This document shows, in pieces, positions 1 to 64,000 of a stretch of DNA of 64,000 nucleotides. The DNA is from Myxococcales bacterium (lineage in GTDB: Bacteria > Myxococcota > Polyangia > Nannocystales > Nannocystaceae): positions 62,001 through 126,000 of the forward strand of contig JAEUJW010000010.1 in the NCBI GenBank assembly GCA_016793465.1, read 5' to 3'. The translations under genes and the position numbers were made by a program. Below the pieces are notes generated by a model. The model had not been told where the DNA came from. It saw only the letters and a program-made list of their open reading frames with translations, and made no database searches. How positions within the stretch are numbered: position 1 is the stretch's first letter; every line of letters begins with the position of its first letter.

Positions 1-118
1 CGACGAGCGTGCGGGTGTCGGCGCGGTAGGTCTCCGCGTCGCGGGCCAGGCAGGTGCAGCCGGGGACCACCGCCGAGGCGGCGAGGAACAGGGCGCTGAG
101 GGTCGTGGACAGTCGCAT
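1..118 (-). CDS. lipoprotein, N-terminal part only (runs off window)
   Basis: An ATG at 118 on the minus strand opens a frame that stays open to the window edge (39 codons). It encodes a signal peptide with a lipobox (VVPGC) and then CLARDAETYRADTRTLV. It lies 2 bases downstream of the stop of the OmpA-like gene and reads the same way, so the two are probably co-transcribed. Too little is present to name a family. A small outer-membrane or periplasmic lipoprotein partner of the OmpA protein is a reasonable inference. Confidence 0.6.
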   Translation of the reverse strand, partial: MRLSTTLSALFLAASAVVPGCTCLARDAETYRADTRTLV

Positions 119-120
119 GG

Positions 121-876
121 TCACTTGGCCTCCTCCGCCTTCTTGGCCGGCGCAGCCTTCTTCTCGACCTTGGTGTCAGCGGCCTTGGGCTCCTCGGCCG
201 CCTTGGCCGCCGCTTCTTCGGGCGTCGGCGGGGCCTCTTTCTGGACCGTCGAGGTGTTCTCCTCGAGCACCCGCTCCTTGCCGGTCTTCGGGTCGATCTC
301 GACCTTCTTCTGGGTCACGTCCTGCTCGGTGACCAGGAACTCGACGCGGCGGTTCTTCTCCTTGCCCTCCTCCGTCGACTCGTCGGCGATGAGGCGGGTC
401 GGGCCGTAGCCCTTGGCGGTGAACATCTCCTTCGGCAGGCCGCCCTTGGTCACGAAGTAGTCCATGACCGCCTTGGCGCGCTGGTCGGACAGCTTCATGT
501 TGTGCCTGGCCGAGCCCTCGGACGACGTGTGGCCCTCGATGGCCAGCTTCTTCACGTGCGGGTTCTGCTTGATGACGGTGATGATCTCCTGCATCAGGCT
601 GTCCGACTCCGGCTTGATGGTCGCCTTGTCGAAGTCGAACTGGATCTTCTCCGCGATCGTGATCTTGTTGTCCTTCAGCTCGACGCGCGGCGGCGGCTCG
701 GGCTCCTTCACGGGCTCGGGCGGCGGCGGCGGCGGCTTGGGCAGGGGCGGCGGGTCGCCGACGATCTGCAGCGCCGTCGCGTCGTCGAACACGGTCGGTC
801 CGCACGCCGCGAGGAGCGCGGCGGACAGGACGATCAGCCTCGACGAGGCGAGGCGGGTTGTACGAGCAAATGACAT
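121..876 (-). CDS. OmpA-family peptidoglycan-associated lipoprotein
   Basis: 251 aa. A lipoprotein signal ends at LLAAC (Cys25), followed by a proline-rich linker (about 41-65), an OmpA C-terminal domain (about 70-185) and a Lys/Ala/Glu-rich tail to the end. The domain shows the start FDFDKATIKPES, the peptidoglycan-binding loop EGHTSSEGSARHN, the arginine helix LSDQRAKAVMDYF and the end NRRVEFLV. By family it should tether the outer membrane to peptidoglycan, as Pal does. One oddity: the loop Asp that contacts diaminopimelate in most members (GHTD) is Ser here. A strong Shine-Dalgarno (GGAGGAG, six bases before the ATG) supports the start. The downstream lipoprotein gene follows after 2 bases. 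Confidence 0.9.
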   Translation of the reverse strand: MSFARTTRLASSRLIVLSAALLAACGPTVFDDATALQIVGDPPPLPKPPPPPPEPVKEPEPPPRVELKDNKITIAEKIQFDFDKATIKPESDSLMQEIITVIKQNPHVKKLAIEGHTSSEGSARHNMKLSDQRAKAVMDYFVTKGGLPKEMFTAKGYGPTRLIADESTEEGKEKNRRVEFLVTEQDVTQKKVEIDPKTGKERVLEENTSTVQKEAPPTPEEAAAKAAEEPKAADTKVEKKAAPAKKAEEAK

Positions 877-1016
877 CCGGGTCTCCTCCGTGCGGCGCCA
901 CCGCTCAGGTGACGCCCGGTGCCAGTTTTACTGACTTAAGCCGCGGCGTTGAGGCAATTTTTGCGAGAGTGCGTTTCCGGCCGCAACCGCGGCGTCGAAC
1001 CTCGCAATAACCCCGT

Positions 1017-1952
1017 TCATGTCACGGCAATGACGGGCAGTCGCCGCGGCCGCACTGTCGGCGCTTGCCCCCGTGCCGTCGCGATCTCCTCGTCGCCGTA
1101 CACCTCGAGGTAGTCCGGGCGCACCCCCGGGCAGACCTGCTCAAAAGGACAGCCGGCGCACGCCGGCACGTGCACCCGCCCGGCCAGGCGACTGTCGCGG
1201 AGCTCGAAGCTCGCCTCGGGCGTCACCACCCGCACCCGCTGCGCGCCCGGGTCGTACGCGTGCACGTGGTCCTCGCCGAGCAGGCAGCGCGGCACGTGCA
1301 ACGAACGCAGGGTCATCCCGCGGGCGCGCGCGGACGCAAACGCCTCGGCCATGATCGGCGCCGCCGCGGTCATGCGCGGCAGCGAGGCCGCGTTGCCGCG
1401 GTTGCCGTCGGTCAGGGACACGAACCACAGGTCGGCCGCCCGCACCCCGCGGTCCCACAGCCAGGCGATCGCCGCCGGCAGGCGCGGCAGCGTGTCGGCC
1501 TTGACGATGACGTCGGCCACCACCGCGGCCCCGCTCGCGACCACCGCGTCGAGGCCCGCGACCATGCGCGCGTGGCTGCCCGGGCTGCGGACCAGCGCGT
1601 CGTAGGCCGCGGCAACGTGGGTGTGGATCGACACGTGCACGCGATCGACGCCCGCGTCCCGCAGGCGGCGCGCGTTGTCTGCCTGCCCGAGCATCAGTCC
1701 GTTCGACTGCACCTTCACGTCGCTGAAGCCGAGCGCGCGAGCGGCCCGCACCAGCCCCAGCAGATCTCCGCGGATCGTCGGCTCCCCGCCCGTGAAGGCC
1801 ACCCGGTCGTAGGCCGCCGCCCGCCCGGCGCGCATGGCCGCGACCACCTGCGCGGCGGTCAGCGAGCGCCGCCGCATCTCCGGCGTGATCGTGCAGTAGT
1901 CGCAGGCGAGGTTGCAGTCGTAGCCGAGGATCACGTCGAGCAGCCCGCTCAT
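1017..1952 (-). CDS. radical SAM enzyme of a putative peptide-modification operon
   Basis: 311 aa. The [4Fe-4S]/SAM triad CxxxCxxC is at Cys13, Cys17 and Cys20 (GYDCNLACDYC), and the SAM-binding GGEP is at 55-58. The C-terminus carries a short SPASM-like cluster (CAGCPFEQVCPG, about 265-276). This is a complete radical SAM enzyme that should cleave SAM to a 5'-deoxyadenosyl radical. Substrate is unknown. Its ATG overlaps the stop of the HExxH gene (ATGA at 1952-1949), so it is the last gene of a tightly coupled four-gene minus-strand operon. The cluster type and the HExxH neighbour suggest a modified peptide or protein as substrate. A role in a small-molecule pathway is not excluded. Confidence 0.88.
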   Translation of the reverse strand: MSGLLDVILGYDCNLACDYCTITPEMRRRSLTAAQVVAAMRAGRAAAYDRVAFTGGEPTIRGDLLGLVRAARALGFSDVKVQSNGLMLGQADNARRLRDAGVDRVHVSIHTHVAAAYDALVRSPGSHARMVAGLDAVVASGAAVVADVIVKADTLPRLPAAIAWLWDRGVRAADLWFVSLTDGNRGNAASLPRMTAAAPIMAEAFASARARGMTLRSLHVPRCLLGEDHVHAYDPGAQRVRVVTPEASFELRDSRLAGRVHVPACAGCPFEQVCPGVRPDYLEVYGDEEIATARGQAPTVRPRRLPVIAVT

Positions 1953-3127
1953 GCGACCCCCGCGAAGCCGCGCTCGAGCGCGTCGATCTCCGCCAGCACG
2001 CCCGCGCCGAGGTTCGTCGGCCGCGCGTGCGCCCGCAGGACCTCGACCCCCTGACGGTTGCCCGCCACGATGGCCGCGTAGCGCTGCCGGAAGCGGGGGT
2101 CCGCCGCGCGCGGATCCCCGGCCGCGAGCATCTCCATGTACATGCGGGCCACCGGCAGGAACGCGTGCACCGCAAGCAGCACCCCGTGCAGCGGCCGCGG
2201 GTCGGGCCGCACCGGCGAGGCGTACAGCGGCGAGTAGGCGTTCTCCAGCACCGCGTCGAGCTCGAGCAGCAGGTTGATCTTGTTGTGCTGGAACTCGTGC
2301 ACGAGCGCCTCGGCCAGCGTCATCGGGTCGGGGTGCAGCGACAGGTACACCGTCCCGATCGCCTCCTGGTACGACGCCGACAGGTGGCGCTCCGCGTCGT
2401 AGCCGACCGGCACCACCTGCTGCAGCACCACCGCCATCTCCGCCCGGATGCCCGGCAGCCAGCGCTCGACCAGCGCCAGCGCCTCGCGCAGCGCCGCGGC
2501 CCAGGCCTCCGGCGCGCGCCCGCCGAGGTCGACCGCGTTGCCCTGCTTGTCCGGGTGGGCCTCGACGTGCGCGAGCGGGTTGTTGTCGATCGGCGCGAGC
2601 ACCAGCCCGTCGGCGATCACCACCGGCCGGTCGTGCGGGTCCGCCTCGAACTCCGCGAGCGCGCGCGTCCCCTGCTCGCCCTCGTGCACCACCCCCGCGC
2701 CGCACACCAGCGCGCCCGTCGGCAGGCGCCAGCTCGTGCGCGCCCCGAGCCCGACGATCCGCGGCGGCGCCGGCACCCGCAGCGGGGACCCCAGCGCCCC
2801 GGCCAGGGCCAGCTCGACCGCCAGCGTCGCCACCAGCTCGTCGAGCACCGCCGCGGTCCGCCCCGGGAAGCGCGCGACCCGGATCAGCGCCCCGACCGTC
2901 GGCCGCCGCAGCGCGCTCCACACCGCCCCGGGCGCCGCGGCCATCGCCTCGCGCACGGCCGCCAGCAGCCCCGCGTAGGCCGCCCGCGCCGCCGGCGAGG
3001 CCCCGCGCACGTCGAGCCGCCCGAGGTCGGTCAGCAGCCGCCGCAGCCCGCGCGACAGCAGGTCGCGCACCGTGCCCGAGCCCTCGCGCGGGAGCGTCAG
3101 GTCCAGGACGGCGACCGGCGGCGCCAT
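1949..3127 (-). CDS. HExxH-motif protein, likely 2-oxoglutarate-type peptide hydroxylase family
   Basis: 392 aa. The metal-binding signature HEFQH is at residues 277-281 within LAEALVHEFQHNKIN, in a mostly alpha-helical, Ala/Leu-rich protein. The layout resembles the HExxH proteins found beside radical SAM enzymes in RiPP loci, which are now described as 2-oxoglutarate/HExxH peptide beta-hydroxylases. The assignment rests on motif and context, not alignment, and a metallopeptidase is the alternative. The ATG at 3127 overlaps the previous stop (TGATG), which rules out the much longer in-frame extension upstream. The stop overlaps the next ATG. No signal peptide is visible, so it should act in the cytoplasm with the radical SAM enzyme. 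Confidence 0.75.
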   Translation of the reverse strand: MAPPVAVLDLTLPREGSGTVRDLLSRGLRRLLTDLGRLDVRGASPAARAAYAGLLAAVREAMAAAPGAVWSALRRPTVGALIRVARFPGRTAAVLDELVATLAVELALAGALGSPLRVPAPPRIVGLGARTSWRLPTGALVCGAGVVHEGEQGTRALAEFEADPHDRPVVIADGLVLAPIDNNPLAHVEAHPDKQGNAVDLGGRAPEAWAAALREALALVERWLPGIRAEMAVVLQQVVPVGYDAERHLSASYQEAIGTVYLSLHPDPMTLAEALVHEFQHNKINLLLELDAVLENAYSPLYASPVRPDPRPLHGVLLAVHAFLPVARMYMEMLAAGDPRAADPRFRQRYAAIVAGNRQGVEVLRAHARPTNLGAGVLAEIDALERGFAGVA

Positions 3128-3750
3128 CACCCGGCCCCGGCCCCCGCCGGCTCGCCCCCCGCGCCCCGCCACGTCAGCGCCCCTGTCCCCGCGAACATGT
3201 CCCCCGCGCCAGCCCGACCTGTCCTCGCGGCCACGTCCCGCAGCGCCCGCGGCGACAGCTCGTCGGCCCCGAAGCGCGCGAGGTAGCCCGCCGCGACCCC
3301 CGGACACCGCGCGCGCGCCGGGCACCCGCCGCACACCGGCGCGTACGCCCGCGGCGCCCCGCGCCCGGCCCCGCGGAACGGCCCGAGCAGGCAGTGCGGC
3401 GCCCCCTCGATCGTCCCGCCCGCCCGCGCGAGCGCCTGCAGCGCGTACGGCACGGCCATCGCCAGCCGCGGCGTCACTCCGTCGACCGCCGCGCCCGCGG
3501 CCACCACCACGCGCCACGGCAGGCCCGCCAGCCACGCCGGCATGCCCGCCAGCGTCCGCAGGTTCGAGCGCGTCAGCAGCGTCGACACCGCCCGCAGCTC
3601 GCCGCGCGCCCGTCGCTCGGCGATCGCCGCGAAGTCGCCGGCGTCCCCGGCCACGAAGTCATGCGCCGCCGCCGACGGCGCGTGCACCCACGCGTGTCCG
3701 GGCGCCGCGCCGGCGTCGAGCCCGAGCCCCGCGCGCCCGCACAGCGTCAC
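3127..3750 (-). CDS. half radical-SAM protein lacking the CxxxCxxC domain
   Basis: 207 aa, GTG start overlapping the upstream stop (GTGA at 3750-3747), stop overlapping the next ATG. The C-terminus has the same SPASM-like cluster as the neighbouring radical SAM enzyme (VCGGCPARARCPGVAAGYL, here after PHCLLGPF; there after PRCLLGED). The region before it (HAPSAAAHDF...STLLTRSNLRTL) lines up by eye with the second half of the barrel in both local radical SAM proteins. The first half, with CxxxCxxC and GGEP, is absent and there is no room for it upstream. It therefore cannot be a standard radical SAM catalyst and is more likely a substrate-binding or dimerising partner. The exact overlaps on both sides argue against a decaying pseudogene. 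Confidence 0.7.
   Translation of the reverse strand: MTLCGRAGLGLDAGAAPGHAWVHAPSAAAHDFVAGDAGDFAAIAERRARGELRAVSTLLTRSNLRTLAGMPAWLAGLPWRVVVAAGAAVDGVTPRLAMAVPYALQALARAGGTIEGAPHCLLGPFRGAGRGAPRAYAPVCGGCPARARCPGVAAGYLARFGADELSPRALRDVAARTGRAGAGDMFAGTGALTWRGAGGEPAGAGAG
3182..3240. repeat. two decayed copies of the dispersed palindromic element
   Basis: Two CCTGTCC boxes (3182-3188 and 3218-3224) are each followed after three bases by a degenerate right half (CGAACATGTCC and CGGCCACGTCC). They lie inside the 3' end of the half radical-SAM gene, where they are read on the other strand as the poorly conserved tail GDMFAGTG. Assigned by similarity to the better copies elsewhere in the window. Confidence 0.4.
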
Positions 3751-4265
3751 AGCGCCAGTACGCCCGCGCGGGCCGCCCGCTCGCGCCAGCCGAGCAGCCC
3801 CGGCCCGTCCGCGTCGCGCTCGGCCAGCCACGCGGCCAGCGCCCGCGCCGCGTGGGCCTGGGCCTCGTCGGTCGGCGTGCGGCCGTCGCCCTTGTTGGCG
3901 ATATACAGCCCGAGCCGCCCGGTCTCCGCCACCGCCGCCGGCCCCTCGGGGTCGCGGCGCAGGACGTCGACCTGGAAGCGGACCCCGGCCGGCGTGCGCA
4001 TCACCACGGGCACCGCGCCGGCCGTGAGCGGCAAGACCGCCTCGACGACCCCGCGGCCGATCGACGCGCCCGCCGCAAGTCCGTGCCCGAGCAACGAAAA
4101 TTCGCCGTCCGCGGGCACCTCGAGGCGGGCGCGCGGGGCCGGTCCGCCGCGCTTGGCGGCCTGCCTGGCCGCCGCCTGGCCGGGCACCAACCCGCCCGCG
4201 CCCGCGGTCAGGGCCGCCACGAGGACCTTGCGTCGACCCAACTCTCTGCGCGAAACCTGTGTCAT
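3747..4265 (-). CDS. Tat-signal-like exported protein, first gene of the modification operon
   Basis: 172 aa. The N-terminus MTQVSRRELGRRKVLVAAL contains two Arg-Arg pairs followed by a hydrophobic stretch, so a twin-arginine signal is likely. There is no lipobox Cys. The mature part has no motif I recognise; it contains short beta-like segments and a helical end (AHAARALAAWLAERD). A good Shine-Dalgarno (GGGAG, five bases before the ATG) supports the start, whose last base pair lies inside the ATG of the divergent gene. As the first gene of an operon with two radical SAM-type proteins and a HExxH protein, and the only exported product, it is the best local candidate for the modified substrate. 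That is inference. Confidence 0.6.
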   Translation of the reverse strand: MTQVSRRELGRRKVLVAALTAGAGGLVPGQAAARQAAKRGGPAPRARLEVPADGEFSLLGHGLAAGASIGRGVVEAVLPLTAGAVPVVMRTPAGVRFQVDVLRRDPEGPAAVAETGRLGLYIANKGDGRTPTDEAQAHAARALAAWLAERDADGPGLLGWRERAARAGVLAL

Positions 4266-6141
4266 GCCTGCTCCCAGCCGAGCACCAGGCTACCCGGGCG
4301 CGCGGCGGGCCGTCAAGGCGCTCATCAAGGTGGGCTACGGCTGCAACGAGCACTGCACCTTCTGTCATACGCTCGACGTCCGCGAGATCCAGGGCAGCGC
4401 CGCCGAGGTCGAGGCCAAGATCCGCCGCGCCGCCGAGCTCACGCGCATGGCGGGCGTGCGCGACGCTCCGCCCATGGTGGTGCTGTCCGGCGGCGAGCCG
4501 ACCATCCGCCCCGAGCTCGTGCGCTGGGCGGAGCTGGTCGCCAGCCTCGACATGGACCTCGGCCTCGTCACCAACGGCCGCATGCTCGCCTACCCCGAGC
4601 TCGTCGACCGCCTGTGCGCGCTGCGCCTGAAGTACGTCTACCTCTCGCTGCACGGCGGCAGCGCCCGCGTCCACAACCTCATGGTCCGCAGCCACGCGTT
4701 CGACGAGGCGCTGGCCGCCCTGCACAACCTGAGGGACCGCGAGCTCGACCTCCACGTCCACTGCGTCGTCACCCGCCACAACCTCGCCCACCTGCGCGGC
4801 CTCGTCGACGCCACGCTCCCGTTCACCCGCGCGACCGTCAAGTTCTCGATGGTCGAGCCCAAGGGCGGCGGCGACCGGCTGTTCGACCACCTCATGCCGC
4901 GCGTCGCCGACGTCGCGGCCGCCGTCGACGCCGCGATCGCCCACGGCGAGGCGCACGCCCGCGGCGGCGGCCCGAGCTTCGAACACGGCGCGATCCCGCT
5001 GTGCCTGGTGCCCGGCCGCGAGCGCCAGTACGGCGACCTGAAGACCCACCGCTACCACACGATGATCGAGGTCGGCGAGCCCGACTACTTCCCCGTCGAC
5101 GACCGCAACAAGGTCCACCCGCCCGCGTGCACCGGCTGCGCCCTGCGCGGCCCCTGCCCCGGCCTCTACCGCGGCTACCACGCCCGCCACGGCGAGGGCG
5201 AGCTGCGCCCGGTCCGCGGCCCGCGCGCCAACTCCTTCAACTACACGCTCGTCGGCCTCGTGCAGGGCGCCGGCGACCTGTCCTCCGGGACATGTCCGCT
5301 GCGCGACGGCCCGCTCGGCGTGACCCCGTGGGACCGCGGCCGCGACCTGTTCGTGCGCCACGACGGCAAGCTGGCCCGCTACCGCGCCGACACCCGCGAC
5401 TTCGACGACGACGAGATCGCCGCCGTCAAGCACGCGCGCGGCCAGGTCTACCTCGACGCCAGCCGCAAGCCCGCGCCCGACGACTTCGCCCGCGACCTCG
5501 TGCCCCTCGCCCGCGCCGCCGTGTGCCGCGGCTGCCCGCACCACGGCGCCTGCACGGGCCTGCACGAACCTGTCTTCGAGGACATCTTCAGCCGCGACGA
5601 CGCCGCCGTGCGCGAGCACCTCGCCGGCCTGCGCGGCGACCTGCTCGACCTCGGCTGCGGCGAGGCCCCCTACCTCGACGCGCTCGCCCCCGCCGTCGCC
5701 GCCGGCGACCTGCGCTACACCGGCGTCGACCCCGACGCCGCCCGCCTGGAGCAGCTGCGCGCCCGCCTGCCCGCGGCCGCCCTGCACACCGCCGTCCCCG
5801 CCGACACGCGCTTCGACCACCTGACGATCCTGCGCAGCTGGAACCACCTGCCCGACCCCGCCGCCGAGCTCGCGGCCCTGCTGCCGCGCCTGCGCCCCGG
5901 CGGCAGCCTCGTGATCGTCGACAACCTCGCGTTCGGCCTGGCCCGCACCCCGGCCCAGACCCGCCGCGGCGAGACCGGCGGCGCCGGCTGGGAGCACCAC
6001 CGCCTCGACGGCCCCGACGAGGCCGAGGCCGCGGTCGACGCCGTCGCCGCGCGCCTCGCCGTCCCGCTCGCCCGCGCGGACCGCCGCGACATCGCGCCCG
6101 GCACCAGCAACCAGTGGCTGCTCCGCTGGCGCCGCGCCTGA
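4264..6141 (+). CDS. radical SAM / double Cys-cluster / methyltransferase fusion protein
   Basis: 625 aa with three parts. Residues 20-220 are a radical SAM domain: CxxxCxxC at Cys27/31/34 (GYGCNEHCTFC) and GGEP at 76-79. Residues 285-435 hold two auxiliary clusters, CTGCALRGPCPG (Cys289/292/298) and CRGCPHHGACTG (Cys421/424/430). From about 459 a class I SAM methyltransferase follows (DLLDLGCGEAPYL, then YTGVDPDA). The protein would use SAM both as radical source and as methyl donor, or the C-domain may bind substrate. The ATG at 4264 shares two bases with the ATG of the divergent operon. There is no clear Shine-Dalgarno. The FAD gene follows after 25 bases and is probably co-transcribed. 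A dispersed repeat lies in frame at 5277-5297. Confidence 0.85.
   Translation: MPAPSRAPGYPGARRAVKALIKVGYGCNEHCTFCHTLDVREIQGSAAEVEAKIRRAAELTRMAGVRDAPPMVVLSGGEPTIRPELVRWAELVASLDMDLGLVTNGRMLAYPELVDRLCALRLKYVYLSLHGGSARVHNLMVRSHAFDEALAALHNLRDRELDLHVHCVVTRHNLAHLRGLVDATLPFTRATVKFSMVEPKGGGDRLFDHLMPRVADVAAAVDAAIAHGEAHARGGGPSFEHGAIPLCLVPGRERQYGDLKTHRYHTMIEVGEPDYFPVDDRNKVHPPACTGCALRGPCPGLYRGYHARHGEGELRPVRGPRANSFNYTLVGLVQGAGDLSSGTCPLRDGPLGVTPWDRGRDLFVRHDGKLARYRADTRDFDDDEIAAVKHARGQVYLDASRKPAPDDFARDLVPLARAAVCRGCPHHGACTGLHEPVFEDIFSRDDAAVREHLAGLRGDLLDLGCGEAPYLDALAPAVAAGDLRYTGVDPDAARLEQLRARLPAAALHTAVPADTRFDHLTILRSWNHLPDPAAELAALLPRLRPGGSLVIVDNLAFGLARTPAQTRRGETGGAGWEHHRLDGPDEAEAAVDAVAARLAVPLARADRRDIAPGTSNQWLLRWRRA
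5277..5298. repeat. dispersed palindromic element, in-frame copy
   Basis: CCTGTCC, three bases, then GGGACATGTCC. It lies inside the radical SAM fusion gene and is translated as LSSGTCP, between the two Cys clusters. It matches the intergenic copy at 35361-35381 except for the spacer. Other copies or relics are at 3182-3240, 35361-35386, 39052-39079 and 63440-63456. Confidence 0.6.
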
Positions 6142-6166
6142 GGCTACGATCCGCCGACCGCCCCGC

Positions 6167-7543
6167 ATGTCCACCGCCCCGCCCGCGCCCGAAGGTCGTC
6201 AGGTCGTGATCATCGGCGGCGGCGTGTCCGGCGTGGCCCTCACCATCCACATGCTCACGCTCGGCGCGGCCCGCGTCGCCATCGTCGAGCGCCGCGAGGG
6301 CCTCGGCCGCGGCCCGGCCTACGGCACCTCGGACCCCGCGCTGCGCCTCAACGTGCCCGGCGCCCGCATGAGCCTGTTCCCCGAGCGCCCCGGCGACTTC
6401 CTCGAGTGGGCCCGCGCGCACGCCGACTGGAGCGCCGACGAGTTCCTCCCGCGGCGGCTGTTCGGCGCCTACGTCGAGGCCCGCCTCGCCGACGCCGCGC
6501 GCGCCGCCCCCGGCCGGCTGGCGTTCTTCCGCAGCGAGGCCGTCGACGCCGACACCCGCCGCGTCACGCTCGCCGACGGCACCGCGCTCGCGTGCGACGC
6601 CGTCGTGCTGGCCACCGGCAACCAGCTGCCCGCCGCCCCCGCCGCCTTCGACGCCGCGCTGCTGGCCTCGCCGCGCGTCGTCGGCGATCCGTGGGCCGAC
6701 GGCGCGCTGTCCCGCGTCGCCGCCGACGAGTCGGTGCTGCTGATCGGCACCGGCCTCACCGCCGTCGACGTGCTGCTCGCGCTGCACAACCACGGCCACC
6801 GCGGCCAGCTCGTCGCCGTCTCGCGCCACGGCCTGCTGCCGCGCCCGCACCTGCCGGCCGACGACCCGGGCCGCCGCCCGTTCACCCTCGCCGGCGAGCT
6901 CCCGCGCGACGTCGTCGGCCTGTGCCGCCGCCTGCGCGCCGAGGTCCGCCGCGCCGCCGCCGACGGCGTCGCCTGGCAGTCGGTGATCGACGCCCTGCGC
7001 CCGCACACCACCAGCGTCTGGCGCTCGCTGCCGCTGTCCGAGCGGCGCCGCTTCATGACCGCCGTGCGGCCCTACTGGGAGGTCCTGCGCCACCGCGCCG
7101 CCCCCGATCTGCTGGCCCGCATCGCCGCCTGGCGCCGCGACGGCCGGCTCGAGATCCTCGCCGCCAGCGTCGCCGCCGCACGCGAGCAGGACGGCGTGCT
7201 CGTCGACCTGCGCCCGCGCCGCGGCCCCGCGCAGCGCCGCCGCTTCGATCGCGTGGTGCTGTGCACCGGGCCGCAGACCGACGTGCGCCGCTGGCCCGGC
7301 GAGCTCTACCGCCGCCTGCTCGCCGCCGGCGAGCTCGTCGGCGACCCGCTCGGCCTCGGCGTCGTCACCGACGAGTCCGGCCGCGTGCAGGACGCCGCCG
7401 GCCGCCCCTCGTCGTGGTTGTTCGCCCTCGGCGCCCTGCGCCGCCCGCACCTGTGGGAGACCACCGCCGTGCCCGACATCGTGCGCCACGCGCTCGCCCT
7501 GGCCCGCCTGCTGACGACGCGCGAATGCGACGATTTGTATTGA
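6167..7543 (+). CDS. FAD/NAD(P)-binding oxidoreductase (NAD_binding_9-type)
   Basis: 458 aa. An N-terminal Rossmann FAD site is seen in VVIIGGGVSGVALTIHML (GGGVSG at 17-22), followed by ERREGLGRGPAYGTSD, typical of the family whose members resemble the HcnB/YdhS group. A second dinucleotide site is LLIGTGLTAVDVLLAL (about 190). An ATG-type motif, VVLCTGPQTD, closes the FAD fold near the C-terminus. It is cytoplasmic, with no signal or membrane segment. It follows the radical SAM-methyltransferase gene by 25 bases, so it may supply electrons to the iron-sulfur enzymes or oxidise the product. The reaction is not known. Its stop codon sits within the -35 box of the next promoter. Confidence 0.85.
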   Translation: MSTAPPAPEGRQVVIIGGGVSGVALTIHMLTLGAARVAIVERREGLGRGPAYGTSDPALRLNVPGARMSLFPERPGDFLEWARAHADWSADEFLPRRLFGAYVEARLADAARAAPGRLAFFRSEAVDADTRRVTLADGTALACDAVVLATGNQLPAAPAAFDAALLASPRVVGDPWADGALSRVAADESVLLIGTGLTAVDVLLALHNHGHRGQLVAVSRHGLLPRPHLPADDPGRRPFTLAGELPRDVVGLCRRLRAEVRRAAADGVAWQSVIDALRPHTTSVWRSLPLSERRRFMTAVRPYWEVLRHRAAPDLLARIAAWRRDGRLEILAASVAAAREQDGVLVDLRPRRGPAQRRRFDRVVLCTGPQTDVRRWPGELYRRLLAAGELVGDPLGLGVVTDESGRVQDAAGRPSSWLFALGALRRPHLWETTAVPDIVRHALALARLLTTRECDDLY

Positions 7544-7569
7544 CCCCGCGCCGCGCCCCCGGTTAGGGT
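7540..7569 (+). promoter_or_regulatory. sigma70-like promoter of the cobalamin operon
   Basis: TTGACC (7540-7545), an 18-base spacer and TAGGGT (7564-7569). Six bases further on is the first base of the riboswitch P1 stem, the expected transcription start. The -35 box overlaps the stop codon of the upstream FAD gene. Confidence 0.65.
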
Positions 7570-7575
7570 GGCCCC

Positions 7576-7761
7576 GGCGCTGGTACTGCCTGCATGTGCA
7601 AACATGCACGCGGTTCAAAAGGGAACCCGGTGAGACTCCGGGGCTGCCCCGCAGCGGTAAGCGAGAACGAACCCCACGCGACACTGACCTCGGTCGGGAA
7701 GTCAGGGTAGTAGGACCGGCACGACGCCGGACGCTCGTGAGCCCGAAGACCTGCCCGCGCC
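7576..7761 (+). promoter_or_regulatory. cobalamin (B12) riboswitch
   Basis: This leader matches the btuB-type cobalamin aptamer closely. It has AAAGGGAACCCGGTGAGACT followed by CCGGGGC, then CCCCGCAGCGGTAAGCG, CACTG, TCGGTCGGGAAGTCA and the closing AGCCCGAAGACCTGCC. P1 can pair GGCGC (7576-7580) with GCGCC (7757-7761). The family binds adenosyl- or methylcobalamin and usually lowers expression of uptake or synthesis genes when B12 is plentiful. Here it precedes three coupled lipoprotein genes. Confidence 0.95.
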
Positions 7762-8103
7762 GGGCGACGGGAGACATCCGTCGCCGACTCGACCTGGAAG
7801 CCTCGCGGGAGGCTCGGCGGACGCGAGCACGCGACACGTGTGAGCCTCTCCTCCCCCTCCCGCACGGCGACCGGTCGCCCGCGGGGGCGAGAGGTCGGAG
7901 CAGGACGCCGCCCCGCGCTCCCTCATCCGACGCCCCGCCCCGCGCGAACCGCGAGACGACGGAGGCGAGATGACGAGCGACACCACGGACCGACGAGCGA
8001 ACCGCAGGCCTCACCCGAGCCCTGCGCCGCCGCGTCGGCCGCGCGTCGTCTCGCCCGCCGATCGGCGCTCGCGGCGGCCTCCGCACGCATCAAGGATCGA
8101 TCC
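7762..8103 (+). other. long leader between riboswitch and first gene; candidate expression platform
   Basis: 342 bases without a convincing gene. A 7-bp hairpin (GCGACGG 7764-7770 with CCGTCGC 7778-7784) follows the aptamer directly. A second pairing (GAGGCTC 7809-7815 with GAGCCTC 7842-7848) ends in a pyrimidine run and could act as a terminator or antiterminator. A frame open from 7840 is Arg/Pro-rich and looks like GC-driven noise. AAGGA at 8092-8096 is the ribosome binding site for the gene at 8104. Confidence 0.5.
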
Positions 8104-8640
8104 ATGACCCTCCCGAGCAAGCTCCTCCCCGCCGCCCTCCTCCTCACCCTGACCGCCTGCGAGTCCGGCGCCGGCACCACCGACGACACCGACACCGCCG
8201 CCTCCACCTCGAGCGGCGACGACACCGGCGCCCCGACCACCGGCGACGCGCCGACCGGCGAGACCGGCGAGGCCACCACCGGCGAGGCCACCACCGGCGC
8301 CGCCGTCGACGAGCCCGCGATCGCCGGCAGCTACACCGACGAGTACGGCTCGATGCACACCATCGACGCCGCGGCCTGGACCATCGACGCCGCGATCTTC
8401 CACCTCGTCGCCGTCGACAACGAGGCCGTCCACCTGGTCGCCCGCAACGACGCCGCCAACATGTACAACCCCGACCTCTACTCGCGCTTCGACTGGCACG
8501 TCGACGGCGACGCCATCTTCTACTGCCAGTCCGCCTTCGACGCCGCCGACGCCGACGCCGCCGAGGCGACCCCCGCGGCCGACGGCGCCGACATGGCGAC
8601 CGGCTGCGGCGGCTTCCCCTGGACCCGCCTCAATCCGTGA
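8104..8640 (+). CDS. lipoprotein, first gene of the B12-riboswitch operon
   Basis: 178 aa. The lipobox is LLTLTAC (Cys19), followed by a Thr/Gly/Asp/Glu linker to about 70 and a compact domain: SYTDEYGSMHTID, SRFDWHVDGDAIFYCQSAFD, TGCGGFPWTRLNP. Two Cys in the domain (YCQ and GCGG) could form a disulfide. I do not know a named family. AAGGA seven bases before the ATG supports the start. It is the first gene after the cobalamin riboswitch and its stop overlaps the next start (GTGA), so it should be made when B12 is scarce. A role in cobalamin or corrinoid capture at the cell surface is inferred from context. Confidence 0.8.
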   Translation: MTLPSKLLPAALLLTLTACESGAGTTDDTDTAASTSSGDDTGAPTTGDAPTGETGEATTGEATTGAAVDEPAIAGSYTDEYGSMHTIDAAAWTIDAAIFHLVAVDNEAVHLVARNDAANMYNPDLYSRFDWHVDGDAIFYCQSAFDAADADAAEATPAADGADMATGCGGFPWTRLNP

Positions 8641-9863
8641 TCCGCATGCGCCGCCGCCTGCCGCTGCTCGGCCTCGCCGCGCTCGCCTGCGACCCGCAGG
8701 CCTCGCCGCCTCGCGACGTCGCCCCGTGCGAGGCTCCGCCCGCGCTCGCCGGGCCGCCGGCGCTCTCGGGCCCGTGCGTCGGCGACGTCGCCGAGCCCAC
8801 GCGCCTGGTGGTGACGACCACCGACTTCGCGACCGGCGCGGTCGGCCTCGTCGACCTGCGCACCGGCGAGGTCACGCCCGACCTCGCGCTCGCCAGCACC
8901 GACGCCAAGCCCTACGTCCACGGCGACCGCGTGTTCGTGCTGCAGCGCTACATGTTCGACGCCCTCGACATCCTCGACGCCGACGACCGGCTCGCCCTGC
9001 TCGGTCAGGTCGGCCTCGTCGTCGACGACGTCCCGAGCACCAACCCCCACGCGGTCGCGCTCGGCCCCGACGGCCGCGCCTACGTCAGCCTGTTCGGCGC
9101 GCCCGGGCTGCAGGTGCTCGACATCGCCGATCCGGCGGCGATCCGCGGCGAGGACCCGATCGACCTGTGCCCGGTCGCCGACGCCGACGGCACGCCCGAG
9201 GCCTCGCTCCTGATCCGCTGCGGCGACACCCTGTTCGTCAGCATCGAGCGCCTCGACCGCGACCGCGGCTTCGCCCTCACCGAGGACCACGACGCACTCG
9301 CCGCCGTCGACCTCGCCAGCGGCCGCCTCCACGACTTCGACCCCGACGCCGACGGCGTGCAGTCGCTGCCGCTGCTCGGCCCGTGGGCCAAGCAGTGGCG
9401 CCTCGATCCGCGGGCCGCCGACGGCCGCGCGATCTACGTGCTCTCGAGCGGCCTCGAGCGCGTCGACCTCGCCGCCGGCGCCAGCGCGTGGGCCGTCGAC
9501 CCCGCGGCGCTGGCCGCCCTCGGCCTGGACGACTACCGCCTGCCGCAGGCCTTCGACCTCGACCGCGACGGCCGCGTCGCCTACCTCGCCGCCTACACCG
9601 CCGACTACGCCGAGGTCCTGCTGCTGCGCGCCGACCTCGAGGCCGACGCTTCCGAGGATAAAATTGAAATTTTCGCCGAGGGTCTGCAGTCCGTCGAGCA
9701 GACCCTCGAGGTCGCCGGCGACACCCTGTGGTTCGGCGATCGCAGCCACGCGGCCGCCGGCCTGCGCGCGTGGGACATCTCCGTCGATCCGCCGACCCCT
9801 CGCTTCGCCGGCGAGCCGCTCGCCACCGGCCTCCCGCCCTACGCCCTGGTCGCCATCCCATGA
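8637..9863 (+). CDS. beta-propeller lipoprotein, BtuG-like candidate
   Basis: 408 aa from the GTG at 8637. An ATG at 8646 is an equally good start. The lipobox is LAALAC (Cys18). The rest is a repeated blade pattern typical of YncE/surface-layer propellers: LVVTTTDFATGAVGLVDLRT, PYVHGDRVFVLQR, NPHAVALGPDGRAYVSLFG, DTLWFGDRS. Bacteroides use a propeller lipoprotein, BtuG, to capture B12 on the surface. Here a propeller lipoprotein sits under a cobalamin riboswitch, so an analogous role is likely but unproved. It is coupled to both neighbours (GTGA before, ATGA after). No TonB receptor is visible in the window. Confidence 0.8.
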   Translation: MIRMRRRLPLLGLAALACDPQASPPRDVAPCEAPPALAGPPALSGPCVGDVAEPTRLVVTTTDFATGAVGLVDLRTGEVTPDLALASTDAKPYVHGDRVFVLQRYMFDALDILDADDRLALLGQVGLVVDDVPSTNPHAVALGPDGRAYVSLFGAPGLQVLDIADPAAIRGEDPIDLCPVADADGTPEASLLIRCGDTLFVSIERLDRDRGFALTEDHDALAAVDLASGRLHDFDPDADGVQSLPLLGPWAKQWRLDPRAADGRAIYVLSSGLERVDLAAGASAWAVDPAALAALGLDDYRLPQAFDLDRDGRVAYLAAYTADYAEVLLLRADLEADASEDKIEIFAEGLQSVEQTLEVAGDTLWFGDRSHAAAGLRAWDISVDPPTPRFAGEPLATGLPPYALVAIP

Positions 9864-10603
9864 AGCACGCGCTCACCCTGTCCTTCGCCCTGCTCTCGGC
9901 CTGCGCCGTCGCCGACGAGGCCGACGAGTCCGCCGGCAGCAGCGAGACCGGCGACACCGCGACCACCGGCGAGCCCGCCGTCGTCGACGACCTCGACCGC
10001 AGCCCCGTCGCGCACGTGTGCGCGCCCGGCGAGGCCGCGAGCGACGCGTTCGCCGACTGCGTCGAGTCGTTCCGCCCCGGCGACGCCAGCTTCGGCCACG
10101 ACATGCTGCCCGACGTCGTGCTCGGCCCCCCGCGCGGCGGCGGCAAGGCCAGCGGCGGCCTCGACGTCGCCTCGCTCGGCTGCGACGGCGTCATCACCCT
10201 CCACTTCGACGATCCGGCGCTCGTCGACGGCCCCGGCCCCGACCTCATCGTGTTCGAGAACGCCTTCGACAGCGGCTCGTCGAACTTCATCGAGCCCGCG
10301 CGCGTGCTCGTCAGCGCCGACGGCGTCGACTGGCGCGCCTTCCCCTGCGACCCCGCGCAGGCCGTCCCGCGCGGCTGCGCCGGCCTCACGCCGGTGCTCT
10401 CGTCGCCCGCCAACGGCGTCGACCCGACCGACCCCGCCGTCGCCGGCGGCGACGCCTTCGACCTCGCCGACGTCGGCCTCACGCGGGCCCGCTACGTCCG
10501 CATCGTCGACGTCGGCCTCGCGCACTTCGGCCAGGACACCTGGTGCGGCGGCGCCGGCGGCGGCTTCGACCTCGACGCCGTCGCCGCCGTCCCGCGCGGC
10601 TGA
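9860..10603 (+). CDS. cell-surface lipoprotein, third gene of the B12-riboswitch operon
   Basis: 247 aa. The lipobox is ALLSAC (Cys15). After a short acidic/Thr linker comes a beta-rich domain with GCDGVITLHFDDPALVDG, PGPDLIVFENAFDSG, EPARVLVSADGVDWRAFPCD, AGGDAFDLADVGL, ARYVRIVDVG and GGFDLDAVAAV. I recognise this as a recurring cell-surface protein family often found beside corrinoid-uptake genes; the ENAF and FDLDAV blocks are its hallmarks. The ATG overlaps the previous stop (ATGA). Co-regulation by the riboswitch suggests cobalamin binding or handover. A general carbohydrate-binding-like surface role is the alternative. Confidence 0.78.
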   Translation: MKHALTLSFALLSACAVADEADESAGSSETGDTATTGEPAVVDDLDRSPVAHVCAPGEAASDAFADCVESFRPGDASFGHDMLPDVVLGPPRGGGKASGGLDVASLGCDGVITLHFDDPALVDGPGPDLIVFENAFDSGSSNFIEPARVLVSADGVDWRAFPCDPAQAVPRGCAGLTPVLSSPANGVDPTDPAVAGGDAFDLADVGLTRARYVRIVDVGLAHFGQDTWCGGAGGGFDLDAVAAVPRG

Positions 10604-10739
10604 CGGCGCGACTGACGGCGAGCGACGCGGGCGCGAGCGCGCGAGCGCACGCGTTCGAGCCGGCCCATGCCGACGAACGCTCGCGGTGTAGGGCCCGGAC
10701 GTCGGCCGGCGTTGGGGAGTGGCATCATCGCCAGGGGTC

Positions 10740-11537
10740 ATGACTTCCATGCCAGCTCGCACCGCCTCCGTCCTCGCCCTCCTGCTGGCCGCCTGCGCCG
10801 CGTGGGAGACCACCACGCCGTCGACCGCGCCGCCGCCCGCCGAGAGCCCGAAGCCCTCGCACTACGCCCCGCCGCCGGACGATCCGCCGGCCGAGCCCCA
10901 GCCCGAGGTCGAGCCCGAGCCGCAGCCCGAGCCGCAGCCCGAGCCGACCTCCTCGCCGATCGTCACCTCGCCGGTGACCCGGCTGCAGGTCGCGATCGCC
11001 TCGGTGCAGCTGCTCGACGACTGCCCCGACCCCGCGCCCGCGCCGCAGAGCGCCCCGGCGCCGGCCGCCGCGGGCAAGGCGATCCCCGCCGCTGCGAGCG
11101 AGATGGCCTCGGAGCACTCGTCGATGCAGAAGCGGCCGGGCGGCGACTACCGCCGCATGTGCTCGCAGTCGACGGTGCAGCTGTCGGTCCAGGCCGACGG
11201 CGTGCAGCCGTTCAAGATCGAGGCGGTGCGTGTGCTCGCGGCCAGCGGCAAGAAGGTCGTCGGCGCCACCCGGCTGCGCGCGCCGACCACCTGGGACGAC
11301 GCGAGCGGGACCTACGGCGCGTGGCAGGAGCACACGGCCGCGGGCAAGGCCCTGAACGTCAGCTACAAGATGAGCGACCTCGAGCTCGACGACGCCGCCG
11401 ACAAGCTGAGCGGCGACAAGTTCAACACCTTCAGCGGCCCGTTCGTGCTCGAGCTCGTGGTCTCGGCCGGCGGCAAGCGCAAGACCGTGCGCTCGCCCGA
11501 GTTCACGCGCGAGCCGCCGCACGTGATGGTGACCTGA
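10740..11537 (+). CDS. lipoprotein of unknown function with Pro-Glu linker
   Basis: 265 aa. The lipobox is LLLAAC (Cys19). A Pro/Glu linker (EPEPQPEPQPEP, about 50-72) is followed by a soluble domain that begins VTRLQVAIASVQLLDDCPD and ends in KRKTVRSPEFTREPPHVMVT. The beta-strand pattern after about 140 (STVQLSVQADGVQPFKIEAVRVL) suggests an Ig-like or C2-like fold. AGGGG lies just upstream of the ATG at 10740; the ATG at 10749 and one farther upstream are alternatives. It is separated from the B12 operon by 136 bases, so operon membership is doubtful. Confidence 0.7.
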   Translation: MTSMPARTASVLALLLAACAAWETTTPSTAPPPAESPKPSHYAPPPDDPPAEPQPEVEPEPQPEPQPEPTSSPIVTSPVTRLQVAIASVQLLDDCPDPAPAPQSAPAPAAAGKAIPAAASEMASEHSSMQKRPGGDYRRMCSQSTVQLSVQADGVQPFKIEAVRVLAASGKKVVGATRLRAPTTWDDASGTYGAWQEHTAAGKALNVSYKMSDLELDDAADKLSGDKFNTFSGPFVLELVVSAGGKRKTVRSPEFTREPPHVMVT

Positions 11538-11618
11538 GCCGCCCGCGCCGCCCCGACGCGTCGGCCCGGTCGCGCCCGCCGCAGGCGACGGTGACGACCG
11601 GGCCGCTCGCCGCTCCGC

Positions 11619-13898
11619 TCACGGCACGTTGGGCGCGCCGGGCGTCGGCGTCGAGGACAGCGCCCAGTCGGTGGCCGCGTTGTTGCCGTCGTAGCCGTTC
11701 GGCAGGCGGGACAGCGAGCCCGTGGCCGAGTCGCCGGTCGGGAACGCCATGCCCTCGACGAGGTTGACGCCCGTGCCGATGCCGGTGACGTTGGTGTTGG
11801 TCATCGAGCCCTCGTACGACAGCGAGTCGAGGCGCGTCTTGGTCACGGTGTTGACGAGCGCCACGCCGTCGGGGTCGCCGTTTTGCACGATATTGTCGGC
11901 GATGACCATGCCGAGCTTGATCGCGCCGACCGGGACCATCACCGCCGCGTTGCCGACGACCAGGTACTGCCCGGGGTTGAGCATGCCGGCCGACGACAGG
12001 TCGACCACCAGGTAGGTGTTGTTGTTCGAGCCGTTGACGAGCACCAGCGTGTGGTTTGCCAGGGCGATCGGCGCGTTGGTGGTGTTGAGGATCTCGATGA
12101 ACTCGCCAGTGTCGGTGCCGGGCGTGTCGTAGTCGACCTCGTTGATCACCAGGCCGGCGACCGAGCACGGCTTGCACATGTTCTGGCCGCCGCCGCAGTC
12201 GACCGCCGTCTCGCCGGCGTTCTTGATGCCGTCGCTGCAGCTCGGCAGCTTGCAGAGGTTGCTGCAGGCGTCGTCGTTGACCTGGTTCTCGTCGTCGCAC
12301 TGCTCGGTCCCGCCGCCGGCGTTGAACACGCTGCCGTCGCCGCACACCGCGTTCTTGCACTCGGCCGTGCAGGCGTCGTTGTCGGCGAGGTTGTCGTCGT
12401 CGCACTCCTCGCCGGCCTGCTTGAAGCCGTCGCCGCAGGCCGGCAGCGTGCACGACAGCGTGCACATGCCCTCGTTGCTGTTGTCCGCGCCGAGGTCGCA
12501 CTCCTCGTCGTTCTGCTTGATGCCGTCGCCGCAGCCGGGCGGCTTGCAGGCGGTCGTGCACTCGTCGTTGTTGTCGAGGTCGCCGTCGTCGCAGGCCTCG
12601 CCGGGGCCGACGTCGCCGTCGCCGCAGTAGTTGTCCTTGCAGTCGGCCTTGCAGGCCTTGCCCGGGCCGTTGTTGGCGCCGTCGTCGCACTGCTCGGTCC
12701 CGCCGGGGCCGTCGAACAGCAGGCCGTCGCCGCACACCGCGTCCTTGCAACCGCTCGTGCACGCGTTGTTGTCGCCGTTGGACCCGCCCTCGTCGCACTC
12801 CTCGCCCTCGCTCGGCTGGTGCTGGCCGTCGCCGCAGGCCGGCAGCTTGCACGCGTCGGTGCAGCCGTCGTCGTTGTCGCCGTTGGCCCCGTCGTCGCAG
12901 TCCTCGCCCGGGTCCGTCACGCTGTTGCCGCACTCCTCGAGCATGCACATGGCCGAGCAGCTGTCGCCGGGCTCGAGGTTGCCGTCGTCGCAGGCCTCGA
13001 TCGGCGACACGTCGCCGTCGCCGCAGATGTTCTCGGCGCAGCTCGCGTTGCACAGCTGGCCGGGGCCGTTGTTCATGCCGTCGTCGCACTGCTCGGTGCC
13101 GCCGGGGCCGTCGAACACGTGGCTGTCGCCGCAGATCGCGGCGGCGCACTCGGTCGTGCAGACCGCGTTGTCGGCGTTGTCGACCCCGTCGTCGCACTCC
13201 TCGCCGGCGTCGGGCTGGAGGAACCCGTCGCTGCAGGTCGCCGCCGTGCAGGCGTTGGTGCACAGGTCGGTGTTGTCGGCGTTGCCGTCGTCGCAGGCCT
13301 CGGCCGGGTCGACCATGCCGTCGCCGCAGGTGCTGGCCACGCAGGCGTTCGAGCACTCGTCGTCGTCGACGTCGTTGCCGTCGTCGCAGCCCTCGCCCGG
13401 GCCGACCAGGCCGTCGCCGCACGCCGCGTTGGTGCAGGCGCTGGTGCAGCTGTTCATGTCGCCGTTGTCGGCCCCGTCGTCGCACTCCTCCTGCGGGCCG
13501 AGGTCGCCGTCGCCGCACTTGTTGAGCACGCAGTCGGCCGTGCAGCTCATGCCCGGGCCGTTGTTCGCGCCGTCGTCGCACTCCTCCTCGCCGTTGGTCA
13601 CGCCGTCGCCGCACACCGGGTCGCCGCCGGTCGTGGTGTCGGGGTCGGTGGTCCCGCTCGACGTGCCCGGGTCGGACGTCACCGGCTCGCCGGTGGTCGT
13701 GGTCGACGACGTCGGGGGCTCGCTGGTGGTCGGCGGCTCGCCGGTCGAGGTCGGCGTCGTCGTCGCGCCGGCGGAGGTGTCCTGCTCGCCGCTGCTGGTG
13801 TCGTCGCCGTCGACGGGCGGGTCGGCGGGACAGCCCGCGAGCCACAGACAGCCGGTCAGACCGAGGAAACCACGCAGCGCAGAATGAAGTTTTTTCAT
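11619..13898 (-). CDS. cysteine-rich-repeat lipoprotein with C-terminal lamin-tail domain
   Basis: 759 aa. The lipobox is LAGC (Cys23), followed by a Thr/Ser-rich linker to about 95. Next come about 14 copies of the myxobacterial disulfide repeat (pattern CGDG...EECDDGN...C...C, 30-36 residues each) and one degenerate copy ending CSDGIKNAGETAVDC...CKPC. The last 180 residues form a lamin-tail (LTD) domain: LVINEVDYDTPGTDTGEFIE, LANHTLVLVNG, PGQYLVVGN, ending SSTPTPGAPNVP. The architecture is a stiff disulfide stalk that displays a terminal domain outside the cell. LTD domains often occur with nucleases or adhesive surface proteins. The ligand is unknown. It is transcribed alone. Confidence 0.9.
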   Translation of the reverse strand: MKKLHSALRGFLGLTGCLWLAGCPADPPVDGDDTSSGEQDTSAGATTTPTSTGEPPTTSEPPTSSTTTTGEPVTSDPGTSSGTTDPDTTTGGDPVCGDGVTNGEEECDDGANNGPGMSCTADCVLNKCGDGDLGPQEECDDGADNGDMNSCTSACTNAACGDGLVGPGEGCDDGNDVDDDECSNACVASTCGDGMVDPAEACDDGNADNTDLCTNACTAATCSDGFLQPDAGEECDDGVDNADNAVCTTECAAAICGDSHVFDGPGGTEQCDDGMNNGPGQLCNASCAENICGDGDVSPIEACDDGNLEPGDSCSAMCMLEECGNSVTDPGEDCDDGANGDNDDGCTDACKLPACGDGQHQPSEGEECDEGGSNGDNNACTSGCKDAVCGDGLLFDGPGGTEQCDDGANNGPGKACKADCKDNYCGDGDVGPGEACDDGDLDNNDECTTACKPPGCGDGIKQNDEECDLGADNSNEGMCTLSCTLPACGDGFKQAGEECDDDNLADNDACTAECKNAVCGDGSVFNAGGGTEQCDDENQVNDDACSNLCKLPSCSDGIKNAGETAVDCGGGQNMCKPCSVAGLVINEVDYDTPGTDTGEFIEILNTTNAPIALANHTLVLVNGSNNNTYLVVDLSSAGMLNPGQYLVVGNAAVMVPVGAIKLGMVIADNIVQNGDPDGVALVNTVTKTRLDSLSYEGSMTNTNVTGIGTGVNLVEGMAFPTGDSATGSLSRLPNGYDGNNAATDWALSSTPTPGAPNVP

Positions 13899-13966
13899 GT
13901 CAATCGACCCTCGCCTCTCTCGGCGCGGACGCTACCACTACCCGGCGGAGCCGGTCTACGCGCCGA

Positions 13967-14590
13967 TCAGGCGGTGGTGATCAGCGAGGCCGGCAGGTGG
14001 CCGGTGTCGTTGTAGCTGATCACCGCCTCGAAGCCCTCGGGGTACACGCGCAGCTCGGTGATGCCGCAGTGGCAGCAGTCGAAGCGGCTCCAGGCCTCGT
14101 ACGGCAGGCGTAACGTGCTCGTGACGAGGTAGCGGATCAGGTTGCCGTGGGTGAACACCACGCAGACGTTGGTCTGCCGCGGCGGACGGAAGAACCGCTC
14201 GCGCACGCGTTCGACCTGGCGCACCGTGATGGCCCGCTCCTCCGGGGTGGTGAACGGCAGCCCGGGGTGGGCCCCGAACTCGGCCACGCGGTCCGGGTCG
14301 AGCAGCGGCAGCACCTCGTGGAGGTACGGCTTGACCTTGATGCGGTCGATCGACAGCTCGTGCGCGGCGATCTCCGCGGTCTGCAGGGCCCGCGGCCACG
14401 GGCTGGCGAACAGCCCCTCGAACTTGCCCTGGGCCGCCTCGAGCAGCTGGACCAGGCGCCGGCCGGTGCGGGCGGCCTGCCGCCGACCGAGCGCGGTCAG
14501 GCCCCACACGGTGTCGCCCTGATCGCCGGTGCGCTCGTAGTGGCCGTGCCGCACCAGCAGGATCCGGCTGTAGACGACGTCGAGGCTCAT
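13967..14590 (-). CDS. histidine phosphatase family protein
   Basis: 207 aa. The phosphohistidine motif is LLVRHGHYE (His17), with the second half VVFTHGNLIRYL and the typical TALGRRQAARTGRRL and SPWPRALQTAEI. By family it is a phosphoglycerate-mutase-like phosphatase; the substrate is not readable from sequence. The start MSLDVVYSRILLVRHG is chosen because its ATG overlaps the stop of the GIY-YIG gene (ATGA) and puts the RHG motif near the N-terminus. A longer frame upstream lies inside that gene. It forms a two-gene unit with the GIY-YIG protein. Confidence 0.88.
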   Translation of the reverse strand: MSLDVVYSRILLVRHGHYERTGDQGDTVWGLTALGRRQAARTGRRLVQLLEAAQGKFEGLFASPWPRALQTAEIAAHELSIDRIKVKPYLHEVLPLLDPDRVAEFGAHPGLPFTTPEERAITVRQVERVRERFFRPPRQTNVCVVFTHGNLIRYLVTSTLRLPYEAWSRFDCCHCGITELRVYPEGFEAVISYNDTGHLPASLITTA

Positions 14591-14916
14591 GGCTCGGCCG
14601 GGGAGCCTTGTATCACGGGCGGGACCACCGCGCGACGGCGAAGCGCACGCCACAGGCGCTCATCGCCGGCGACCAGGCGCTCCTTGTCGCGGCGACACAG
14701 CGCCTTGATCGCCCACTCGAGCTGCCGCGCCGCCCGCGGGGGCTGGCGCCGACGCTGCCAGACGACGACGACGGGCCGCCGGGAGCGGGTGTAGCGGGCC
14801 CCGACGCCGCGGTTGTGGGCGTCGATCCGGGCCTCGAGGTCGCGCGCGATCCCGGCGTAGAGGCTGCCGTCGGCGCAGCGCACGAGGTACACCGTCCAGG
14901 TGGTGGTGCCGGGCAC
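14587..14916 (-). CDS. GIY-YIG nuclease-domain protein (UPF0213/YhbQ type)
   Basis: 109 aa. The GIY-YIG core is VYLVRCADGSLYAGIARDLEARIDAHNRG, with the usual following GARYTRSRRPV and an ARQLEWAIKAL helix. The second GIY element is YAG instead of YIG, as in many small bacterial members. The Arg and Glu expected for the fold are present. The function of the small family is poorly known; weak nuclease activity is reported for relatives. The GTG start has no Shine-Dalgarno but TAGGAT lies six bases upstream (14923-14928), suggesting a leaderless mRNA. The stop overlaps the phosphatase ATG. Confidence 0.88.
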   Translation of the reverse strand: MPGTTTWTVYLVRCADGSLYAGIARDLEARIDAHNRGVGARYTRSRRPVVVVWQRRRQPPRAARQLEWAIKALCRRDKERLVAGDERLWRALRRRAVVPPVIQGSPAEP

Positions 14917-15096
14917 CCGGCGATCCTACACGCGGCGGCGACCGGGCACGACCGGCTCGCTGCCGATGCAACGAGAATCCGCGGACCGCCGGTCCTCGCC
15001 GACCTCGGCCGCGGCGGAGACAGACGCCCCGCCAGAGCGCGCCGCGACGCAAACGCTGCGACGATCACGACCTGCGAACGCGGGCACGCTGTCGCC

Positions 15097-15420
15097 GTGA
15101 CCGCCGCTCCCGACGAGCACCCGGTGACGCCCGACGGCCGCTACTTCGTGGTCCGCGGCCGCCTGTGGCGCCGCGCGAACCCCGAGCTCCCGCCCGCGCG
15201 CCGCGAGCAGCTGGTCCACGAGCTCATGGCCGCCCGCCGGGCCGTGCGCGCGGCCAGGGCCTCCGGCGAGGGCCTGGCCGAGGCCCGCCGCCGGGTCGAC
15301 CGCGCCAAGCGAGGCCTCGGCGAGCGCGGGCCGGTGTGGTGGACCGACGGCGCGCCCGACTACAACCGCCGCATGGTCGCCAACACGCCCTACGCCGAGT
15401 GGTTCGCCGACCGCGAGTGA
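15097..15420 (+). CDS. conserved small basic protein of unknown function
   Basis: 107 aa, GTG start. The sequence RYFVVRGRLWRRANPELP, then a helical HELMAARRAVRAAR stretch and the tail GPVWWTDGAPDYNRRMVANT is a pattern I recall from a conserved, uncharacterised bacterial family. There is no signal peptide, membrane segment or metal motif. The frame extends far upstream, but the coding pattern begins only here. It is convergent with the ferredoxin reductase gene, 13 bases from its stop. Confidence 0.72.
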   Translation: MTAAPDEHPVTPDGRYFVVRGRLWRRANPELPPARREQLVHELMAARRAVRAARASGEGLAEARRRVDRAKRGLGERGPVWWTDGAPDYNRRMVANTPYAEWFADRE

Positions 15421-15433
15421 CCGGCGCGCGGCC

Positions 15434-16384
15434 TCAGGAGGCTGCCTGCGCCCGCGCGGCCCGGAACGCGGCCTTCAGCGCCTCGACGCGCGGCGCGTCC
15501 TCGAGGTCGATCGGCGGCACGGTGTCGTAGGCCTCGTAGAAGATCGTCGGCTTCAGGTCGTCGGCGATCTCGAGGGCGCGGCGGATCTTGCGGTTGTCGG
15601 GCACGAACCCGCGGGGCACCAGCTGCTCGATGCACGTGCCGATGGTGCCCTGCAGCCCGCAGATCAGGATCTGCACCTTGCTCGGCAGGAACTCGCCGCG
15701 CCCGAGCCCGATCGCCTGCTCGAGCCCGTCGATGCGGTCCGGGGCGAAGAACGACTCGGCGCGGCCGACGTGCCCGCGCCAGTCGGGGCAGGCCTTGGGC
15801 CGGCTCACCGTAGGCAGGTACTTCAGCCCGTGCTTCGCGACCAGCGCGTCGAGCTCGTCGCGGTAGCCGAGGTCGGCCTCGTAGCTGACCCCGTGGATGA
15901 TCACGTAGTCGGCGAGCGAGCGGCCCGGGTCGCGGTTGATCTCGCTGCGCACCATCGACAAGAACGGCGCCAGCCCGGTGCCCGCGGCCACGCACACCTT
16001 CAGCCGCGGGTCGCCGACCCCGGTGGTGTCCTCGACCGTGAACTTGCCGGTCGGGTGCACGCGCACGTACATGCGGTCGCCGGCCTTGCGGGTCCACAGC
16101 AGGTGGGTGAACGGGTTCTCGCTCTCCGGCTTCTCGACGAAGCGGATGTAGAACTCGACGAGGTCGCGGCGCTCCGGCGCCGACGCGATCGACATCGGCC
16201 GGCGCACGCCGCCGAGCTCCGGCTTCACCTCGTTGTTGAGCCCGAGCACCATGTACTGGCCCGGCACGAACCACGAGCCCTCGCCCGGCAGCCGGTCGTC
16301 GGGCTTGATGCGGAACACCCCGAGGGCCGGCGTCAGGTCCTCGCGTTCGACGAGCGTTGCGTTGTACTCGAGCGGTTTGGCCAT
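15434..16384 (-). CDS. ferredoxin-NADP reductase-type flavoprotein
   Basis: 316 aa. FAD-binding segment: RRPMSIASAPERRDLVEFYI (RxxS plus SIASAP). NAD(P)-binding half: KVCVAAGTGLAPFLSMVRSE, IIHGVSYEADLGYRDEL, and the C-terminal ICGLQGTIGTCIEQL. This fits a bacterial FNR that exchanges electrons between NADPH and ferredoxin or flavodoxin in the cytoplasm. It could feed redox enzymes such as P450s or radical SAM proteins, but nothing in the adjacent genes ties it to one. It is read alone; a terpene synthase lies 169 bases upstream on the same strand. Confidence 0.9.
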   Translation of the reverse strand: MAKPLEYNATLVEREDLTPALGVFRIKPDDRLPGEGSWFVPGQYMVLGLNNEVKPELGGVRRPMSIASAPERRDLVEFYIRFVEKPESENPFTHLLWTRKAGDRMYVRVHPTGKFTVEDTTGVGDPRLKVCVAAGTGLAPFLSMVRSEINRDPGRSLADYVIIHGVSYEADLGYRDELDALVAKHGLKYLPTVSRPKACPDWRGHVGRAESFFAPDRIDGLEQAIGLGRGEFLPSKVQILICGLQGTIGTCIEQLVPRGFVPDNRKIRRALEIADDLKPTIFYEAYDTVPPIDLEDAPRVEALKAAFRAARAQAAS

Positions 16385-16553
16385 CGGCGGGCATCATGCC
16401 CGAGCGCCGCGGCCCGCGCCAAGGGATCCGCGCGCATCCGCCACCTCGCCCCGATCGCCGCGATAACGCCGTTCCCGGGCGCGCCGCGGTTCATCGGCGG
16501 CCCACCGCGAGTTTCGCCCGCCGCCTCCGGGCCCCCGCGGACCCGGCCGACGC

Positions 16554-17558
16554 CTACACGTACTCGACCTCGATGTGGATCGACCCGCCGTCGCCGAGCT
16601 CGAGCGCCCGGTCGTAGCGGGTGTTCGACAGGTGCCAGCGGGCGAACCCGTGGCACATCGTCTCGACCGCGCCGAGCCACTTGTGCAGCGCCGGGCACTC
16701 GGAGAACTCGAGGCGGAGGAACGCCGACGCGCTCATGAACAGCCGCAGCGCCGCGTCGTGGGTCCTCTCGAGCTCGCGGCAGGCCGTCACGAGGTCGCTG
16801 GCCTTGGCCTGGGCCAGGCAGAACGCCAGGTTGAGGCCGCGGTCGCGCGCGTCCTTGGCGATCGACACCAGGTCGTTCTGCACGAGCACCATGTCGCAGG
16901 TCGCCCGCTCGAGCGCCGCCAGCACCGGGTGGCCCTGCAGCTCCTCGGGCAGCGGCTCGCCGCAGCAGTACTCGACCAGCAGCAGCGTCGGCAGCACGCC
17001 GATCGAGTCGCGGCGGCAGGCCACGTAGGCCGCGACCGCCGGGTGCGCGCCGGTCTCGCGCAGCGTCGCCAGCATCTCGGCCTCCTCGCGGACCGAGCGC
17101 AGCCACCCGCCGAAGCGCTCGGCGAAGCGGTGCGACCAGCGCTCCGACATGCGCGCCCGGTAGCGCTGCGCGTTGTCCCAGAACGCCTGCAGGTACGGCG
17201 AGGCCGCCGCCCGCTCGAACGTCGGGTCGCCGCCGATCGCCGCCACCGCCAGCGCCTCGCGCGCCTCGCCCACGCCCTCGAGCATGTCGTCGTAGAAGAT
17301 CCACAGGGTCAGGAAGCGCGTCACCGTGGCCAGCGCCTCGGCGTCGGCGTGGTACAGCGGCCAGCCGCCGTAGCGCGCGACCCCGAGGTGGCGGAACTTG
17401 GCGGCCACGGTCGGCGAGTCGAGCAGGCGCATGGCGTTGAGCCACGCCTGCGTGCCCTCCTCCGCCGCCTCCGCCTCGGGGTGGACCGGCGTGTACCACT
17501 GCAGCGGGTACCGGAGGGTGATGATCGTCGACATCGGGACGCAGGGCGCGGTTTGCAT
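16554..17558 (-). CDS. class I terpene synthase
   Basis: 334 aa, close to the usual bacterial sesquiterpene synthase length. The Asp-rich motif is FYDDMLE (DDxxE) and the NSE triad is NDLVSIAKD, with a C-terminal RY pair (NTRYD) and the helix-G region. All Mg-binding ligands are present, so it should ionise and cyclise a prenyl diphosphate. Chain length and product cannot be read. There is no prenyltransferase next to it, and the nearest P450 is at 44871. The start is uncertain: MQTAPC (17558) or MSTII (17534), neither with a good Shine-Dalgarno. Confidence 0.9.
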   Translation of the reverse strand: MQTAPCVPMSTIITLRYPLQWYTPVHPEAEAAEEGTQAWLNAMRLLDSPTVAAKFRHLGVARYGGWPLYHADAEALATVTRFLTLWIFYDDMLEGVGEAREALAVAAIGGDPTFERAAASPYLQAFWDNAQRYRARMSERWSHRFAERFGGWLRSVREEAEMLATLRETGAHPAVAAYVACRRDSIGVLPTLLLVEYCCGEPLPEELQGHPVLAALERATCDMVLVQNDLVSIAKDARDRGLNLAFCLAQAKASDLVTACRELERTHDAALRLFMSASAFLRLEFSECPALHKWLGAVETMCHGFARWHLSNTRYDRALELGDGGSIHIEVEYV

Positions 17559-17888
17559 GACGAGTCAGGCCCGAGCAGCCGGGCCGTCGACATCAGCGCC
17601 TGATACCACGGCATTGGATCACGAACGCAGGCGCCGGGCAACATGGCCCATCGGACAGCTGTGATCTCCATGGCAGGCCACGCAAAGCGTCGTTTCGCCG
17701 CACTTTCGGCGCCTCTCCCCGATCGCGGGGCGCGGCCGTCTCCAGGTCCCGCGCACGTCGATCGCGGCGGGGGGCGTGTTCGCGCGCGGCCGTTTTGGCG
17801 GCGCACACGGCCAGGTTTTCCGGCTTGCCGGATCCCGCCGATCGGACGACGCTCGGACTCCCCGCGCCCCCGCACGCGTACGGTCCCC
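17559..17888. other. 330-bp intergenic region between divergent genes
   Basis: It separates the terpene synthase (minus) from the YdcF-like gene (plus) and must hold both promoters. The only element I can point to is TACGGT (17879-17884), four bases before the GTG at 17889. No RNA gene, terminator with a T-run or repeat was seen. Confidence 0.4.
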
Positions 17889-18479
17889 GTGCTCCACCGC
17901 TGGCTCCGCCGCATCCTCGCCTCGCTCGCCGTGTGGGCCGGCGTCCACCTGCTCGCCATCTCCGTCGACGGCTGCACCGACGAGGGGGCCGACGCGGACC
18001 TCGCCGTCGTGCTCGGCAACCAGGTCGGCCGCGACGGCGTGCCCTCGCCTCGCCTGCAGCGCCGCCTCGAACGCGCCCTCGAGCTGTGGCGCGCGGGCAA
18101 GGTCGCGCGCGTCATCGTCAGCGGCGGTCAAGACCCCGGCAGCCCTCACGAGGCCGACGTCATGCGCGCCTGGCTGATCGACCGCGGCGTGCCCGCCGGC
18201 CTCGTCGTCGCCGACCGCGACGGCGTCAACACCCACGCGACCGCCCGCTTCACCCGCGACTACATGCAGGCGCACGGGCTCACCTCGGTCGTCGCCGTCA
18301 GCCAGTTTTACCACCTCAGCCGCTGCAAGCTGGCCCTGCGGATGTTCGGCGCGCCCGGGGTGTCGGCCGCGCACGCCGCCCTCGAGTTCGAGGCGCGCGA
18401 CCCGTGGTCCATGCTGCGCGAGCTGGTCGGCTACTACGCCTACCTCGGCGAGGACTACGGCGCCCCGACCCCGCCGTAG
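17889..18479 (+). CDS. YdcF/SanA-family (DUF218) membrane-anchored protein
   Basis: 196 aa. One N-terminal membrane segment (LRRILASLAVWAGVHLLAI) precedes the DUF218 domain: DLAVVLGNQVGRDGVPSPRLQRR, VARVIVSGGQDPGSPHEADVM, VNTHATARFT and VAVSQFYHLSRCKLALRMFG. Members such as SanA and ElyC affect envelope integrity; the biochemical activity is unsettled. The GTG at 17889 is chosen because it places the membrane segment at the N-terminus. The 3' end overlaps the convergent glutamate synthase-type gene by 25 bases. Confidence 0.85.
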   Translation: MLHRWLRRILASLAVWAGVHLLAISVDGCTDEGADADLAVVLGNQVGRDGVPSPRLQRRLERALELWRAGKVARVIVSGGQDPGSPHEADVMRAWLIDRGVPAGLVVADRDGVNTHATARFTRDYMQAHGLTSVVAVSQFYHLSRCKLALRMFGAPGVSAAHAALEFEARDPWSMLRELVGYYAYLGEDYGAPTPP

Positions 18480-20098
18480 CGCACCCCGGAGAGGTGGGCC
18501 ATCTCGCGGTCGAAGGTCGTCAGGTCCGCCGGTTCGAACCCGCCGAGGTGGTCGTGCCCGCACGCGCGCGCGAGGATCTGCATGAGCTCCACGCTCTCCG
18601 TCAGGAAGCGCCGCAGCTGGCGCGCCGAGCGGTCGACGTCGAGGCGCGCGCGCAGGTGCGGCTTCTGGGTGGCGATGCCGACCGGGCAGTTGTTGGTGTG
18701 GCACGCCCGCATGCCGAGGCAGCCGATCGCCTGCAGCGCCGAGTTGGCGAGCGCCACGCCGTCGGCCCCGAGCGCCAGCGCCTTGACGAAGTCGGCCTCG
18801 ACGCGCAGGCCGCCGGTGACGATCAGCGTCACGTCGCGGCGGCGCCGGCGATCGAGGTGCCGCCGCGCCCGCGCCAGCGCCGGGATCGTCGGCACCGAGA
18901 TGTTGTTCTTGAAGATGTCGGGCGCCGCGCCGGTGGCCCCGCCGCGGCCGTCGAGGATGATGTAGTCGGCGCCGGCCGCGAGCGCGAAGTCGAGGTCGTC
19001 CTCGATGTGCTGGGCCGACAGCTTGAAGCCGATCGGGATCCCGCCGGCCACCTCGCGCACCTCGTCGGCGAGCTTGCGGTAGTCGCGGGGCGTGAACAGG
19101 TCGGGGAACGTCGACGGGCTGATCGCGTCGGTCCCGGCCGCGAGCCCGCGCACCGCCGCGATCTTGCCCTGGACCTTGCTGCCCGGCAGGTGGCCGCCCG
19201 TGCCGGTCTTCGCGCCCTGCCCGCCCTTGAAGTGGAACGCCTGCACGCGCGCCACCTTGTCGATGCTCCAGCCGAAGCGCGCCGAGGCCAGCTCGTAGAA
19301 GTAGCGCGAGCACTCGGCCTGCTCCTCCGGCAGCATGCCGCCCTCGCCCGAGCAGATGCCCGTGCCCGCGAGCTCGGCCCCGCGGGCCAGCGCCACCTTG
19401 GCCTCCTCGCTGAGCGCCCCGAAGCTCATGTCGCTGACGAGCAGCGGGATCTCGAGGCGCAGCGGCTTCTTCGCCCGCGGCCCGACGATCAGCTCGGTGC
19501 CCACCGCCGCGTCGTCGAGCAGCGGCTTGCGCGCGAGCTGCCCGGTCACGATCTGGATCGCGCTCCACTGCGGCAGCTGCTGGCGCGGCACGCCCATCGC
19601 CGAGACCACCCCGTGGTGCCCGGTCTTCGCGAGCCCGTCGCGGGCCAGGCTCTGGATGTACCCGTTGAGCTCCTCCTCGGGCCCGCCGTGCACGTCCGCG
19701 TAGGCCCCGAGGTAGACGGCGCGCTTGAACTCCTGCGGGTGCACCTGCACGAAGCGGCCGACCTCGTCGGCGTCGACCAGCACCGCGTCGTGCTCGTGGT
19801 CGATCCACGCCGTGAACTTCTGCAGCGCCTCGTGGTTGTTGTACTCGCTGACCCCGGTGTCGAGGCGGTAGTCCCAGCCGTGCACCCCGCAGATCAGGTT
19901 GTCGCCGTCGACGTGGCCGTCGGCCAGCAGCGCCCGGCGGTGCAGGCAGCGCCCGTACAGCACCGACACCCTGTCGTCGTGGCGCACGATCACGAGGTCG
20001 ACCTCACCGACCAGCGCGCCCGCCGGCTTGCGATCGGCCAGCTCGCTCCACCGCGCCACCACGACCTTGTTGAGGGTTCGAATCTCGACCAGCGTCAT
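18455..20098 (-). CDS. Rieske [2Fe-2S]-glutamate synthase FMN-domain fusion
   Basis: 547 aa. The N-terminal 100 residues are a Rieske domain with a perfect CxH...CxxH: Cys51-Leu-His53 and Cys70-Gly-Val-His73. The rest is the FMN-binding domain of glutamate synthase large subunit: VSDMSFGALSEEAKVALARG, GICSGEGGMLPEE, KGGQGAKTGTGGHLPG, IILDGRGGATGAAP, then the cluster CLGMRACHTNNCPVG with the Cys expected for [3Fe-4S]. There is no glutaminase (GATase) domain, so it would not use glutamine as the full GltB does. Such FMN proteins may be ammonia-dependent or have other substrates. The Rieske part suggests an unusual electron input. The stop overlaps the convergent YdcF-like gene. Confidence 0.88.
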   Translation of the reverse strand: MTLVEIRTLNKVVVARWSELADRKPAGALVGEVDLVIVRHDDRVSVLYGRCLHRRALLADGHVDGDNLICGVHGWDYRLDTGVSEYNNHEALQKFTAWIDHEHDAVLVDADEVGRFVQVHPQEFKRAVYLGAYADVHGGPEEELNGYIQSLARDGLAKTGHHGVVSAMGVPRQQLPQWSAIQIVTGQLARKPLLDDAAVGTELIVGPRAKKPLRLEIPLLVSDMSFGALSEEAKVALARGAELAGTGICSGEGGMLPEEQAECSRYFYELASARFGWSIDKVARVQAFHFKGGQGAKTGTGGHLPGSKVQGKIAAVRGLAAGTDAISPSTFPDLFTPRDYRKLADEVREVAGGIPIGFKLSAQHIEDDLDFALAAGADYIILDGRGGATGAAPDIFKNNISVPTIPALARARRHLDRRRRRDVTLIVTGGLRVEADFVKALALGADGVALANSALQAIGCLGMRACHTNNCPVGIATQKPHLRARLDVDRSARQLRRFLTESVELMQILARACGHDHLGGFEPADLTTFDREMAHLSGVRYGGVGAP

Positions 20099-20288
20099 CG
20101 CGGCCTCCTCCTCGCCTTCATACCAGCTCCGCCGGCGGAGCCCGGAGTTCCCCGAGGCGGGCCCGTTCGCCGCAGCCGCTGCGTTCGCCCGGGCCGCGCA
20201 AATTCGCCCGCCGTGGGCCTCGCCACAGCGCCGCCCCGAATCGCCGATGAGCCGCGGGTTCGCCCGCGGAACGGCGTATCCTCGCCCG

Positions 20289-21152
20289 GTGAAGCGTCGC
20301 GCCGACAGCGTGCTCCTCCTCCTCGCGCTCGCCGGCTGCACCCGACCGAACGCCGCGTTCGATGAGCCGGGCCCGGCCGACGCGACCACCACGCTCGCGG
20401 GCTCGACCACCAACCTGCCGACCACCACCGCGGCGCCCGCGGGCACCAGCACCGGCGCCCTCGACGGCGACGCCGACGCCAGCGCCGGCGACCTCACCAC
20501 CACGGCCGCCGTCGACGCCTCGACCGCCGCCGACGCCTCGACCACCGCCGTCGACCCGACCACCGGCGGCGGCACCACGACCACCGGCGACGACGCATCC
20601 ACCGGCCCCGCCGAGCCCGAGCACCTCCAGCTCTACGACCCCGGCCGGTGCGAGGAGCCGCTGTGGTGCTACAAGACGATGGAGGGCGTGTTCTCCGGCG
20701 TCGGCGCGCGCACCTCCTCGCAGGCCTGCTTCACCCCGGGCATGTCGCCGCCGTTCGGCGTCACCCGCGTCGGTTACATCATCGCCGCGAGCTTCGGCAA
20801 CGTCGGCGGCGTGCTCGAGATCTACGGCGACGACGGCGACGGCCCCGGGGACCCGATCGCGACCACCGCCCTGCAGCCGGACGCGGTCACCCCCGGCGCG
20901 CACGCCATCGTCTACCCCGACCCGATCCTCGTGCAGACGCCGCGCTTCTGCGTCGGCCTCACCGGCGGCCGCCCCATGCCGTCCGCCGGTCTCGGCGTCG
21001 CCGTCGACCCCGAGGCGCTCGTCGCCGATCAGTCGTTCCTGCGCATGCAAGGCCCGCCGGGCTGCTCGCACCCCGACTGGGTCGACCTCACCGCCGTGCC
21101 GAGCACCCCCTCGGGCGCGTGGTGCATCGACGTCGACGTCGCCGACCTCTGA
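20289..21152 (+). CDS. lipoprotein with Thr/Ala-rich linker, unknown function
   Basis: 287 aa, GTG start. The lipobox is LALAGC (about Cys17), followed by a long linker of Thr, Ala, Asp and Gly to about 115. A globular beta-rich domain follows: EHLQLYDPGRCEEPLWCYKTMEGVFSG in outline, GVTRVGYIIAASFG, GGVLEIYGDDGDGPG, and six Cys likely paired. No family is recognised; the fold may resemble a jelly-roll or CBM. TATCCT (20277-20282) lies six bases before the GTG and there is no Shine-Dalgarno, so the mRNA is probably leaderless. Confidence 0.75.
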   Translation: MKRRADSVLLLLALAGCTRPNAAFDEPGPADATTTLAGSTTNLPTTTAAPAGTSTGALDGDADASAGDLTTTAAVDASTAADASTTAVDPTTGGGTTTTGDDASTGPAEPEHLQLYDPGRCEEPLWCYKTMEGVFSGVGARTSSQACFTPGMSPPFGVTRVGYIIAASFGNVGGVLEIYGDDGDGPGDPIATTALQPDAVTPGAHAIVYPDPILVQTPRFCVGLTGGRPMPSAGLGVAVDPEALVADQSFLRMQGPPGCSHPDWVDLTAVPSTPSGAWCIDVDVADL

Positions 21153-21215
21153 CGGCCGCCGCCAGCCCGCCCGCGTCGTCGAACAGCGAGCAGGCGACCG
21201 GCACGACGAATTAAC

Positions 21216-21244
21216 TTGAAAACGATTTTCAAAGTCTCTATATC
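21216..21244 (+). promoter_or_regulatory. sigma70-like promoter overlapped by a Fur-box-like palindrome
   Basis: TTGAAAACGATTTTCAA (21216-21232) is a perfect 7-3-7 palindrome and its core TGAAAACGATTTTCA fits the 7-1-7 Fur pattern fairly well. TTGAAA (21216-21221) can also serve as -35, with TATATC (21239-21244) as -10 after an ideal 17-base spacer. This is one of the few AT-rich islands in the window. Repression by a Fur-family regulator is inferred, not shown. Confidence 0.5.
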
Positions 21245-21273
21245 TCTCCCCACGAGCGGCCGCACAGTCCGCC

Positions 21274-21313
21274 AGCCGGCGGCAGGGTTCCTGGGTTCTC
21301 CCTGCCGCCGGCT
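21274..21313. terminator. perfect 14-bp hairpin 24-63 bases after the predicted start
   Basis: AGCCGGCGGCAGGG (21274-21287) pairs fully with CCCTGCCGCCGGCT (21300-21313) around a 12-base loop. No T-run follows on either strand. It could end transcription from the gene stopping at 21152, attenuate the HTTM operon, or end a small RNA started by the promoter at 21216. Confidence 0.5.
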
Positions 21314-21500
21314 GATTCTGTGTCCGGGGCTCCGGGCTCGCGGCTCGCGCCTCGCCGCTCTGCGCACCCCGTCGGCCGCGGTCGTCCCGCGAAGCGCGTC
21401 GCACCGGCTCGCTCCGGGTCGGGCCGCTTCGGACAGCGACGTCCGCGGCGCCGCTGTCCCGGCTTGCGGGGTCGTCCGGACCTGTGCGTCACTCGCCCGC

Positions 21501-22028
21501 GTGACCGACCCCGAGCGCTTCCGCCGACGCGACGTGTTCGTCTCGCTGTTCGTGCTCGGCCTGTGGCTGGTGCCGATCACCGAGGGCGCCTTCAACGCGG
21601 CGCCGGGTCGCTACTGGCCGGGCCTCATCCGCGACTTCGGCTCGGTGTCCTGCCTGTTCCGCTCGCGGCCCGACGCGGTCCGCTACTTCCGCGTGCAGGT
21701 CCGCCGCGGGCCCGAGTGGAACGTGCTCGACGAGCGCGAGTTCTTCCCCATGCACCCGTTCGGCCACCGCTCGCGCTTCGACCGCTTCATGGAGCGCTGG
21801 GGCGGTCGCCTCGACAAGTCGCGGGCCGACCTGGCCCGCTGGATCGTCGCCCGCGACCGCGAGCTGCGCCCCACCGCCCCGCCGATCGTCGCCGTCCGCT
21901 TCCTCGCCGGCAACCACCCGATCCGCCGCGACGACCCGCCGCCCAGCCACTGGGTGAAGCCGCCGCTCGACCTGCGCCGCGAGCGGGTGCTCTCGACCCA
22001 CGAGTTCCCCGCGGAGGTCGCCCCGTGA
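21501..22028 (+). CDS. membrane-anchored protein partner of the HTTM protein
   Basis: 175 aa, GTG start. One hydrophobic N-terminal segment (VFVSLFVLGLWLVPITEGAF) is followed by a soluble domain rich in Arg/Asp/Pro (YFRVQVRRGPEWNVLDEREF, FPMHPFGHRSRFDR). No family is recognised, but small proteins like this often sit beside HTTM membrane proteins. The stop overlaps the next GTG (GTGA at 22025), so the two are translated together. Confidence 0.72.
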   Translation: MTDPERFRRRDVFVSLFVLGLWLVPITEGAFNAAPGRYWPGLIRDFGSVSCLFRSRPDAVRYFRVQVRRGPEWNVLDEREFFPMHPFGHRSRFDRFMERWGGRLDKSRADLARWIVARDRELRPTAPPIVAVRFLAGNHPIRRDDPPPSHWVKPPLDLRRERVLSTHEFPAEVAP

Positions 22029-22888
22029 CGCCCGCCGGCCTCGCCCGCTCCGCCCTGCGGTTCGTCCACGGCCCCGTCGACGCCACCCGCCTGGTCGTGT
22101 TCCGCCTGCTGCTCGCGCACAGCCTGCTCATCTACATGCTGTTCCGCTGGCAGGAGCGCGCCGAGTGGCTGACCACCGCCGGCTACCACCCGAGCGGCGC
22201 CGCCGTCGACGGCCTGCAGCAGCCCGTCCCGCTGCTGCCGGAGGCCGCGCTGCCGTGGTTCGGCGCGGCCTACTTCGGCAGCATCGCCGCGCTCATCTTC
22301 GGCGTCCGCCCGCGCGTGACGATCTGGCTGGTGCTCGCCGGCACCGTCTACGTCACCCTCGCCGATCGCCTGGCCGCCTTCACCATCAACAAGCTGTTCG
22401 TCGCCACGTGGTTCATCCTGGCCCTCGCGCCGCCGATCTTCAGCGACGCCGAGGGCCGCCTGCGCACCCGCTCGGCCTGGGCGCTGCGCGTCCTCCAGCT
22501 CACCTTCATCCTGCAGGTGTTCGGCGCCGGCATCTGCAAGGTCCGCTTCGGCGACTGGATCGGCCACGACGACACCCTGTGGGCGCAGGTCCAGCTCACC
22601 TTCATGACCGACATCGCCGCGTGGATGGTGCGCAACCTGCCGCTGTCGGTGTGGGCGTTCCTCCAGCACCTCGCGCTGGGCTTCGAGCTGGCGATGCCGC
22701 TGCTGTTCCTGGTCCGCCGGCTGCGCCCGCTCGGCTACCTCATGGGCTTCGGCATGTTCGCCATCATCTCGCTGACCATGCACGAGCTCATCTTCTTCGC
22801 GCTCCAGCTGGTCTGCTTCTTCGTGCTCTTCATCGACCCGGACCGCCTGCACCGCTGGCGCGCGGCGGTCCGGCGGCGCCTCGGCTAG
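22025..22888 (+). CDS. HTTM-like multi-pass membrane protein
   Basis: 287 aa, GTG start coupled to the previous stop. About six hydrophobic segments are visible: LVVFRLLLAHSLLIYMLF, ALIFGVRPRVTIWLVLAG, LFVATWFILALAP, VLQLTFILQVFGAGICKV, YLMGFGMFAIISLTM and FALQLVCFFVLFI. The pattern YxxaGIcKvrfGDWI and the final IDPDRLHRW resemble the horizontally transferred transmembrane (HTTM) domain related to vitamin-K-dependent gamma-carboxylase. Catalysis is unproved for bacterial members. The stop shares the sequence CTAG with the stop of the convergent cysteine-rich gene. Confidence 0.8.
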   Translation: MTPAGLARSALRFVHGPVDATRLVVFRLLLAHSLLIYMLFRWQERAEWLTTAGYHPSGAAVDGLQQPVPLLPEAALPWFGAAYFGSIAALIFGVRPRVTIWLVLAGTVYVTLADRLAAFTINKLFVATWFILALAPPIFSDAEGRLRTRSAWALRVLQLTFILQVFGAGICKVRFGDWIGHDDTLWAQVQLTFMTDIAAWMVRNLPLSVWAFLQHLALGFELAMPLLFLVRRLRPLGYLMGFGMFAIISLTMHELIFFALQLVCFFVLFIDPDRLHRWRAAVRRRLG

Positions 22889-23373
22889 CAGCCGCAGCGC
22901 CAGCGGTTCTTGCCGCAGTTGTCGGCCGGCGCCAGCGCCCCGTTCGGCTGGCGACACTGGATGTCGCAGTCGCCGTTGTCGTGGCAGTGGACCTCGCCGC
23001 TTATCATGATGACCGAGCAGCTGTCGAGGTTGTGGCAGTCGACCTGGCAGTCGGCCCCGCAGTCGACCGTGCACACGCTGGCGTCGTGGCAGTCGGCCTT
23101 GCAGTCGTCGCCGCACACGCCGTCGCACGAGACCGTGTTGTGGCAGTCGAAGTGGCAGGCGTCGCCGCAGCCGACGTCGCAGTTGTCGACGTCGTGGCAC
23201 TTGGCGTCGCAGCCGCCGACCGGGCAGTCGTACACGCAGTTGGGCACGTTGCTGCACTGGCAGTCCTTTCCGCTCGGCCCGCAGTAGTTGGCCCCGGGGT
23301 ACGGCGGACCGCACGCGCCGAGCCACAACGAAGCGGTGAACAGGACGGCCCCGACGAGGTACGCGATGCGCAT
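22885..23373 (-). CDS. small lipoprotein with very dense Cys/His/Asp repeats
   Basis: 162 aa. The signal ends at LWLGAC (Cys21). The mature part has a Cys about every 4-5 residues in units like CHDVDNC, CGDACHFDC, CDGVCGDDC, CTVDCGADC and CHNLDSC, ending CGKNRWRCGC. Around 30 Cys in 140 residues suggest a disulfide ladder or beta-helix; metal binding through Cys, His and Asp is possible. It differs from the longer CGDG...ECDDGN repeat of the other surface proteins here. Its TAG stop overlaps the HTTM gene's TAG in a shared CTAG. Confidence 0.75.
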   Translation of the reverse strand: MRIAYLVGAVLFTASLWLGACGPPYPGANYCGPSGKDCQCSNVPNCVYDCPVGGCDAKCHDVDNCDVGCGDACHFDCHNTVSCDGVCGDDCKADCHDASVCTVDCGADCQVDCHNLDSCSVIMISGEVHCHDNGDCDIQCRQPNGALAPADNCGKNRWRCGC

Positions 23374-23569
23374 ATCCCCACAGTACCACGATCGCGTGGC
23401 CGCTCGGCCCCGATCGCCGCCGCGGCCGAGGTCCGCGGGACCCACCCGCTCGCGGGCCCACTCCGCCGCGATCGCTGCGACAGCGGCGGACGTCGCCGTT
23501 CCAACGACGAAGCGGCCGCGCGCGCCGGGACCCGGGCACGCGGCCGCGACGCGCCGCAGGCGACGACCG

Positions 23570-24202
23570 TCAGGACGCCTGGCCGCGGCCGACGACCTTC
23601 TGCCAGCTCGGCCGCTCCGAGATCCGCTTCCACCACGCGCCGGTGTTCGGCGAGTCGGTGATCAGCGCGCCCTCGCCGACCATGAACAGGTACTCGATGT
23701 ACGGCATGAAGCAGATGTCGGCCAGCGTGAAGTCGCCGACGAGGTGCTCCTTGTCCGCGAGCTCCTTCTCCATGACGGCCACGGTCTTGCGCACGGCGGC
23801 GCGGCCCTCGTCGACGAGCGCCATGTTCGGCTCCTGCCCGCGCATCTTGCCGAACAGCAGCTGGTACAGGATCTTCATCACCCCGGGGGTGAAGTTGGCG
23901 GCCTCGATCGAGATCCACTGCTCCATCTTGGCGTGCGTGCGCGCGTCCTTCGGCGTCAGCGAGGCCCCGGGCAGCGTGGCGTCGAGGTGGCGGATGATCG
24001 CCCGCGACTCGATCAGCTGCCATCCGTCGTCCTCCTCGAGCACCGGCACCTGCCCCCACGGCTGGCGCGCCAGGTGATCGGGCTGATGCCCCGCGCCCTG
24101 CATGATGTCCACGAGCTGGAACTCGGCGTCCACGCCCTTCTCGGCCAGCGTGGTCAGCACCTTGCGGGTGCACGTGCTCATCGGATGTCCATACACCTTC
24201 AT
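23570..24202 (-). CDS. glutathione S-transferase
   Basis: 210 aa. The N-terminal thioredoxin-like domain starts MKVYGHPMSTCTRKVLTTL, with the cis-Pro strand QVPVLEEDD and the glutathione-binding IESRAIIRHL (E-S pair). The C-terminal all-alpha domain includes FTLADICFMPYIEYL. The arrangement is like phi-class or bacterial beta/phi GSTs; Ser or Cys near residues 9-11 would be catalytic. It is cytoplasmic and probably for detoxification. GGAGGAA upstream of the ATG supports the start. It is transcribed alone. Confidence 0.92.
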   Translation of the reverse strand: MKVYGHPMSTCTRKVLTTLAEKGVDAEFQLVDIMQGAGHQPDHLARQPWGQVPVLEEDDGWQLIESRAIIRHLDATLPGASLTPKDARTHAKMEQWISIEAANFTPGVMKILYQLLFGKMRGQEPNMALVDEGRAAVRKTVAVMEKELADKEHLVGDFTLADICFMPYIEYLFMVGEGALITDSPNTGAWWKRISERPSWQKVVGRGQAS

Positions 24203-24322
24203 GCGGCAATTCCTCCGCGCAGGCTTTTATCACGGCCGTGCGAGCACAAGCGCGCGTCGACGGTCACGCCGCTGCAACAGTCCGTCGCGCCGCCGCGCCG
24301 GGCGCCCGCCCCGGCGGACGCG

Positions 24323-25897
24323 CTACTCGGTGATGACGACCGGCGATCCGCGCCCGATCGAGCCGACGCCCGGGCTCACCGAGTGCCAGCCGTCGGGCAG
24401 GTGCGGGCCGGTGAACCCGAACAGCCAGCGCGCGTCCCCGGGCGAGAGGTTGACGCAGCCGTGGCTGCGCACGAGGCCGAACCCGCCGTGCCAGAACGCC
24501 CCGTGCAGGGCCACGCTGTTGTGGAAGTACTGCGTCCACGGCACGTCCTCGATCGAGTAGGCGTCCTCCTCGACCGGCTGGTCGCGCATCGACGTGGCCA
24601 CGTGCTTCGACTGCAGGCGGTGCACGCCGATCGGCGTCATGCCCGGCTCCTTGCCGGTCGACACCAAAGTGGTGAACACCGGGCGATCGCCGATGTACGC
24701 GACTAGCACCTGCTCCGAGAGGTCGACGTGCACCCAGTGCTCGTCGGCCCCGACGCCCGGCGGGCGCCGCAGCTTGTACGACTGCCCGACCGCGTAGGCC
24801 GGCATCAGCAGGCCGTCCTTGTCCTCGTAGTACTGCGTGGTCCCGATCGTCACCTTGCGCACGAACGGGTGGCGCGAGCGCCGGACCAGCGGCTTCGTCT
24901 CGAGCTTCTGCAGGGTCTCGCTGCCCTCCGACGCGCGCTTCAACATCGCCGTCTCGCGCACGATCCAGTGCACCGGCAGGTCGGCGTCGCCGGTCAGCAG
25001 CACGCCCGAGAACTGCGAGCCCTCGCGCTGCTCGAGCTGGTACTTGCGCACGAACACCCCGCGCAGCGTCCGCAGGAACTTGCGCTCCGACTTCACGGCC
25101 TCGCCGGCCACCGTCACGTAGTAGCCGGCGTTGAGGTACTCCTTGACCACCGCGGGCACCTCGGGCGGGCGCTCGGCGGGGTTGGTCGGCATCGGCGCGC
25201 GCCCGTTGGCCGCGATCCACGCCTGGCCGGCCGCGTCGGCCTGCTGGGTCTCGCCGAAGCTCGGCAGGCGGTGGAAGAACGGCGTGCCGTCGTGCGAGAC
25301 CCGCCAGTACTCGTACGGCATCGGCTGGTCGAGCTTCGGCGGCGGCAGGTTGATGGTGCCGTCGTCGGGCGGCGTGTCGCCGACCTCGAGCCCGGCGTTG
25401 AGGCAGATCCAGCCCTGCGGGAAGATCGCGTGCCAGCCCTTGGTGCAGCCGCCGCCGAACGACAGCGGCGCGTCGACCCGCACCCGCGTGCCGGCCCGCA
25501 GGATGCCGACGATCCTCGCGTCCTTCTCGGTGCGCTCGCGGACCAGCACGGCGGCCCCGGTCACCAGCCCGTGCCTGGGGAACTTGGCCTCGGCCTCGGC
25601 GTCGAGCGCCAGCGGCGGGTCGTAGATCGCCGGGTAACTCGTATACGCACCGTCCGGTCCGGGCATGTACGGGTCGGCGGCCGCCTGCTCGCCGATCGGC
25701 GCAGCCGCGGCGGGCTCGCCCTCCGGCGCCGGCGCCCCGGCCTCGCCGGCCCCGGCCTCCGCGATCTCGGCCTCCGCCGTCGCCACCGGCTCGGTCGCCA
25801 CGCCCGGGGCCCGACCGCCGAGTTCATAGACCGCCGCGACCAGGCCACCGCCCGCGACGAAACTGCCGAGCATCTCGAGGACGCGCCTCTGCTGCAT
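24323..25897 (-). CDS. L,D-transpeptidase (YkuD) with N-terminal SH3-like region
   Basis: 524 aa. A signal or membrane anchor (MLGSFVAGGGLVAAVYEL) is followed by an Ala/Glu/Pro-rich linker to about 90, an SH3-like part (GAAVLVRERTEKDARIVGIL), a middle domain, and the YkuD domain at the C-terminus: HWVHVDLSEQVLVAYIGDRP and the catalytic RSHGCVNLSPGDARWLF. The Cys of HGC should form the acyl-enzyme that makes 3-3 crosslinks or attaches proteins to peptidoglycan. It acts in the periplasm. The ATG at 25897 is chosen because the anchor follows it directly; the much longer open frame upstream is a GC artefact. Confidence 0.9.
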   Translation of the reverse strand: MQQRRVLEMLGSFVAGGGLVAAVYELGGRAPGVATEPVATAEAEIAEAGAGEAGAPAPEGEPAAAAPIGEQAAADPYMPGPDGAYTSYPAIYDPPLALDAEAEAKFPRHGLVTGAAVLVRERTEKDARIVGILRAGTRVRVDAPLSFGGGCTKGWHAIFPQGWICLNAGLEVGDTPPDDGTINLPPPKLDQPMPYEYWRVSHDGTPFFHRLPSFGETQQADAAGQAWIAANGRAPMPTNPAERPPEVPAVVKEYLNAGYYVTVAGEAVKSERKFLRTLRGVFVRKYQLEQREGSQFSGVLLTGDADLPVHWIVRETAMLKRASEGSETLQKLETKPLVRRSRHPFVRKVTIGTTQYYEDKDGLLMPAYAVGQSYKLRRPPGVGADEHWVHVDLSEQVLVAYIGDRPVFTTLVSTGKEPGMTPIGVHRLQSKHVATSMRDQPVEEDAYSIEDVPWTQYFHNSVALHGAFWHGGFGLVRSHGCVNLSPGDARWLFGFTGPHLPDGWHSVSPGVGSIGRGSPVVITE

Positions 25898-25999
25898 GAT
25901 GGAGACCGCCCGACGCGGCGGCGCGACCATAGTCGACACCCGCGTCGCTTGGCAATCCCGGCCCGATAACAAGCTTGCCCCGACCTGCACGCCTGCTCC

Positions 26000-27121
26000 A
26001 TGCTGTGGCCCGTGCAGCACCCGACCCGCCCGCGCCCCGCCTGCATGCACCCGCGTGCTGCCGGCGCCGCCTGGTCGCTCGCCGCCCTGTCCGTCGCGCT
26101 CCTCCCCGCCGCAGCGGCCGCCGCGCCCGCGACGCCGACCGCGACCCCGGCGCCCGCTGCCACGCCCGCGTCCGCCGCGTCGACCTCCGCATCGGCCTCC
26201 GCTCCGGCTCCCGCTGCCACGCCCGCGTCGGCCACGCCGACCGCACCTGCGCCCGCCGCGTCGACCTCCGCATCGACCTCCGCTCCGGCTCCCACGCCCG
26301 CGTCGGCCACGCCGACCGCACCTGCGCCCGCCGCGTCGACCTCCGCATCGACCTCCGCTACGGCTACCACGCCCGCGTCGGCCACGCCGACCGCACCTGC
26401 GCCCCCGGCATCCGCTCCGCCCCCCGCGACCTCGGACGCCCCGTCGCCCGCCGACGCCGTCGCCGACCCGGGCGCCGAGCCCGAGCCCGGCGAGCCCGCG
26501 ACGCCCGAACCCGCCGCCGAGGGCCCCGCCGAGGCCCCCGCCGCCGACACCACCGCCGCCGCCCCGCCCGTCGCCGCCGCCCCGGTGCGTCCTCCGCGGG
26601 TCGACGGCCCGTACATCGGCGCCACGCTGACGTTCTCCGAGAGCTTCGCCCGCGTGAACGACTTCCCCACGCCGAACCCGTTCTCGGGCACAACGACCGG
26701 CCTGCGCTTCGGCCAGGCCGTGTTCCCGTGGATGACGATCGGCCTGCAGGTCACCGGCACGTTCGCCTACCGCTTCGCCGACCCGCAGCAGCGGCTGTTC
26801 CAGGGCGCCGGCCTCGTCGACTTCGGGTTCCTCCCGGTCCCGCGGATCCCGCTGTCGCTGCGCGTCGGCTTCGGCGCCGGCGGCGGCGCGGTGCGAGAGG
26901 CCGGCGTCGCCGCCCGCAGCGGCTTCGGCGGGGCCGTGTTCACCGGCAGCGTGCGCTACGAGATCTTCCCGCTGGCCGCCCGCAAGCGGCCCAAGCGCGG
27001 CGGAGGCTTCGCCCTCGGCCCCGAGCTCGGCTGGGTCGGCTTCACCCCCGCGGCCAAGGGCCGCCCGATGTCCAACACCGTCTACCTCGGCCTGTTCATG
27101 GGCTTCTACTTCGGCTCCTGA
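26000..27121 (+). CDS. outer-membrane beta-barrel protein with repetitive Ala/Pro linker
   Basis: 373 aa; an ATG at 26045 (358 aa) gives a cleaner signal peptide ending in AAAAAAPA. Residues 40-195 are low-complexity Ala/Pro/Ser/Thr, including a 25-residue tandem repeat. The last 170 residues have barrel-like alternating strands (GPYIGATLTFSESFARVN, TIGLQVTGTFAYRF, LSLRVGFGAGGGAVR) and end in the aromatic-terminated strand NTVYLGLFMGFYFGS, as for OMP assembly. It is probably a small outer-membrane barrel with a periplasmic, possibly wall-spanning, linker. Its role is unknown. Confidence 0.75.
   Translation: MLWPVQHPTRPRPACMHPRAAGAAWSLAALSVALLPAAAAAAPATPTATPAPAATPASAASTSASASAPAPAATPASATPTAPAPAASTSASTSAPAPTPASATPTAPAPAASTSASTSATATTPASATPTAPAPPASAPPPATSDAPSPADAVADPGAEPEPGEPATPEPAAEGPAEAPAADTTAAAPPVAAAPVRPPRVDGPYIGATLTFSESFARVNDFPTPNPFSGTTTGLRFGQAVFPWMTIGLQVTGTFAYRFADPQQRLFQGAGLVDFGFLPVPRIPLSLRVGFGAGGGAVREAGVAARSGFGGAVFTGSVRYEIFPLAARKRPKRGGGFALGPELGWVGFTPAAKGRPMSNTVYLGLFMGFYFGS
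26219..26406 (+). repeat. 75-bp in-frame tandem repeat
   Basis: The unit beginning ACGCCCGCGTCGGCCACGCC recurs at 26219, 26294 and 26369, exactly 75 bp apart (25 codons), with few changes. A shorter relative starts near 26162. It codes for the Ala/Pro/Ser/Thr linker of the outer-membrane protein and probably varies in copy number. Confidence 0.85.
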
Positions 27122-27242
27122 GCGCGACGCCGGCGCTGCACCGCCCCGCAGCTCCGGTCCGCGGCCGGCCCCGCCCGTGCCCCTCACGCGCCCCGTCCGC
27201 GCAGCGACGCAACACCGGAGCCGCTCGTGCCGACCTCCCGGC

Positions 27243-28049
27243 ATGCTCCCCACCATCTCCTGTTCGTCCGCCGTCCTCGGCCTGCCCGGACCGCGACCGA
27301 GGCTGCTCGCCGGCGCCATCCCGGCCGCGCCGCGCCTCGCTATCGTCGGCAGCCGCGCCGCCCTGCACCGCGTGCTCGCAGTCGTGCCCGCGCTCGTCCG
27401 CGTCGCCGCGGCCCACGGCCTCGCGCTCGTCTCGGGCGGGGCCCGCGGCGTCGATCGCTCGGTCCACGACGCCGCGCTCGCGCAAGCCGTCCCGCAGCTC
27501 GCCGTCCTGCCGTGCAGCCCCGACGCCCTCTATCCGCCCGAGCACGCCGACCTGTTCACCGCGATCGCCCGCACCCCGGGCTCCGGCCTGCTGTTCTCGC
27601 TGAGCCCCGGCACCACGCCCGCGCGCGGCGTGTTCGCCAGCCGCAACGCCACCATCCTCGACCTCGTCGGCGCCGTCGTCATCGCCCAGTCGGCGCCGCG
27701 CTCGGGCTCGTGGTCGACGGGGCGCCAGGCCCTGCGCCGCGGCCTGCGTACGGCGGCCCTGACCGGCAGCCCCGGCAACGCCGAGCTGATCGCCGCCGGC
27801 GCCGCCGCGATCGACATCGCCGACGGCGGCGTGCCCGACACGTTCTCGACCTGGCTCTCGGGACAGGCGCCAGCGCCCCGCCCCTGGCCGGACGAGCTCG
27901 CGTGGCTGCGGGCCGCCTTCACCGCAGCCGGCGCCGCGGGCCTCACGCTCGACGAGCTCGACGACCCCCGCGCCTGCACGGCCCTGCTGACCGCCGAGCT
28001 CCGCGGCCTCGTCGTCGAGTCCTCGCCCGGCCGCTACCACGCGGCCTGA
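27243..28049 (+). CDS. DprA/Smf-like Rossmann-fold protein, reduced
   Basis: 268 aa. The DprA nucleotide-binding fold is visible: LAIVGSRAALHRV, GLALVSGGARGVDRSVHDAAL (cf. SGlARGiD..aH), VFASRNATILDLVGAVVIAQS and SGSWSTGRQALRRG. It lacks the usual N-terminal SAM-like domain and the length of full DprA. The C-terminal part (LTLDELDDPRACTALLTAELRG in outline) resembles the DprA winged helix. The canonical role is loading RecA on incoming DNA during transformation; this may be a paralogue. The start at 27243 is chosen because the coding pattern begins there; a GTG start at 27177 is possible. Confidence 0.75.
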   Translation: MLPTISCSSAVLGLPGPRPRLLAGAIPAAPRLAIVGSRAALHRVLAVVPALVRVAAAHGLALVSGGARGVDRSVHDAALAQAVPQLAVLPCSPDALYPPEHADLFTAIARTPGSGLLFSLSPGTTPARGVFASRNATILDLVGAVVIAQSAPRSGSWSTGRQALRRGLRTAALTGSPGNAELIAAGAAAIDIADGGVPDTFSTWLSGQAPAPRPWPDELAWLRAAFTAAGAAGLTLDELDDPRACTALLTAELRGLVVESSPGRYHAA

Positions 28050-28060
28050 AGAAAGCGAAG

Positions 28061-28086
28061 AGCCCCGGCGCCAGGGCCGGGGCTCC
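28061..28086. terminator. bidirectional terminator hairpin between convergent genes
   Basis: GAGCCCCGGC (28061-28070) pairs perfectly with GCCGGGGCTC (28077-28086) around a 6-base loop. On the minus strand it is followed by TTCGCTTTCTT, so it should mainly end the VWA gene. It may also stop the DprA-like transcript, which ends at 28049. Confidence 0.75.
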
Positions 28087-28106
28087 ACACGTTCACCCGA
28101 GGCGGC

Positions 28107-29786
28107 TCACAGCATCGGGCAGTCCTTGGCCTTGTTCTCCGACAGCGCGCAGGCGGCGGAGATGGTCGTGCCGGCCGGAGCGGCGCCGGCGCGCACGAGG
28201 ATGAACTCGAGGTTGAGGCCCTGCTCGAGGCACTCGGTCGACATGTCGTCGAGCATGCTCGGGGTCTGGCCGCCCTTGTCGGTGAGTGTCGCGTAGCAGA
28301 CCGTCGCGCCGGCCGGGGCGATCCACGCGGGCATGCCCATCGGGCCCACGCCCTCGGTGCACTTCACGACCGGCACGCGGGTGCCGGCGCCCTGGTTCTC
28401 CTCGTACAGCTGGCAGTTCGGCTGGACCAGCTCGTCCTCCGGCATGATGTCGCGGACGCAGCTCGGCATGCACGCCGGCTTGATCTGGTCGCGGATCTTG
28501 TCGGCGATGTCGGCGAGCGCGGCCGAGTAGTCGTCGTCGCAGATCGAGTAGAGGTTGCGGCCTTCCTTCGGGTCGACGTTGAAGGCCTCGGCGAACTCAC
28601 GCTCGCGGACCGGCGGCACCGCGGTCGCCTCGGGCGCGTTGGCCGGGCCGACGATGCAGCCCGGGCCGATGCCGAACTTCGACATGTAGTCGGCGTCCAT
28701 CGAGTCGGCGTACGGGATCTCGGCGCCGAAGCTCTCGTACATGCTCGGCACGCCGGCGATCAGCGACACCAGGATCTGCTGGTCCATCGCGGTGTCCTGC
28801 TTCTTCGTCTCGATGCCCTGCACGAAGTCGATGTACTTCTGCACCGGGATGAGCACCGCGTCGGCGTCGGACGCGCCGGCGATGGCGTTGACGTCGTAGT
28901 TCTCGGAGTAGCAGGTGTCGTAGATCGGGGCCGAGCCGTCGCACGCCACGCCGGCGTCCCAGCACAGCGACGAGGTCGGGGCCGGATCGTCGGGCGACCA
29001 CCAGAACGTCTTGTTGTTGATGAAGATGTCCTTGTGGGTCGGGTTGAACGAGCAGTCGACCTCGTCCGTGATGAACACGATCGAGAGGATCGCCTGGGCC
29101 CGCAGGAAGCCGTAGTTGTTCTTGGCGTTCTTGTCGCTGGCGGCGGCCAGGGCCTTGTACATGGCCTCGAGGTGCGACTCGAAGCCGCAGCCGGTGATGC
29201 CCTGGGGGCCGAAGCACTTGAACGCGTCGACCATGCTGTCGGTGCCGCGCACGTTCGAGACCGTGTTGATCTTCTCGATCCACTTGCGCTTGGCCATGCT
29301 CGCGTCCTGCTCGATGCCCGACTCCGCGACCGTGAGGTCGGCGCCGGACAGGCTGCAGTTGTTCGTGCAGGCGGTCGAGAAGTCGCCGTCGGCGGTCACG
29401 AACTCGCCGTTGGCCACGCGGTCGAGGCAGCTCTGCAGGACCAGGCTGCCGTTCTCGGGCGTGGTGTTGCTGCAGCGCGGGTTGCCGACGTCGGTCGTGG
29501 TGATGCCGATGCGGTAGTTGGCCTGCACGTCCGGCGCCTCGAGCACGTCGATGAACGCCTTGAAGTTGGCGGCCACGCGCTCCTGCTCCTCGGCCATCGA
29601 CCCCGAGTTGTCGATCACGAAGAGGATGTCGACGTCCTTGTTGATCTCGATGGCGACCGTCTTCTCGCCTTCGGAGGACTTGTCGTACTCGACCGGCTTC
29701 AGCGGGTGATCGAGGCAGGCAGTGAGCGCCAGCGCCGCGCCGGCGGCGAGCATGAAGCGGGAGCAGTCAATAAAAACACGAGACAT
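28107..29786 (-). CDS. VWA-domain lipoprotein
   Basis: 559 aa. The lipobox is ALALTAC (Cys24). A von Willebrand A domain begins DVDILFVIDNSGSMAEEQER, giving the MIDAS D-x-S-x-S. Other metal-site parts follow, with Cys-rich insertions (SCLDRVANGEF, STACTNNCSLSGADL, FITDEVDCSFN). The many Cys suggest disulfides outside the cytoplasm. Myxobacteria carry many such lipoproteins; they probably bind protein partners through the metal site. Partners are unknown. GGAG upstream of the ATG supports the start. It is transcribed alone with a terminator right after the stop. Confidence 0.88.
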   Translation of the reverse strand: MSRVFIDCSRFMLAAGAALALTACLDHPLKPVEYDKSSEGEKTVAIEINKDVDILFVIDNSGSMAEEQERVAANFKAFIDVLEAPDVQANYRIGITTTDVGNPRCSNTTPENGSLVLQSCLDRVANGEFVTADGDFSTACTNNCSLSGADLTVAESGIEQDASMAKRKWIEKINTVSNVRGTDSMVDAFKCFGPQGITGCGFESHLEAMYKALAAASDKNAKNNYGFLRAQAILSIVFITDEVDCSFNPTHKDIFINNKTFWWSPDDPAPTSSLCWDAGVACDGSAPIYDTCYSENYDVNAIAGASDADAVLIPVQKYIDFVQGIETKKQDTAMDQQILVSLIAGVPSMYESFGAEIPYADSMDADYMSKFGIGPGCIVGPANAPEATAVPPVREREFAEAFNVDPKEGRNLYSICDDDYSAALADIADKIRDQIKPACMPSCVRDIMPEDELVQPNCQLYEENQGAGTRVPVVKCTEGVGPMGMPAWIAPAGATVCYATLTDKGGQTPSMLDDMSTECLEQGLNLEFILVRAGAAPAGTTISAACALSENKAKDCPML

Positions 29787-29961
29787 GTGTGAACTCCGCG
29801 GGACGGTCCCTTGGGGCCCACCATCGCAAAGCTCCTCGCCCCTGTAAAGGTCCGTGACGCCCCGACTTGCGGGCGGCCACGCGCGCTGGCTCTCGCCGCG
29901 GGCGCCGCTTGTCAGTCTCGGCAGGCCCTGACCTGGTCCGGGCGCCAACGCGGTTGGCAGA

Positions 29962-29991
29962 CGCGGGGCCCGCAGATCCGGGGGCCCCGCG
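29962..29991 (-). terminator. hairpin downstream of der
   Basis: CGCGGGGCCC (29962-29971) pairs with GGGCCCCGCG (29982-29991), a 10-bp stem with a 10-base loop, 16 bases beyond the der stop. There is no T-run on the minus strand, so intrinsic termination is only plausible. Confidence 0.5.
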
Positions 29992-30006
29992 ACCTCACGC
30001 CCCGCC

Positions 30007-31455
30007 TCACTCGCCCGCGCGCTCGCGGTTCCCCTTGCCACGCGCCCGCACGACCAGCCGCACGGGCACGCCGCGCAGGTCCCAGCGCGTCCGGAACCGC
30101 CGCAGCAGGTAGCGCTCGTACTGCGGGGTCAAGCAGCGCCCGTGATTTGCCGATACGACGATCAGCGGGGGATCGCTCTCGGCCTGGGTGGCGAACAGCA
30201 GGCGCACCATCCGCGGCCCGAACATCGGCGGCGAGTGCTCGGCGACCGCGGACGCCAGCTCGGCGTTGAGATCCGCCGTCGGGATGCGCCGCCCGAGCGC
30301 CCGCGCCGTCTTCAGGCACGCCTCGAGCAGCTCGTCGAGCCCGCGCGCCCGGCCCTGCCCGGTCTCCCGCCCCTCGCCGACGATCGACGTCTTGACGATG
30401 TACGGCCGCTCGAGGAACGCGAGCTCGTCCTGCGCCTGCGTCCACGCCGCGTGCGCGGCCTTCTTGTCGCGCGCGACGAGGTCCCACTTGTTGAGCGCGA
30501 CGACCACGCCCTTGCCGCGCTCGTGGGCCATGCGGGCGATCCGCTGGTCCTGATCGGTGACGCCCATGGCCGCGTCGATCACCAGCACGACCACCTGCGT
30601 GCGCTCCATGGTGCGGATGGCCTTGATGGCCGCCAGCTTCTCCATGGCCCGGTCGATCTGCTTGCGCCGGCGCAGGCCCGCGGTGTCGATCAGCACCAGC
30701 GGCTGACCCGCGAACGTGAACGGCAGGTCGATCGGATCGCGGGTGGTGCCCGCCTCCGCGTCGACGATGACCCGCGGCTCCTCGAGGATCGCGTTGATCA
30801 GCGTCGACTTGCCGGCGTTCGGCCGGCCCATGAACGCCATGCGCGTGCCCTCCGGCGTGGCCTGGGCGACGCCCTCGGGCGCCGTGCGCGTGGCCATGCG
30901 CTCCAGGATCGCGTCGTGCAGCTCCTCGCAGCCGCGCCCGTGCGCCGCCGAGACCGCCAGCACCTCGCCGAGCCCGAGCTCGAAGATCGCCGCGGCCGCC
31001 AGCTCGCGCGCCGGGTTGTCGGCCTTGTTGGCGACGACCAGCACCGGCCGCCCGGAGCGCCGCAGCATGTCGCCGATCTCGCGGTCGACCGCCGAGAGCC
31101 CGTCGGCCACGTCGACCACGAACAGCAGCAGGTCGGCCTCGGCGATCGCCATGTCGGCCTGGATCTTGATGTGCCGCATCAGCCCGCCCTGGTCGCCGAG
31201 GTCGAGCCCGCCGGTGTCGACCACGAGGTAGCTGCGCCCGCCGTGGTTGACCGCGCCGTACAGGCGGTCGCGGGTCACGCCCGGGCGGTCCTCGACGATC
31301 GCCTTGCGCGCGCCGATCAGGCGGTTAAATAGCGTCGACTTGCCGACGTTCGGCCGCCCGACGATGGCGACCAGGCCGGCGTCCGCCGCCGTGGCCACCG
31401 GGCCCTCGTCCTCCGCGACCTCGTCGTCGCCCTGCCAGGTCTCGTCGTCGCTCAC
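30007..31455 (-). CDS. der: ribosome biogenesis GTPase Der (EngA)
   Basis: 482 aa. It has two consecutive GTPase domains, the mark of Der. Domain 1 shows GRPNVGKSTLFNRLIG, DTGG and NKAD. Domain 2 shows GRPNAGKSTLINAIL, DTAGLRRRKQ and NKWD. A KH-like C-terminal domain ends RGVPVRLVVRARGKGN. Der assembles the 50S subunit. The N-terminus has an extra acidic stretch (DDETWQGDDEVAEDEG) before the first G domain. The GTG start overlaps the era stop (GTGA at 31455-31452), so era and der are translationally coupled. Both handle ribosome assembly. Confidence 0.97.
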   Translation of the reverse strand: MSDDETWQGDDEVAEDEGPVATAADAGLVAIVGRPNVGKSTLFNRLIGARKAIVEDRPGVTRDRLYGAVNHGGRSYLVVDTGGLDLGDQGGLMRHIKIQADMAIAEADLLLFVVDVADGLSAVDREIGDMLRRSGRPVLVVANKADNPARELAAAAIFELGLGEVLAVSAAHGRGCEELHDAILERMATRTAPEGVAQATPEGTRMAFMGRPNAGKSTLINAILEEPRVIVDAEAGTTRDPIDLPFTFAGQPLVLIDTAGLRRRKQIDRAMEKLAAIKAIRTMERTQVVVLVIDAAMGVTDQDQRIARMAHERGKGVVVALNKWDLVARDKKAAHAAWTQAQDELAFLERPYIVKTSIVGEGRETGQGRARGLDELLEACLKTARALGRRIPTADLNAELASAVAEHSPPMFGPRMVRLLFATQAESDPPLIVVSANHGRCLTPQYERYLLRRFRTRWDLRGVPVRLVVRARGKGNRERAGE

Positions 31456-32429
31456 GCCTCGCCTCCGATCGCCTCGTGCAGCCCGAGCCGTTGCATGAGC
31501 GCCGGGTCCCGGGTCCAGTTGGCCGTCACCACCACGTTGAGGAACAGGTCGCAGGCCCGCCCGCTCAGCTCGCCGACGGCCCGCCGCGCGTCCATCGAGA
31601 TGGCCTTGATGGTCTGCCCGCCGCGGCCGATGACGATGGCCTTCTGGCTGTCGCGCTCGACGTGGATGGTCGCGCGGATGATGTCCCGCGGCGGCCGCTT
31701 CTGCTCCTTGTACGACTCGACGGTCACCGCGCACGCGTACGGCAGCTCGTCTCCGAGGTGCTTGAACAGCGCCGCCCGCACGCGCTCGCCCGCGTGCCAG
31801 CGCATGCTGCGGTCGCTGAGGCGGTCGTCCTCGAAGCGCGGCGGCCCGACCGGCAGGGCCCCGGCGATGTACTGGCGCACGGCGTCGAGCCCCTCGCCCG
31901 AGTGCGCCGAGACCGGCAGGACCGCGCTGAACGCGTGCAGCCGGGCCCACGCGGCGATGACCGGGAGGATGAGCCCGCGCGGCTCGACCCGATCGATCTT
32001 CGTCAGCACCAGCGCGATCGGCTTGCCGAGGGTGATCAGGTCCTCGAGCGCCGCCTTCGCCCCGGGCCCCGGCTCCCACGCCTGCGCGACCTCGGCGTCG
32101 GCGACGATCGGCGCCTCGGCCAGCAGCAGCAGCACGTCGACCGCCCGCGCGCCGCGCATGGCCTCGTCGACCATGAACTTGTTGAGCGCCGACTTGGCCC
32201 GGTGGATCCCCGGCGTGTCGACCAGCACCGCCTGGAACCCCGGCTCGCTCCACACCCCGAGCATGCGCTCGCGGGTGGTCTGGGCGAACCGCGTGGCCAC
32301 GGCCAGCTCGGCCCCGACCAGCGCGTTCAGCAGGCTCGACTTGCCGACGTTCGGCCGCCCGCACAACCCCACGGTCCCGGCCCGAAACTCGGACCCGACC
32401 GTCTTCGCATCGTCGGCGGCGCCTGTCAT
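31452..32429 (-). CDS. era: GTPase Era
   Basis: 325 aa. GTPase motifs: GRPNVGKSSLLNALVG (G1), TTRERMLG (G2), DTPGIHRAKSALNKFM (G3) and LTKIDRV (G4). A C-terminal KH domain includes IHVERDSQKAIVIGRGGQTIKAI. Era binds 16S rRNA near its 3' end and checks 30S maturation. Its length is slightly above the usual 300 because of an N-terminal extension. It is the first gene of the era-der unit. The PilZ gene upstream is divergent, 135 bases away. Confidence 0.97.
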   Translation of the reverse strand: MTGAADDAKTVGSEFRAGTVGLCGRPNVGKSSLLNALVGAELAVATRFAQTTRERMLGVWSEPGFQAVLVDTPGIHRAKSALNKFMVDEAMRGARAVDVLLLLAEAPIVADAEVAQAWEPGPGAKAALEDLITLGKPIALVLTKIDRVEPRGLILPVIAAWARLHAFSAVLPVSAHSGEGLDAVRQYIAGALPVGPPRFEDDRLSDRSMRWHAGERVRAALFKHLGDELPYACAVTVESYKEQKRPPRDIIRATIHVERDSQKAIVIGRGGQTIKAISMDARRAVGELSGRACDLFLNVVVTANWTRDPALMQRLGLHEAIGGEA

Positions 32430-32564
32430 GGTGGGCCGGGGTTATTCGCCAGAACGCCATCCCTGGCAAGCTCCGGCGGCGCCCCGGGCCGCGCGTGAGC
32501 GCACGGCCGACCCGACCACCTGGTCACACATGTAGGATATTTGATTCCATCCGCCGACAGGCTC

Positions 32565-32924
32565 ATGCTGCGCGACATGGCCCTCGCCCTGGAACGCCGC
32601 GCCTCCGCCCGGATCGACAAGGTCTTCCGCGTCCTCGTGTTCTCGGAGGAGTTCGGGGAGCAGTGGTTCGTCGCCCGCAACATCTCCGAGACCGGCATGT
32701 TCGTGGAGATGCCCGAGCCCCTGCCGCTGCGCACCAAGGTCGTGGTCCGCTTCCAGCTGCCCGACGACGACGCGGCCATCTGCGCGATCGCCCGCATCCA
32801 GAACCACTACTACCTGCAGTTCTCGGGGCCCACCGGCATCCAGGCGCTCGCCGGGGTCGGGCTCAAGTTCCTCCGCTTCGTGCCCGAGATCGGCGCGTCG
32901 ATGCCGGCCGAACGCCTGCACTGA
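32565..32924 (+). CDS. PilZ-domain protein
   Basis: 119 aa. Single PilZ domain with both c-di-GMP elements: ERRASAR (RRxxxR) near the N-terminus and RNISETGMFVEM (NxSxxG) after it. It should bind c-di-GMP and act as a small adaptor or effector in the cytoplasm. The ATG at 32565 is preferred. ATG 32577 would begin MALALERRAS and also keeps the motif; a TTG at 32541 is less likely. TAGGAT (32533-32538) may be its -10. It is divergent from era. Confidence 0.88.
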   Translation: MLRDMALALERRASARIDKVFRVLVFSEEFGEQWFVARNISETGMFVEMPEPLPLRTKVVVRFQLPDDDAAICAIARIQNHYYLQFSGPTGIQALAGVGLKFLRFVPEIGASMPAERLH

Positions 32925-33258
32925 GCGCCGCGCGCGGGCAAGCCGCGATCAGCCAGGTCGCGGCGCCCCGCGAGCGCCCGAGGAACGCCGACGGGCGGCA
33001 GATCGGGCGAACGGGCGCAGGCTTCGGCGGGTCTTCGACCGCGCGAGCGCATGACGACGGTCTTCGAACTTCGCGGCGCCGTGCCTCCCGCGCGAGCGCA
33101 TGACGACGGTCTTCGAACTTCACGGCGCCGTGCCTCCCGCGTGAGCGCATGACGACGGTCTTCGAACTTCGCGGTGCCGTGCCTCCCGCGCGAGCGCATG
33201 ACGAACGCCGACGCCCGGGCGCCGTGGGCGTCCGGGCGGCGGATCGCGACGAGCCGGC
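32925..33258. other. 334-bp intergenic region dominated by a 49-bp tandem repeat
   Basis: It lies between the PilZ gene (plus) and the PYPQQ-repeat gene (minus), which converge. It contains the repeat array at 33042-33204. GAACGCCGACG occurs at 32983-32993 and again at 33203-33213, as an 11-base direct repeat around the array. No ORF with a credible coding pattern was found. Confidence 0.6.
33042..33204. repeat. 49-bp tandem repeat array, three full copies plus partial ends
   Basis: Full units at 33051-33099, 33100-33148 and 33149-33197 start ATGACGACGGTCTTCGAACT and end CGCGAGCGC. They differ at three positions only. Partial units lie at 33042-33050 and 33198-33204. Each unit contains CGAA-C-TTCG and GGCGCC, small inverted repeats. 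The unit length is not a multiple of three and no spacer exists, so it is neither a coding repeat nor CRISPR. Confidence 0.92.
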
Positions 33259-34257
33259 TCAGGGCTTCGGCAGGTCCTCGAACTTCTTGCCCGGCTTGAT
33301 CGTCGGCGCCTTCGGCTCTTCCTTCTTCGGCGTCGTCGGCTTCTTCGGCGTCGTCGGCTTCTTCGGCGTCGTCGGCTTCTTCGGCTCGGTCGGCGTCGTC
33401 GGCGTGGGGGTGGTCGGCGTCGTCGGCGTGGTCGCCGGAGGCGTGGTCGCTGGAGGCGTCGTCCCGGCCGGGGTCGTCGGGGTGCCTGCGGGCGGCGTAC
33501 CGGCCGGGGTGCCCGCGGGCGGGGTGCCTTCCGGGGTGCCGGCCGGCGGCGTGCCCGCCGGGGTGCCGGCCGGCGGCGCGGCGACCGGCGGGGTCGCGGC
33601 CGGGGTCTCGGGCGCGGGGGTCGGCTCGGCCGGCGCGGCCTCTTCGGTCGGCGCCGCCATCGTGCGTTGATACACCACGAAGCCGCCGCCGCCGACGGCG
33701 CCGAGGCCGAGCAGGACGATGAGCCAGGCCGGCACGCCGCGGCTCAGGTTGCTCTCGGCCCGCTCCGGCCGATCGCGGCCGATGTCCGGCATCGACCCGA
33801 GGCTGCCGACGAACGTGCCCTTCGGGCCGCTGCTCGGCGCGTGGCTGCCGGAGAACTCGAACACCGTGCGGTTGCCCCCGGCGAGCTCGTCGTTGCGGCC
33901 CTGCGCGGGCGGCGGCGGCACCGGAGCGGCCCCCGGATACGGCGCCTGCGGGTACGGCTGCTGCGGCGGCTGCTGCGGGTACGGCTGCTGCGGATAGGCC
34001 TGCTGCTGCGGATACGGCTGCTGCGGATACGGCTGCTGCGGATACGGCTGCTGCGGGTACGGCTGCTGCTGAGGGTACGCCTGTTGCTGCGGGTACTGCT
34101 GCTGCTGCGGGTACGGAGCCGGCGCCGCCCCGGGCAGCTGCACGGCCACCCCGATCTGCGCCGGCACGTACTGCGGACCGGCCGGAGGTGCCGCCCGCGA
34201 GGGATCGGCGCTGCTGCCGAGCGGCAACGTGGAGGACGGCGGCGGGTTCTGGTTCAC
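33259..34257 (-). CDS. low-complexity single-pass membrane protein with PYPQQ repeats
   Basis: 332 aa, GTG start with AAGGAG seven bases upstream. The N-terminal cytoplasmic half is about 15 copies of YPQQ(Q/A/P) (residues 48-110). It then holds a short segment (NRTVFEFSGSHAPSSGPKG), one membrane span (AWLIVLLGLGAVGGGGFVVY, about 180-200), and a periplasmic Pro/Ala/Gly/Thr tail with TPPAGTPAG and TPKKP repeats. No enzymatic domain is seen. The layout is like myxobacterial scaffold or FHA/TonB-like proteins, but no family is assigned. The repeats should be disordered and variable. Confidence 0.75.
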   Translation of the reverse strand: MNQNPPPSSTLPLGSSADPSRAAPPAGPQYVPAQIGVAVQLPGAAPAPYPQQQQYPQQQAYPQQQPYPQQPYPQQPYPQQPYPQQQAYPQQPYPQQPPQQPYPQAPYPGAAPVPPPPAQGRNDELAGGNRTVFEFSGSHAPSSGPKGTFVGSLGSMPDIGRDRPERAESNLSRGVPAWLIVLLGLGAVGGGGFVVYQRTMAAPTEEAAPAEPTPAPETPAATPPVAAPPAGTPAGTPPAGTPEGTPPAGTPAGTPPAGTPTTPAGTTPPATTPPATTPTTPTTPTPTTPTEPKKPTTPKKPTTPKKPTTPKKEEPKAPTIKPGKKFEDLPKP

Positions 34258-34377
34258 AGTGCGTCTCCTTCGAGGCTACCGGGCGGTCCCGGGCGTCGCC
34301 GAGTGTGCCACGACGGCGAGCGGGGGGCGAGCAATCCGCGTTCTGCGGAGGAGCGGCTCTGATACGCTCCGCCACGC

Positions 34378-35001
34378 ATGACGGGACGGCCACCGGGACG
34401 CTTCATCGTGATTGAAGGCATCGACGGCAGCGGCACCACGCTGCAAACGCGCGCCCTCGGCGAATGGCTTGCTGCCCGCGGCCACGCGGTGCTGGAGACC
34501 CGCGAGCCCTCGACCGGCGCGATCGGTGCGCTCGCCCGTCGGCGCCTCGCCGTCGACGCCGCCCCCGATCCCGCGACGCTGGCCCTCCTCTTCGCCGCGG
34601 ATCGCCTCGATCACATCGCCCGCGAGGTCGCGCCCGCCCTCGCCGCCGGGCAGGTCGTGCTGTCCGACCGATACCTGCTGTCCTCCTTCGCCTATCAAGC
34701 CCTCGACTGCGACGAGGCGTGGGTCCGCCAGATCAATCGTCAGGCCCCGCGCCCCGACCTCACGCTCGTGCTCGACGTGCCCGCCGACGTCGCCTTCGCC
34801 CGGGTCCAGCGCCGCCAGGCCGACGGCGCCGCGGTCGCCGAGCGCTTCGACGCCCTCGATCTGCAGCGCCGCCTCGCCGCCGCCTATCGCCGCCTCCACG
34901 ACGACCCTGAGCTCGGACCGATGGTCGTGGTCCCCGGCGATCGCCCGCCCGCCGAGGTGACCGCCGCCCTCGCCGAGGCGCTGCGCGCCGCCGGGCTGTA
35001 G
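34378..35001 (+). CDS. tmk: thymidylate kinase
   Basis: 207 aa, the standard length. It phosphorylates dTMP to dTDP. Recognised by FIVIEGIDGSGTTLQTRAL, VLETREPS, VLSDRYLLSSFAYQ and LDVPADVAFARVQRR. An oddity: the P-loop is GIDGSGTT, so the usual lysine (GKT) is a threonine; some bacterial Tmk proteins share this, but I cannot check here. The start ATG has no Shine-Dalgarno; TACGCT (34363-34368) lies nine bases upstream. It is the first of a run of plus-strand housekeeping genes. Confidence 0.93.
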   Translation: MTGRPPGRFIVIEGIDGSGTTLQTRALGEWLAARGHAVLETREPSTGAIGALARRRLAVDAAPDPATLALLFAADRLDHIAREVAPALAAGQVVLSDRYLLSSFAYQALDCDEAWVRQINRQAPRPDLTLVLDVPADVAFARVQRRQADGAAVAERFDALDLQRRLAAAYRRLHDDPELGPMVVVPGDRPPAEVTAALAEALRAAGL

Positions 35002-35083
35002 CCGCAAGAGCCCCGCGTGCACCTGTCCGGGGCCTCCGGACCGAGGTTGCGCGGGCGCCCCGCCGCGGACTACCATGCCCGGG

Positions 35084-35359
35084 ATGATCGAATACGCCGT
35101 CCTCTGCAAAGCCATCGAGGAGTGGAAGTCCGGACGTCCGGCCTCCCCCGTCGCCGCCACGCGCCCCGCGATCCCGACCCGCCAGGCCGCACCCGCCGAG
35201 GAGCCCGAGGAGGTCGTCGAGTACTCCGGCATGTACGAGTCCGGCGAGGCCGCCGAGGCCGTCGAGGCCGTCGAGGCCCCCGCCGAGCCGCAGGAGTCGA
35301 CCGTCATCTACCAGCTCCCCGACTACGAGAACGTCGACGTCAACGACGACGATCGGTGA
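35084..35359 (+). CDS. small acidic protein of unknown function
   Basis: 91 aa from ATG 35084; an ATG at 35075 adds three residues. MIEYAVLCKAIEEWKSG is followed by a disordered Ala/Glu/Pro/Val part (EEVVEYSGMYESGEAAEAVE) and ends YQLPDYENVDVNDDDR. No family is recognised. TACCAT (35071-35076) is seven bases before ATG 35084, which favours that start as leaderless. A dispersed palindrome begins two bases after the stop. Confidence 0.6.
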   Translation: MIEYAVLCKAIEEWKSGRPASPVAATRPAIPTRQAAPAEEPEEVVEYSGMYESGEAAEAVEAVEAPAEPQESTVIYQLPDYENVDVNDDDR

Positions 35360-35360
35360 A

Positions 35361-35386
35361 CCTGTCCGAAGGGACATGTCCCTTCG
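35361..35386. repeat. dispersed palindromic element, best intergenic copy
   Basis: CCTGTCC (35361-35367), then the perfect 20-base palindrome CGAAGGGACATGTCCCTTCG (35367-35386). It starts two bases after the stop of the small acidic gene. As a 10-bp stem it could also act as a weak terminator, but there is no T-run and no loop. Confidence 0.75.
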
Positions 35387-35557
35387 CGCCGCGACGCCCC
35401 GGCGCCGCGTGACCCGCCCGCGGTCGTCACGCGGCGATCGTCGCGTCGATCCGCCGTGCAGACGCCGTCTGGCGTCGTTTGCGCGGCCGCGCCCGCCGAA
35501 ACCTCACGGCCCGCGCCGTGGACACGTTCCGCGGGCGTCGGTATCCCTGCCTCCGCC

Positions 35558-36793
35558 ATGCCGGACAGCCAGCAACCGTTCGACGCGCCTCCGGGGCTCG
35601 ACAGCCTCGACGTCGAGAACCGCCGCGTGTTCGTCCGTGTCGACTTCAACGTCCCCCTGAAAGGCAGCGAAGTCCGCGACGACACCCGCATCAAGGCGGC
35701 CCTCCCGACCATCCGCCGCCTGCGCGAGCGCGGCGCCCGGCTGATCCTCGCCTCGCACCTCGGCCGCCCGGACGGCGCCCCCGATCCGAAGTACAGCATG
35801 GAGCCCGTCGGCGCCCGCCTGGCGGAGCTGCTCGACGCCGAGGTCCGCCTGCCCGACGAGGTCGTCGGCGACGGCGTCACCAAGCTCGTGCTCGACACCC
35901 GCGCGCAGCAGATCGTCCTGCTCGAGAACCTGCGCTTCCACCCCGGCGAGACCAAGAACGACCCGGCCTTCGCGCAGGCCCTCGCGCACCTGTGCGAGGC
36001 CTACGTCAACGACGCCTTCGGCGCCTCGCACCGCGCCCACGCGTCGGTCGTCGGCGTGCCGAAGCTGGTCGCCGCCCACGCCGCCGGCCTGCTGCTCGCC
36101 GCCGAGATCGAGGCGCTCGGCAAGATCGTCCACAAGCCCGAGCACCCGTTCGTCACCGTCATCGGCGGAGCCAAGGTGTCGGACAAGCTGCCGGTGCTGC
36201 TCGCCACCCTCGGCCGCCTGCAGGCCGGCGACAGCATCCTGATCGGCGGCGCCATGGCCAACACCTTCCTGGCCGCCCGCGGCCTCGCCGTCGGCGCCTC
36301 GCTGCACGAGCCCGACCGCGTCGGCGACTGCAAGCAGCTGCTGACCCGCGCCGAGGCCCGCGACATCCGCGTGCTGCTGCCCACCGACCTGCGCGTCGGC
36401 AAGGGCCTGCAGGCCAAGGACGCCCGCGTCGTCCAGGTCGCCACCGCCGACATCGCCGCCGACGAGATGGCCCTCGACATCGGCCCCGAGAGCGAGACCC
36501 GCTTCGCCGCGGCCGTCGGCGGCGCCAAGATGCTGTTCTGGAACGGCCCCATGGGCCTGTTCGAGAACCCCGCGTTCGCCAGCGGCACCCTCGCGGTCGC
36601 CCGCGCGGTCGCCGACTGCGGCGGCTACACGGTGGTCGGCGGCGGCGACAGCGTCGCGGCCATCCAGGACAGCGGCGTGGCCGATCGCATCGACCACATC
36701 TCGACCGGCGGCGGCGCCTCGCTCGAGATGATCGAGGGCCAGGTCCTGCCCGGCGTCGAGGTCCTGCTGCAGCACCCCCACCGGAGCGCCTGA
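35558..36793 (+). CDS. pgk: phosphoglycerate kinase
   Basis: 411 aa. Catalyses 1,3-bisphosphoglycerate + ADP to 3-phosphoglycerate + ATP. Recognised by [72 protein letters not shown] and [12 protein letters not shown] followed by [13 protein letters not shown]. All substrate and nucleotide-binding segments are intact. The ATG at 35558 begins [14 protein letters not shown]; the frame upstream is non-coding in pattern. tpiA follows after two bases. The gap gene is not in this window. Confidence 0.97.
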
Positions 36794-36795
36794 GC

Positions 36796-37575
36796 ATGGC
36801 ACGCATCCGCTGGGCGATCGGCAACTGGAAGCAGAACCTGCTGCGGGGCGCCGCCGAGGAGCTCGCCACCGGCATCGTCGGCGAGCTGCCCGAGGCCGTG
36901 CTCGACGGCAGCAAGCACGTGAAGGTCGGCATCGCGCCGACCTTCGTGGCCCTCGACGCCGTGCGCCCGTGGGTCCGCCCCCAGGGCCCGCTGTTCCTGT
37001 TCGGCCAGAACGTGGCCGCCCAGGAGGAGGGCGCCTTCACCGGCGAAGTCGGCCCCGGCATGTTGCTCGACATCGGCGCCCACGGCGCGCTCGTCGGCCA
37101 CTCCGAGCGCCGGGCCCACTTCCACGAGACCGACGAGCTGATCGCCCGCAAGGTCGCGGCGGCCCTCGAGGCCGGCCTGCGGGTGGTGCTGTGCGTCGGC
37201 GAGGGGCTCCAAATCCGCGAGGCCGGCAACCACGAAAGCTTCGTGATCTCGCAGCTCTCGGCCGCACTTTCGAACCTCGCACCCGAGCTCGTCACCGACC
37301 GCCTGATCCTCGCCTACGAGCCGGTCTGGGCCATCGGCACCGGCAAGACCGCCACCCCTCGCGACGCCAGCGCGATGCACAGGAAGATCCGGGCCTGGAT
37401 GGAGCAACGCTTCGCCGCCGCCGGCGCCGACAGATCCATCCTCTACGGTGGTAGCGTGAAGCCCAACAACGCCGCGGCCCTCATGGCCGCCGGCGACATC
37501 GACGGCTTCCTCATCGGCGGCGCCTCCCTCGAGGCCGAGGCATTCCTGCAGATCGTCCGCCTCGTGATCCCCTAA
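36796..37575 (+). CDS. tpiA: triosephosphate isomerase
   Basis: 259 aa. Interconverts glyceraldehyde-3-phosphate and dihydroxyacetone phosphate. Recognised by IGNWKQNL (Lys in the NxK motif), LVGHSERRAHFHE (catalytic His), AYEPVWAIGTGKTATP (catalytic Glu and loop 6), YGGSVKPNN and GFLIGGASLEAEAF. It follows pgk with a two-base gap and precedes secG, the order seen in many bacteria. Confidence 0.97.
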   Translation: MARIRWAIGNWKQNLLRGAAEELATGIVGELPEAVLDGSKHVKVGIAPTFVALDAVRPWVRPQGPLFLFGQNVAAQEEGAFTGEVGPGMLLDIGAHGALVGHSERRAHFHETDELIARKVAAALEAGLRVVLCVGEGLQIREAGNHESFVISQLSAALSNLAPELVTDRLILAYEPVWAIGTGKTATPRDASAMHRKIRAWMEQRFAAAGADRSILYGGSVKPNNAAALMAAGDIDGFLIGGASLEAEAFLQIVRLVIP

Positions 37576-37596
37576 ACTACCGCCCGCGGCACCCGC

Positions 37597-38261
37597 ATGT
37601 TCGACATCCTCGTCACCATCATCACCGTCTTCTACGTGATCGTCTGCATCCTGATGGTCCTGATCATCCTGTTGCAGGCCGGCCGCGGCGGCATGGGCAC
37701 GGCCCTCGGCGGTGGCGCCTCGCAGAGCGTGTTCGGCGGCGGCGGCAGCTCCGACGTGCTGGCGAAGATCACCCAGGGCTGCGCCGGCAGCTTCATGGTG
37801 TTCGCGATGTTCCTCGCCTACGCCAGCGCCCACTCCGGCTCCGACCGCCTGCAACAAAAGAGCGAGGAGGCCAACGCCGAGGAGCGCGCCGCCGGCGACA
37901 ACGAGGTCGTCGACTACGAGCAGATCGGCCCCAACCCGCTCCCGCTGCCGTCCAAGCGCGACGCCAAGGCCGCCGCCCCGGTCACGCCGGCCGCCCCGCC
38001 GACCCCGGCCGAGCCCGCGGCCGACGCCCCGGCCGACGCCGTCGATCCCGCCGCCCCTGCCGACGCGCCGCCACCCGACGCAGCCCCGCCGGCCGAGCCG
38101 ACCGACACCAAACCCGCCGACGCCGAGCCCGTCGAGGCCAAGCCCGAGACCAAGACGGAGCCCAAGAAGCCGCGCACCCGGCCGGCCAAGCCCCCCGTCG
38201 CCGCCGAGCCCGCCGCCGAGCCCGCCGCCGAGCCCCCCCCGGCCGAGCCCGCCCCCGCCCC

Positions 38262-38265
<4 letters not shown>
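37597..38265 (+). CDS. secG: SecG translocase subunit with long C-terminal tail
   Basis: 222 aa; ordinary SecG is 70-110. The N-terminal 75 residues are SecG: TM1 VTIITVFYVIVCILMVLIILL, the hallmark LLQAGRGGMGTALGGGASQSVFG, and TM2 GSFMVFAMFLAYAS. The remaining 145 residues are a disordered Ala/Pro/Glu/Asp/Lys tail (PAEPAADAPADAVDPAAP, ETKTEPKKPRTRP). The core stabilises SecYE. The function of the tail is unknown. The stop overlaps the dapF start (ATGA at 38262), which couples an export subunit to a lysine/peptidoglycan gene. Confidence 0.92.
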
Positions 38266-39047
<782 letters not shown>

Positions 39048-39051
39048 CCCC

Positions 39052-39079
39052 CGGGACATGTCCCGAGCGACATGTCCCG
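39052..39079. repeat. two tandem copies of the GGGACATGTCCC palindrome
   Basis: CGGGACATGTCCCG (39052-39065) is a perfect 14-base palindrome. A second core, GACATGTC, follows at 39069-39076 and continues CCG. They lie between convergent dapF and the membrane-protein gene. They belong to the same family as the copies at 5277 and 35361. Confidence 0.7.
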
Positions 39080-39104
39080 AGCGCCAGCCGCGACGCGCCG
39101 CCGA

Positions 39105-39773
39105 TCAGAAGCGCAGCGTGAACCCGGCGGTGTTGGTGCCGAACGCGGTGCGGCCGGTGTACGGCGCCAGCGTGACCGGCTGCCCGCGCTTCCACGCGTT
39201 GTACTTGCCGAGGCGGATGCCGCCGACGACCGCGAGCGGGATGCCGACGCCGAGCCCGATGATGCCGAAGGTCAGCACGATGCCGCCCGCGAGCGAACCG
39301 ACGCCGCTGGTCACCTGCCCCTCGGTCCCGCCGACCGCGTCGCCGACCTGCCGCGAGAGCGCGATGACGTAGGCGCCGTAGATGGTGAACGGCAGACCGA
39401 CAGCCGCCGCGACCACCGATCCGGTGATGAGCATGCCGATCCCGCGCGGCGGCTCGGGCTGCGGCGGGCCGTACCCCGGCGGCGGCGGGCCGTAGTACCC
39501 CGGCGGCGGCGGACCGGGCGGCGGCGCGGCAGCAGGCGCGGCGTTCGGATCGGCGGGCGCCGCCTCGGGCGCCGCCTCCGGGTCCTGCAGCGTGACGAGG
39601 CCTCGCAGCTTCATGCCCGTGGTCATCGGCGCCAGCGGTGCCCGCAGCTGGAACGCCGCGTCGGCCACGGATCCGTCGGCCAGCGCGGGCACCGGCGCCA
39701 GCGCGACGATCGCGGTCAGGGGTAACGAGAGCATCGCCGTGGCGGCGCGACGCGGGATCGACGAACGGTTCAT
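39105..39773 (-). CDS. secreted/membrane protein with Pro-Gly linker and two membrane spans
   Basis: 222 aa. Signal peptide [19 protein letters not shown]... ending ALADG. A Pro/Gly/Tyr linker ([16 protein letters not shown]) is followed by two hydrophobic spans ([20 protein letters not shown] and [20 protein letters not shown]) and a C-terminal strand ending FTLRF. No domain is recognised; similar two-span proteins are common in myxobacterial envelopes. GGAGG six bases before the ATG at 39773 decides the start over an upstream in-frame one. Confidence 0.75.
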
Positions 39774-39901
39774 GCAGGTCCTCCGCGCCCAGTGTATCCC
39801 GGCCGACCCCATCGTCGCAGCCTCGACGCGGGCGGACGTGCGCGGTCCTCCGCCGCGCCGGCGGCCCGATCGGGCCGCCGTCTTTGTTACCCTGGAGGAC
39901 C

Positions 39902-40579
39902 ATGATCGACCTCTACACGGCCGCCACGCCCAACGGACACAAGATCTCGATCGCCCTCGAGGAGCTGGGGCTCGCGTACACGGTGCACGCGCTGAGCCTC
40001 ACCGCCGGCGACCAGAAGACGCCGGCGTTCCTCGCCATCAACCCCAACGGCCGCATCCCCGCGATCGTCGACCGCGACCACGACGACTTCGCGGTGTTCG
40101 AATCCGGCGCCATCCTCATCTACCTGGCCGAGAAGACCGGCAAACTGCTGCCCGCCGACGTCAAGGGCCGCTCGCGCGTGCTGCAGTGGCTGATGCTCCA
40201 GATGAGCGGCGTCGGCCCGATGTTCGGCCAGGCCAACGTGTTCTTCCGCTACGCCCCCGAGAAGCTGCCGTGGGCGATCGGCCGCTACCAGCGCGAGGGC
40301 CGCCGCCTGCTCGAGGTCCTCGACCGCCAGCTCGCCGGATCCGAGTACCTCGCGGGCGACTACTCGATCGCCGACATCGCCACCTGGCCGTGGACCCGCG
40401 GCGCCGACTGGGCCGGCATCGACACCGGCGGCCTGCCGCACCTCGAGCGCTGGAGCGCGGCCGTCGCCGCCCGCCCCGCGGTGCTCCGCGGCAAGGACAT
40501 CCCCCCGTCGCCGCTCGCCGCCCCCGACGCCGACCGCGAGCAGTTCGCCCGCAACGTGCGCGACACCGTGCTCGTCTGA
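39902..40579 (+). CDS. glutathione S-transferase, YfcG/YghU-like
   Basis: 225 aa. N-terminal thioredoxin-like domain: [31 protein letters not shown] (cis-Pro), [15 protein letters not shown]. The TPNGHK start, with Asn and no catalytic Tyr, is typical of Nu-class GSTs (YfcG, YghU), which show disulfide-bond reductase activity toward small disulfides. The C-terminal domain includes [21 protein letters not shown] five to eight bases before the ATG supports the start; TACCCT just before it may be the -10. Confidence 0.93.
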
Positions 40580-40693
40580 CCTTCGAGACAGGTCCGGCGC
40601 GCGGGCGCGGCGGGTGACGCGGCCCCCGGCGACAGCCCGCGAGAACTGCCCTACCCTCGCTGAAGCCGCAGCGCGCCTCGATCGGAGCCCCGG

Positions 40694-41548
40694 ATGACCG
40701 CCAACGCCACGCCCCCCAGCCCCCCGGAAGTCCAGGCCCTGCTCGCCGAGCTGTCCGCCCTGCGCGAGCGCAACCACCTGCTCGAGGCGGTCGTCGCCCA
40801 CTCGGCGGCCATCATCTTCGCCAAGGACGTCGAGGGCCGGCTGATCCTCGCCAACGACGCCTACGCCGCGGTGTTCCCCCACATCGCGGCCAGCGGCATG
40901 CTCGGCAAGACCGACGCCGAGATCTTCGGCGAGGCCGCGGCCGTGGCCGTGCGTCAGAACGACCGCCGCGTGTGCGAGGGCGGCGTGCCGATCGAGGTCG
41001 AGGAGCTGATCCCCCAGGCCGACGGCGTGCACGCCTACCTCTCGATCAAGTTCCCGCTGTTCGACCGCGACGGCGCCGTCACCGGCGTCGCCGGCATCGC
41101 CACCGACATCACCGAGCGCAAGCGCGTCGAGGACGAACGCACCCGGCTGCAGCAGCAGATCATCGACGTCCAGCGGGCCACCCTCAGCGAGCTCTCGACC
41201 CCGATCGTGCCGCTCGCCGACGGCGTGATCGCCATGCCGCTGGTCGGCGCCGTCGACAGCGAGCGCGCGCGCCAGATCATGTCCGCCCTGCTCGACGGCC
41301 TGGCCGTCAGCCGGGCCCACACCGCCATCCTCGACATCACCGGCGTGCGCGCGGTCGACAGCCACGTCGCCGGCGCGCTGCTGCAGGCCGCCCGCGCGGC
41401 CCGCCTGCTCGGCGCCCGCGTGATCGTCACCGGCATCCGCCCCGACGTCGCCCAGGCCCTCGTCGGCCTCGACACCGACTGGACCGGCATCGACACCCTC
41501 GCCAACCTGCAGGCCGGCGTCGCCCTCGCCCTCGCCCGCCCGCGCTGA
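40694..41548 (+). CDS. PAS-STAS signalling protein (RsbR-like)
   Basis: 284 aa. A short coiled start (LLAELSALRERNHLLEAVV) precedes a PAS domain (about 35-150: HSAAIIFAKDVEGRLILAND, ending GVAGIATDITERKRVEDE). A linker helix leads to a STAS domain (about 170-280) with the RsbR-type signature ILDITGVRAVDSHVAGALLQAA. The Ser after Asp is at the position phosphorylated in anti-anti-sigma proteins. It probably senses a ligand or redox change through PAS and acts in a stressosome-like partner-switching pathway. No kinase or sigma factor is adjacent. Confidence 0.87.
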   Translation: MTANATPPSPPEVQALLAELSALRERNHLLEAVVAHSAAIIFAKDVEGRLILANDAYAAVFPHIAASGMLGKTDAEIFGEAAAVAVRQNDRRVCEGGVPIEVEELIPQADGVHAYLSIKFPLFDRDGAVTGVAGIATDITERKRVEDERTRLQQQIIDVQRATLSELSTPIVPLADGVIAMPLVGAVDSERARQIMSALLDGLAVSRAHTAILDITGVRAVDSHVAGALLQAARAARLLGARVIVTGIRPDVAQALVGLDTDWTGIDTLANLQAGVALALARPR

Positions 41549-41652
41549 CGGGCTCGACCGCCCGTGCGGGCGCCGTCCCCCGCGTATCCTCGCGGGCGCA
41601 GCGCTCGGGTCACGCTTCCTCGCGCGCGAGACGTCGCCGAGAGTGGACGGCG

Positions 41653-43452
41653 ATGACGACCTCCGCGGCTGGCAGCGCGCGCGCGTGGGCCCTGCTCGTC
41701 GGACTCGCGGCCTGCGGCGACGCCGGCGGCGGCGACGAGGCGACCGGCGACGCGACGACCCCCGACACCCCGACCGACGCGGCCCCGACCGGCGACGCCT
41801 CGCTGCCGACCGGCGGCGACACCGACCAGGCCGGCACGACCGAGGCCCCGCCCCCGCTCGGCCCCTGCGAGCAGGCCCACCCCGGCGACCAGGTCGTGCG
41901 CCGCCTCAGCAACTCCGAGTTCAACGCGACGATCCAGGACCTGTTCGGCGCCGGCGTGGTCCACTCGCCCGCCGCCCTGCTCCCCTACGAGGGCGACGGC
42001 AACGGCTTCACCAACGACACCGCGCTGCTGACGGTCTCGTGGCAGCACGTGCAGCAGTACCTCGCGACCTCGGAGGCGATCGCCGCCGACGTGATCGCCG
42101 CGCTGCCCGCCCTGCTGCCCTGCGCCGCGACAGCGGGCGTCGACCCGATCGCCGACCGCGCCTGCGCCGGCGGCTTCATCGACGGCCACGGCCCCCGCGC
42201 CTACCGCCGCCCGCTCGTCGCCGGCGAGCGCGACGCCCTGCTGCTCGCCTACGACGACGCGATCGCGGCCGGAGAAGGCTTCAGCGGCGGCGTCGCCCGC
42301 GTGATCACGCAGGCGCTGCAGTCGCCCGCGTTCCTCTACCGCGTCGAGCTCGGCGCCGGCCCGTTCGACGACGTCGCCGATCGGCTGACCCCGCACGAGA
42401 CCGCCGCCCGCCTGTCGTACCTGCTGTGGGGCTCGATGCCCGACGACGAGCTGTTCGCCGCCGCCGCCGCGGACGCCCTCGCCACCCCCGACGAGATCGC
42501 CGCCCAGGCCGAGCGCATGCTGGGCGACCCGCGGGCCCGTCGCCGCGTCCGCCAGCTCCACCGCGAGTGGCTGCGCCTCGGCGCCGTCGTCGACGTCCAG
42601 CGCGACGCCGCCGTGTTCCCCGGCTTCGACGCCCTGAAGTGGATGCTCGTCGCCCAGGCCGAGCGCTTCGCCGAGTCGATCGTGTTCGACGATCCGGACG
42701 GCGACGTGCGGGCCCTGCTCACCTCCGCGAAGACGCTGCTCAACGCCGACCTCGCGCCGCTCTACGGCGTCGACCCGGCCGCGGCCGGCCTCTCGCCCGA
42801 GGACGGCGACCCCGCCACCGACGAGTTCGAGGCCGTCGACCTCGACCCCACCCAGCGCGCGGGCATCCTGACCCACGCCGCGATCCTCGGCGCGCTCGCC
42901 AAGCCGACCGCGCCCGCGCCGGTGCTGCGCGGCAAGTACGTGCTCGAGCACCTGCTGTGCTTCATGCCGCCGCCGCCGCCGCCCGACGTGGTCATGCAGC
43001 CGCCCGACGGCGCGCTCGGCAACACCACGCGCGAGCGCTGGGCCGCCCTCACCGAGGCCGAGGGCTCGCAGTGCGCCGCCTGCCACGCCATCATCAACGG
43101 CCCCGGCCACGCGTTCGGCCACTACAGCGCGGTCGGCCAGTGGATGCCCGACGAGGGCGGCTTCCCCATCGACCCCGCCGCCGGCTTCGTCGGCCTGCCG
43201 ATCGCCGGCGAGTTCGCCGACGCCGTCGACATGATGGACCAGCTCGCCGCCTCGCCGGCCGTGCGCGCCTGCGTGCTCGACCACTGGTTCCGCTTCGCCT
43301 ACGGCCGCCGCCCGCAGGGCGACCAGGACGCCTGCACGATCGACGAGCTCGACGCGCGCTTCACCGCCTCCGACGGCGACCTGCGCGACCTGCTGATCGC
43401 CATGACCCAGACCGACGCGTTCCGCCGGCGCCCGAACGGAGGCAGCCCATGA
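41653..43452 (+). CDS. DUF1592/DUF1588-type lipoprotein (planctomycete-cytochrome-like)
   Basis: 599 aa. Lipobox ALLVGLAAC. After an acidic/Thr linker come the DUF1587/1595/1592/1588/1585 blocks: VVRRLSNSEFNATIQDLFG, AYRRPLVAGERDALL, ALQSPAFLYRVELG, TPHETAARLSYLLWGSMPDDEL, LNADLAPLYGVD, QRAGILTHAAILGALAKP, and the C-type CAACHAIINGPGHAFGHY. The CxxCH indicates one covalent heme. These families are frequent in Planctomycetes and myxobacteria; the substrate is unknown. The stop overlaps the next start (ATGA), coupling it to its usual DUF1552 partner. Confidence 0.9.
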   Translation: MTTSAAGSARAWALLVGLAACGDAGGGDEATGDATTPDTPTDAAPTGDASLPTGGDTDQAGTTEAPPPLGPCEQAHPGDQVVRRLSNSEFNATIQDLFGAGVVHSPAALLPYEGDGNGFTNDTALLTVSWQHVQQYLATSEAIAADVIAALPALLPCAATAGVDPIADRACAGGFIDGHGPRAYRRPLVAGERDALLLAYDDAIAAGEGFSGGVARVITQALQSPAFLYRVELGAGPFDDVADRLTPHETAARLSYLLWGSMPDDELFAAAAADALATPDEIAAQAERMLGDPRARRRVRQLHREWLRLGAVVDVQRDAAVFPGFDALKWMLVAQAERFAESIVFDDPDGDVRALLTSAKTLLNADLAPLYGVDPAAAGLSPEDGDPATDEFEAVDLDPTQRAGILTHAAILGALAKPTAPAPVLRGKYVLEHLLCFMPPPPPPDVVMQPPDGALGNTTRERWAALTEAEGSQCAACHAIINGPGHAFGHYSAVGQWMPDEGGFPIDPAAGFVGLPIAGEFADAVDMMDQLAASPAVRACVLDHWFRFAYGRRPQGDQDACTIDELDARFTASDGDLRDLLIAMTQTDAFRRRPNGGSP

Positions 43453-44807
43453 TCCGCCGCACACCGATGAGCCGCCGCACCGCCCTGCGCGGCGCCGCCA
43501 ACGCCCTGATCGCCCTCCCCCTGCTCGAGGCCATGGGCTGCGACGACGGCCCCGCCGGCGCCCGCGCGCGGGGCGGCCGCGCCGAGCCGCCGCGCCGCTT
43601 CATCGCCACCTACCACCCCAACGGCATGGCCCCCGATCAGTGGTGGCCGAGCGTCGTCGACAGCGAGACCGACTTCCAGCTCGGCCCGAGCCTCGCCCCG
43701 TTCGCCGGCGTGCGCGACGACATGCTCGTGCTGCGCGGCGTCAACCTGACCTCGGCCACGCTCGGCGTGCAGGACGGCCACCGCGAGGGCAACATGGCCC
43801 TGCTGACCGGCAGCAAGGTCCACCCCGACTGGCGCGTGGCCAACGCCTCGCTCGACGTCCACCTCGCCTCGCGGCTCGGCGCGGCCACCCGCCTGCCGCA
43901 GCTGTGCATCGGCGCCGTCGGCGGCTGGGCCAACCACGGCAGCATCTCGCACTTCGCCAGCGGCGGCGGCCCCAACCGCATGACCCAGCCGCTGCAGGTG
44001 TTCGCGGCCCTGTTCGGCGACCCCGGCGTCGACCCGGCCGAGCTCGCCGAGCTCGTCGCCCGCCGCCAGAGCATCCTCGACCGCGTCGCCGGCGACTACG
44101 AGGCGCTCGCGCCGAAGCTCGGCGGCGCCGACAAGCAGCGCATCGACGAGCACCTCGAGGCCATCCGCACCGTCGAGATGACGCTCGGCAAGCAGGTCGT
44201 GTGCGACAGCCCCGACCCCATGAGCCTGCCCGGCCTCGACGACGCCGACCTCACGCCGTGGTTCACCGCCATGACGCAGCTCGTCGTGCTCGCCCTGCAG
44301 TGCGACATCACCCGCGTGATCACCCTGACCTTCCGCAACGGCGGCGGCGGGGCCAGCTACTTCCCCTGGCTCGGCCTCGGCTTCGGCGGCGACGCCGACT
44401 ACGGCTTCCGCGAGCACCACGAGATCTCGCACTTCTGGTCCGACCACGCCGACGTGGGCAACGGCGAGTCGAAGGCCGGCAACTACTTAAAAATCCTCGA
44501 CTGGCACATGCAGCGCCTCGCCGCCATGGTCGCCGCCCTGCGCGACGCGCCCGAGGCCGGCGGCGGCCTGCTCGACAGCGTCGCCTGGCTGCACACCTCC
44601 GAGCACTCGTGGGCCCACGACAAGACCGACATGCCGTTCCTGCTGTTCGGCCAGGCCGGCGGCCTGATCAAGACCGGCCGCTACCTGCAGCTCGGCGGCG
44701 TGCACCACAACCGCCTGCTCGTCAGCCTCATGAACGCCGTGGGGGTCGAGGGCGACAGCTTCGGCGAGCCGTCGCTGTGCGCCGACGGACCGCTCGCGCT
44801 CGGGTGA
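43449..44807 (+). CDS. DUF1552 protein with Tat signal
   Basis: 452 aa. A Tat-type signal MSRRTALRGAANALIALPLL is followed by a likely lipobox or early Cys (AMGC). The body is DUF1552: ATYHPNGMAPDQWWPS, VLRGVNLTS, HREGNMALLTGSK, SLDVHLASRLG, FGGDADYGFREHHEISHFWS, HTSEHSWAHDKTDMPFLLFG. The many His/Asp and the fold resemble sulfatase or alkaline-phosphatase-like DUF1501/1552 proteins. Always paired with a DUF1592 cytochrome, as here, which implies a two-component periplasmic redox or hydrolytic system. The activity is unproved. Confidence 0.9.
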   Translation: MIRRTPMSRRTALRGAANALIALPLLEAMGCDDGPAGARARGGRAEPPRRFIATYHPNGMAPDQWWPSVVDSETDFQLGPSLAPFAGVRDDMLVLRGVNLTSATLGVQDGHREGNMALLTGSKVHPDWRVANASLDVHLASRLGAATRLPQLCIGAVGGWANHGSISHFASGGGPNRMTQPLQVFAALFGDPGVDPAELAELVARRQSILDRVAGDYEALAPKLGGADKQRIDEHLEAIRTVEMTLGKQVVCDSPDPMSLPGLDDADLTPWFTAMTQLVVLALQCDITRVITLTFRNGGGGASYFPWLGLGFGGDADYGFREHHEISHFWSDHADVGNGESKAGNYLKILDWHMQRLAAMVAALRDAPEAGGGLLDSVAWLHTSEHSWAHDKTDMPFLLFGQAGGLIKTGRYLQLGGVHHNRLLVSLMNAVGVEGDSFGEPSLCADGPLALG

Positions 44808-44870
44808 CTCACGCCGCCGACGCGCCGCCCCGCCTGTCCCATGTGCGCCGCTCCGGGTGATCCTCCAAGC

Positions 44871-46214
44871 ATGTCGAAGCCCGCCCCCGGACCCGGCACG
44901 CTGCGCTTCATCCACGGCGCCCGCACGCGCGGCCTGCTCGGCCTCGTGCGCGAGCTGTGGCACCAATACGGCGACGTGTTCCAGGTCCGCATCGGCCCGC
45001 GCACCCTGATGATCGCGCTGCACCCCGACGCCGTCGAGCGCGTCAGCGTCGCCAACCGCCACAACTACGACAAGCGCGCCAGCTACGACCCCGTGCGCCG
45101 CTACCTGCTCGGCCAGGGCCTGGTCGCCAGCACCGGCGAGCTGTGGCGTCGTCAACGCAGGCTCATGGCCCCGTTCTTCACCCCGAGGAGCGTGCAGGCC
45201 TACGCCGCGCTGATGCTCCGCGACGGCGAGCGCCTGGTCGAGCGCTGGCGCGGCCTGGCCCGCGGCGACGGCGAGGTCGAGATGTCCGAGGAGATGACCC
45301 TCGTGACCGCCTCGATCATCCTCAAGGCGATGTTCAGCAGCGAGACGATCGAGTCGATCAACCTCATGAAGGACGCGGTCGGCACCATGATCGCGTTCGT
45401 CGACAACCAGGCCACCCTGCTGCGCCTGCCGCTGTGGCTGCCGACCGCCAGGAACCGCCGCTACCTGGCCGCCCGCGCGCTGGTCCACCGCTCGATCGCC
45501 GGCCTCATCGACCAGCGCCGGGCCACGCCCGAGTCCGAGCGCCCCGACGACCTGCTCTCGCGCCTCATGCAGGCCCGCGACGAGGAGACCGGCCAGGTCA
45601 TGTCCGCCGAGCTGCTGCGCGACGAGTCGATCACCGCGTTCTTCGCCGGCCACGAGACCACCGCGCGGACCATGACCTTCACCTGGTACGCGCTCGCGAC
45701 CCACCCGCACGTCGCCGAGAGACTCCACGAGGAGCTCGACCGCGTGCTCGCCGGCCGCACCCCGACCACCGACGACCTGCGCCGCCTCCCCTACACCCTG
45801 CAGGTCGTCAAGGAGGTCCTGCGCCTCTACCCCGCCGCGCCGTTCTACATCCGCGACGCCGTCGGCCCCGACAGCATCGGCGGCCACGACGTCCCGGCCG
45901 GCGCCGCCGTGCTGCTCTCGCCGTACTTCACGCACCGCCACCCGCAGTTCTGGGACGCGCCCGAGAGCTTCGACCCCGGGCGCTGGACCCGCGAGCAGGA
46001 GGCCGCGCGCCACCCCCACGCCTACCACCCGTTCGCCGCCGGCCCGCGGATCTGCATCGGCAACAACTTCTCGCTGCTCGAGAGCCACCTCCTGCTGGCG
46101 ATGCTCGCCCAGCGCTTCGCCCCGCGGCTGCGCCCCGACTACGTGCCGCGCTGGGTGATGCACGGCACGCTCGGGCTGGCCGACGGGCTGCCGATGCGGC
46201 TCGTCGAACGCTGA
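44871..46214 (+). CDS. cytochrome P450
   Basis: 447 aa. Heme-binding loop PFAAGPRICIGNNF (FxxGxRxCxG), K-helix EVLR (ExxR), the meander FDPGRW, and the I-helix oxygen-binding FFAGHETTA. All catalytic elements are intact. It resembles CYP102/fatty-acid-type bacterial P450s by the ETTA and PERW-like motifs; substrate cannot be inferred. No ferredoxin is adjacent. An FNR (15434) and a terpene synthase (16554) lie 28 kb away. Confidence 0.95.
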   Translation: MSKPAPGPGTLRFIHGARTRGLLGLVRELWHQYGDVFQVRIGPRTLMIALHPDAVERVSVANRHNYDKRASYDPVRRYLLGQGLVASTGELWRRQRRLMAPFFTPRSVQAYAALMLRDGERLVERWRGLARGDGEVEMSEEMTLVTASIILKAMFSSETIESINLMKDAVGTMIAFVDNQATLLRLPLWLPTARNRRYLAARALVHRSIAGLIDQRRATPESERPDDLLSRLMQARDEETGQVMSAELLRDESITAFFAGHETTARTMTFTWYALATHPHVAERLHEELDRVLAGRTPTTDDLRRLPYTLQVVKEVLRLYPAAPFYIRDAVGPDSIGGHDVPAGAAVLLSPYFTHRHPQFWDAPESFDPGRWTREQEAARHPHAYHPFAAGPRICIGNNFSLLESHLLLAMLAQRFAPRLRPDYVPRWVMHGTLGLADGLPMRLVER

Positions 46215-46267
46215 GCGCGCGCCCGCGGCCGCCGCGCCGCGGTGATGCGGGTTATCCTCGCCCCGCC

Positions 46268-46684
46268 ATGATCGTGCCGACCAAGGACCTCCCCGAGCCC
46301 GCCCGCAGGCCCCTGCTCCTCGCGCTCTCGCTGCAAGCCCTCGCCACCCGCGCCGGCGCGCGCGCGGCCGACGTGTCCGCCGACGAGCTGAGCAAGTTCG
46401 CCGCCGAGTTCGCCGCGCTCGTGCACGACGCCCGCGAGTCCGGCTGGCTCGGCGAGGACGTCTCGCCCACGCTCGCCGAGCACGCCGCCCCGACCCGCCT
46501 GAAGGACGTCGCCGACGCGGTGTGGACGGTCGGCCTGCACCGCCTGCAGCAGCTCGTGGCCGCCGGCGAGTGGTACCCCGACGAGCTCGACCTCCTGATC
46601 AAGCCGCGCGAGGAGCCGCTGGTCTCGCGCGACCACCTCGGCCTGGCCCGCCGCCACGGCGCGCACAAGCTCGGCTTCAAGTGA
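46268..46684 (+). CDS. small helical protein of unknown function
   Basis: 138 aa. Mostly alpha-helical, Ala/Leu/Glu-rich, no signal or membrane segment: LLLALSLQALATRAGARAAD, ADELSKFAAEFAALVHDARE, LHRLQQLVAAGEWYPDEL. No family is recognised. TATCCT (46253-46258) is nine bases before the ATG, with no Shine-Dalgarno. The stop overlaps a 25-codon GTG frame (46681-46758) that I do not count as a gene. Confidence 0.65.
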   Translation: MIVPTKDLPEPARRPLLLALSLQALATRAGARAADVSADELSKFAAEFAALVHDARESGWLGEDVSPTLAEHAAPTRLKDVADAVWTVGLHRLQQLVAAGEWYPDELDLLIKPREEPLVSRDHLGLARRHGAHKLGFK

Positions 46685-46886
46685 GCCCCGCGCCCGCCGC
46701 GGGCCGCGACCTCGAGCGGGTCGCACCGCCGCTCTCGCTGCACCACGACGACGAGTGAGGCGCGCGTCGGCCCGGCGCACCGCCCCACGAACGCGTCGAC
46801 GGCGCTCGTGCAGCGAACGGCGACCGTCTGCGGACAGGCGTACGCGCCTGGAGTCGATCCTGAAGACCCGCTCATAACGTCCCGCG

Positions 46887-46908
46887 GGCCGGCGCGTCGG
46901 CCTCTTTT
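46887..46908 (+). terminator. weak intrinsic terminator candidate
   Basis: GGCCG (46887-46891) and CGGCC (46898-46902) form a short 5-bp stem followed by TCTTTT. It lies between the small helical gene and the promoter region of the 46955 gene (TATGCT at 46928-46933). Confidence 0.35.
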
Positions 46909-46954
46909 CCGTGCGCACAGCGTTCCGTATGCTGGTCCGACTAGGTAGGGCCTG

Positions 46955-49591
46955 ATGCATACACGTTCGAAGCTGTCCCTTGGCTTGCTGTGCGCCGCGC
47001 TGACGGGTTGCCCCGACAACCCGGCGGTGACGACCGACCCCGACACCGAGTCCTCGTCCGGCACCGACACCACCGCCGGCGACGACACCACCGAGCCGAC
47101 CGCGACGGTCCCGACCGGCAGCGACCCCTCGAGCTCGACCACCGTCGATCCGCCGACCTCGACCACCGTCGACCCGCCGACCACGGACCCCTCGACCTCC
47201 ACCACCGACCCGACCGGCGACAGCTCGTCGACCGGCGGCACCGCGTCGACCGGCGGCACCTCGACCACCGGCGACACCTCGACCGGCACCACCGACGCCC
47301 CCGGCGTGTGCGGCGACGGCGTCGTCGACGGCGGCGAGCAGTGCGACGACGGCCCCGACAACGGCGACAACAACGCCTGCACCTCGCAGTGCCTGGCCGC
47401 CGCGTGCGGCGACGGCCTCGTCGGCCCCGGCGAGCAGTGCGACGACGGCCCCGACAACGGCGACATGAACGCCTGCACCTCGCTGTGCCTCGCGGCCGCC
47501 TGCGGCGACAGCCTCGTCGGCCCCGGCGAGGAGTGCGACAACGGCCCCGACAACGGCGACATGAACGCCTGCACCTCGCTGTGCCTGGCGGCCTTCTGCG
47601 GCGACGGCCTCGTCGGCCCCGGCGAGGGCTGCGACGACGGCAACCAGGACGACGCCGACGAGTGCACCAACGCCTGCGCCCTGCCGACCTGCGGCGACGG
47701 CATCGCCTCGATGAGCGAGGCGTGCGACGACGGCAACGCCGACGACACCGACCTGTGCACCAGCGCCTGCACGACCGCCGCCTGCGGCGACACCTTCATC
47801 CAGCCGCTGAACGGCGAGGCCTGCGACGACGGCCCCGACAACAGCGACAACGGCGACTGCACCGGGTCGTGCAACCTCGCCGCCTGCGGCGACAACCTGA
47901 TCCACGACCAGGGCAGCGGCAACGAGCAGTGCGACAACGGCAACGCCAACGGCCCCGGCGCGCTGTGCAACGCGCAGTGCGAGCTCAACGTGTGCGGCGA
48001 CGGCGACCAGAGCCCGGCCGAGGCCTGCGACGACGGCGGCCTGGTCAACGGCGACGGCTGCAACGACCAGTGCCAGACCGAGGCCTGCGGCGACAACAAG
48101 GTCGACGTCGGCGAGGCCTGCGACGACGGCATGGACGGCGACCAGGACGACGGCTGCACCGACTTCTGCACCCTGCCCGCCTGCGGCGACGGCTTCGAGC
48201 AGCCGAGCACCGGCGAGCAGTGCGACCTCGGCAACGGCAACAGCGACACCGGCGCCTGCACCGCGGCCTGCAAGGACGCGGTCTGCGGCGACGCGCTGAT
48301 CCAGGCCGGCGTCGAGCAGTGCGACAACGGCAACGCCAACGCCAACGACAAGGCCTGCAAGGCCGACTGCACCGACAACACCTGCGGCGACGGGTTCGTC
48401 GAGGCCGGCGTCGAGGAGTGCGACGACGCCAACGCCGTCGACAACGACGGCTGCAGCAACGTGTGCAAGGCCGCGACCTGCAACGACGGCGTCAAGAACG
48501 GCGCCGAGACCGACGTCGACTGCGGCGGCTCGCTGTGCAACATCTGCCCCTCGCTGGTCCTGCTGTCGGGCGGCAACGGCAGCGACAACGGCGTGTTCGT
48601 GGCCAGCTTCACCGCCGCCGGCGGCTGGGTCAGCCAGACCCTGGCCGGCCGCACCGTCGACGACGTCTCGATCGCCATGATGTCCGACAACACCGCCGTC
48701 GGCCTGCACCGCTTCACGCAGATCGGCAACCCGATCGACAACCGCCTGCAGTACACCACCTGGAACAAGGGCGTGTGGACCCCGCTGGCCTCGATCGACC
48801 CGACCGTGACGACGCAGTCGTGGCCGGCCGCCGCCGCCGCCGGCACCCAGACCCAGGCGGTGTTCCGCGGCTTCGACAACAAGCACTACTTCGCCGCCTA
48901 CAACGGCGGCGTGTGGAGCCCGATCGCCCAGGACACCGGCGCCGGCGGCACGGTCGCCCCCGACATCGCCGCCCTCGGCGCCAACGCGGTCATGCTGTTC
49001 AACGACGGCGCCAACGCCAACAAGGTGACCGTCCGCGATCGCATCGGCGGCGTGTGGGGTAACAGCGTCTTGCTGTCGGGCAACGAAGTGGTCACCAGCG
49101 GGGTCCCGCTCGACATCCTCGCGCTCAACGGCAACAAGGAGCTGCTGGCCCTGTGGTACGGCACCTCGATCACCCAGCTGCGCTACTCGTTCCGCAGCAA
49201 CGGCGTGTGGTCCGCCCCCCTCACGGTGCCGAACGCGGCCCCCGGCGGCCGCATCCAGAGCGCCGCGCTGCCCGCTGGCAGCGCCGCGATCGCGTTCCGC
49301 GCCAACTCCAACCAGAAGTTCCGCAGCACCGTCTACAACGGCCTCACGCAGGCCTGGCTCGGCGCCGTCAAGCTGCTGCCGCCCGCGAACGACCCCGTCA
49401 TCACCGGTCCGCCGGCGATCGCCCCGGGCATCGGCAGTTCGCTCGCCGAGGCCGTGTTCGTGTCCGGCGGCAAGATCTTCCACACCCGCTTCAACGGCAA
49501 CATCTTCGACATCGCCAACGCGAGCTGGTCGGCGCCCGTCGAGATCGGCGGCAGCGGCCAGGTCAGCGTGGCCCTCGTGCACAGCAACTGA
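46955..49591 (+). CDS. cysteine-rich-repeat lipoprotein with C-terminal beta-propeller-like domain
   Basis: 878 aa. The lipobox is ALTGC (Cys19), followed by a long Ser/Thr/Asp linker to about 115. About 13 disulfide repeats follow (CGDG...EQCDDGPDNGD...C...C), including three nearly identical ones in a row (CTSLCLAAACGDSLVGPGEE), ending CNDGVKNGAETDVDCGG. The last 340 residues are repeated 45-50-residue units with W/Y...W pattern (YTTWNKGVWTPLASID, AAYNGGVWSPIAQ, SFRSNGVWSAPLTVP), like a PLL/tectonin beta-propeller lectin. The likely role is surface display of a sugar-binding head. Start: TATGCT promoter box and AGGTAGGG before the ATG. Confidence 0.87.
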   Translation: MHTRSKLSLGLLCAALTGCPDNPAVTTDPDTESSSGTDTTAGDDTTEPTATVPTGSDPSSSTTVDPPTSTTVDPPTTDPSTSTTDPTGDSSSTGGTASTGGTSTTGDTSTGTTDAPGVCGDGVVDGGEQCDDGPDNGDNNACTSQCLAAACGDGLVGPGEQCDDGPDNGDMNACTSLCLAAACGDSLVGPGEECDNGPDNGDMNACTSLCLAAFCGDGLVGPGEGCDDGNQDDADECTNACALPTCGDGIASMSEACDDGNADDTDLCTSACTTAACGDTFIQPLNGEACDDGPDNSDNGDCTGSCNLAACGDNLIHDQGSGNEQCDNGNANGPGALCNAQCELNVCGDGDQSPAEACDDGGLVNGDGCNDQCQTEACGDNKVDVGEACDDGMDGDQDDGCTDFCTLPACGDGFEQPSTGEQCDLGNGNSDTGACTAACKDAVCGDALIQAGVEQCDNGNANANDKACKADCTDNTCGDGFVEAGVEECDDANAVDNDGCSNVCKAATCNDGVKNGAETDVDCGGSLCNICPSLVLLSGGNGSDNGVFVASFTAAGGWVSQTLAGRTVDDVSIAMMSDNTAVGLHRFTQIGNPIDNRLQYTTWNKGVWTPLASIDPTVTTQSWPAAAAAGTQTQAVFRGFDNKHYFAAYNGGVWSPIAQDTGAGGTVAPDIAALGANAVMLFNDGANANKVTVRDRIGGVWGNSVLLSGNEVVTSGVPLDILALNGNKELLALWYGTSITQLRYSFRSNGVWSAPLTVPNAAPGGRIQSAALPAGSAAIAFRANSNQKFRSTVYNGLTQAWLGAVKLLPPANDPVITGPPAIAPGIGSSLAEAVFVSGGKIFHTRFNGNIFDIANASWSAPVEIGGSGQVSVALVHSN

Positions 49592-49620
49592 TCGACCACG
49601 TCGACCGTGTGTATGAACCT

Positions 49621-49653
49621 CCGGCCGGCGGTGGACCCTCCCCCGCCGGCCGG
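49621..49653. terminator. bidirectional hairpin between convergent genes
   Basis: CCGGCCGGCGG (49621-49631) pairs with CCGCCGGCCGG (49643-49653), an 11-bp perfect stem with an 11-base loop. It lies 30 bases after the stop at 49591 and 43 bases beyond the convergent stop at 49696. No T-run on either strand. Confidence 0.6.
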
Positions 49654-49695
49654 CTCGCTCGGATCGTCCCCTCGTATACGGGACGGTGACGATGT

Positions 49696-50625
49696 TCAGC
49701 GCTGCCGGACCAGCGCCTCGCCCTTGCGGTCGGCGACGACGATCTGCGTGTCCGTCGCGCACACCTCGGTGAGCCCGTGGTAGCCCTCGCCGAGCGCCGC
49801 CGCCGCGATCTCCACGGTCCACGCGCTCCCCGACCAGCGCATCAGCCCGAAGTCGCCGGCCGCGTACATCGCGTCGCGCGCCCCGCCGAGCCCCTCGATC
49901 GGTTTATCAGCGGGCAGCCCGGCCTCGCGCCGCTCCCACGCGCGGCCGTCCCAGTGCAGCACGCTCGACCGGTTCCACGCCTCGCCGTCGGTCAGCGCCC
50001 ACACGTCATCGGGCGCGAACACCACGAGCCGACGCACCCAGCGATCGGTCCTCGTGTCGAGCCGCGTCCACGCCCCGTTCGAAAATTTGAGCACGGTCCC
50101 GCCCTGGCCGCCGACCCACACCTCGCCGCCGACGATCGCCACCGCCGACAGCGAGCGCCAGGTCCCGCCCGCGAACGTCGCGAAGCCCTCGGCCCCGCCG
50201 CGCGCGATCCTCCCGCGCCCCACGTAGTACACCTCGCTCGCGCTCGGCGCCGCGAACTGCCCGTCGAGGTCGCCCTGCCAGCGGTCGAGCGCCCGCCGGA
50301 TCCAGCGCGCCCCGTCCCACTCGACGACGCCGGCGCCGCCCTCGAGGTACACGTGCCCGTCGGGCGACGCGCCGATCGAGCGCCCGTACGTCGACTGCTC
50401 GAGCCGCGGCAGCGCCGTCCAGCGCGCCCCGTCCCACGCCGCCACGTCGCCGCTCCACGAGCGCGCGTACGCGTGCGAGCCGGTGCAGACCAGCCCCTCG
50501 GGCCCGCCGATCACCTGCATCGCGTGCACCGACCAGCCCGGCGGCAGCCCGCCCTCGGCCCGCACCAGCGAGCCCGCCAGCAGCCCCGTCGCCAGCGTCA
50601 GCCCCACGATCGCCGCGCGCATCAT
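49696..50625 (-). CDS. secreted beta-propeller-like protein
   Basis: 309 aa. Signal peptide MMRAAIVGLTLATGLLAGSLVRAEG. The rest has repeated W-D-G-A/R-W units (WDGARWTALPRLE, WDGARWIRRALDR, FAGGTWRSLSAVAIV, WDGRAWERREAGLP, WSGSAWTVEIAA), about 40-45 residues apart, as in propellers. No catalytic residues are evident. The first ATG overlaps the stop of the upstream gene (ATGA at 50625-50622), so it is translated with the MYXO-CTERM-like protein; they may form one surface complex. Confidence 0.75.
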   Translation of the reverse strand: MMRAAIVGLTLATGLLAGSLVRAEGGLPPGWSVHAMQVIGGPEGLVCTGSHAYARSWSGDVAAWDGARWTALPRLEQSTYGRSIGASPDGHVYLEGGAGVVEWDGARWIRRALDRWQGDLDGQFAAPSASEVYYVGRGRIARGGAEGFATFAGGTWRSLSAVAIVGGEVWVGGQGGTVLKFSNGAWTRLDTRTDRWVRRLVVFAPDDVWALTDGEAWNRSSVLHWDGRAWERREAGLPADKPIEGLGGARDAMYAAGDFGLMRWSGSAWTVEIAAAALGEGYHGLTEVCATDTQIVVADRKGEALVRQR

Positions 50626-51236
50626 CGCCGCCTCCTCCGCACCAGCCCGATCACCGCGAGCCACGCGAGCGACCCCCACGCGCCTGCGTCCACCGTGCAC
50701 CCGCAGCCCGGCGCCGGCGTCGTCGGCGGCGTCTCCGTCGCCTTCGTCGGCGCCTCGTTGTGCGTCTCCGCGATCGGCGGCGGCGTCACGCTCTTCGAGC
50801 GCAGCGGCAGCGCGGGCAGCTCCGGGGCCACGCAGTGCAGCCCCACGCTGCAGGTCGGCGGCCCCGCCACGACCTGCCCGACCATCATCGGCGGCGGCTC
50901 CTCGTCGCCGCGGCAGTTGTCCGCCGGATCGCAGGTCCCGACCACCAGCTCCATGCGTTCGGGCGGCGCCGGCTCCTCGCGCAGCCCGCCCGGCACCACC
51001 TCGCTCGCGCGCGTGCACACCCGCCACGGCTTGCACGTCGCCCCGCCCGCGCAGTCGACCCCCGGCGCGCACGTCCACGGCACGCACCACTCGCCCGCGT
51101 GCGCCGACCGGCCCATCGCCCCCGGCGGACACGCCGGCGGCCCCGAGATGGCGTCGGCGCGCGCGACCCCGGCCGTCGCCAGCCCCACCAGCGCCCCCAC
51201 CAGCGAGGCCCACACACGCGGCGACGATCGGCCCAT
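50622..51236 (-). CDS. Cys-rich secreted protein with MYXO-CTERM-like tail
   Basis: 204 aa. Signal peptide ending ATAGVARADA. About 12 Cys in the body (CVPWTCAPGVDCAGGATC, CDPADNCRGD), a Thr/Pro linker, and the C-terminus PGCGCTVDAGAWGSLAWLAV followed by IGL and five Arg. Cys, hydrophobic span and Arg cluster in that order is the layout of MYXO-CTERM sorting signals, which a myxosortase cleaves to anchor the protein at the surface. The tail is shorter than the family consensus. No myxosortase is in this window. It is the first gene of the pair with the propeller protein. Confidence 0.75.
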   Translation of the reverse strand: MGRSSPRVWASLVGALVGLATAGVARADAISGPPACPPGAMGRSAHAGEWCVPWTCAPGVDCAGGATCKPWRVCTRASEVVPGGLREEPAPPERMELVVGTCDPADNCRGDEEPPPMMVGQVVAGPPTCSVGLHCVAPELPALPLRSKSVTPPPIAETHNEAPTKATETPPTTPAPGCGCTVDAGAWGSLAWLAVIGLVRRRRR

Positions 51237-51375
51237 GCCGCATCGTATCGCAGGCCGCGAGCCCCGCTCAACCCCTGCCCCGGCACGCGACGAGCGCCCC
51301 CGGTTCGTCCGCGCCGCCGGCTCCCCGTCGACCTCCGCGCCCGCGACACACCCACGGCCAGCGCCGACCCGCCGC

Positions 51376-51723
51376 TCACGGCGCCTGGATCGGGCAGCCG
51401 TCGCCGTCGGCCCGTCCGTCGCGCGGTTCGACCACCGTCGGGCACTTGTCGTACTTGTCCGAGATGCCGTCTCCGTCGGTGTCGACCACCGGACAGCCGT
51501 CGCGCAGCGAGCCGGCCTGGTGCGGGCACGCGTCGTTCGCGTCCTGCACGCGGTCGCCGTCGCTGTCGATCGGCGCCGTGATCGTCCGCGGGCGCGCCAC
51601 CGGGCCGCTGGTCGCCCGCAGCGACGCCGGCTGCGACGACGCCGGCGGCGTCGTGTTGGTGGTGGTCGTCGTCTGCGCGCAGCCGAGGATCAGGAGGACC
51701 GGGATCAGGAGGGCACGCACCAT
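51376..51723 (-). CDS. small lipoprotein with thrombospondin type 3-like repeats
   Basis: 115 aa. The lipobox is LLILGC (Cys15), followed by a Thr/Pro/Ser linker and two TSP3-like calcium-binding units: DSDGDRVQDANDACP and DTDGDGISDKYDKCP, with extra Cys. OmpA-like proteins often carry this module, but no OmpA domain follows; the protein ends DGCPIQAP. It probably binds calcium at the envelope. TACCCT (51731-51736) is seven bases before the ATG, with no Shine-Dalgarno. Confidence 0.8.
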   Translation of the reverse strand: MVRALLIPVLLILGCAQTTTTTNTTPPASSQPASLRATSGPVARPRTITAPIDSDGDRVQDANDACPHQAGSLRDGCPVVDTDGDGISDKYDKCPTVVEPRDGRADGDGCPIQAP

Positions 51724-51815
51724 ACCGCCGAGGGTAACAGCCCGCGCGCCCGCGCACCGCAGGAATCTCGGCCCCGCGTCCCCGCGATCAATGACGTCGG
51801 GACAGCGCCGGGCGC

Positions 51816-54191
51816 TCACCCGGTCTTGCCGACCCGGGCCCCGACGAACGCCGCCAGGTGCTCCCCGGTCAGCGTCGAACGGGCCGCGACGAGCTCCGCC
51901 GGCGTGCCCTCGAACACCAGCCTGCCGCCCTCGTGCCCTGCGCCCGGCCCGAGGTCGATGATCCAGTCGGCGTGGGCCATCACCGCCTGGTGGTGCTCGA
52001 TCACCAGCACCGACTTGCCGCTGTCGACCAGGCGGTCGAGCAGCCCCAGCAGCTGCCGCAGGTCGGCCAGGTGCAGCCCCGTGGTCGGCTCGTCGAGCAC
52101 GTAGACCCCGCCCTCCGCGCCCATGTGCGTCGCCAGCTTGAGCCGCTGGCGCTCGCCGCCCGACAGCGTCGTCAGCGGCTGGCCGAGCCGCAGGTAGCCG
52201 AGCCCGACCTCGTGCATGCGCCGCAGGATCGCGTGCGCCGCCGGCGTCTTCGCCGCGCCGCCCGCGAAGAACGCCTCCGCCTCCTGCACCGACATGTCGA
52301 GCACCTCGGCGATGTTGCGCCCGCCGAACTTGTACTCGAGCACCGCCGCCTGGAAGCGCTTGCCGCGGCAGTCCTCGCACACCGACGTCACCCCGGCCAT
52401 CATCGCCAGATCGGTGTAGATCACGCCCGCCCCGTTGCACGTCGGGCACGCCCCCTCCGAGTTGGCGGAGAACAGCGCCGGCTTGACCCCGTTGGCCCTG
52501 GCGAACGCCTTGCGGATCGGCTCGAGCAGGTCCGTGTAGGTCGCCGGGTTGCTGCGGCGCGAGCCGCGGATCGGCGTCTGGTCGATCGCCACCACCCCCT
52601 CGCGGTTCGCCACCGACCCGTGGACGAGCGAGCTCTTGCCCGACCCCGCGACCCCCGTGATCACCACCAGCACCCCGAGCGGGATGTCGACGTCGACCTT
52701 CTTCAGGTTGTGCGCGCTCGCCCCGCGGATCTTCAGCGACCCCGTGGGCCTGCGGACCTTCGGCTTCAGGCTCGCGCGGTCGCCGAGGTGGCGGCCGGTC
52801 AGCGTGCCGCTCCGGCGCAGCCCCTCGACCGTGCCTTCGAACACCACCTGGCCGCCGTCGCTGCCCGCGCCCGGCCCGAGGTCGATCACGTGGTCCGCGA
52901 TCGCGATCACCTCCGGCTTGTGCTCGACCACCAGCACCGTGTTGCCCTTGTCGCGCAGGCGCAGCAGCAGTTCGTTCATGCGCTGGATGTCGTGCGGGTG
53001 CAGGCCGATGGTCGGCTCGTCGAACACGTAGGTCACGTCGGTGAGCGACGAGCCGAGGTGCCCGATCATCTTGGTGCGCTGGGCCTCGCCGCCGGACAGC
53101 GTGCCCGACGGGCGGTCGAGGCTGAGGTAGCCGAGCCCGATCTCGACGAACGAGTCGAGCGTGTGCTGCAGCGCGGTCAGCAGCGGCGCCACCGACGCGT
53201 CCTCGATCCCGCGCAGCCACGCCGCAAGATCGCTGATCTGCATGGCGCACGCCTCGGCGATGTTCTTGCCCTTCACCCTCGACGAGCGCGCCGACTCGTT
53301 GAGCCGCGTGCCCGCGCACTCCGGGCAGGTCTTGAAGGTCACCGCGCGCTCGACGAACGCCCGCACGTGCGGCTGCATCGCCTCGACGTCCTTGGCCAGG
53401 AACGACTTCTGGATCTGCGGGATGAGGCCCATGTACGTCAGGTTGATCCCGTCGATTTTAATTTTGGTCGCCTCCTTGTGCAGCAGGTCGTGCAGCTCCT
53501 TCTTCGTGAACTTGCGGATCGGCTTGTCCGCGTCGAAGAACCCGCAGCCGCGGAAGATCCGCCCGTGCCAGCCCTCCATGCTGTAGCCGGGGATCCGCAG
53601 CGCGCCCTCGCTGAGCGACTTGCTGTCGTCGTACAGCTGCGCGAGGTCGATGTCGTTGATCGACCCGCGGCCCTCGCAGCGCGGGCACATCCCGCCGGCG
53701 CGGTTGAACTCCACCCGCTCGGCCCTCTGCGCGCCCTTCTCGACGGTGATCGCCCCGGTCGCCTTGATCGACGGCACGTTGAAGGCGAACGCGCTCGGCG
53801 GCCCGACGTTCGGCTCGCCGAGCCGGCTGAACAGGATGCGCAGCATCGCGTTGGCGTCGGTCGCCGTGCCGACCGTCGACCGCGGGTCCGCGCCCATGCG
53901 CTCCTGGTCGACGATGATCGCGGTCGTCAGCCCGTCGAGCACGTCGACCTCGGGCCGGCTCAGCGTCGGCATGAAGCCCTGCACGAACGCGCTGTACGTC
54001 TCGTTGATCAGGCGCTGCGACTCGGCCGCGATCGTGGCGAACACCAGCGACGACTTGCCCGAGCCCGACACCCCCGTGAACACCGTCAGCCGGCGCTTCG
54101 GGATCGCCACGCTGATGTCCTTCAGGTTGTTCTCCCGCGCCCCCTGGACGCGGATCAGGTCGTGGCTGTCGGCGGGGTGCTGCCTGGTCAT
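51816..54191 (-). CDS. UvrA-like ABC ATPase, short paralogue (UvrA2/DrrC type)
   Basis: 791 aa against about 940 for UvrA. Two ABC halves: Walker A GVSGSGKSSLVF and GVAGSGKSSLVH; signature TLSGGEAQRTKMI and TLSGGERQRLKLA; Walker B VFDEPTIGLHPHD and VLDEPTTGLHLAD. The zinc-binding CxxC pairs (CPRCEGRG, CPECAGTRL, CPTCNGAG) remain. The shorter length suggests loss of the UvrB-binding region, as in UvrA2 and the DrrC-type drug-tolerance proteins, so it probably binds DNA or drug-DNA lesions without classical NER. It is divergent from the TPR-sirtuin gene, 144 bases apart. Confidence 0.9.
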   Translation of the reverse strand: MTRQHPADSHDLIRVQGARENNLKDISVAIPKRRLTVFTGVSGSGKSSLVFATIAAESQRLINETYSAFVQGFMPTLSRPEVDVLDGLTTAIIVDQERMGADPRSTVGTATDANAMLRILFSRLGEPNVGPPSAFAFNVPSIKATGAITVEKGAQRAERVEFNRAGGMCPRCEGRGSINDIDLAQLYDDSKSLSEGALRIPGYSMEGWHGRIFRGCGFFDADKPIRKFTKKELHDLLHKEATKIKIDGINLTYMGLIPQIQKSFLAKDVEAMQPHVRAFVERAVTFKTCPECAGTRLNESARSSRVKGKNIAEACAMQISDLAAWLRGIEDASVAPLLTALQHTLDSFVEIGLGYLSLDRPSGTLSGGEAQRTKMIGHLGSSLTDVTYVFDEPTIGLHPHDIQRMNELLLRLRDKGNTVLVVEHKPEVIAIADHVIDLGPGAGSDGGQVVFEGTVEGLRRSGTLTGRHLGDRASLKPKVRRPTGSLKIRGASAHNLKKVDVDIPLGVLVVITGVAGSGKSSLVHGSVANREGVVAIDQTPIRGSRRSNPATYTDLLEPIRKAFARANGVKPALFSANSEGACPTCNGAGVIYTDLAMMAGVTSVCEDCRGKRFQAAVLEYKFGGRNIAEVLDMSVQEAEAFFAGGAAKTPAAHAILRRMHEVGLGYLRLGQPLTTLSGGERQRLKLATHMGAEGGVYVLDEPTTGLHLADLRQLLGLLDRLVDSGKSVLVIEHHQAVMAHADWIIDLGPGAGHEGGRLVFEGTPAELVAARSTLTGEHLAAFVGARVGKTG

Positions 54192-54335
54192 AAACGCGCC
54201 ATCTGTGTCAGCGAGCGTCGCCGCTTTGTCAAGCGACGGCGCTCGTCGCCGCCGCCCGAACACGGGCCGCCGTCGCCGCGGCGTGCACCTCGTGCGTCGC
54301 TTCCGCGGCCACCCGCGTTCCGCGATACTCCCGGG

Positions 54336-55529
54336 GTGACGCGCCCGGTAGACGCGACAGCGGCGATCGCCCGGGCCCTCGCCGCCCGCGCCCGCGGCGC
54401 CCTCGACGAGGCCGACATCACCGCCCGCGAGGCCGCCGCGGCCCTGCCCGACGACCCCCGCGTGCACGTGCTGCTCGGCTCGCTCGCCCACCTGCGCGGC
54501 GAGCTCGCCGACGCCGCCGCCGCCTACCGCCGCGCCCTCGCCGTCGCCCCGACCGACGCCGCGGCGCACGCCGCCCTCGCCGTCGCCCTCACCCAGTCGG
54601 GCCGCTTCGCCGCGGCCCAGCCCCACTTCACGGCCGCCTGCGCCGCCCCCCGCGGCCTGTGGTCGGGCCTGCGGACCCTCCGCCAGGCGCGCGCCGCCGC
54701 CGGGGCCGTCGCCGCCGAGGCCGCCTGGAACGCCTGCGCCACCCCGCTGTTCGAGCTCGAGTCGCCCGCCCCCGCGCCGCTCGTCACGCGCACCTTCACC
54801 GCCGGCCGGATCCCGTGGACCGTCGACGACCTGCGCGCCGCCCTGCGCGACGACCCTCGGATCGTCGCCGTCACCGGCGCCGGCATCTCGGTCGCCAGCG
54901 GCCTGCAGACCCGCAAACAATTGTGGCAGCGCTTCGCCCGCGACGAGGCCGTCAGCGCGGTCCGCTTCCACGCCGACCCGCGCGTGCTGTGGTCGGTCAT
55001 CGCCGACTTTTGGGGCGACCGCACCCCGCAGCCGAACCCCGCCCACCACGCGCTCGCCCGACTGAACAACCTCCGCGGCATCGTCACCCAGAACGTCGAC
55101 GACCTGCATCAAGCCGCCGCCCGCGACCCCGATGTCCCGATCCTCGAGCTCCACGGCAGCCTGCTGCGCACCCGCTGCCTCGCCTGCGGCGGCCCCGGCC
55201 CGCCCGCGCCGCCGCTCGCCCGCCACCTCGATCGCCTGCCCGCCCTGTGCGCGTGCGGCGGCCACCTGCGCCCCGACGTCGTGCTGTTCGGCGAGCGCGT
55301 CCCGCCGCGCACCCTCGCCGCCGCGGCCGCCCTCGTGTCCGCGTGCGACGTCCTCCTCGTGATCGGCTGCGCCATGGACGTGTCGCCCGCGAGCGAGCTC
55401 CCGGTGCTCGCCGCCCTCGCCGGCGCCACCGTCGTCGAGATCAAGCGCCAGCCCTCGAGCCTGTCCGACCTGATCCGCGTGCACCACGTCGCCGGCCCCG
55501 CCGAGCACGTCCTGCCCGCGCTGCTGTGA
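54336..55529 (+). CDS. TPR-sirtuin fusion with altered NAD-binding loop
   Basis: 397 aa, GTG start. N-terminal TPR-like helices (about 5-130: AALPDDPRVHVLLGSLAHLR, AYRRALAVAPTDAAAHAAL) precede a Sir2 domain. Present: GAGIS (about 181), TQNVDDLHQAA, ELHGS with the catalytic His, RPDVVLFGE, and a CxxC...CxCG zinc site. The usual SGIPDFRG loop reads SGLQTRKQLWQRF, so Phe-Arg contacting NAD are not at the canonical place. It may be a divergent deacylase or an NAD-binding sensor. GATACT is six bases before the GTG; no Shine-Dalgarno. Confidence 0.83.
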   Translation: MTRPVDATAAIARALAARARGALDEADITAREAAAALPDDPRVHVLLGSLAHLRGELADAAAAYRRALAVAPTDAAAHAALAVALTQSGRFAAAQPHFTAACAAPRGLWSGLRTLRQARAAAGAVAAEAAWNACATPLFELESPAPAPLVTRTFTAGRIPWTVDDLRAALRDDPRIVAVTGAGISVASGLQTRKQLWQRFARDEAVSAVRFHADPRVLWSVIADFWGDRTPQPNPAHHALARLNNLRGIVTQNVDDLHQAAARDPDVPILELHGSLLRTRCLACGGPGPPAPPLARHLDRLPALCACGGHLRPDVVLFGERVPPRTLAAAAALVSACDVLLVIGCAMDVSPASELPVLAALAGATVVEIKRQPSSLSDLIRVHHVAGPAEHVLPALL

Positions 55530-55672
55530 TCGGCCCGCGACGACGTGCGGGCGCCCAGCCGGACCCGCCGCGGCCCGTGCGACGCCGTCCGCAGCGCGCG
55601 CCTCCACGGCCCGCGTACCCACTCGCGGCTCGCGGTCACCCAGCGTCGCTCGCGCGCACGGGGCCGCGTCGA

Positions 55673-56929
55673 CTACTCGAGCTGCTCGAAGCAGTACACG
55701 CGCGCCATCGACGTGCACAGGTTGGTCCCGCAGCTGGTCCACGCGCTGTCGGTCCGGCGCGCCGAGCCGAGCGTCCCGCTGAACCCGTTGGCCGTCGACC
55801 AGTTGTTGCAGAAGCTCGCGGCGAGCGAGCCGATCACGGTCGTGCCGGTCCAGGCGACCACGCTGGGCCCGCAGTCGTCGCCGCCGGCGGGCAGCAGCGC
55901 CTTGGAGCTGGTCACCTGGATCGGGTTCATCAGCGGCGTCTGCGGGGTGGTGAGGTCGACCCAGTTCATGGCCACCGGCAGCCCGTCCGGCCGCACGTAC
56001 GGCCGCTCCGACTTGACGAACGCCGTCGACGGCATCGACCCGTTCTTGCTCATCCACGGGAGGAACGCCCCCATCTGGTGCACGCCGTCGAGCTTGCTGT
56101 CGAGCTCGACCGCCTCCTCGCCGCACAGCCCCTCGGCGTGGGCGAACGCGTCGCCGTCGGCCGCGCCGAAGAACGTGCCCTGCGACACGAACACGAACGC
56201 CGCGTCGCGGGTGCACAGCGCCGAGCAGCCGTCGAGGTCGACGTAGTTGCCGTCGTCGCACTGCTCGTCGCCGTCGAACACCTTGTTGCCGCACGGGTTG
56301 GCCGCGCAGTTGGCCAGGCACGCGTCGAGGTTGTTCGCGTTGCCGTCGTCGCACGCCTCGACGCCCGCGTGCACGAAGCCGTCGCCGCACTGGGCCACCT
56401 TGCAGCCGGGGCACGCGTCGGTGTCCTCCTGGTTGCCGTCGTCGCACGTCTCGCCCGCGCCGGGCTGCACGATCCCGTCGCCGCAGGCCGCCAGCTCGCA
56501 GGCGCTCGTGCACGCGTCCTCGTCGATCGCGTTGCCGTCGTCGCACTGCTCGTCGCCCTCGACGACCCCGTCGCCGCAGGTGGCCCCGCCCGGCAGGGTC
56601 GTGCCGGACTCGCCGCTGCTCGCCGGCTCGCCCGTCGCGCTCGACCCGGTGACCGCGTCGCCGCCCGTCGTCGTGCCGGCCGTCTCGCTGACCACGGACG
56701 GGCCCGTCGCCTCGACGCCGGTCGTCGTCGGCGTCGCCGCGCCCGAGCTGGTCGACCCGGTGTCCGACGTCGTCACGCGGGTCGTCGAGCCGCCGCTCGA
56801 CGCGGTCTCGCCGCTCGCCGTCGATCCCGAGGTGTCCGCGTCCGCCGGGCTCGGCGGCGCGAAGCAGCCTCCGACCAGCGGACCGACCAGCGACAGCACC
56901 ATGAGACGACCAGCGACGAGCGAGCGCAT
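55673..56929 (-). CDS. cysteine-rich-repeat lipoprotein with C-terminal DUF1554-like domain
   Basis: 418 aa. The signal ends at LVGGC (Cys22), followed by a Thr/Ser/Gly linker to about 115 and four disulfide repeats (CGDGVVEGDEQCDDGNAIDED, CGDGIVQPGAGETCDDGN, CGDGFVHAGVEACDDGN, CGNKVFDGDEQCDDGN). The last 190 residues begin AFVFVSQGTFFGAADGDAFA and contain GLCGEEA, AFLPWMSKNGSMPSTAF and SCGTNLCTSMARVYCFEQ. This resembles the DUF1554/C-lectin-like domain of Leptospira and myxobacterial surface proteins. The third cysteine-repeat protein here, with a third kind of head. Confidence 0.85.
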   Translation of the reverse strand: MRSLVAGRLMVLSLVGPLVGGCFAPPSPADADTSGSTASGETASSGGSTTRVTTSDTGSTSSGAATPTTTGVEATGPSVVSETAGTTTGGDAVTGSSATGEPASSGESGTTLPGGATCGDGVVEGDEQCDDGNAIDEDACTSACELAACGDGIVQPGAGETCDDGNQEDTDACPGCKVAQCGDGFVHAGVEACDDGNANNLDACLANCAANPCGNKVFDGDEQCDDGNYVDLDGCSALCTRDAAFVFVSQGTFFGAADGDAFAHAEGLCGEEAVELDSKLDGVHQMGAFLPWMSKNGSMPSTAFVKSERPYVRPDGLPVAMNWVDLTTPQTPLMNPIQVTSSKALLPAGGDDCGPSVVAWTGTTVIGSLAASFCNNWSTANGFSGTLGSARRTDSAWTSCGTNLCTSMARVYCFEQLE

Positions 56930-57220
56930 AGAAAGGTCGCGGAGTGTAACACCGCGGTCCGCCGGCTCGTCGCCGGTCGAGTCTGCCCGCCGCGTCCGCG
57001 GCCGACCCGACGCCCGCGCTCGCGAGCCTCGCGCGTCGTACGGCCGCCGTCGTCCGCGCGAGCGCCCCGACGATCTCCGGCGGGCGGCGCCGTCCTCGAG
57101 CCCCGGGCCCGCCCCGCCGCGCCCGCGAAATGCGCACCGGATCGCCGTCCGGGCGGCCCTGGCGAGGGGCAGCAGTCCGCGCTTGTCTCGCGGCCGCACG
57201 CATGAGAGTTCATCGTCCGC

Positions 57221-58552
57221 ATGTCCAGCCGCTCCACGCTCGTCCTCCTCGCCGCCCTGGTCGCCCCTGTAGGATGCGACTCCAAGCAGCCGCCGCAGCC
57301 GCCGGCGTCGGACACCCCGACGACCCCCGCGCCGCCGCCGACCGCCGCCGAGCCCGAGCCCGCGTGCAACCACCTCGTGCTGATCGACGCCAGCAGCAGC
57401 TCCTCGCGCGCCTACACCTTCGAGATCGAGCGACCCGACGGCGGCGGCCTGCCGACGGCCGTGCGCGCGCTCAGCATCGTCAAGACCGAGCCCGGCCTCG
57501 CCTCCTTCAAGGACGAGCCCGCCAGGGCCGGCGCCTCGATCGCCGCGCTGCTGGCCGCCGACGACGGCCCGCTGAAGAAGGTCCCGGAGAAGTGCCGGGC
57601 CCGGACCGCCGCCGGGGCCATGGCGACCGCCGGCATGCGCAACCTCGAGAGCGAGGCGGGCGGCCAGGCCGCGGCCGACGCCATCTTCGCCGCCGTCAAG
57701 AAGGCCATGGCCGACGCCGGCTTCGACGCCCGCTTCGCCGGCACCATCAGCGGCCAGCAGGAGGCCCTGTACGGCTGGATCACCGCCAACCACCTGCTCG
57801 GCCACCTCACCGGCGACGGCCAGACCGTCGGCGCGCTCGACCTCGGCGGCGCCTCGACCGAGATCGCGTTCGTCCCCGCCGACGCCGCGGCCGCGACCAT
57901 CAGCGCCAAGTTCGGCGACAAGACCTTCGCCGTCTACGCCATGAGCTACGGCAACTACGGCCAGGACGTCGCGCGTCGCCACCTCAACGTCCCGCCGTGC
58001 GACCCCAAGGGCCTCGGCAAGGGCACCGGCAAGTACGGCCAGTGCGTCAGCAAGCTCGAGGCCTCGGTCAAGGCCAAGTCGTGCCCGGGCGCCAGCTGCG
58101 GGCTCGCCTCGCCGGGCGACCCCAACAACGTCGGCGTGGTCCAGCCGAAGCTCCCCGAGGGCATGAAGTTCCACGCCACCAGCGCCTACCACTACACGCG
58201 CAAGTTCCTCGAGCTGCCCGAGCAGACCACCCCGGCCGCCCTGCGCGAGGCCGCCGGCGGGCCCAAGGGCAGCGCCGGCTTCTGCGGGCTGAAGTGGGCC
58301 GACATCACCGCGAAGTTCACCGGCGAGTCGCAGCCCCACCTCGAGACCTACTGCTTCTCGGCCGCGTGGATCGACGTGCTGCTGCGGAACTACGGGTTCG
58401 CGCCGACCACCGACCAGATCACCTTCAGCGAGACGATCGGCGGCAGCGACGCGGGCTGGGCCGTCGGTGCCGCCCTGTGCTCGGTCACCGGCTGCCTGCA
58501 GGCCTCTCCGGCCGCGCCGGCGCCCGCCCCCGCGGCCAAGCCGGCGACCTGA
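57221..58552 (+). CDS. apyrase/GDA1-CD39 nucleoside phosphatase lipoprotein
   Basis: 443 aa. The signal ends in a lipobox-like VAPVGC (Cys19), followed by a Pro/Thr linker. The five apyrase conserved regions are present: LIDASSSSSRAY (ACR1; usually DAGSSGTR), ATAGMR (ACR2), SGQQEALYGWITAN (ACR3), LDLGGASTEIAF (ACR4) and GWAVGAAL (ACR5). By family it hydrolyses nucleoside tri- and diphosphates outside the cytoplasm. Substitution of Gly-Ser-Ser-Gly by Ser-Ser-Ser-Ser in ACR1 and Glu-Glu by Gln-Glu in ACR3 may alter activity. A surface-exposed bacterial apyrase is uncommon; nucleotide scavenging or prey interaction are possible roles. Confidence 0.87.
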   Translation: MSSRSTLVLLAALVAPVGCDSKQPPQPPASDTPTTPAPPPTAAEPEPACNHLVLIDASSSSSRAYTFEIERPDGGGLPTAVRALSIVKTEPGLASFKDEPARAGASIAALLAADDGPLKKVPEKCRARTAAGAMATAGMRNLESEAGGQAAADAIFAAVKKAMADAGFDARFAGTISGQQEALYGWITANHLLGHLTGDGQTVGALDLGGASTEIAFVPADAAAATISAKFGDKTFAVYAMSYGNYGQDVARRHLNVPPCDPKGLGKGTGKYGQCVSKLEASVKAKSCPGASCGLASPGDPNNVGVVQPKLPEGMKFHATSAYHYTRKFLELPEQTTPAALREAAGGPKGSAGFCGLKWADITAKFTGESQPHLETYCFSAAWIDVLLRNYGFAPTTDQITFSETIGGSDAGWAVGAALCSVTGCLQASPAAPAPAPAAKPAT

Positions 58553-58679
58553 GGCCGGCGGCACAAGCTGAAGCGCCCGTCATCCCGCGGAGGCCGCGCG
58601 AACCGATCGCCGGCCCCGCGGGAAATTCTGCGCCCTGACGCCGCCGCGGACCCCGCCCACAGTAGCCGTGAGGTCCTCG

Positions 58680-59720
58680 ATGCTCCGCGCGCTCCGCACT
58701 CTCGCCGTCTCCTCCGTCCTCCTGAGCATGAACACCGGCTGTCTCAACGGCGCCGACCGGGCCACCCGCACGATCGTGCCCTCGGCGCTCGACAGCTCGG
58801 TCGGCTTCCTCGAGAGCAGCGACAACCAGGCCCGCATCCGCCGCATCATGGAGTCGCCGGAGATCCAGAAGGCCCTCGGCGAGATGGTCGACGGCCTCGT
58901 CGGCGGCGCGATCGACAGCGGCACCGATGAGCAGCGCATGGCGCGGGTGCGCGACGTCAGCACCAAGTTCATCGCCGCGACCAGCAAGGCCCTGTCCGAC
59001 AGCCTCGAGAACGAGCTCGGGCCGGCCGCCGCCCACTCGGCCGAGCGCCTGGTCGCCAGCACCCTGCACGCCGCCCTCTCGCCGCAGACCCGCAAGGGCG
59101 CCGCGCAGATGGTCGACGCCGTGACCCGCGCGGCCGTCGCCGGCTTCAGCGAGTCGGCCGGCGAGGGCCTGCGCGACGACCTCGGGCCCGCGATCGCCAA
59201 GGTCCTGCAGGTCGACCTCGGGCCCGCGCTCGAGCGCGTGGTCGCCGACAACCTCGTGCCCGCCATGGACGAGGCGCTGTGCGAGATCATGCCGCAGGTC
59301 AACGACGCCACCCGCGACCTGACCCGCCACGCCCTGCTCGGGGTCGGCGACGCCCTCGACGACGAGGAGTTCCAGGACAGCGTCGGCCGCTTCGCCGACG
59401 CCGTGCTGCTGCGCGCCGACTCGGCGCTCAACCGCGGCATCGGCCTCGCGGCCATCATCGCCATCGTGCTCGGCCTGCTCGTCATCGTGCTCGGCCTCAT
59501 CGTCACCCGCGTGTACCTGGCCCGCCGGCGCGTCGAGAAGGAGCGCGCGCACAGCGAGCGCATGCTGCTGCTGGTCGTCCAGGCCATGCAGAGCGCCCAG
59601 GACAAGCCGGACGTCGAGGCCCTGCTGCGCGACATCCACGAGCGCGAGACGGACCTCGGCGACGAGGGCTTCCTCGACGAGCTCACCCGGCGCGTCCGCG
59701 GCGCGCGGCGGGCCGCCTGA
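58680..59720 (+). CDS. membrane protein with long amphipathic helical domain
   Basis: 346 aa. Signal or lipobox at SMNTGC (Cys21). About 230 residues are amphipathic helix (ESSDNQARIRRIMESPEI, LERVVADNLVPAMDEALCEI) with no Cys repeats. One membrane span (GLAAIIAIVLGLLVIVLGLIV, about 262-282) is followed by a cytoplasmic basic/helical tail (RRRVEKERAHSERMLLLVV). No family is recognised. The ATG at 58680 is chosen because GAGG lies six bases upstream; a GTG at 58668 is the alternative. The kinase gene follows 57 bases later on the same strand. Confidence 0.7.
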   Translation: MLRALRTLAVSSVLLSMNTGCLNGADRATRTIVPSALDSSVGFLESSDNQARIRRIMESPEIQKALGEMVDGLVGGAIDSGTDEQRMARVRDVSTKFIAATSKALSDSLENELGPAAAHSAERLVASTLHAALSPQTRKGAAQMVDAVTRAAVAGFSESAGEGLRDDLGPAIAKVLQVDLGPALERVVADNLVPAMDEALCEIMPQVNDATRDLTRHALLGVGDALDDEEFQDSVGRFADAVLLRADSALNRGIGLAAIIAIVLGLLVIVLGLIVTRVYLARRRVEKERAHSERMLLLVVQAMQSAQDKPDVEALLRDIHERETDLGDEGFLDELTRRVRGARRAA

Positions 59721-59777
59721 TCGGCGCGCGCGTCCGGGCCCGCCGCGGGCGCGGCATCCGCGGTATCATCCCCCGCC

Positions 59778-62700
59778 GTGCCCGCCCGCGACCCCGACGC
59801 CCCGTTCGCCGGCACCGACCGCTACGAGGTCGTGCGCCGGCTCGGCGCCGGCGGCCACGGCGTGGTCTACGAGGCCGTCGACCGCGACAGCGGCGAGCGC
59901 GTGGCCCTGAAGACCCTGCAGAGCGACCACCCCGAGGCCCTCTACCGCCTGAAGCGCGAGTTCCGGGCCCTCGCCGACGTCCGCCACCACAACCTCGTGC
60001 GCCTGCACGACCTCGTCGCCGACCCGCAGTGGTTCATCACCATGGAGCTGGTCGACGGCCGCGACTTCCTGCACGCCCTCGCCGGCGCGCCCGCCAGCCA
60101 GACCGCGACCCAGGCCGCGCCCCGCGCGCACGCGATCGACAGCCTCGGTCGCACCCTCGCGGTCGGCCCGGGCTCCCTCGCCGCGCTCGCCGACCACGCG
60201 GTCGTGCCGGTCGCCCGCCACCCGCGGGCCGACGTCGCGCGCCTGCGCCCGGCCCTGCGCCAGCTCGTCGACGGCGTGGTCGCGCTGCACCGCCGCGGCA
60301 TGCTGCACCGCGACCTGAAGCCCTCGAACGTGCTCGTCACCCCCGCGGGCCGCGTCGTCATCCTCGACTTCGGCCTCGTGCGCGAGCAGAGCCTGGCCGA
60401 GCGCCCCGACGTCGCCGGCACCATCGAGTACATGGCCCCCGAGCAGGCCGCCGGCCGCGAGGTGACCGCCGCGTGCGACTGGTACAGCGTCGGCGTCATG
60501 CTGTTCGAGGCGCTGACCGGGCGCCTGCCGTACCACGGCTCGGTGCTCGAGGTGATCGGCCAGAAGCTCGCCGTCGACGCCCCCGAGCTGCGCGGCCTGG
60601 CCCCCGACGCGCCGTCCGACCTCGCCGCCCTGTGCATGGCCCTGCTCGCGCGCGACCCCGACGAGCGCCCCGGCGACGACGAGGTGCTCGCGCTCGTCGC
60701 CCCCGCCCGCGACGCCGACCCGCGCACCCTGCCGGGCCTGTTCGCCCCGCTCGCCGGCCCGCGCCCCGCGACCCCGGCGCCGCCCGGCGAGGGCGCCACG
60801 CTCGTCGACGCCGGGCGCCTGTTCGTCGGCCGCGAGCCCGAGCTCGCCGCGCTCGCCGAGGCCGCCGCCCGCGCCCGCGAGGGCGCCGCCTCGGTCGCGC
60901 TGATCTCCGGCCGCGCCGGCCTCGGCAAGACCTCGCTGCTGGCCCGCTTCCTCGCCGGCGCGCCCGGCCTCGTGCTCGCCGGGCGCTGCCACGAGCGCGA
61001 GCGCGTGCCCTACAAGGCCGTCGACGAGGCCGTCGACGACCTCGCCCGCGCCCTGCGCGAGCGCGACGACCCCGCGGTCGCCGGCCTGTGCCCGCCGCAC
61101 GTGCACACCCTGGCCCGCCTGTTCCCGGTGCTGCGCCGCGTGCCCGCCATCGACCGCGCCCCCCACGACGCCCCCGACCTGGCCCCCCACGAGCTGCGCC
61201 AGGCCGCCTTCGACGCCCTGCGCGAGCTGCTGGCCCGCCTCGCCCGCGACGCCCCGGTGGTGCTCGCGCTCGACGACTTCCACTGGGCCGACGGCGACAG
61301 CGTGACGCTCCTGCGCGACCTGCTGCGCCCGCCCGACCCGCCGCCGATCCTGCTCGTCGTGGCCTACCGCGGCGACGTGCACGCGCCGGTGGTCCAGGCC
61401 CTGCGCGCCGCCGTCGACCACCCCGAGCTCGCGCGCCGCGAGCTCGAGCTGCTGCCGCTCGAGCCCGCGGCCGCCCGCCGGCTCGCGCGCGGCCTGCTCG
61501 GCGCCGGCGGCGAGCACGAGGCCGACGCGGTCGCCCGCCAGTCCGAGGGCAACCCGCTGCTGCTCGCCGAGCTGTGTCACTTCGTCCGCGGCGCCGGGGC
61601 GCTGGCCGAGGCCCCGAGCTTCGAAGCGGTGCTGCGCGCCCGCCTGGCCGGCCTGGCCGCCCCGGCGCGGGCCCTGCTCGCGGTCGTCGCCCTCGCCACC
61701 CAGCCGATCGACCCCGAGCTCGCGGTCGCCGTCGCCGCCGGACGCGAGCCGATCGCCGACCCCTCGCCGCACCTCGCCGCGCTGCGCCGCGAGCACCTCG
61801 TGCGCAGCCACAGCGCCGACGGCGCGACCACGCTCGAGGTGTTCCACGACCGCGTCCGCGACGTCGTGCTCGCCGGCCTCGACCCGCTCGAGCAGCGCGC
61901 GATCCACCGCGCCCTCGCGGCCCGCCTCGAGCAGGCCGCCGAGCCCGACAGCGACGCCCTCACCTTCCACCTCGAGGCCGCCGGCGAGCCCGCCCGCGCC
62001 GCCGCCCACGCCCTGCGCGCGGCCGCCGGCGCCGGCGAGGCCCTCGCCTTCGACCGCGCCGCCGCGCTCTACCGCCGCGCCCTGCTGCACGCCGCCGACG
62101 CCGAGCGCCCGGCGATCCTCGAGCGCCTCGGCGAGGTGCTGGCCAGCGACGGCCGCGGCGGCGAGGCGGCCGACGCGTTCGAACAGGCCGCCGACGCCGG
62201 TGAGCCCGGGCGCGCGCTCGAGCGCCTGCGCCGGGCCGGGTTCGAACGCCTGCGCAGCGGCCAGATCGACGCCGGCCTGGCCGTGCTGCGCAAGGTCCTG
62301 GCCGGCGAGGGCATGCGCCTCAGCCCCACCCGCGCCGGCGCGCTCGTGCAGCTCGCGCGCCACCGCGTGGCCCTGACCCTGCGCGGCCTCAAGGTCCGCG
62401 AGCGCGACGAGCAGGACATCGCGCCGCAGGTGCTCCGCCGCATCGACGTGGCCTGGTCGGTCGGCGCCTCGGGCCTCGGCATGGTCGACGACATCGCCGC
62501 CGGCCAGTACCAGAGCCTGTCGCTGCGCCTGGCCCTCGAGGCAGGCGAGCCGCGCCGGATCTGCCGCGCCCTCGCCGGCGAGGTCGCCTTCTCGGCGGTC
62601 GGCGGCACCCGCAGCGCGCGCCGCACCGCCCACCTGCTGCACACCGCGCGCACGCTCGCCGAGCGCCTCGGCGACCCGCTCGCCCGCGGCACCGTGGCCA

Positions 62701-63563
62701 TGACCGCCGGCATCGCCTGCTACCTCGAGGGCCGCTTCCGCGACGCCGCCGACACCAGCGCCGCCGCCGAGCTGCTGCTGCGCGGCTGCCCCGACGCCGC
62801 CTGGGACCTGCAGAACGCCCGCCTGTTCGGCCTCCACGCCCGCGTCTACCTCGGCGAGTGGGACCGCGTCGGCCACGAGCTCGCGCCCCTGCTGCGCGAC
62901 GCCGAGGCCCGCGGCAGCCTGTACATGCTCGCCAGCCTGCGCGCCGGCCCGACCCACCTGCACTGGCTGGCGCGCGGCGAGCTCGACGCAGCCGCCGCCG
63001 GCATCGACGAGGTGGCCCGCCGCTGGTCGACCCGCGGCATGCAGGTCCAGCACTACTGGCAGATCCACGCCCGCTGCAACCTCGACATCTGGCGCGGCGA
63101 TCCGCGGGCCGCGCTGGCCCGCCTCGAGTGCCGCTGGCCCGACCTCGCGACCCTGCGCAGCATCCAGTTCGTGCGCATCGACACCCACCACCTGCGCGCC
63201 CGCTGCCGCCTCGCCGCCGGCGACGTCAAATACTTGGAGCCCGTGCTCGCCGACGCCCGCGCCATCGAGGCCGAGCGCGCCCCCTGGGGCGTGCCCCTGG
63301 CCCAGCTGCTGCGCGCCGCCGTGGCCCTCCGCCGCGACGACCGCCGCGCCGCGGTGGCCCGCCTGGCCGAGGCCGCCGCCGCCGCCGACCCCGCCAACAT
63401 GTCCCTCCATGCCGCCCTCGCCCGCTTGCGTCGGGCCGACCTGTCCCAAGGGACAGCTGCATTGATGCTGCGCGAGGGGGCCACGACCTGGCTCGAGAGC
63501 CAGGGTGTAAGAGACATACCAAGACTGCTGGCCACCCTGACTCCTGGACTCGATCCCCGCTGA
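59778..63563 (+). CDS. Ser/Thr protein kinase with AAA ATPase and TPR domains
   Basis: 1261 aa, GTG start. Kinase domain (15-300): LGAGGHGVVYEAV, VALKTL (Lys), HRDLKPSN at about 177, DFGLVRE, GTIEYMAPEQ. An unusual insertion rich in Ala/Arg (about 100-150) lies before HRD. AAA_16-type ATPase: FVGREPELAALAEAA at about 349, Walker A SGRAGLGKTSLLARF, Walker B VVLALDDFHWAD. The C-terminal 580 residues are TPR-like helices. This is a typical myxobacterial kinase-STAND receptor, integrating nucleotide-dependent oligomerisation with phosphorylation. TATCAT (59764-59769) is eight bases before the start. A dispersed-repeat copy lies in frame at 63440-63456. A strong terminator follows. Confidence 0.9.
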   Translation: MPARDPDAPFAGTDRYEVVRRLGAGGHGVVYEAVDRDSGERVALKTLQSDHPEALYRLKREFRALADVRHHNLVRLHDLVADPQWFITMELVDGRDFLHALAGAPASQTATQAAPRAHAIDSLGRTLAVGPGSLAALADHAVVPVARHPRADVARLRPALRQLVDGVVALHRRGMLHRDLKPSNVLVTPAGRVVILDFGLVREQSLAERPDVAGTIEYMAPEQAAGREVTAACDWYSVGVMLFEALTGRLPYHGSVLEVIGQKLAVDAPELRGLAPDAPSDLAALCMALLARDPDERPGDDEVLALVAPARDADPRTLPGLFAPLAGPRPATPAPPGEGATLVDAGRLFVGREPELAALAEAAARAREGAASVALISGRAGLGKTSLLARFLAGAPGLVLAGRCHERERVPYKAVDEAVDDLARALRERDDPAVAGLCPPHVHTLARLFPVLRRVPAIDRAPHDAPDLAPHELRQAAFDALRELLARLARDAPVVLALDDFHWADGDSVTLLRDLLRPPDPPPILLVVAYRGDVHAPVVQALRAAVDHPELARRELELLPLEPAAARRLARGLLGAGGEHEADAVARQSEGNPLLLAELCHFVRGAGALAEAPSFEAVLRARLAGLAAPARALLAVVALATQPIDPELAVAVAAGREPIADPSPHLAALRREHLVRSHSADGATTLEVFHDRVRDVVLAGLDPLEQRAIHRALAARLEQAAEPDSDALTFHLEAAGEPARAAAHALRAAAGAGEALAFDRAAALYRRALLHAADAERPAILERLGEVLASDGRGGEAADAFEQAADAGEPGRALERLRRAGFERLRSGQIDAGLAVLRKVLAGEGMRLSPTRAGALVQLARHRVALTLRGLKVRERDEQDIAPQVLRRIDVAWSVGASGLGMVDDIAAGQYQSLSLRLALEAGEPRRICRALAGEVAFSAVGGTRSARRTAHLLHTARTLAERLGDPLARGTVAMTAGIACYLEGRFRDAADTSAAAELLLRGCPDAAWDLQNARLFGLHARVYLGEWDRVGHELAPLLRDAEARGSLYMLASLRAGPTHLHWLARGELDAAAAGIDEVARRWSTRGMQVQHYWQIHARCNLDIWRGDPRAALARLECRWPDLATLRSIQFVRIDTHHLRARCRLAAGDVKYLEPVLADARAIEAERAPWGVPLAQLLRAAVALRRDDRRAAVARLAEAAAAADPANMSLHAALARLRRADLSQGTAALMLREGATTWLESQGVRDIPRLLATLTPGLDPR
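63440..63456. repeat. dispersed palindromic element, in-frame copy in the kinase gene
   Basis: CTGTCCCAAGGGACAG (63441-63456), preceded by C at 63440; 7-base arms around AA. It is translated within DLSQGTAAL. It keeps the left half CCTGTCC and the start of the right half GGGACA of the family, as compared with 5277 and 35361. Confidence 0.5.
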
Positions 63564-63578
63564 TCCGCGACGAGGGAC

Positions 63579-63615
63579 GCGGGGCCCGGGTGGCATCGTC
63601 TCGGGCCCCGCTTTT
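63579..63615 (+). terminator. intrinsic terminator of the kinase gene
   Basis: GCGGGGCCCG (63579-63588) pairs with CGGGCCCCGC (63602-63611), a perfect 10-bp stem, followed immediately by TTTT (63612-63615). It lies 15 bases after the stop at 63563. Confidence 0.88.
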
Positions 63616-63655
63616 CTCCGAGGGCAATAGCTTCCGTGAACGAACAATCGCTCCC

Positions 63656-63673
63656 CTCAAATTAAAATTTGAG
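63656..63673. promoter_or_regulatory. AT-rich palindrome, possible operator
   Basis: CTCAAATTAAAATTTGAG: 8-base perfect arms around AA. An AT-rich palindrome this long is rare in DNA of this composition. It lies 95 bases before the start of the next gene and after the kinase terminator, so it may be a regulator binding site for that gene. Confidence 0.45.
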
Positions 63674-63767
63674 CCATTGATGTGATGCTCATGCTGCACG
63701 ACTCGACTCGCGCGAGTGATGCCACCGCGGCCGGGAACAGGCGGCTCTCCTCGTGCGTTGCCGGGGC

Positions 63768-64000
63768 GTGACGCGCCTCGCCTTCGCGCTCGTGCTCGCC
63801 GCTTGTGGGTCTCCGCCGCCCGTCGCGGCCCGCGAGAGCGCGGCCGCCGGAGTCCGCGTGTGGCAGCGACCCATCGCTGTCGACGGCGGGCCCGGCCGCC
63901 TGATCGTCGCCGAGTTCGCCCCGGGCGCCGACATCGAGGTGCTGCCCTCGTCGGTCCCTGTGCAGCTCGAGCGCATCGCCGGGCCGCTCGCCGATCGCGC
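63768..64000 (+). CDS. lipoprotein, N-terminal part (runs off window)
   Basis: 77 codons are visible from a GTG at 63768. Signal and lipobox: RLAFALVLAAC (Cys13). After a short linker the sequence GVRVWQRPIAVDGGPGRLIV and EFAPGADIEVLPSSVPVQLE suggests the start of a beta-rich domain, perhaps of the phosphodiester glycosidase type, but too little is present to be sure. The start is the only one that gives a lipobox near the N-terminus. Confidence 0.6.
   Translation, partial: MTRLAFALVLAACGSPPPVAARESAAAGVRVWQRPIAVDGGPGRLIVAEFAPGADIEVLPSSVPVQLERIAGPLADR

Follow-up and report, generated by a model that had tools for sequence, protein, structure and literature searches.

What do the enzymes of a compact gene block in a Myxococcales bacterium act on? 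The sequence-only reading of this locus had taken it for a six-gene peptide-maturation island in which an exported Tat-signal protein replaces a short precursor peptide. We consider it likely that five of the genes, A to E, have accessory roles in a His-Xaa-Ser (HxsA4-type) RiPP system of myxobacteria, acting by a mechanism that we infer below. The genes lie in a window of 64 kb, the whole stretch of DNA that was analysed, and are arranged as follows.

OmpA-type lipoprotein, 121–876, minus strand: PF00691 (78.1 bits), directly beside A
A, 1017–1952, minus strand: HxsC4-like radical SAM enzyme with intact CxxxCxxC (CNLACDYC) and a C-terminal auxiliary Cys cluster
B, 1949–3127, minus strand: aKG-HExxH-type peptide beta-hydroxylase with the motif HEFQH
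C, 3127–3750, minus strand: headless radical-SAM protein, start codon GTG, auxiliary C..C.....CPG motif present, CxxxCxxC missing
D, 3747–4265, minus strand: N-terminal twin-arginine motif (SRRELGRRKVL) and a predicted beta-rich folded domain, with no curated family
D/E start-codon overlap between the divergent genes, 4263–4266: read from the sequence
E, 4264–6141, plus strand: fusion of a radical SAM domain (CNEHCTFC), two more Cys clusters and a class-I methyltransferase
F, 6167–7543, plus strand: FAD/NAD(P)-binding oxidoreductase, PF13454

A coupled gene block and its protein families

The six open frames are present as that reading described them, with D, C, B and A coupled on the minus strand and E and F on the plus strand. 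With start codons re-read in the window sequence, the D/C, C/B and B/A junctions overlap through GTGA, TGATG and ATGA, respectively. The ATG codons of D and E share 2 nt, an overlap that recurs in the closest relative (L172). The conserved gene order that had been anticipated was found: A-B-C-D/E is kept in six contiguous relatives (L173–L178; in L178, B is broken across two frames), and because these share the order, the block is more than a chance arrangement. F, separated from E by 25 bp, was found in the window itself, and none of the other fetched regions has a homologue of it. We judge it to be a neighbour outside the system, and the island therefore comprises five genes rather than six.

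A and E combine CxxxCxxC with a PF04055 match (70.6 and 79.7 bits; cut-off 29.5), which places both in the radical SAM superfamily. Their best NCBIfam match is HxsC4 (NF038332) at 96.7 and 97.5 bits, far under its cut-off of 500 and also far under that of HxsC; C reaches 14.6 bits on the same HxsC4 profile. The methyltransferase part of E matches PF13489 (41.6 bits; cut-off 27), and F matches PF13454 (122.7 bits; cut-off 21.8). B belongs with the aKG-HExxH beta-hydroxylases (TIGR04267, 106.6 bits; cut-off 40) and keeps HExxH, in agreement with the type first assigned to it. The family profile search gave no family over cut-off for C or D. Orthologues of A (55–67% identity) share a region with D in L083, L086, L088, L091, L107, L112, L115 and L173–L178.

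C is the odd member of the set. Its homologues in relatives are full-length, and CxxxCxxC is absent from the copy in the window. Among the database matches listed, the core SAM-cluster motif is missing from the first 120 residues in 28 of 57 homologues, and the auxiliary C..C....C.G-type motif is kept in all 57. The dN/dS of C exceeds those of the other four genes, A, B, D and E, in every one of the 15 pairs (0.31–0.75).

Hxs genes around the relatives of A to E

Haft and Basu, cited in PMC9062424, proposed the His-Xaa-Ser motif and, as its putative maturases, HxsB and HxsC. Relatives of A–E co-occur and cluster with HxsB, HxsD, HxsC4 and precursors ending in (HGS)n-W, and they sit among all four families of the Hxs system over curated cut-offs. 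HxsB (TIGR03978) scored 583.9 and 518.8 bits in two relatives (cut-off 370), and HxsD (TIGR03976) 60.2 and 67.3 bits in two (cut-off 50). All five HxsA4 (NF038313) precursors tested passed, at 67.7–111.8 bits (cut-off 55), and four of five relative proteins matched HxsC4 at 594.9–607.1 bits, whereas the remaining one, an E orthologue, scored 90.0 (cut-off 500). No signal peptide was evident on reading the HxsA4 sequences.

Co-occurrence was counted in 377 genomes of the phylum (Myxococcota), as raw genome counts uncorrected for kinship. Presence was called at E-values of 1e-10 for D, 1e-30 for B, 1e-150 for full-length E and 1e-40 for HxsB, the last giving a base rate of 126/377 genomes (125 pass the curated cut-off). 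D was found in 77/377 genomes, 73 of them with HxsB (four without), and B in 99/377, 96 of them with HxsB; 53 genomes have HxsB and no D at the cut-off used, and 96 of the 126 HxsB genomes have the HExxH hydroxylase. Full-length E is present in 32 genomes, every one of which has HxsB; a looser threshold for E (1e-20) takes in 105/377 genomes and includes other radical SAM proteins, for which reason the full-length count was restricted to the 32 found at 1e-150. Within the G365 family, HxsB occurs in 21 of 22 genomes with E and in none of seven without it, and an HxsA precursor exceeds the cut-off in 20/29.

The same association appears at the level of gene neighbourhoods. Among 40 of the 78 D places, picked mainly by score (L082–L121), HxsA, HxsB or HxsD lies within 10 kb in 26, and in 19 there is a precursor gene whose product ends in (HGS)n-W. 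Near D in these 40 we found HxsD in 22, HxsA in 19, HxsB in 15, E in 15 and B in seven; in 11, all five are missing. HxsB stands no more than 12 kb from D at at least 29 of the 78 places. Same-strand runs read D-radical SAM-MopE-HxsD-HxsB-HxsA in L097, L098, L101 and L104, and D-HxsD-HxsB-HxsA in L164 and L166; HxsD-HxsB-HxsA directly follows E in L154, L155, L180 and L182–L184. Other neighbourhoods count against the Hxs assignment. None of 11 regions taken from genomes found with B (L026–L036) has HxsA, HxsB or HxsD near D, and the flanks of 14 loci fetched with B hold no E, D, HxsB or HxsD. In a wider tally of 66 D loci (L082–L121, L026–L036, L164–L167 picked for HxsB near D, L172–L181 picked for an E match, and the window), E, B, HxsA, HxsB and HxsD are all missing within 10 kb at 12, some on short contigs.

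Alternatively, A–E could form an independent RiPP pathway whose substrate is something other than HxsA4, for instance a MopE-like lipoprotein, with the Hxs association reflecting shared enzyme ancestry. A MopE-type lipoprotein lies within 10 kb of D at 28 of the 66 loci and is part of the same-strand run in L097, L098, L101 and L104. Furthermore, in six Nannocystis-like genomes, E is 59–67 kb from HxsA4; the distance from E to HxsB is 410–460 kb in four of them, and in the other two HxsB is on a different contig. However, full-length E was always accompanied by HxsB (32/32 genomes), HxsD-HxsB-HxsA follows E directly in several genomes, and we have the impression that such genomes often contain MopE-type repeats, which would make their presence weak evidence. 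We regard an independent pathway as quite unlikely.

The missing Hxs genes of the window

The window itself has no HxsB (tblastn, E 1e-3), no HxsD homologue, no H-x-S repeat in six frames that could mark an HxsA precursor and no homologue of the MopE-type gene. Because HxsA, HxsB and HxsD are missing from it, the membership of A–E in the Hxs system rests on their relatives; together with the low HxsC4 and HxsC scores of A and E, the 53 HxsB genomes without D and the four D genomes without HxsB, the D and B loci that have no Hxs neighbours and the raised dN/dS of C, this was counted against our assignment. The OmpA-type lipoprotein beside A is found at 72–80% identity in all six regions L217–L222, and in six relatives it is the divergent neighbour of HxsA4. 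The window is collinear with these six except for the missing HxsA4, the adjacent radical SAM gene and about 50–60 kb between OmpA and A.

This gap would fit a remnant, in which HxsA4 and the radical SAM gene next to it have disappeared from beside OmpA in this lineage and A–E are decaying, as would the loss of the catalytic core from C. Yet the frames of A, B, D and E are intact, their junctions are coupled and their dN/dS is below 0.46 in relatives. The closest relative (G391) carries HxsD-HxsB-HxsA4 on a different contig, so relocation is as likely as loss. Decay of the block seems to us distinctly improbable. The precursor and HxsB of this organism may be encoded beyond the window, or the lineage may no longer have them.

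Protein D and a proposed order of modification

D has 60 homologues in the protein collection. Of 57 database homologues, 39 show a twin-arginine among their first 30 residues; a twin-arginine pattern matches 66/66 D rows, the pattern being very loose and liable to match upstream of the start. The AlphaFold model of D is mostly confident (mean pLDDT 76.5; at least 90 at 91 of 172 residues). Across the 66 rows, every Cys, Ser, Trp, Tyr, Lys and His stays under 80% conservation. D could itself be the substrate, with residues of the Tat protein modified before export. This would be consistent with export through Tat of a protein that is folded and bears a cofactor. D adjoins C in the window and is divergent to E within 1.5 kb at 24 of the 66 loci, and an N-x-G-x-G stretch is conserved (N124 in 61, G126 in 63 and G128 in 65 of 66). 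In a closer set of 53 sequences, F97, D100, N124 and D127 are each conserved in at least 90%, and Asp, the residue type of D100 and D127, is a known HExxH target according to PMC12636437. Against this, relatives carry HxsA4 precursors, the Cys, Ser, Trp, Tyr, Lys and His positions of D stay under the 80% level, and D is predicted to be mostly a confident fold; we think it unlikely that D is the substrate, though in view of F97, D100, N124 and D127 it may serve as a second one. The precursor is probably HxsA4 rather than D, because A–E cluster and co-occur with Hxs genes and (HGS)n-W precursors in relatives. The claim that a Tat protein takes the place of the precursor is not supported, since relatives encode HxsA4 (five of five tested over cut-off) beside the same families. 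What survives of the initial interpretation is a maturation set conserved together in relatives, its gene order and the HExxH type; the precursor role of D and the membership of F do not.

In the pathway that we favour, HxsB/HxsC4 and the HxsC-like enzymes A and E would cross-link the HGS repeats, plausibly as His-to-Ser three-residue cyclophanes. B would then beta-hydroxylate residues of HxsA4 once it is cross-linked, and E would methylate this cross-linked peptide through its methyltransferase half. C may be a non-catalytic partner of the enzymes, such as a peptide- or subunit-binding scaffold, and D might fold in the cytoplasm and exit by the Tat route as an exported partner of the product. 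The cross-link and hydroxylation are proposed because analogues are known. Three-residue cyclophanes joining His to Ala/Arg and Phe to Ser are described in PMC11002830, and H-x-S is compatible with the aromatic-x-X motif of the triceptide enzymes (XncB, MscB, HaaB, YhhB). According to PMC12636437, beta-hydroxylation of Asp and His by one HExxH enzyme requires a preinstalled cyclophane. By contrast with triceptides, the Hxs precursor consists of HGS units in a long tandem array, the enzymes are of HxsB/HxsC types and the HGS cross-link is putative. B passes the cut-off for, and keeps the HExxH of, the family that includes ChlBH, BpmH and PflC, and its activity is predicted.

A more elaborate version, which we hold to be very unlikely, would make the cross-linked, hydroxylated and methylated HGS repeats a ribosomal peptide-derived metal centre, loaded in the cytoplasm onto folded D and ferried through Tat to a MopE-like surface lipoprotein, with C as the docking subunit passing the peptide between enzymes and D. 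The copper ligands of MopE are two His and one kynurenine, according to PMC3423442. PF11617, the repeat family of the copper-binding MopE/CorA proteins, matched one of two D-neighbour lipoproteins tried (L104, not L083), and the lipoprotein family has no homologue in the window.

Compared with the known Hxs system, the relatives add an HExxH beta-hydroxylase, a radical SAM–methyltransferase fusion, a Tat protein, a headless radical SAM protein and a MopE-type lipoprotein, whereas the window lacks HxsA, HxsB and HxsD, and its A, C and E fall under the HxsC4 cut-off. The literature searched gave no account of how an Hxs product is modified, or of its chemistry. Hxs is a largely unstudied peptide-modifying system, and A–E would give testable chemistry to this orphan: the HExxH hydroxylase, the radical SAM–methyltransferase fusion and the exported partner lead to the specific expectation of a cross-link, then +16, then +14. 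C, which many relatives retain without the SAM-cluster motif, is a good example of a RiPP-maturation pseudo-enzyme. Together with the Hxs genes, A–E provide a defined gene set for expression.

The gene island and its relatives

The sequence-only reading had described six genes at 1017-7543, four overlapping on the minus strand and two on the plus strand. All six were borne out on re-reading of the window, and the stop and start codons of D, C, B and A do overlap.

Genes of the island
D, twin-arginine (Tat) protein: 172 aa, (-), stop/start overlap with C
C, headless radical SAM protein: 207 aa, (-), joined to D and B by overlapping stop/start codons
B, HExxH protein: 392 aa, (-), joined to C and A by overlapping stop/start codons
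A, HxsC4-like radical SAM protein: 311 aa, (-), stop/start overlap with B
E, radical SAM/double-Cys-cluster/methyltransferase: 625 aa, (+), precedes F
F, FAD oxidoreductase: 458 aa, (+), after E

The ATG codons of D and E share 2 nt, an overlap also found in the closest relative (L172). The radical-SAM motifs of A and E are intact, and B exceeds the curated cut-off of the alpha-ketoglutarate-dependent HExxH peptide beta-hydroxylase model; the family-model search returned no curated family above cut-off for C or D. Beyond its radical SAM part, E contains two more Cys clusters and then a class-I methyltransferase domain. E looks like a fusion, because in G094, G136, G146, G255 and G283 stand-alone open frames of 304-347 aa correspond to its C-terminal half (residues about 310-624, the second Cys cluster and methyltransferase). 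Beside F, 7543-11537 is taken up by successive genes for secreted proteins, small lipoprotein and beta-propeller-like ones among them, with no homologues in the fetched loci at an E-value of 1e-10. A GGGGACATGTYC-like palindromic motif is present at four window sites (3193-3204, about 5286, 35370 and 39052), with seven matches (both strands, at most one mismatch) against 0.36 expected.

Gene order is conserved in related genomes: E / D-C-B-A is kept in six contiguous genomes from the family of G365 (L173-L178), whose A and E are 65-67% identical to those of the window. In one of them (L178, around 6668) the HExxH gene is broken across two frames, by a frameshift or a sequencing error. E occurs in 22 of 29 genomes of this family. 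D homologues number 60 in the protein collection; D was present in 11 of 13 genomes searched, adjoining an E homologue in 10 of those 11. D is found in 20/22 genomes of the order of L009, 25/52 of the class and, at an E-value of 1e-10, 77/377 of the phylum (Myxococcota by the record title of L009). Scanning with B turned up 14 loci, nine titled Myxococcales, one Elusimicrobia and one Planctomycetota, with three more (L003, L004 and L006) in the order of L009. L004 is titled Klebsiella pneumoniae, yet its genome is placed together with a Myxococcales assembly in one order; the title is probably a wrong label.

C is full length with a CxxxCxxC motif in many relatives. The motif is missing from C of the window, and likewise from that of G391 (L172), the six Nannocystis-like genomes (L173-L178) and L088, L091, L093, L107, L112 and L115. 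Among the 57 database matches listed, which include entries named Nannocystis and Nannocystaceae, 28 lack CxxxCxxC in the first 120 residues and all 57 have the auxiliary Cys motif; of these 28, three nevertheless carry a radical SAM domain annotation and may have odd starts. On a tree, presence and absence of the motif need two changes of state, one also being possible. Between six relatives, C has a dN/dS of 0.31-0.75 and A one of 0.10-0.28, and C is above A, B, D and E in 15/15 pairs. At the sequence level, C thus appears to be under relaxed constraint, its frame nonetheless kept. Two homologues (P0062 and P0067) bear low-complexity repeats that, judged from protein alone, may derive from a DNA repeat similar to the GGGGACATGTYC-like palindromic motif.

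Association with the His-Xaa-Ser (Hxs) system

In relatives, A-E are associated with Hxs genes. Families near D were identified by NCBIfam as HxsB (583.9 bits, cut-off 370), HxsD (67.3, cut-off 50) and HxsC4 (602.5, cut-off 500). Of 40 D regions scanned in six frames, 19 encode precursors ending in (HGS)n-W, and all five precursors tested passed the HxsA4 model. Three arrangements recur: HxsA-HxsB-HxsD-E / D-C-B (L083, L086, L087, L180), D-radical SAM-MopE-HxsD-HxsB-HxsA (L097, L098, L101, L104) and E-HxsD-HxsB-HxsA (L154, L155, L182-L184). E, B, HxsA, HxsB or HxsD lies within 10 kb in 54 of 66 D loci and none does in 12, 14 of the 66 having been picked for HxsB proximity or for E. In the 40 loci taken mainly by D score, 29 have any of these genes and 11 none; 26 have HxsA, HxsB or HxsD near D. 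E adjoins D in 10 of the 11 regions L026-L036, and HxsA, HxsB and HxsD are near D in 0/11.

HxsB occurs in 126 of the 377 phylum genomes. Counted as both, gene only, HxsB only and neither, and ignoring kinship of the genomes, the figures are 73, 4, 53 and 247 for D (Fisher 5e-38), 96, 3, 30 and 248 for B (2.7e-58), and 32, 0, 94 and 251 for full-length E (E-value 1e-150; 3e-17). Independent support for the D-HxsB association is physical adjacency, HxsB lying within 12 kb at at least 29 of 78 D places. Among 14 control genomes, HxsB was found in none and HxsA4 in one, below its cut-off.

The core genes missing from the window

All six frames of the 64-kb window are free of H-x-S repeats, and nothing in it matches HxsB, HxsD or a MopE-type protein. 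In the six contiguous relatives (L173-L178), E and HxsA4 are 59-67 kb apart, HxsA4 being on the side of A; the distance from E to HxsB is 410-460 kb in four, and in the other two HxsB sits on a different contig. An OmpA-type lipoprotein gene, 72-80% identical to window gene 121-876, adjoins HxsA4 divergently in these six relatives (regions L217-L222). In the orientation of the window, the gene order of the six relatives is OmpA, HxsA4 and a radical SAM gene, then about 50-60 kb, then A-B-C-D and E; that of the window is OmpA, A-B-C-D and E, with the OmpA-type gene directly beside A (121-1016). The window thus looks collinear with them minus HxsA4, its radical SAM neighbour and the about 50-60 kb between OmpA and A. 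The closest relative (E 75% identical) has HxsD-HxsB-HxsA4 together on a contig other than that of E. Relocation or loss may account for the absence of the core genes from the window.

The Tat protein and a proposed mechanism

The AlphaFold model of D shows a confident beta-rich domain (residues about 51-120 and 131-160) after a low-confidence N-terminus; none of the solved folds compared stands out. Across 66 rows, G83, A84, G94, N124, G126, G128, T132, L143, A144 and R163 are at least 80% conserved, and a closer set of 53 sequences adds, among others, F97, Q98, V99, D100 and D127 at 90% or more. D had been proposed to stand in place of a precursor; because of its predicted fold and conserved positions, it is more likely a partner. 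D may be a modification target all the same, D100 or D127 included.

A passage of PMC9062424 cites Haft and Basu for a putative action of HxsB and HxsC on His-Xaa-Ser peptides. The literature searched, largely open-access papers, contained no characterised Hxs product and no work joining Myxococc-, radical SAM and His-Xaa-Ser. Passages of PMC11002830 describe three-residue cyclophane enzymes that couple an aromatic residue, which may be His, to the beta carbon of the residue two positions further along, a Phe-to-Ser cyclophane being known; a passage of PMC12636437 describes an HExxH enzyme that hydroxylates Asp and His and needs a preinstalled cyclophane. The HGS repeats of the relatives' precursors are compatible with both chemistries. 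What the analysis shows is the association of the genes, which makes A-E probable accessory genes of the Hxs system. By analogy, from which we infer every chemical step, cyclophane-type cross-links would form on the HGS repeats, HExxH-type hydroxylation would follow in dependence on the prior cross-link, E may add a methyl group, and D would be exported through Tat.
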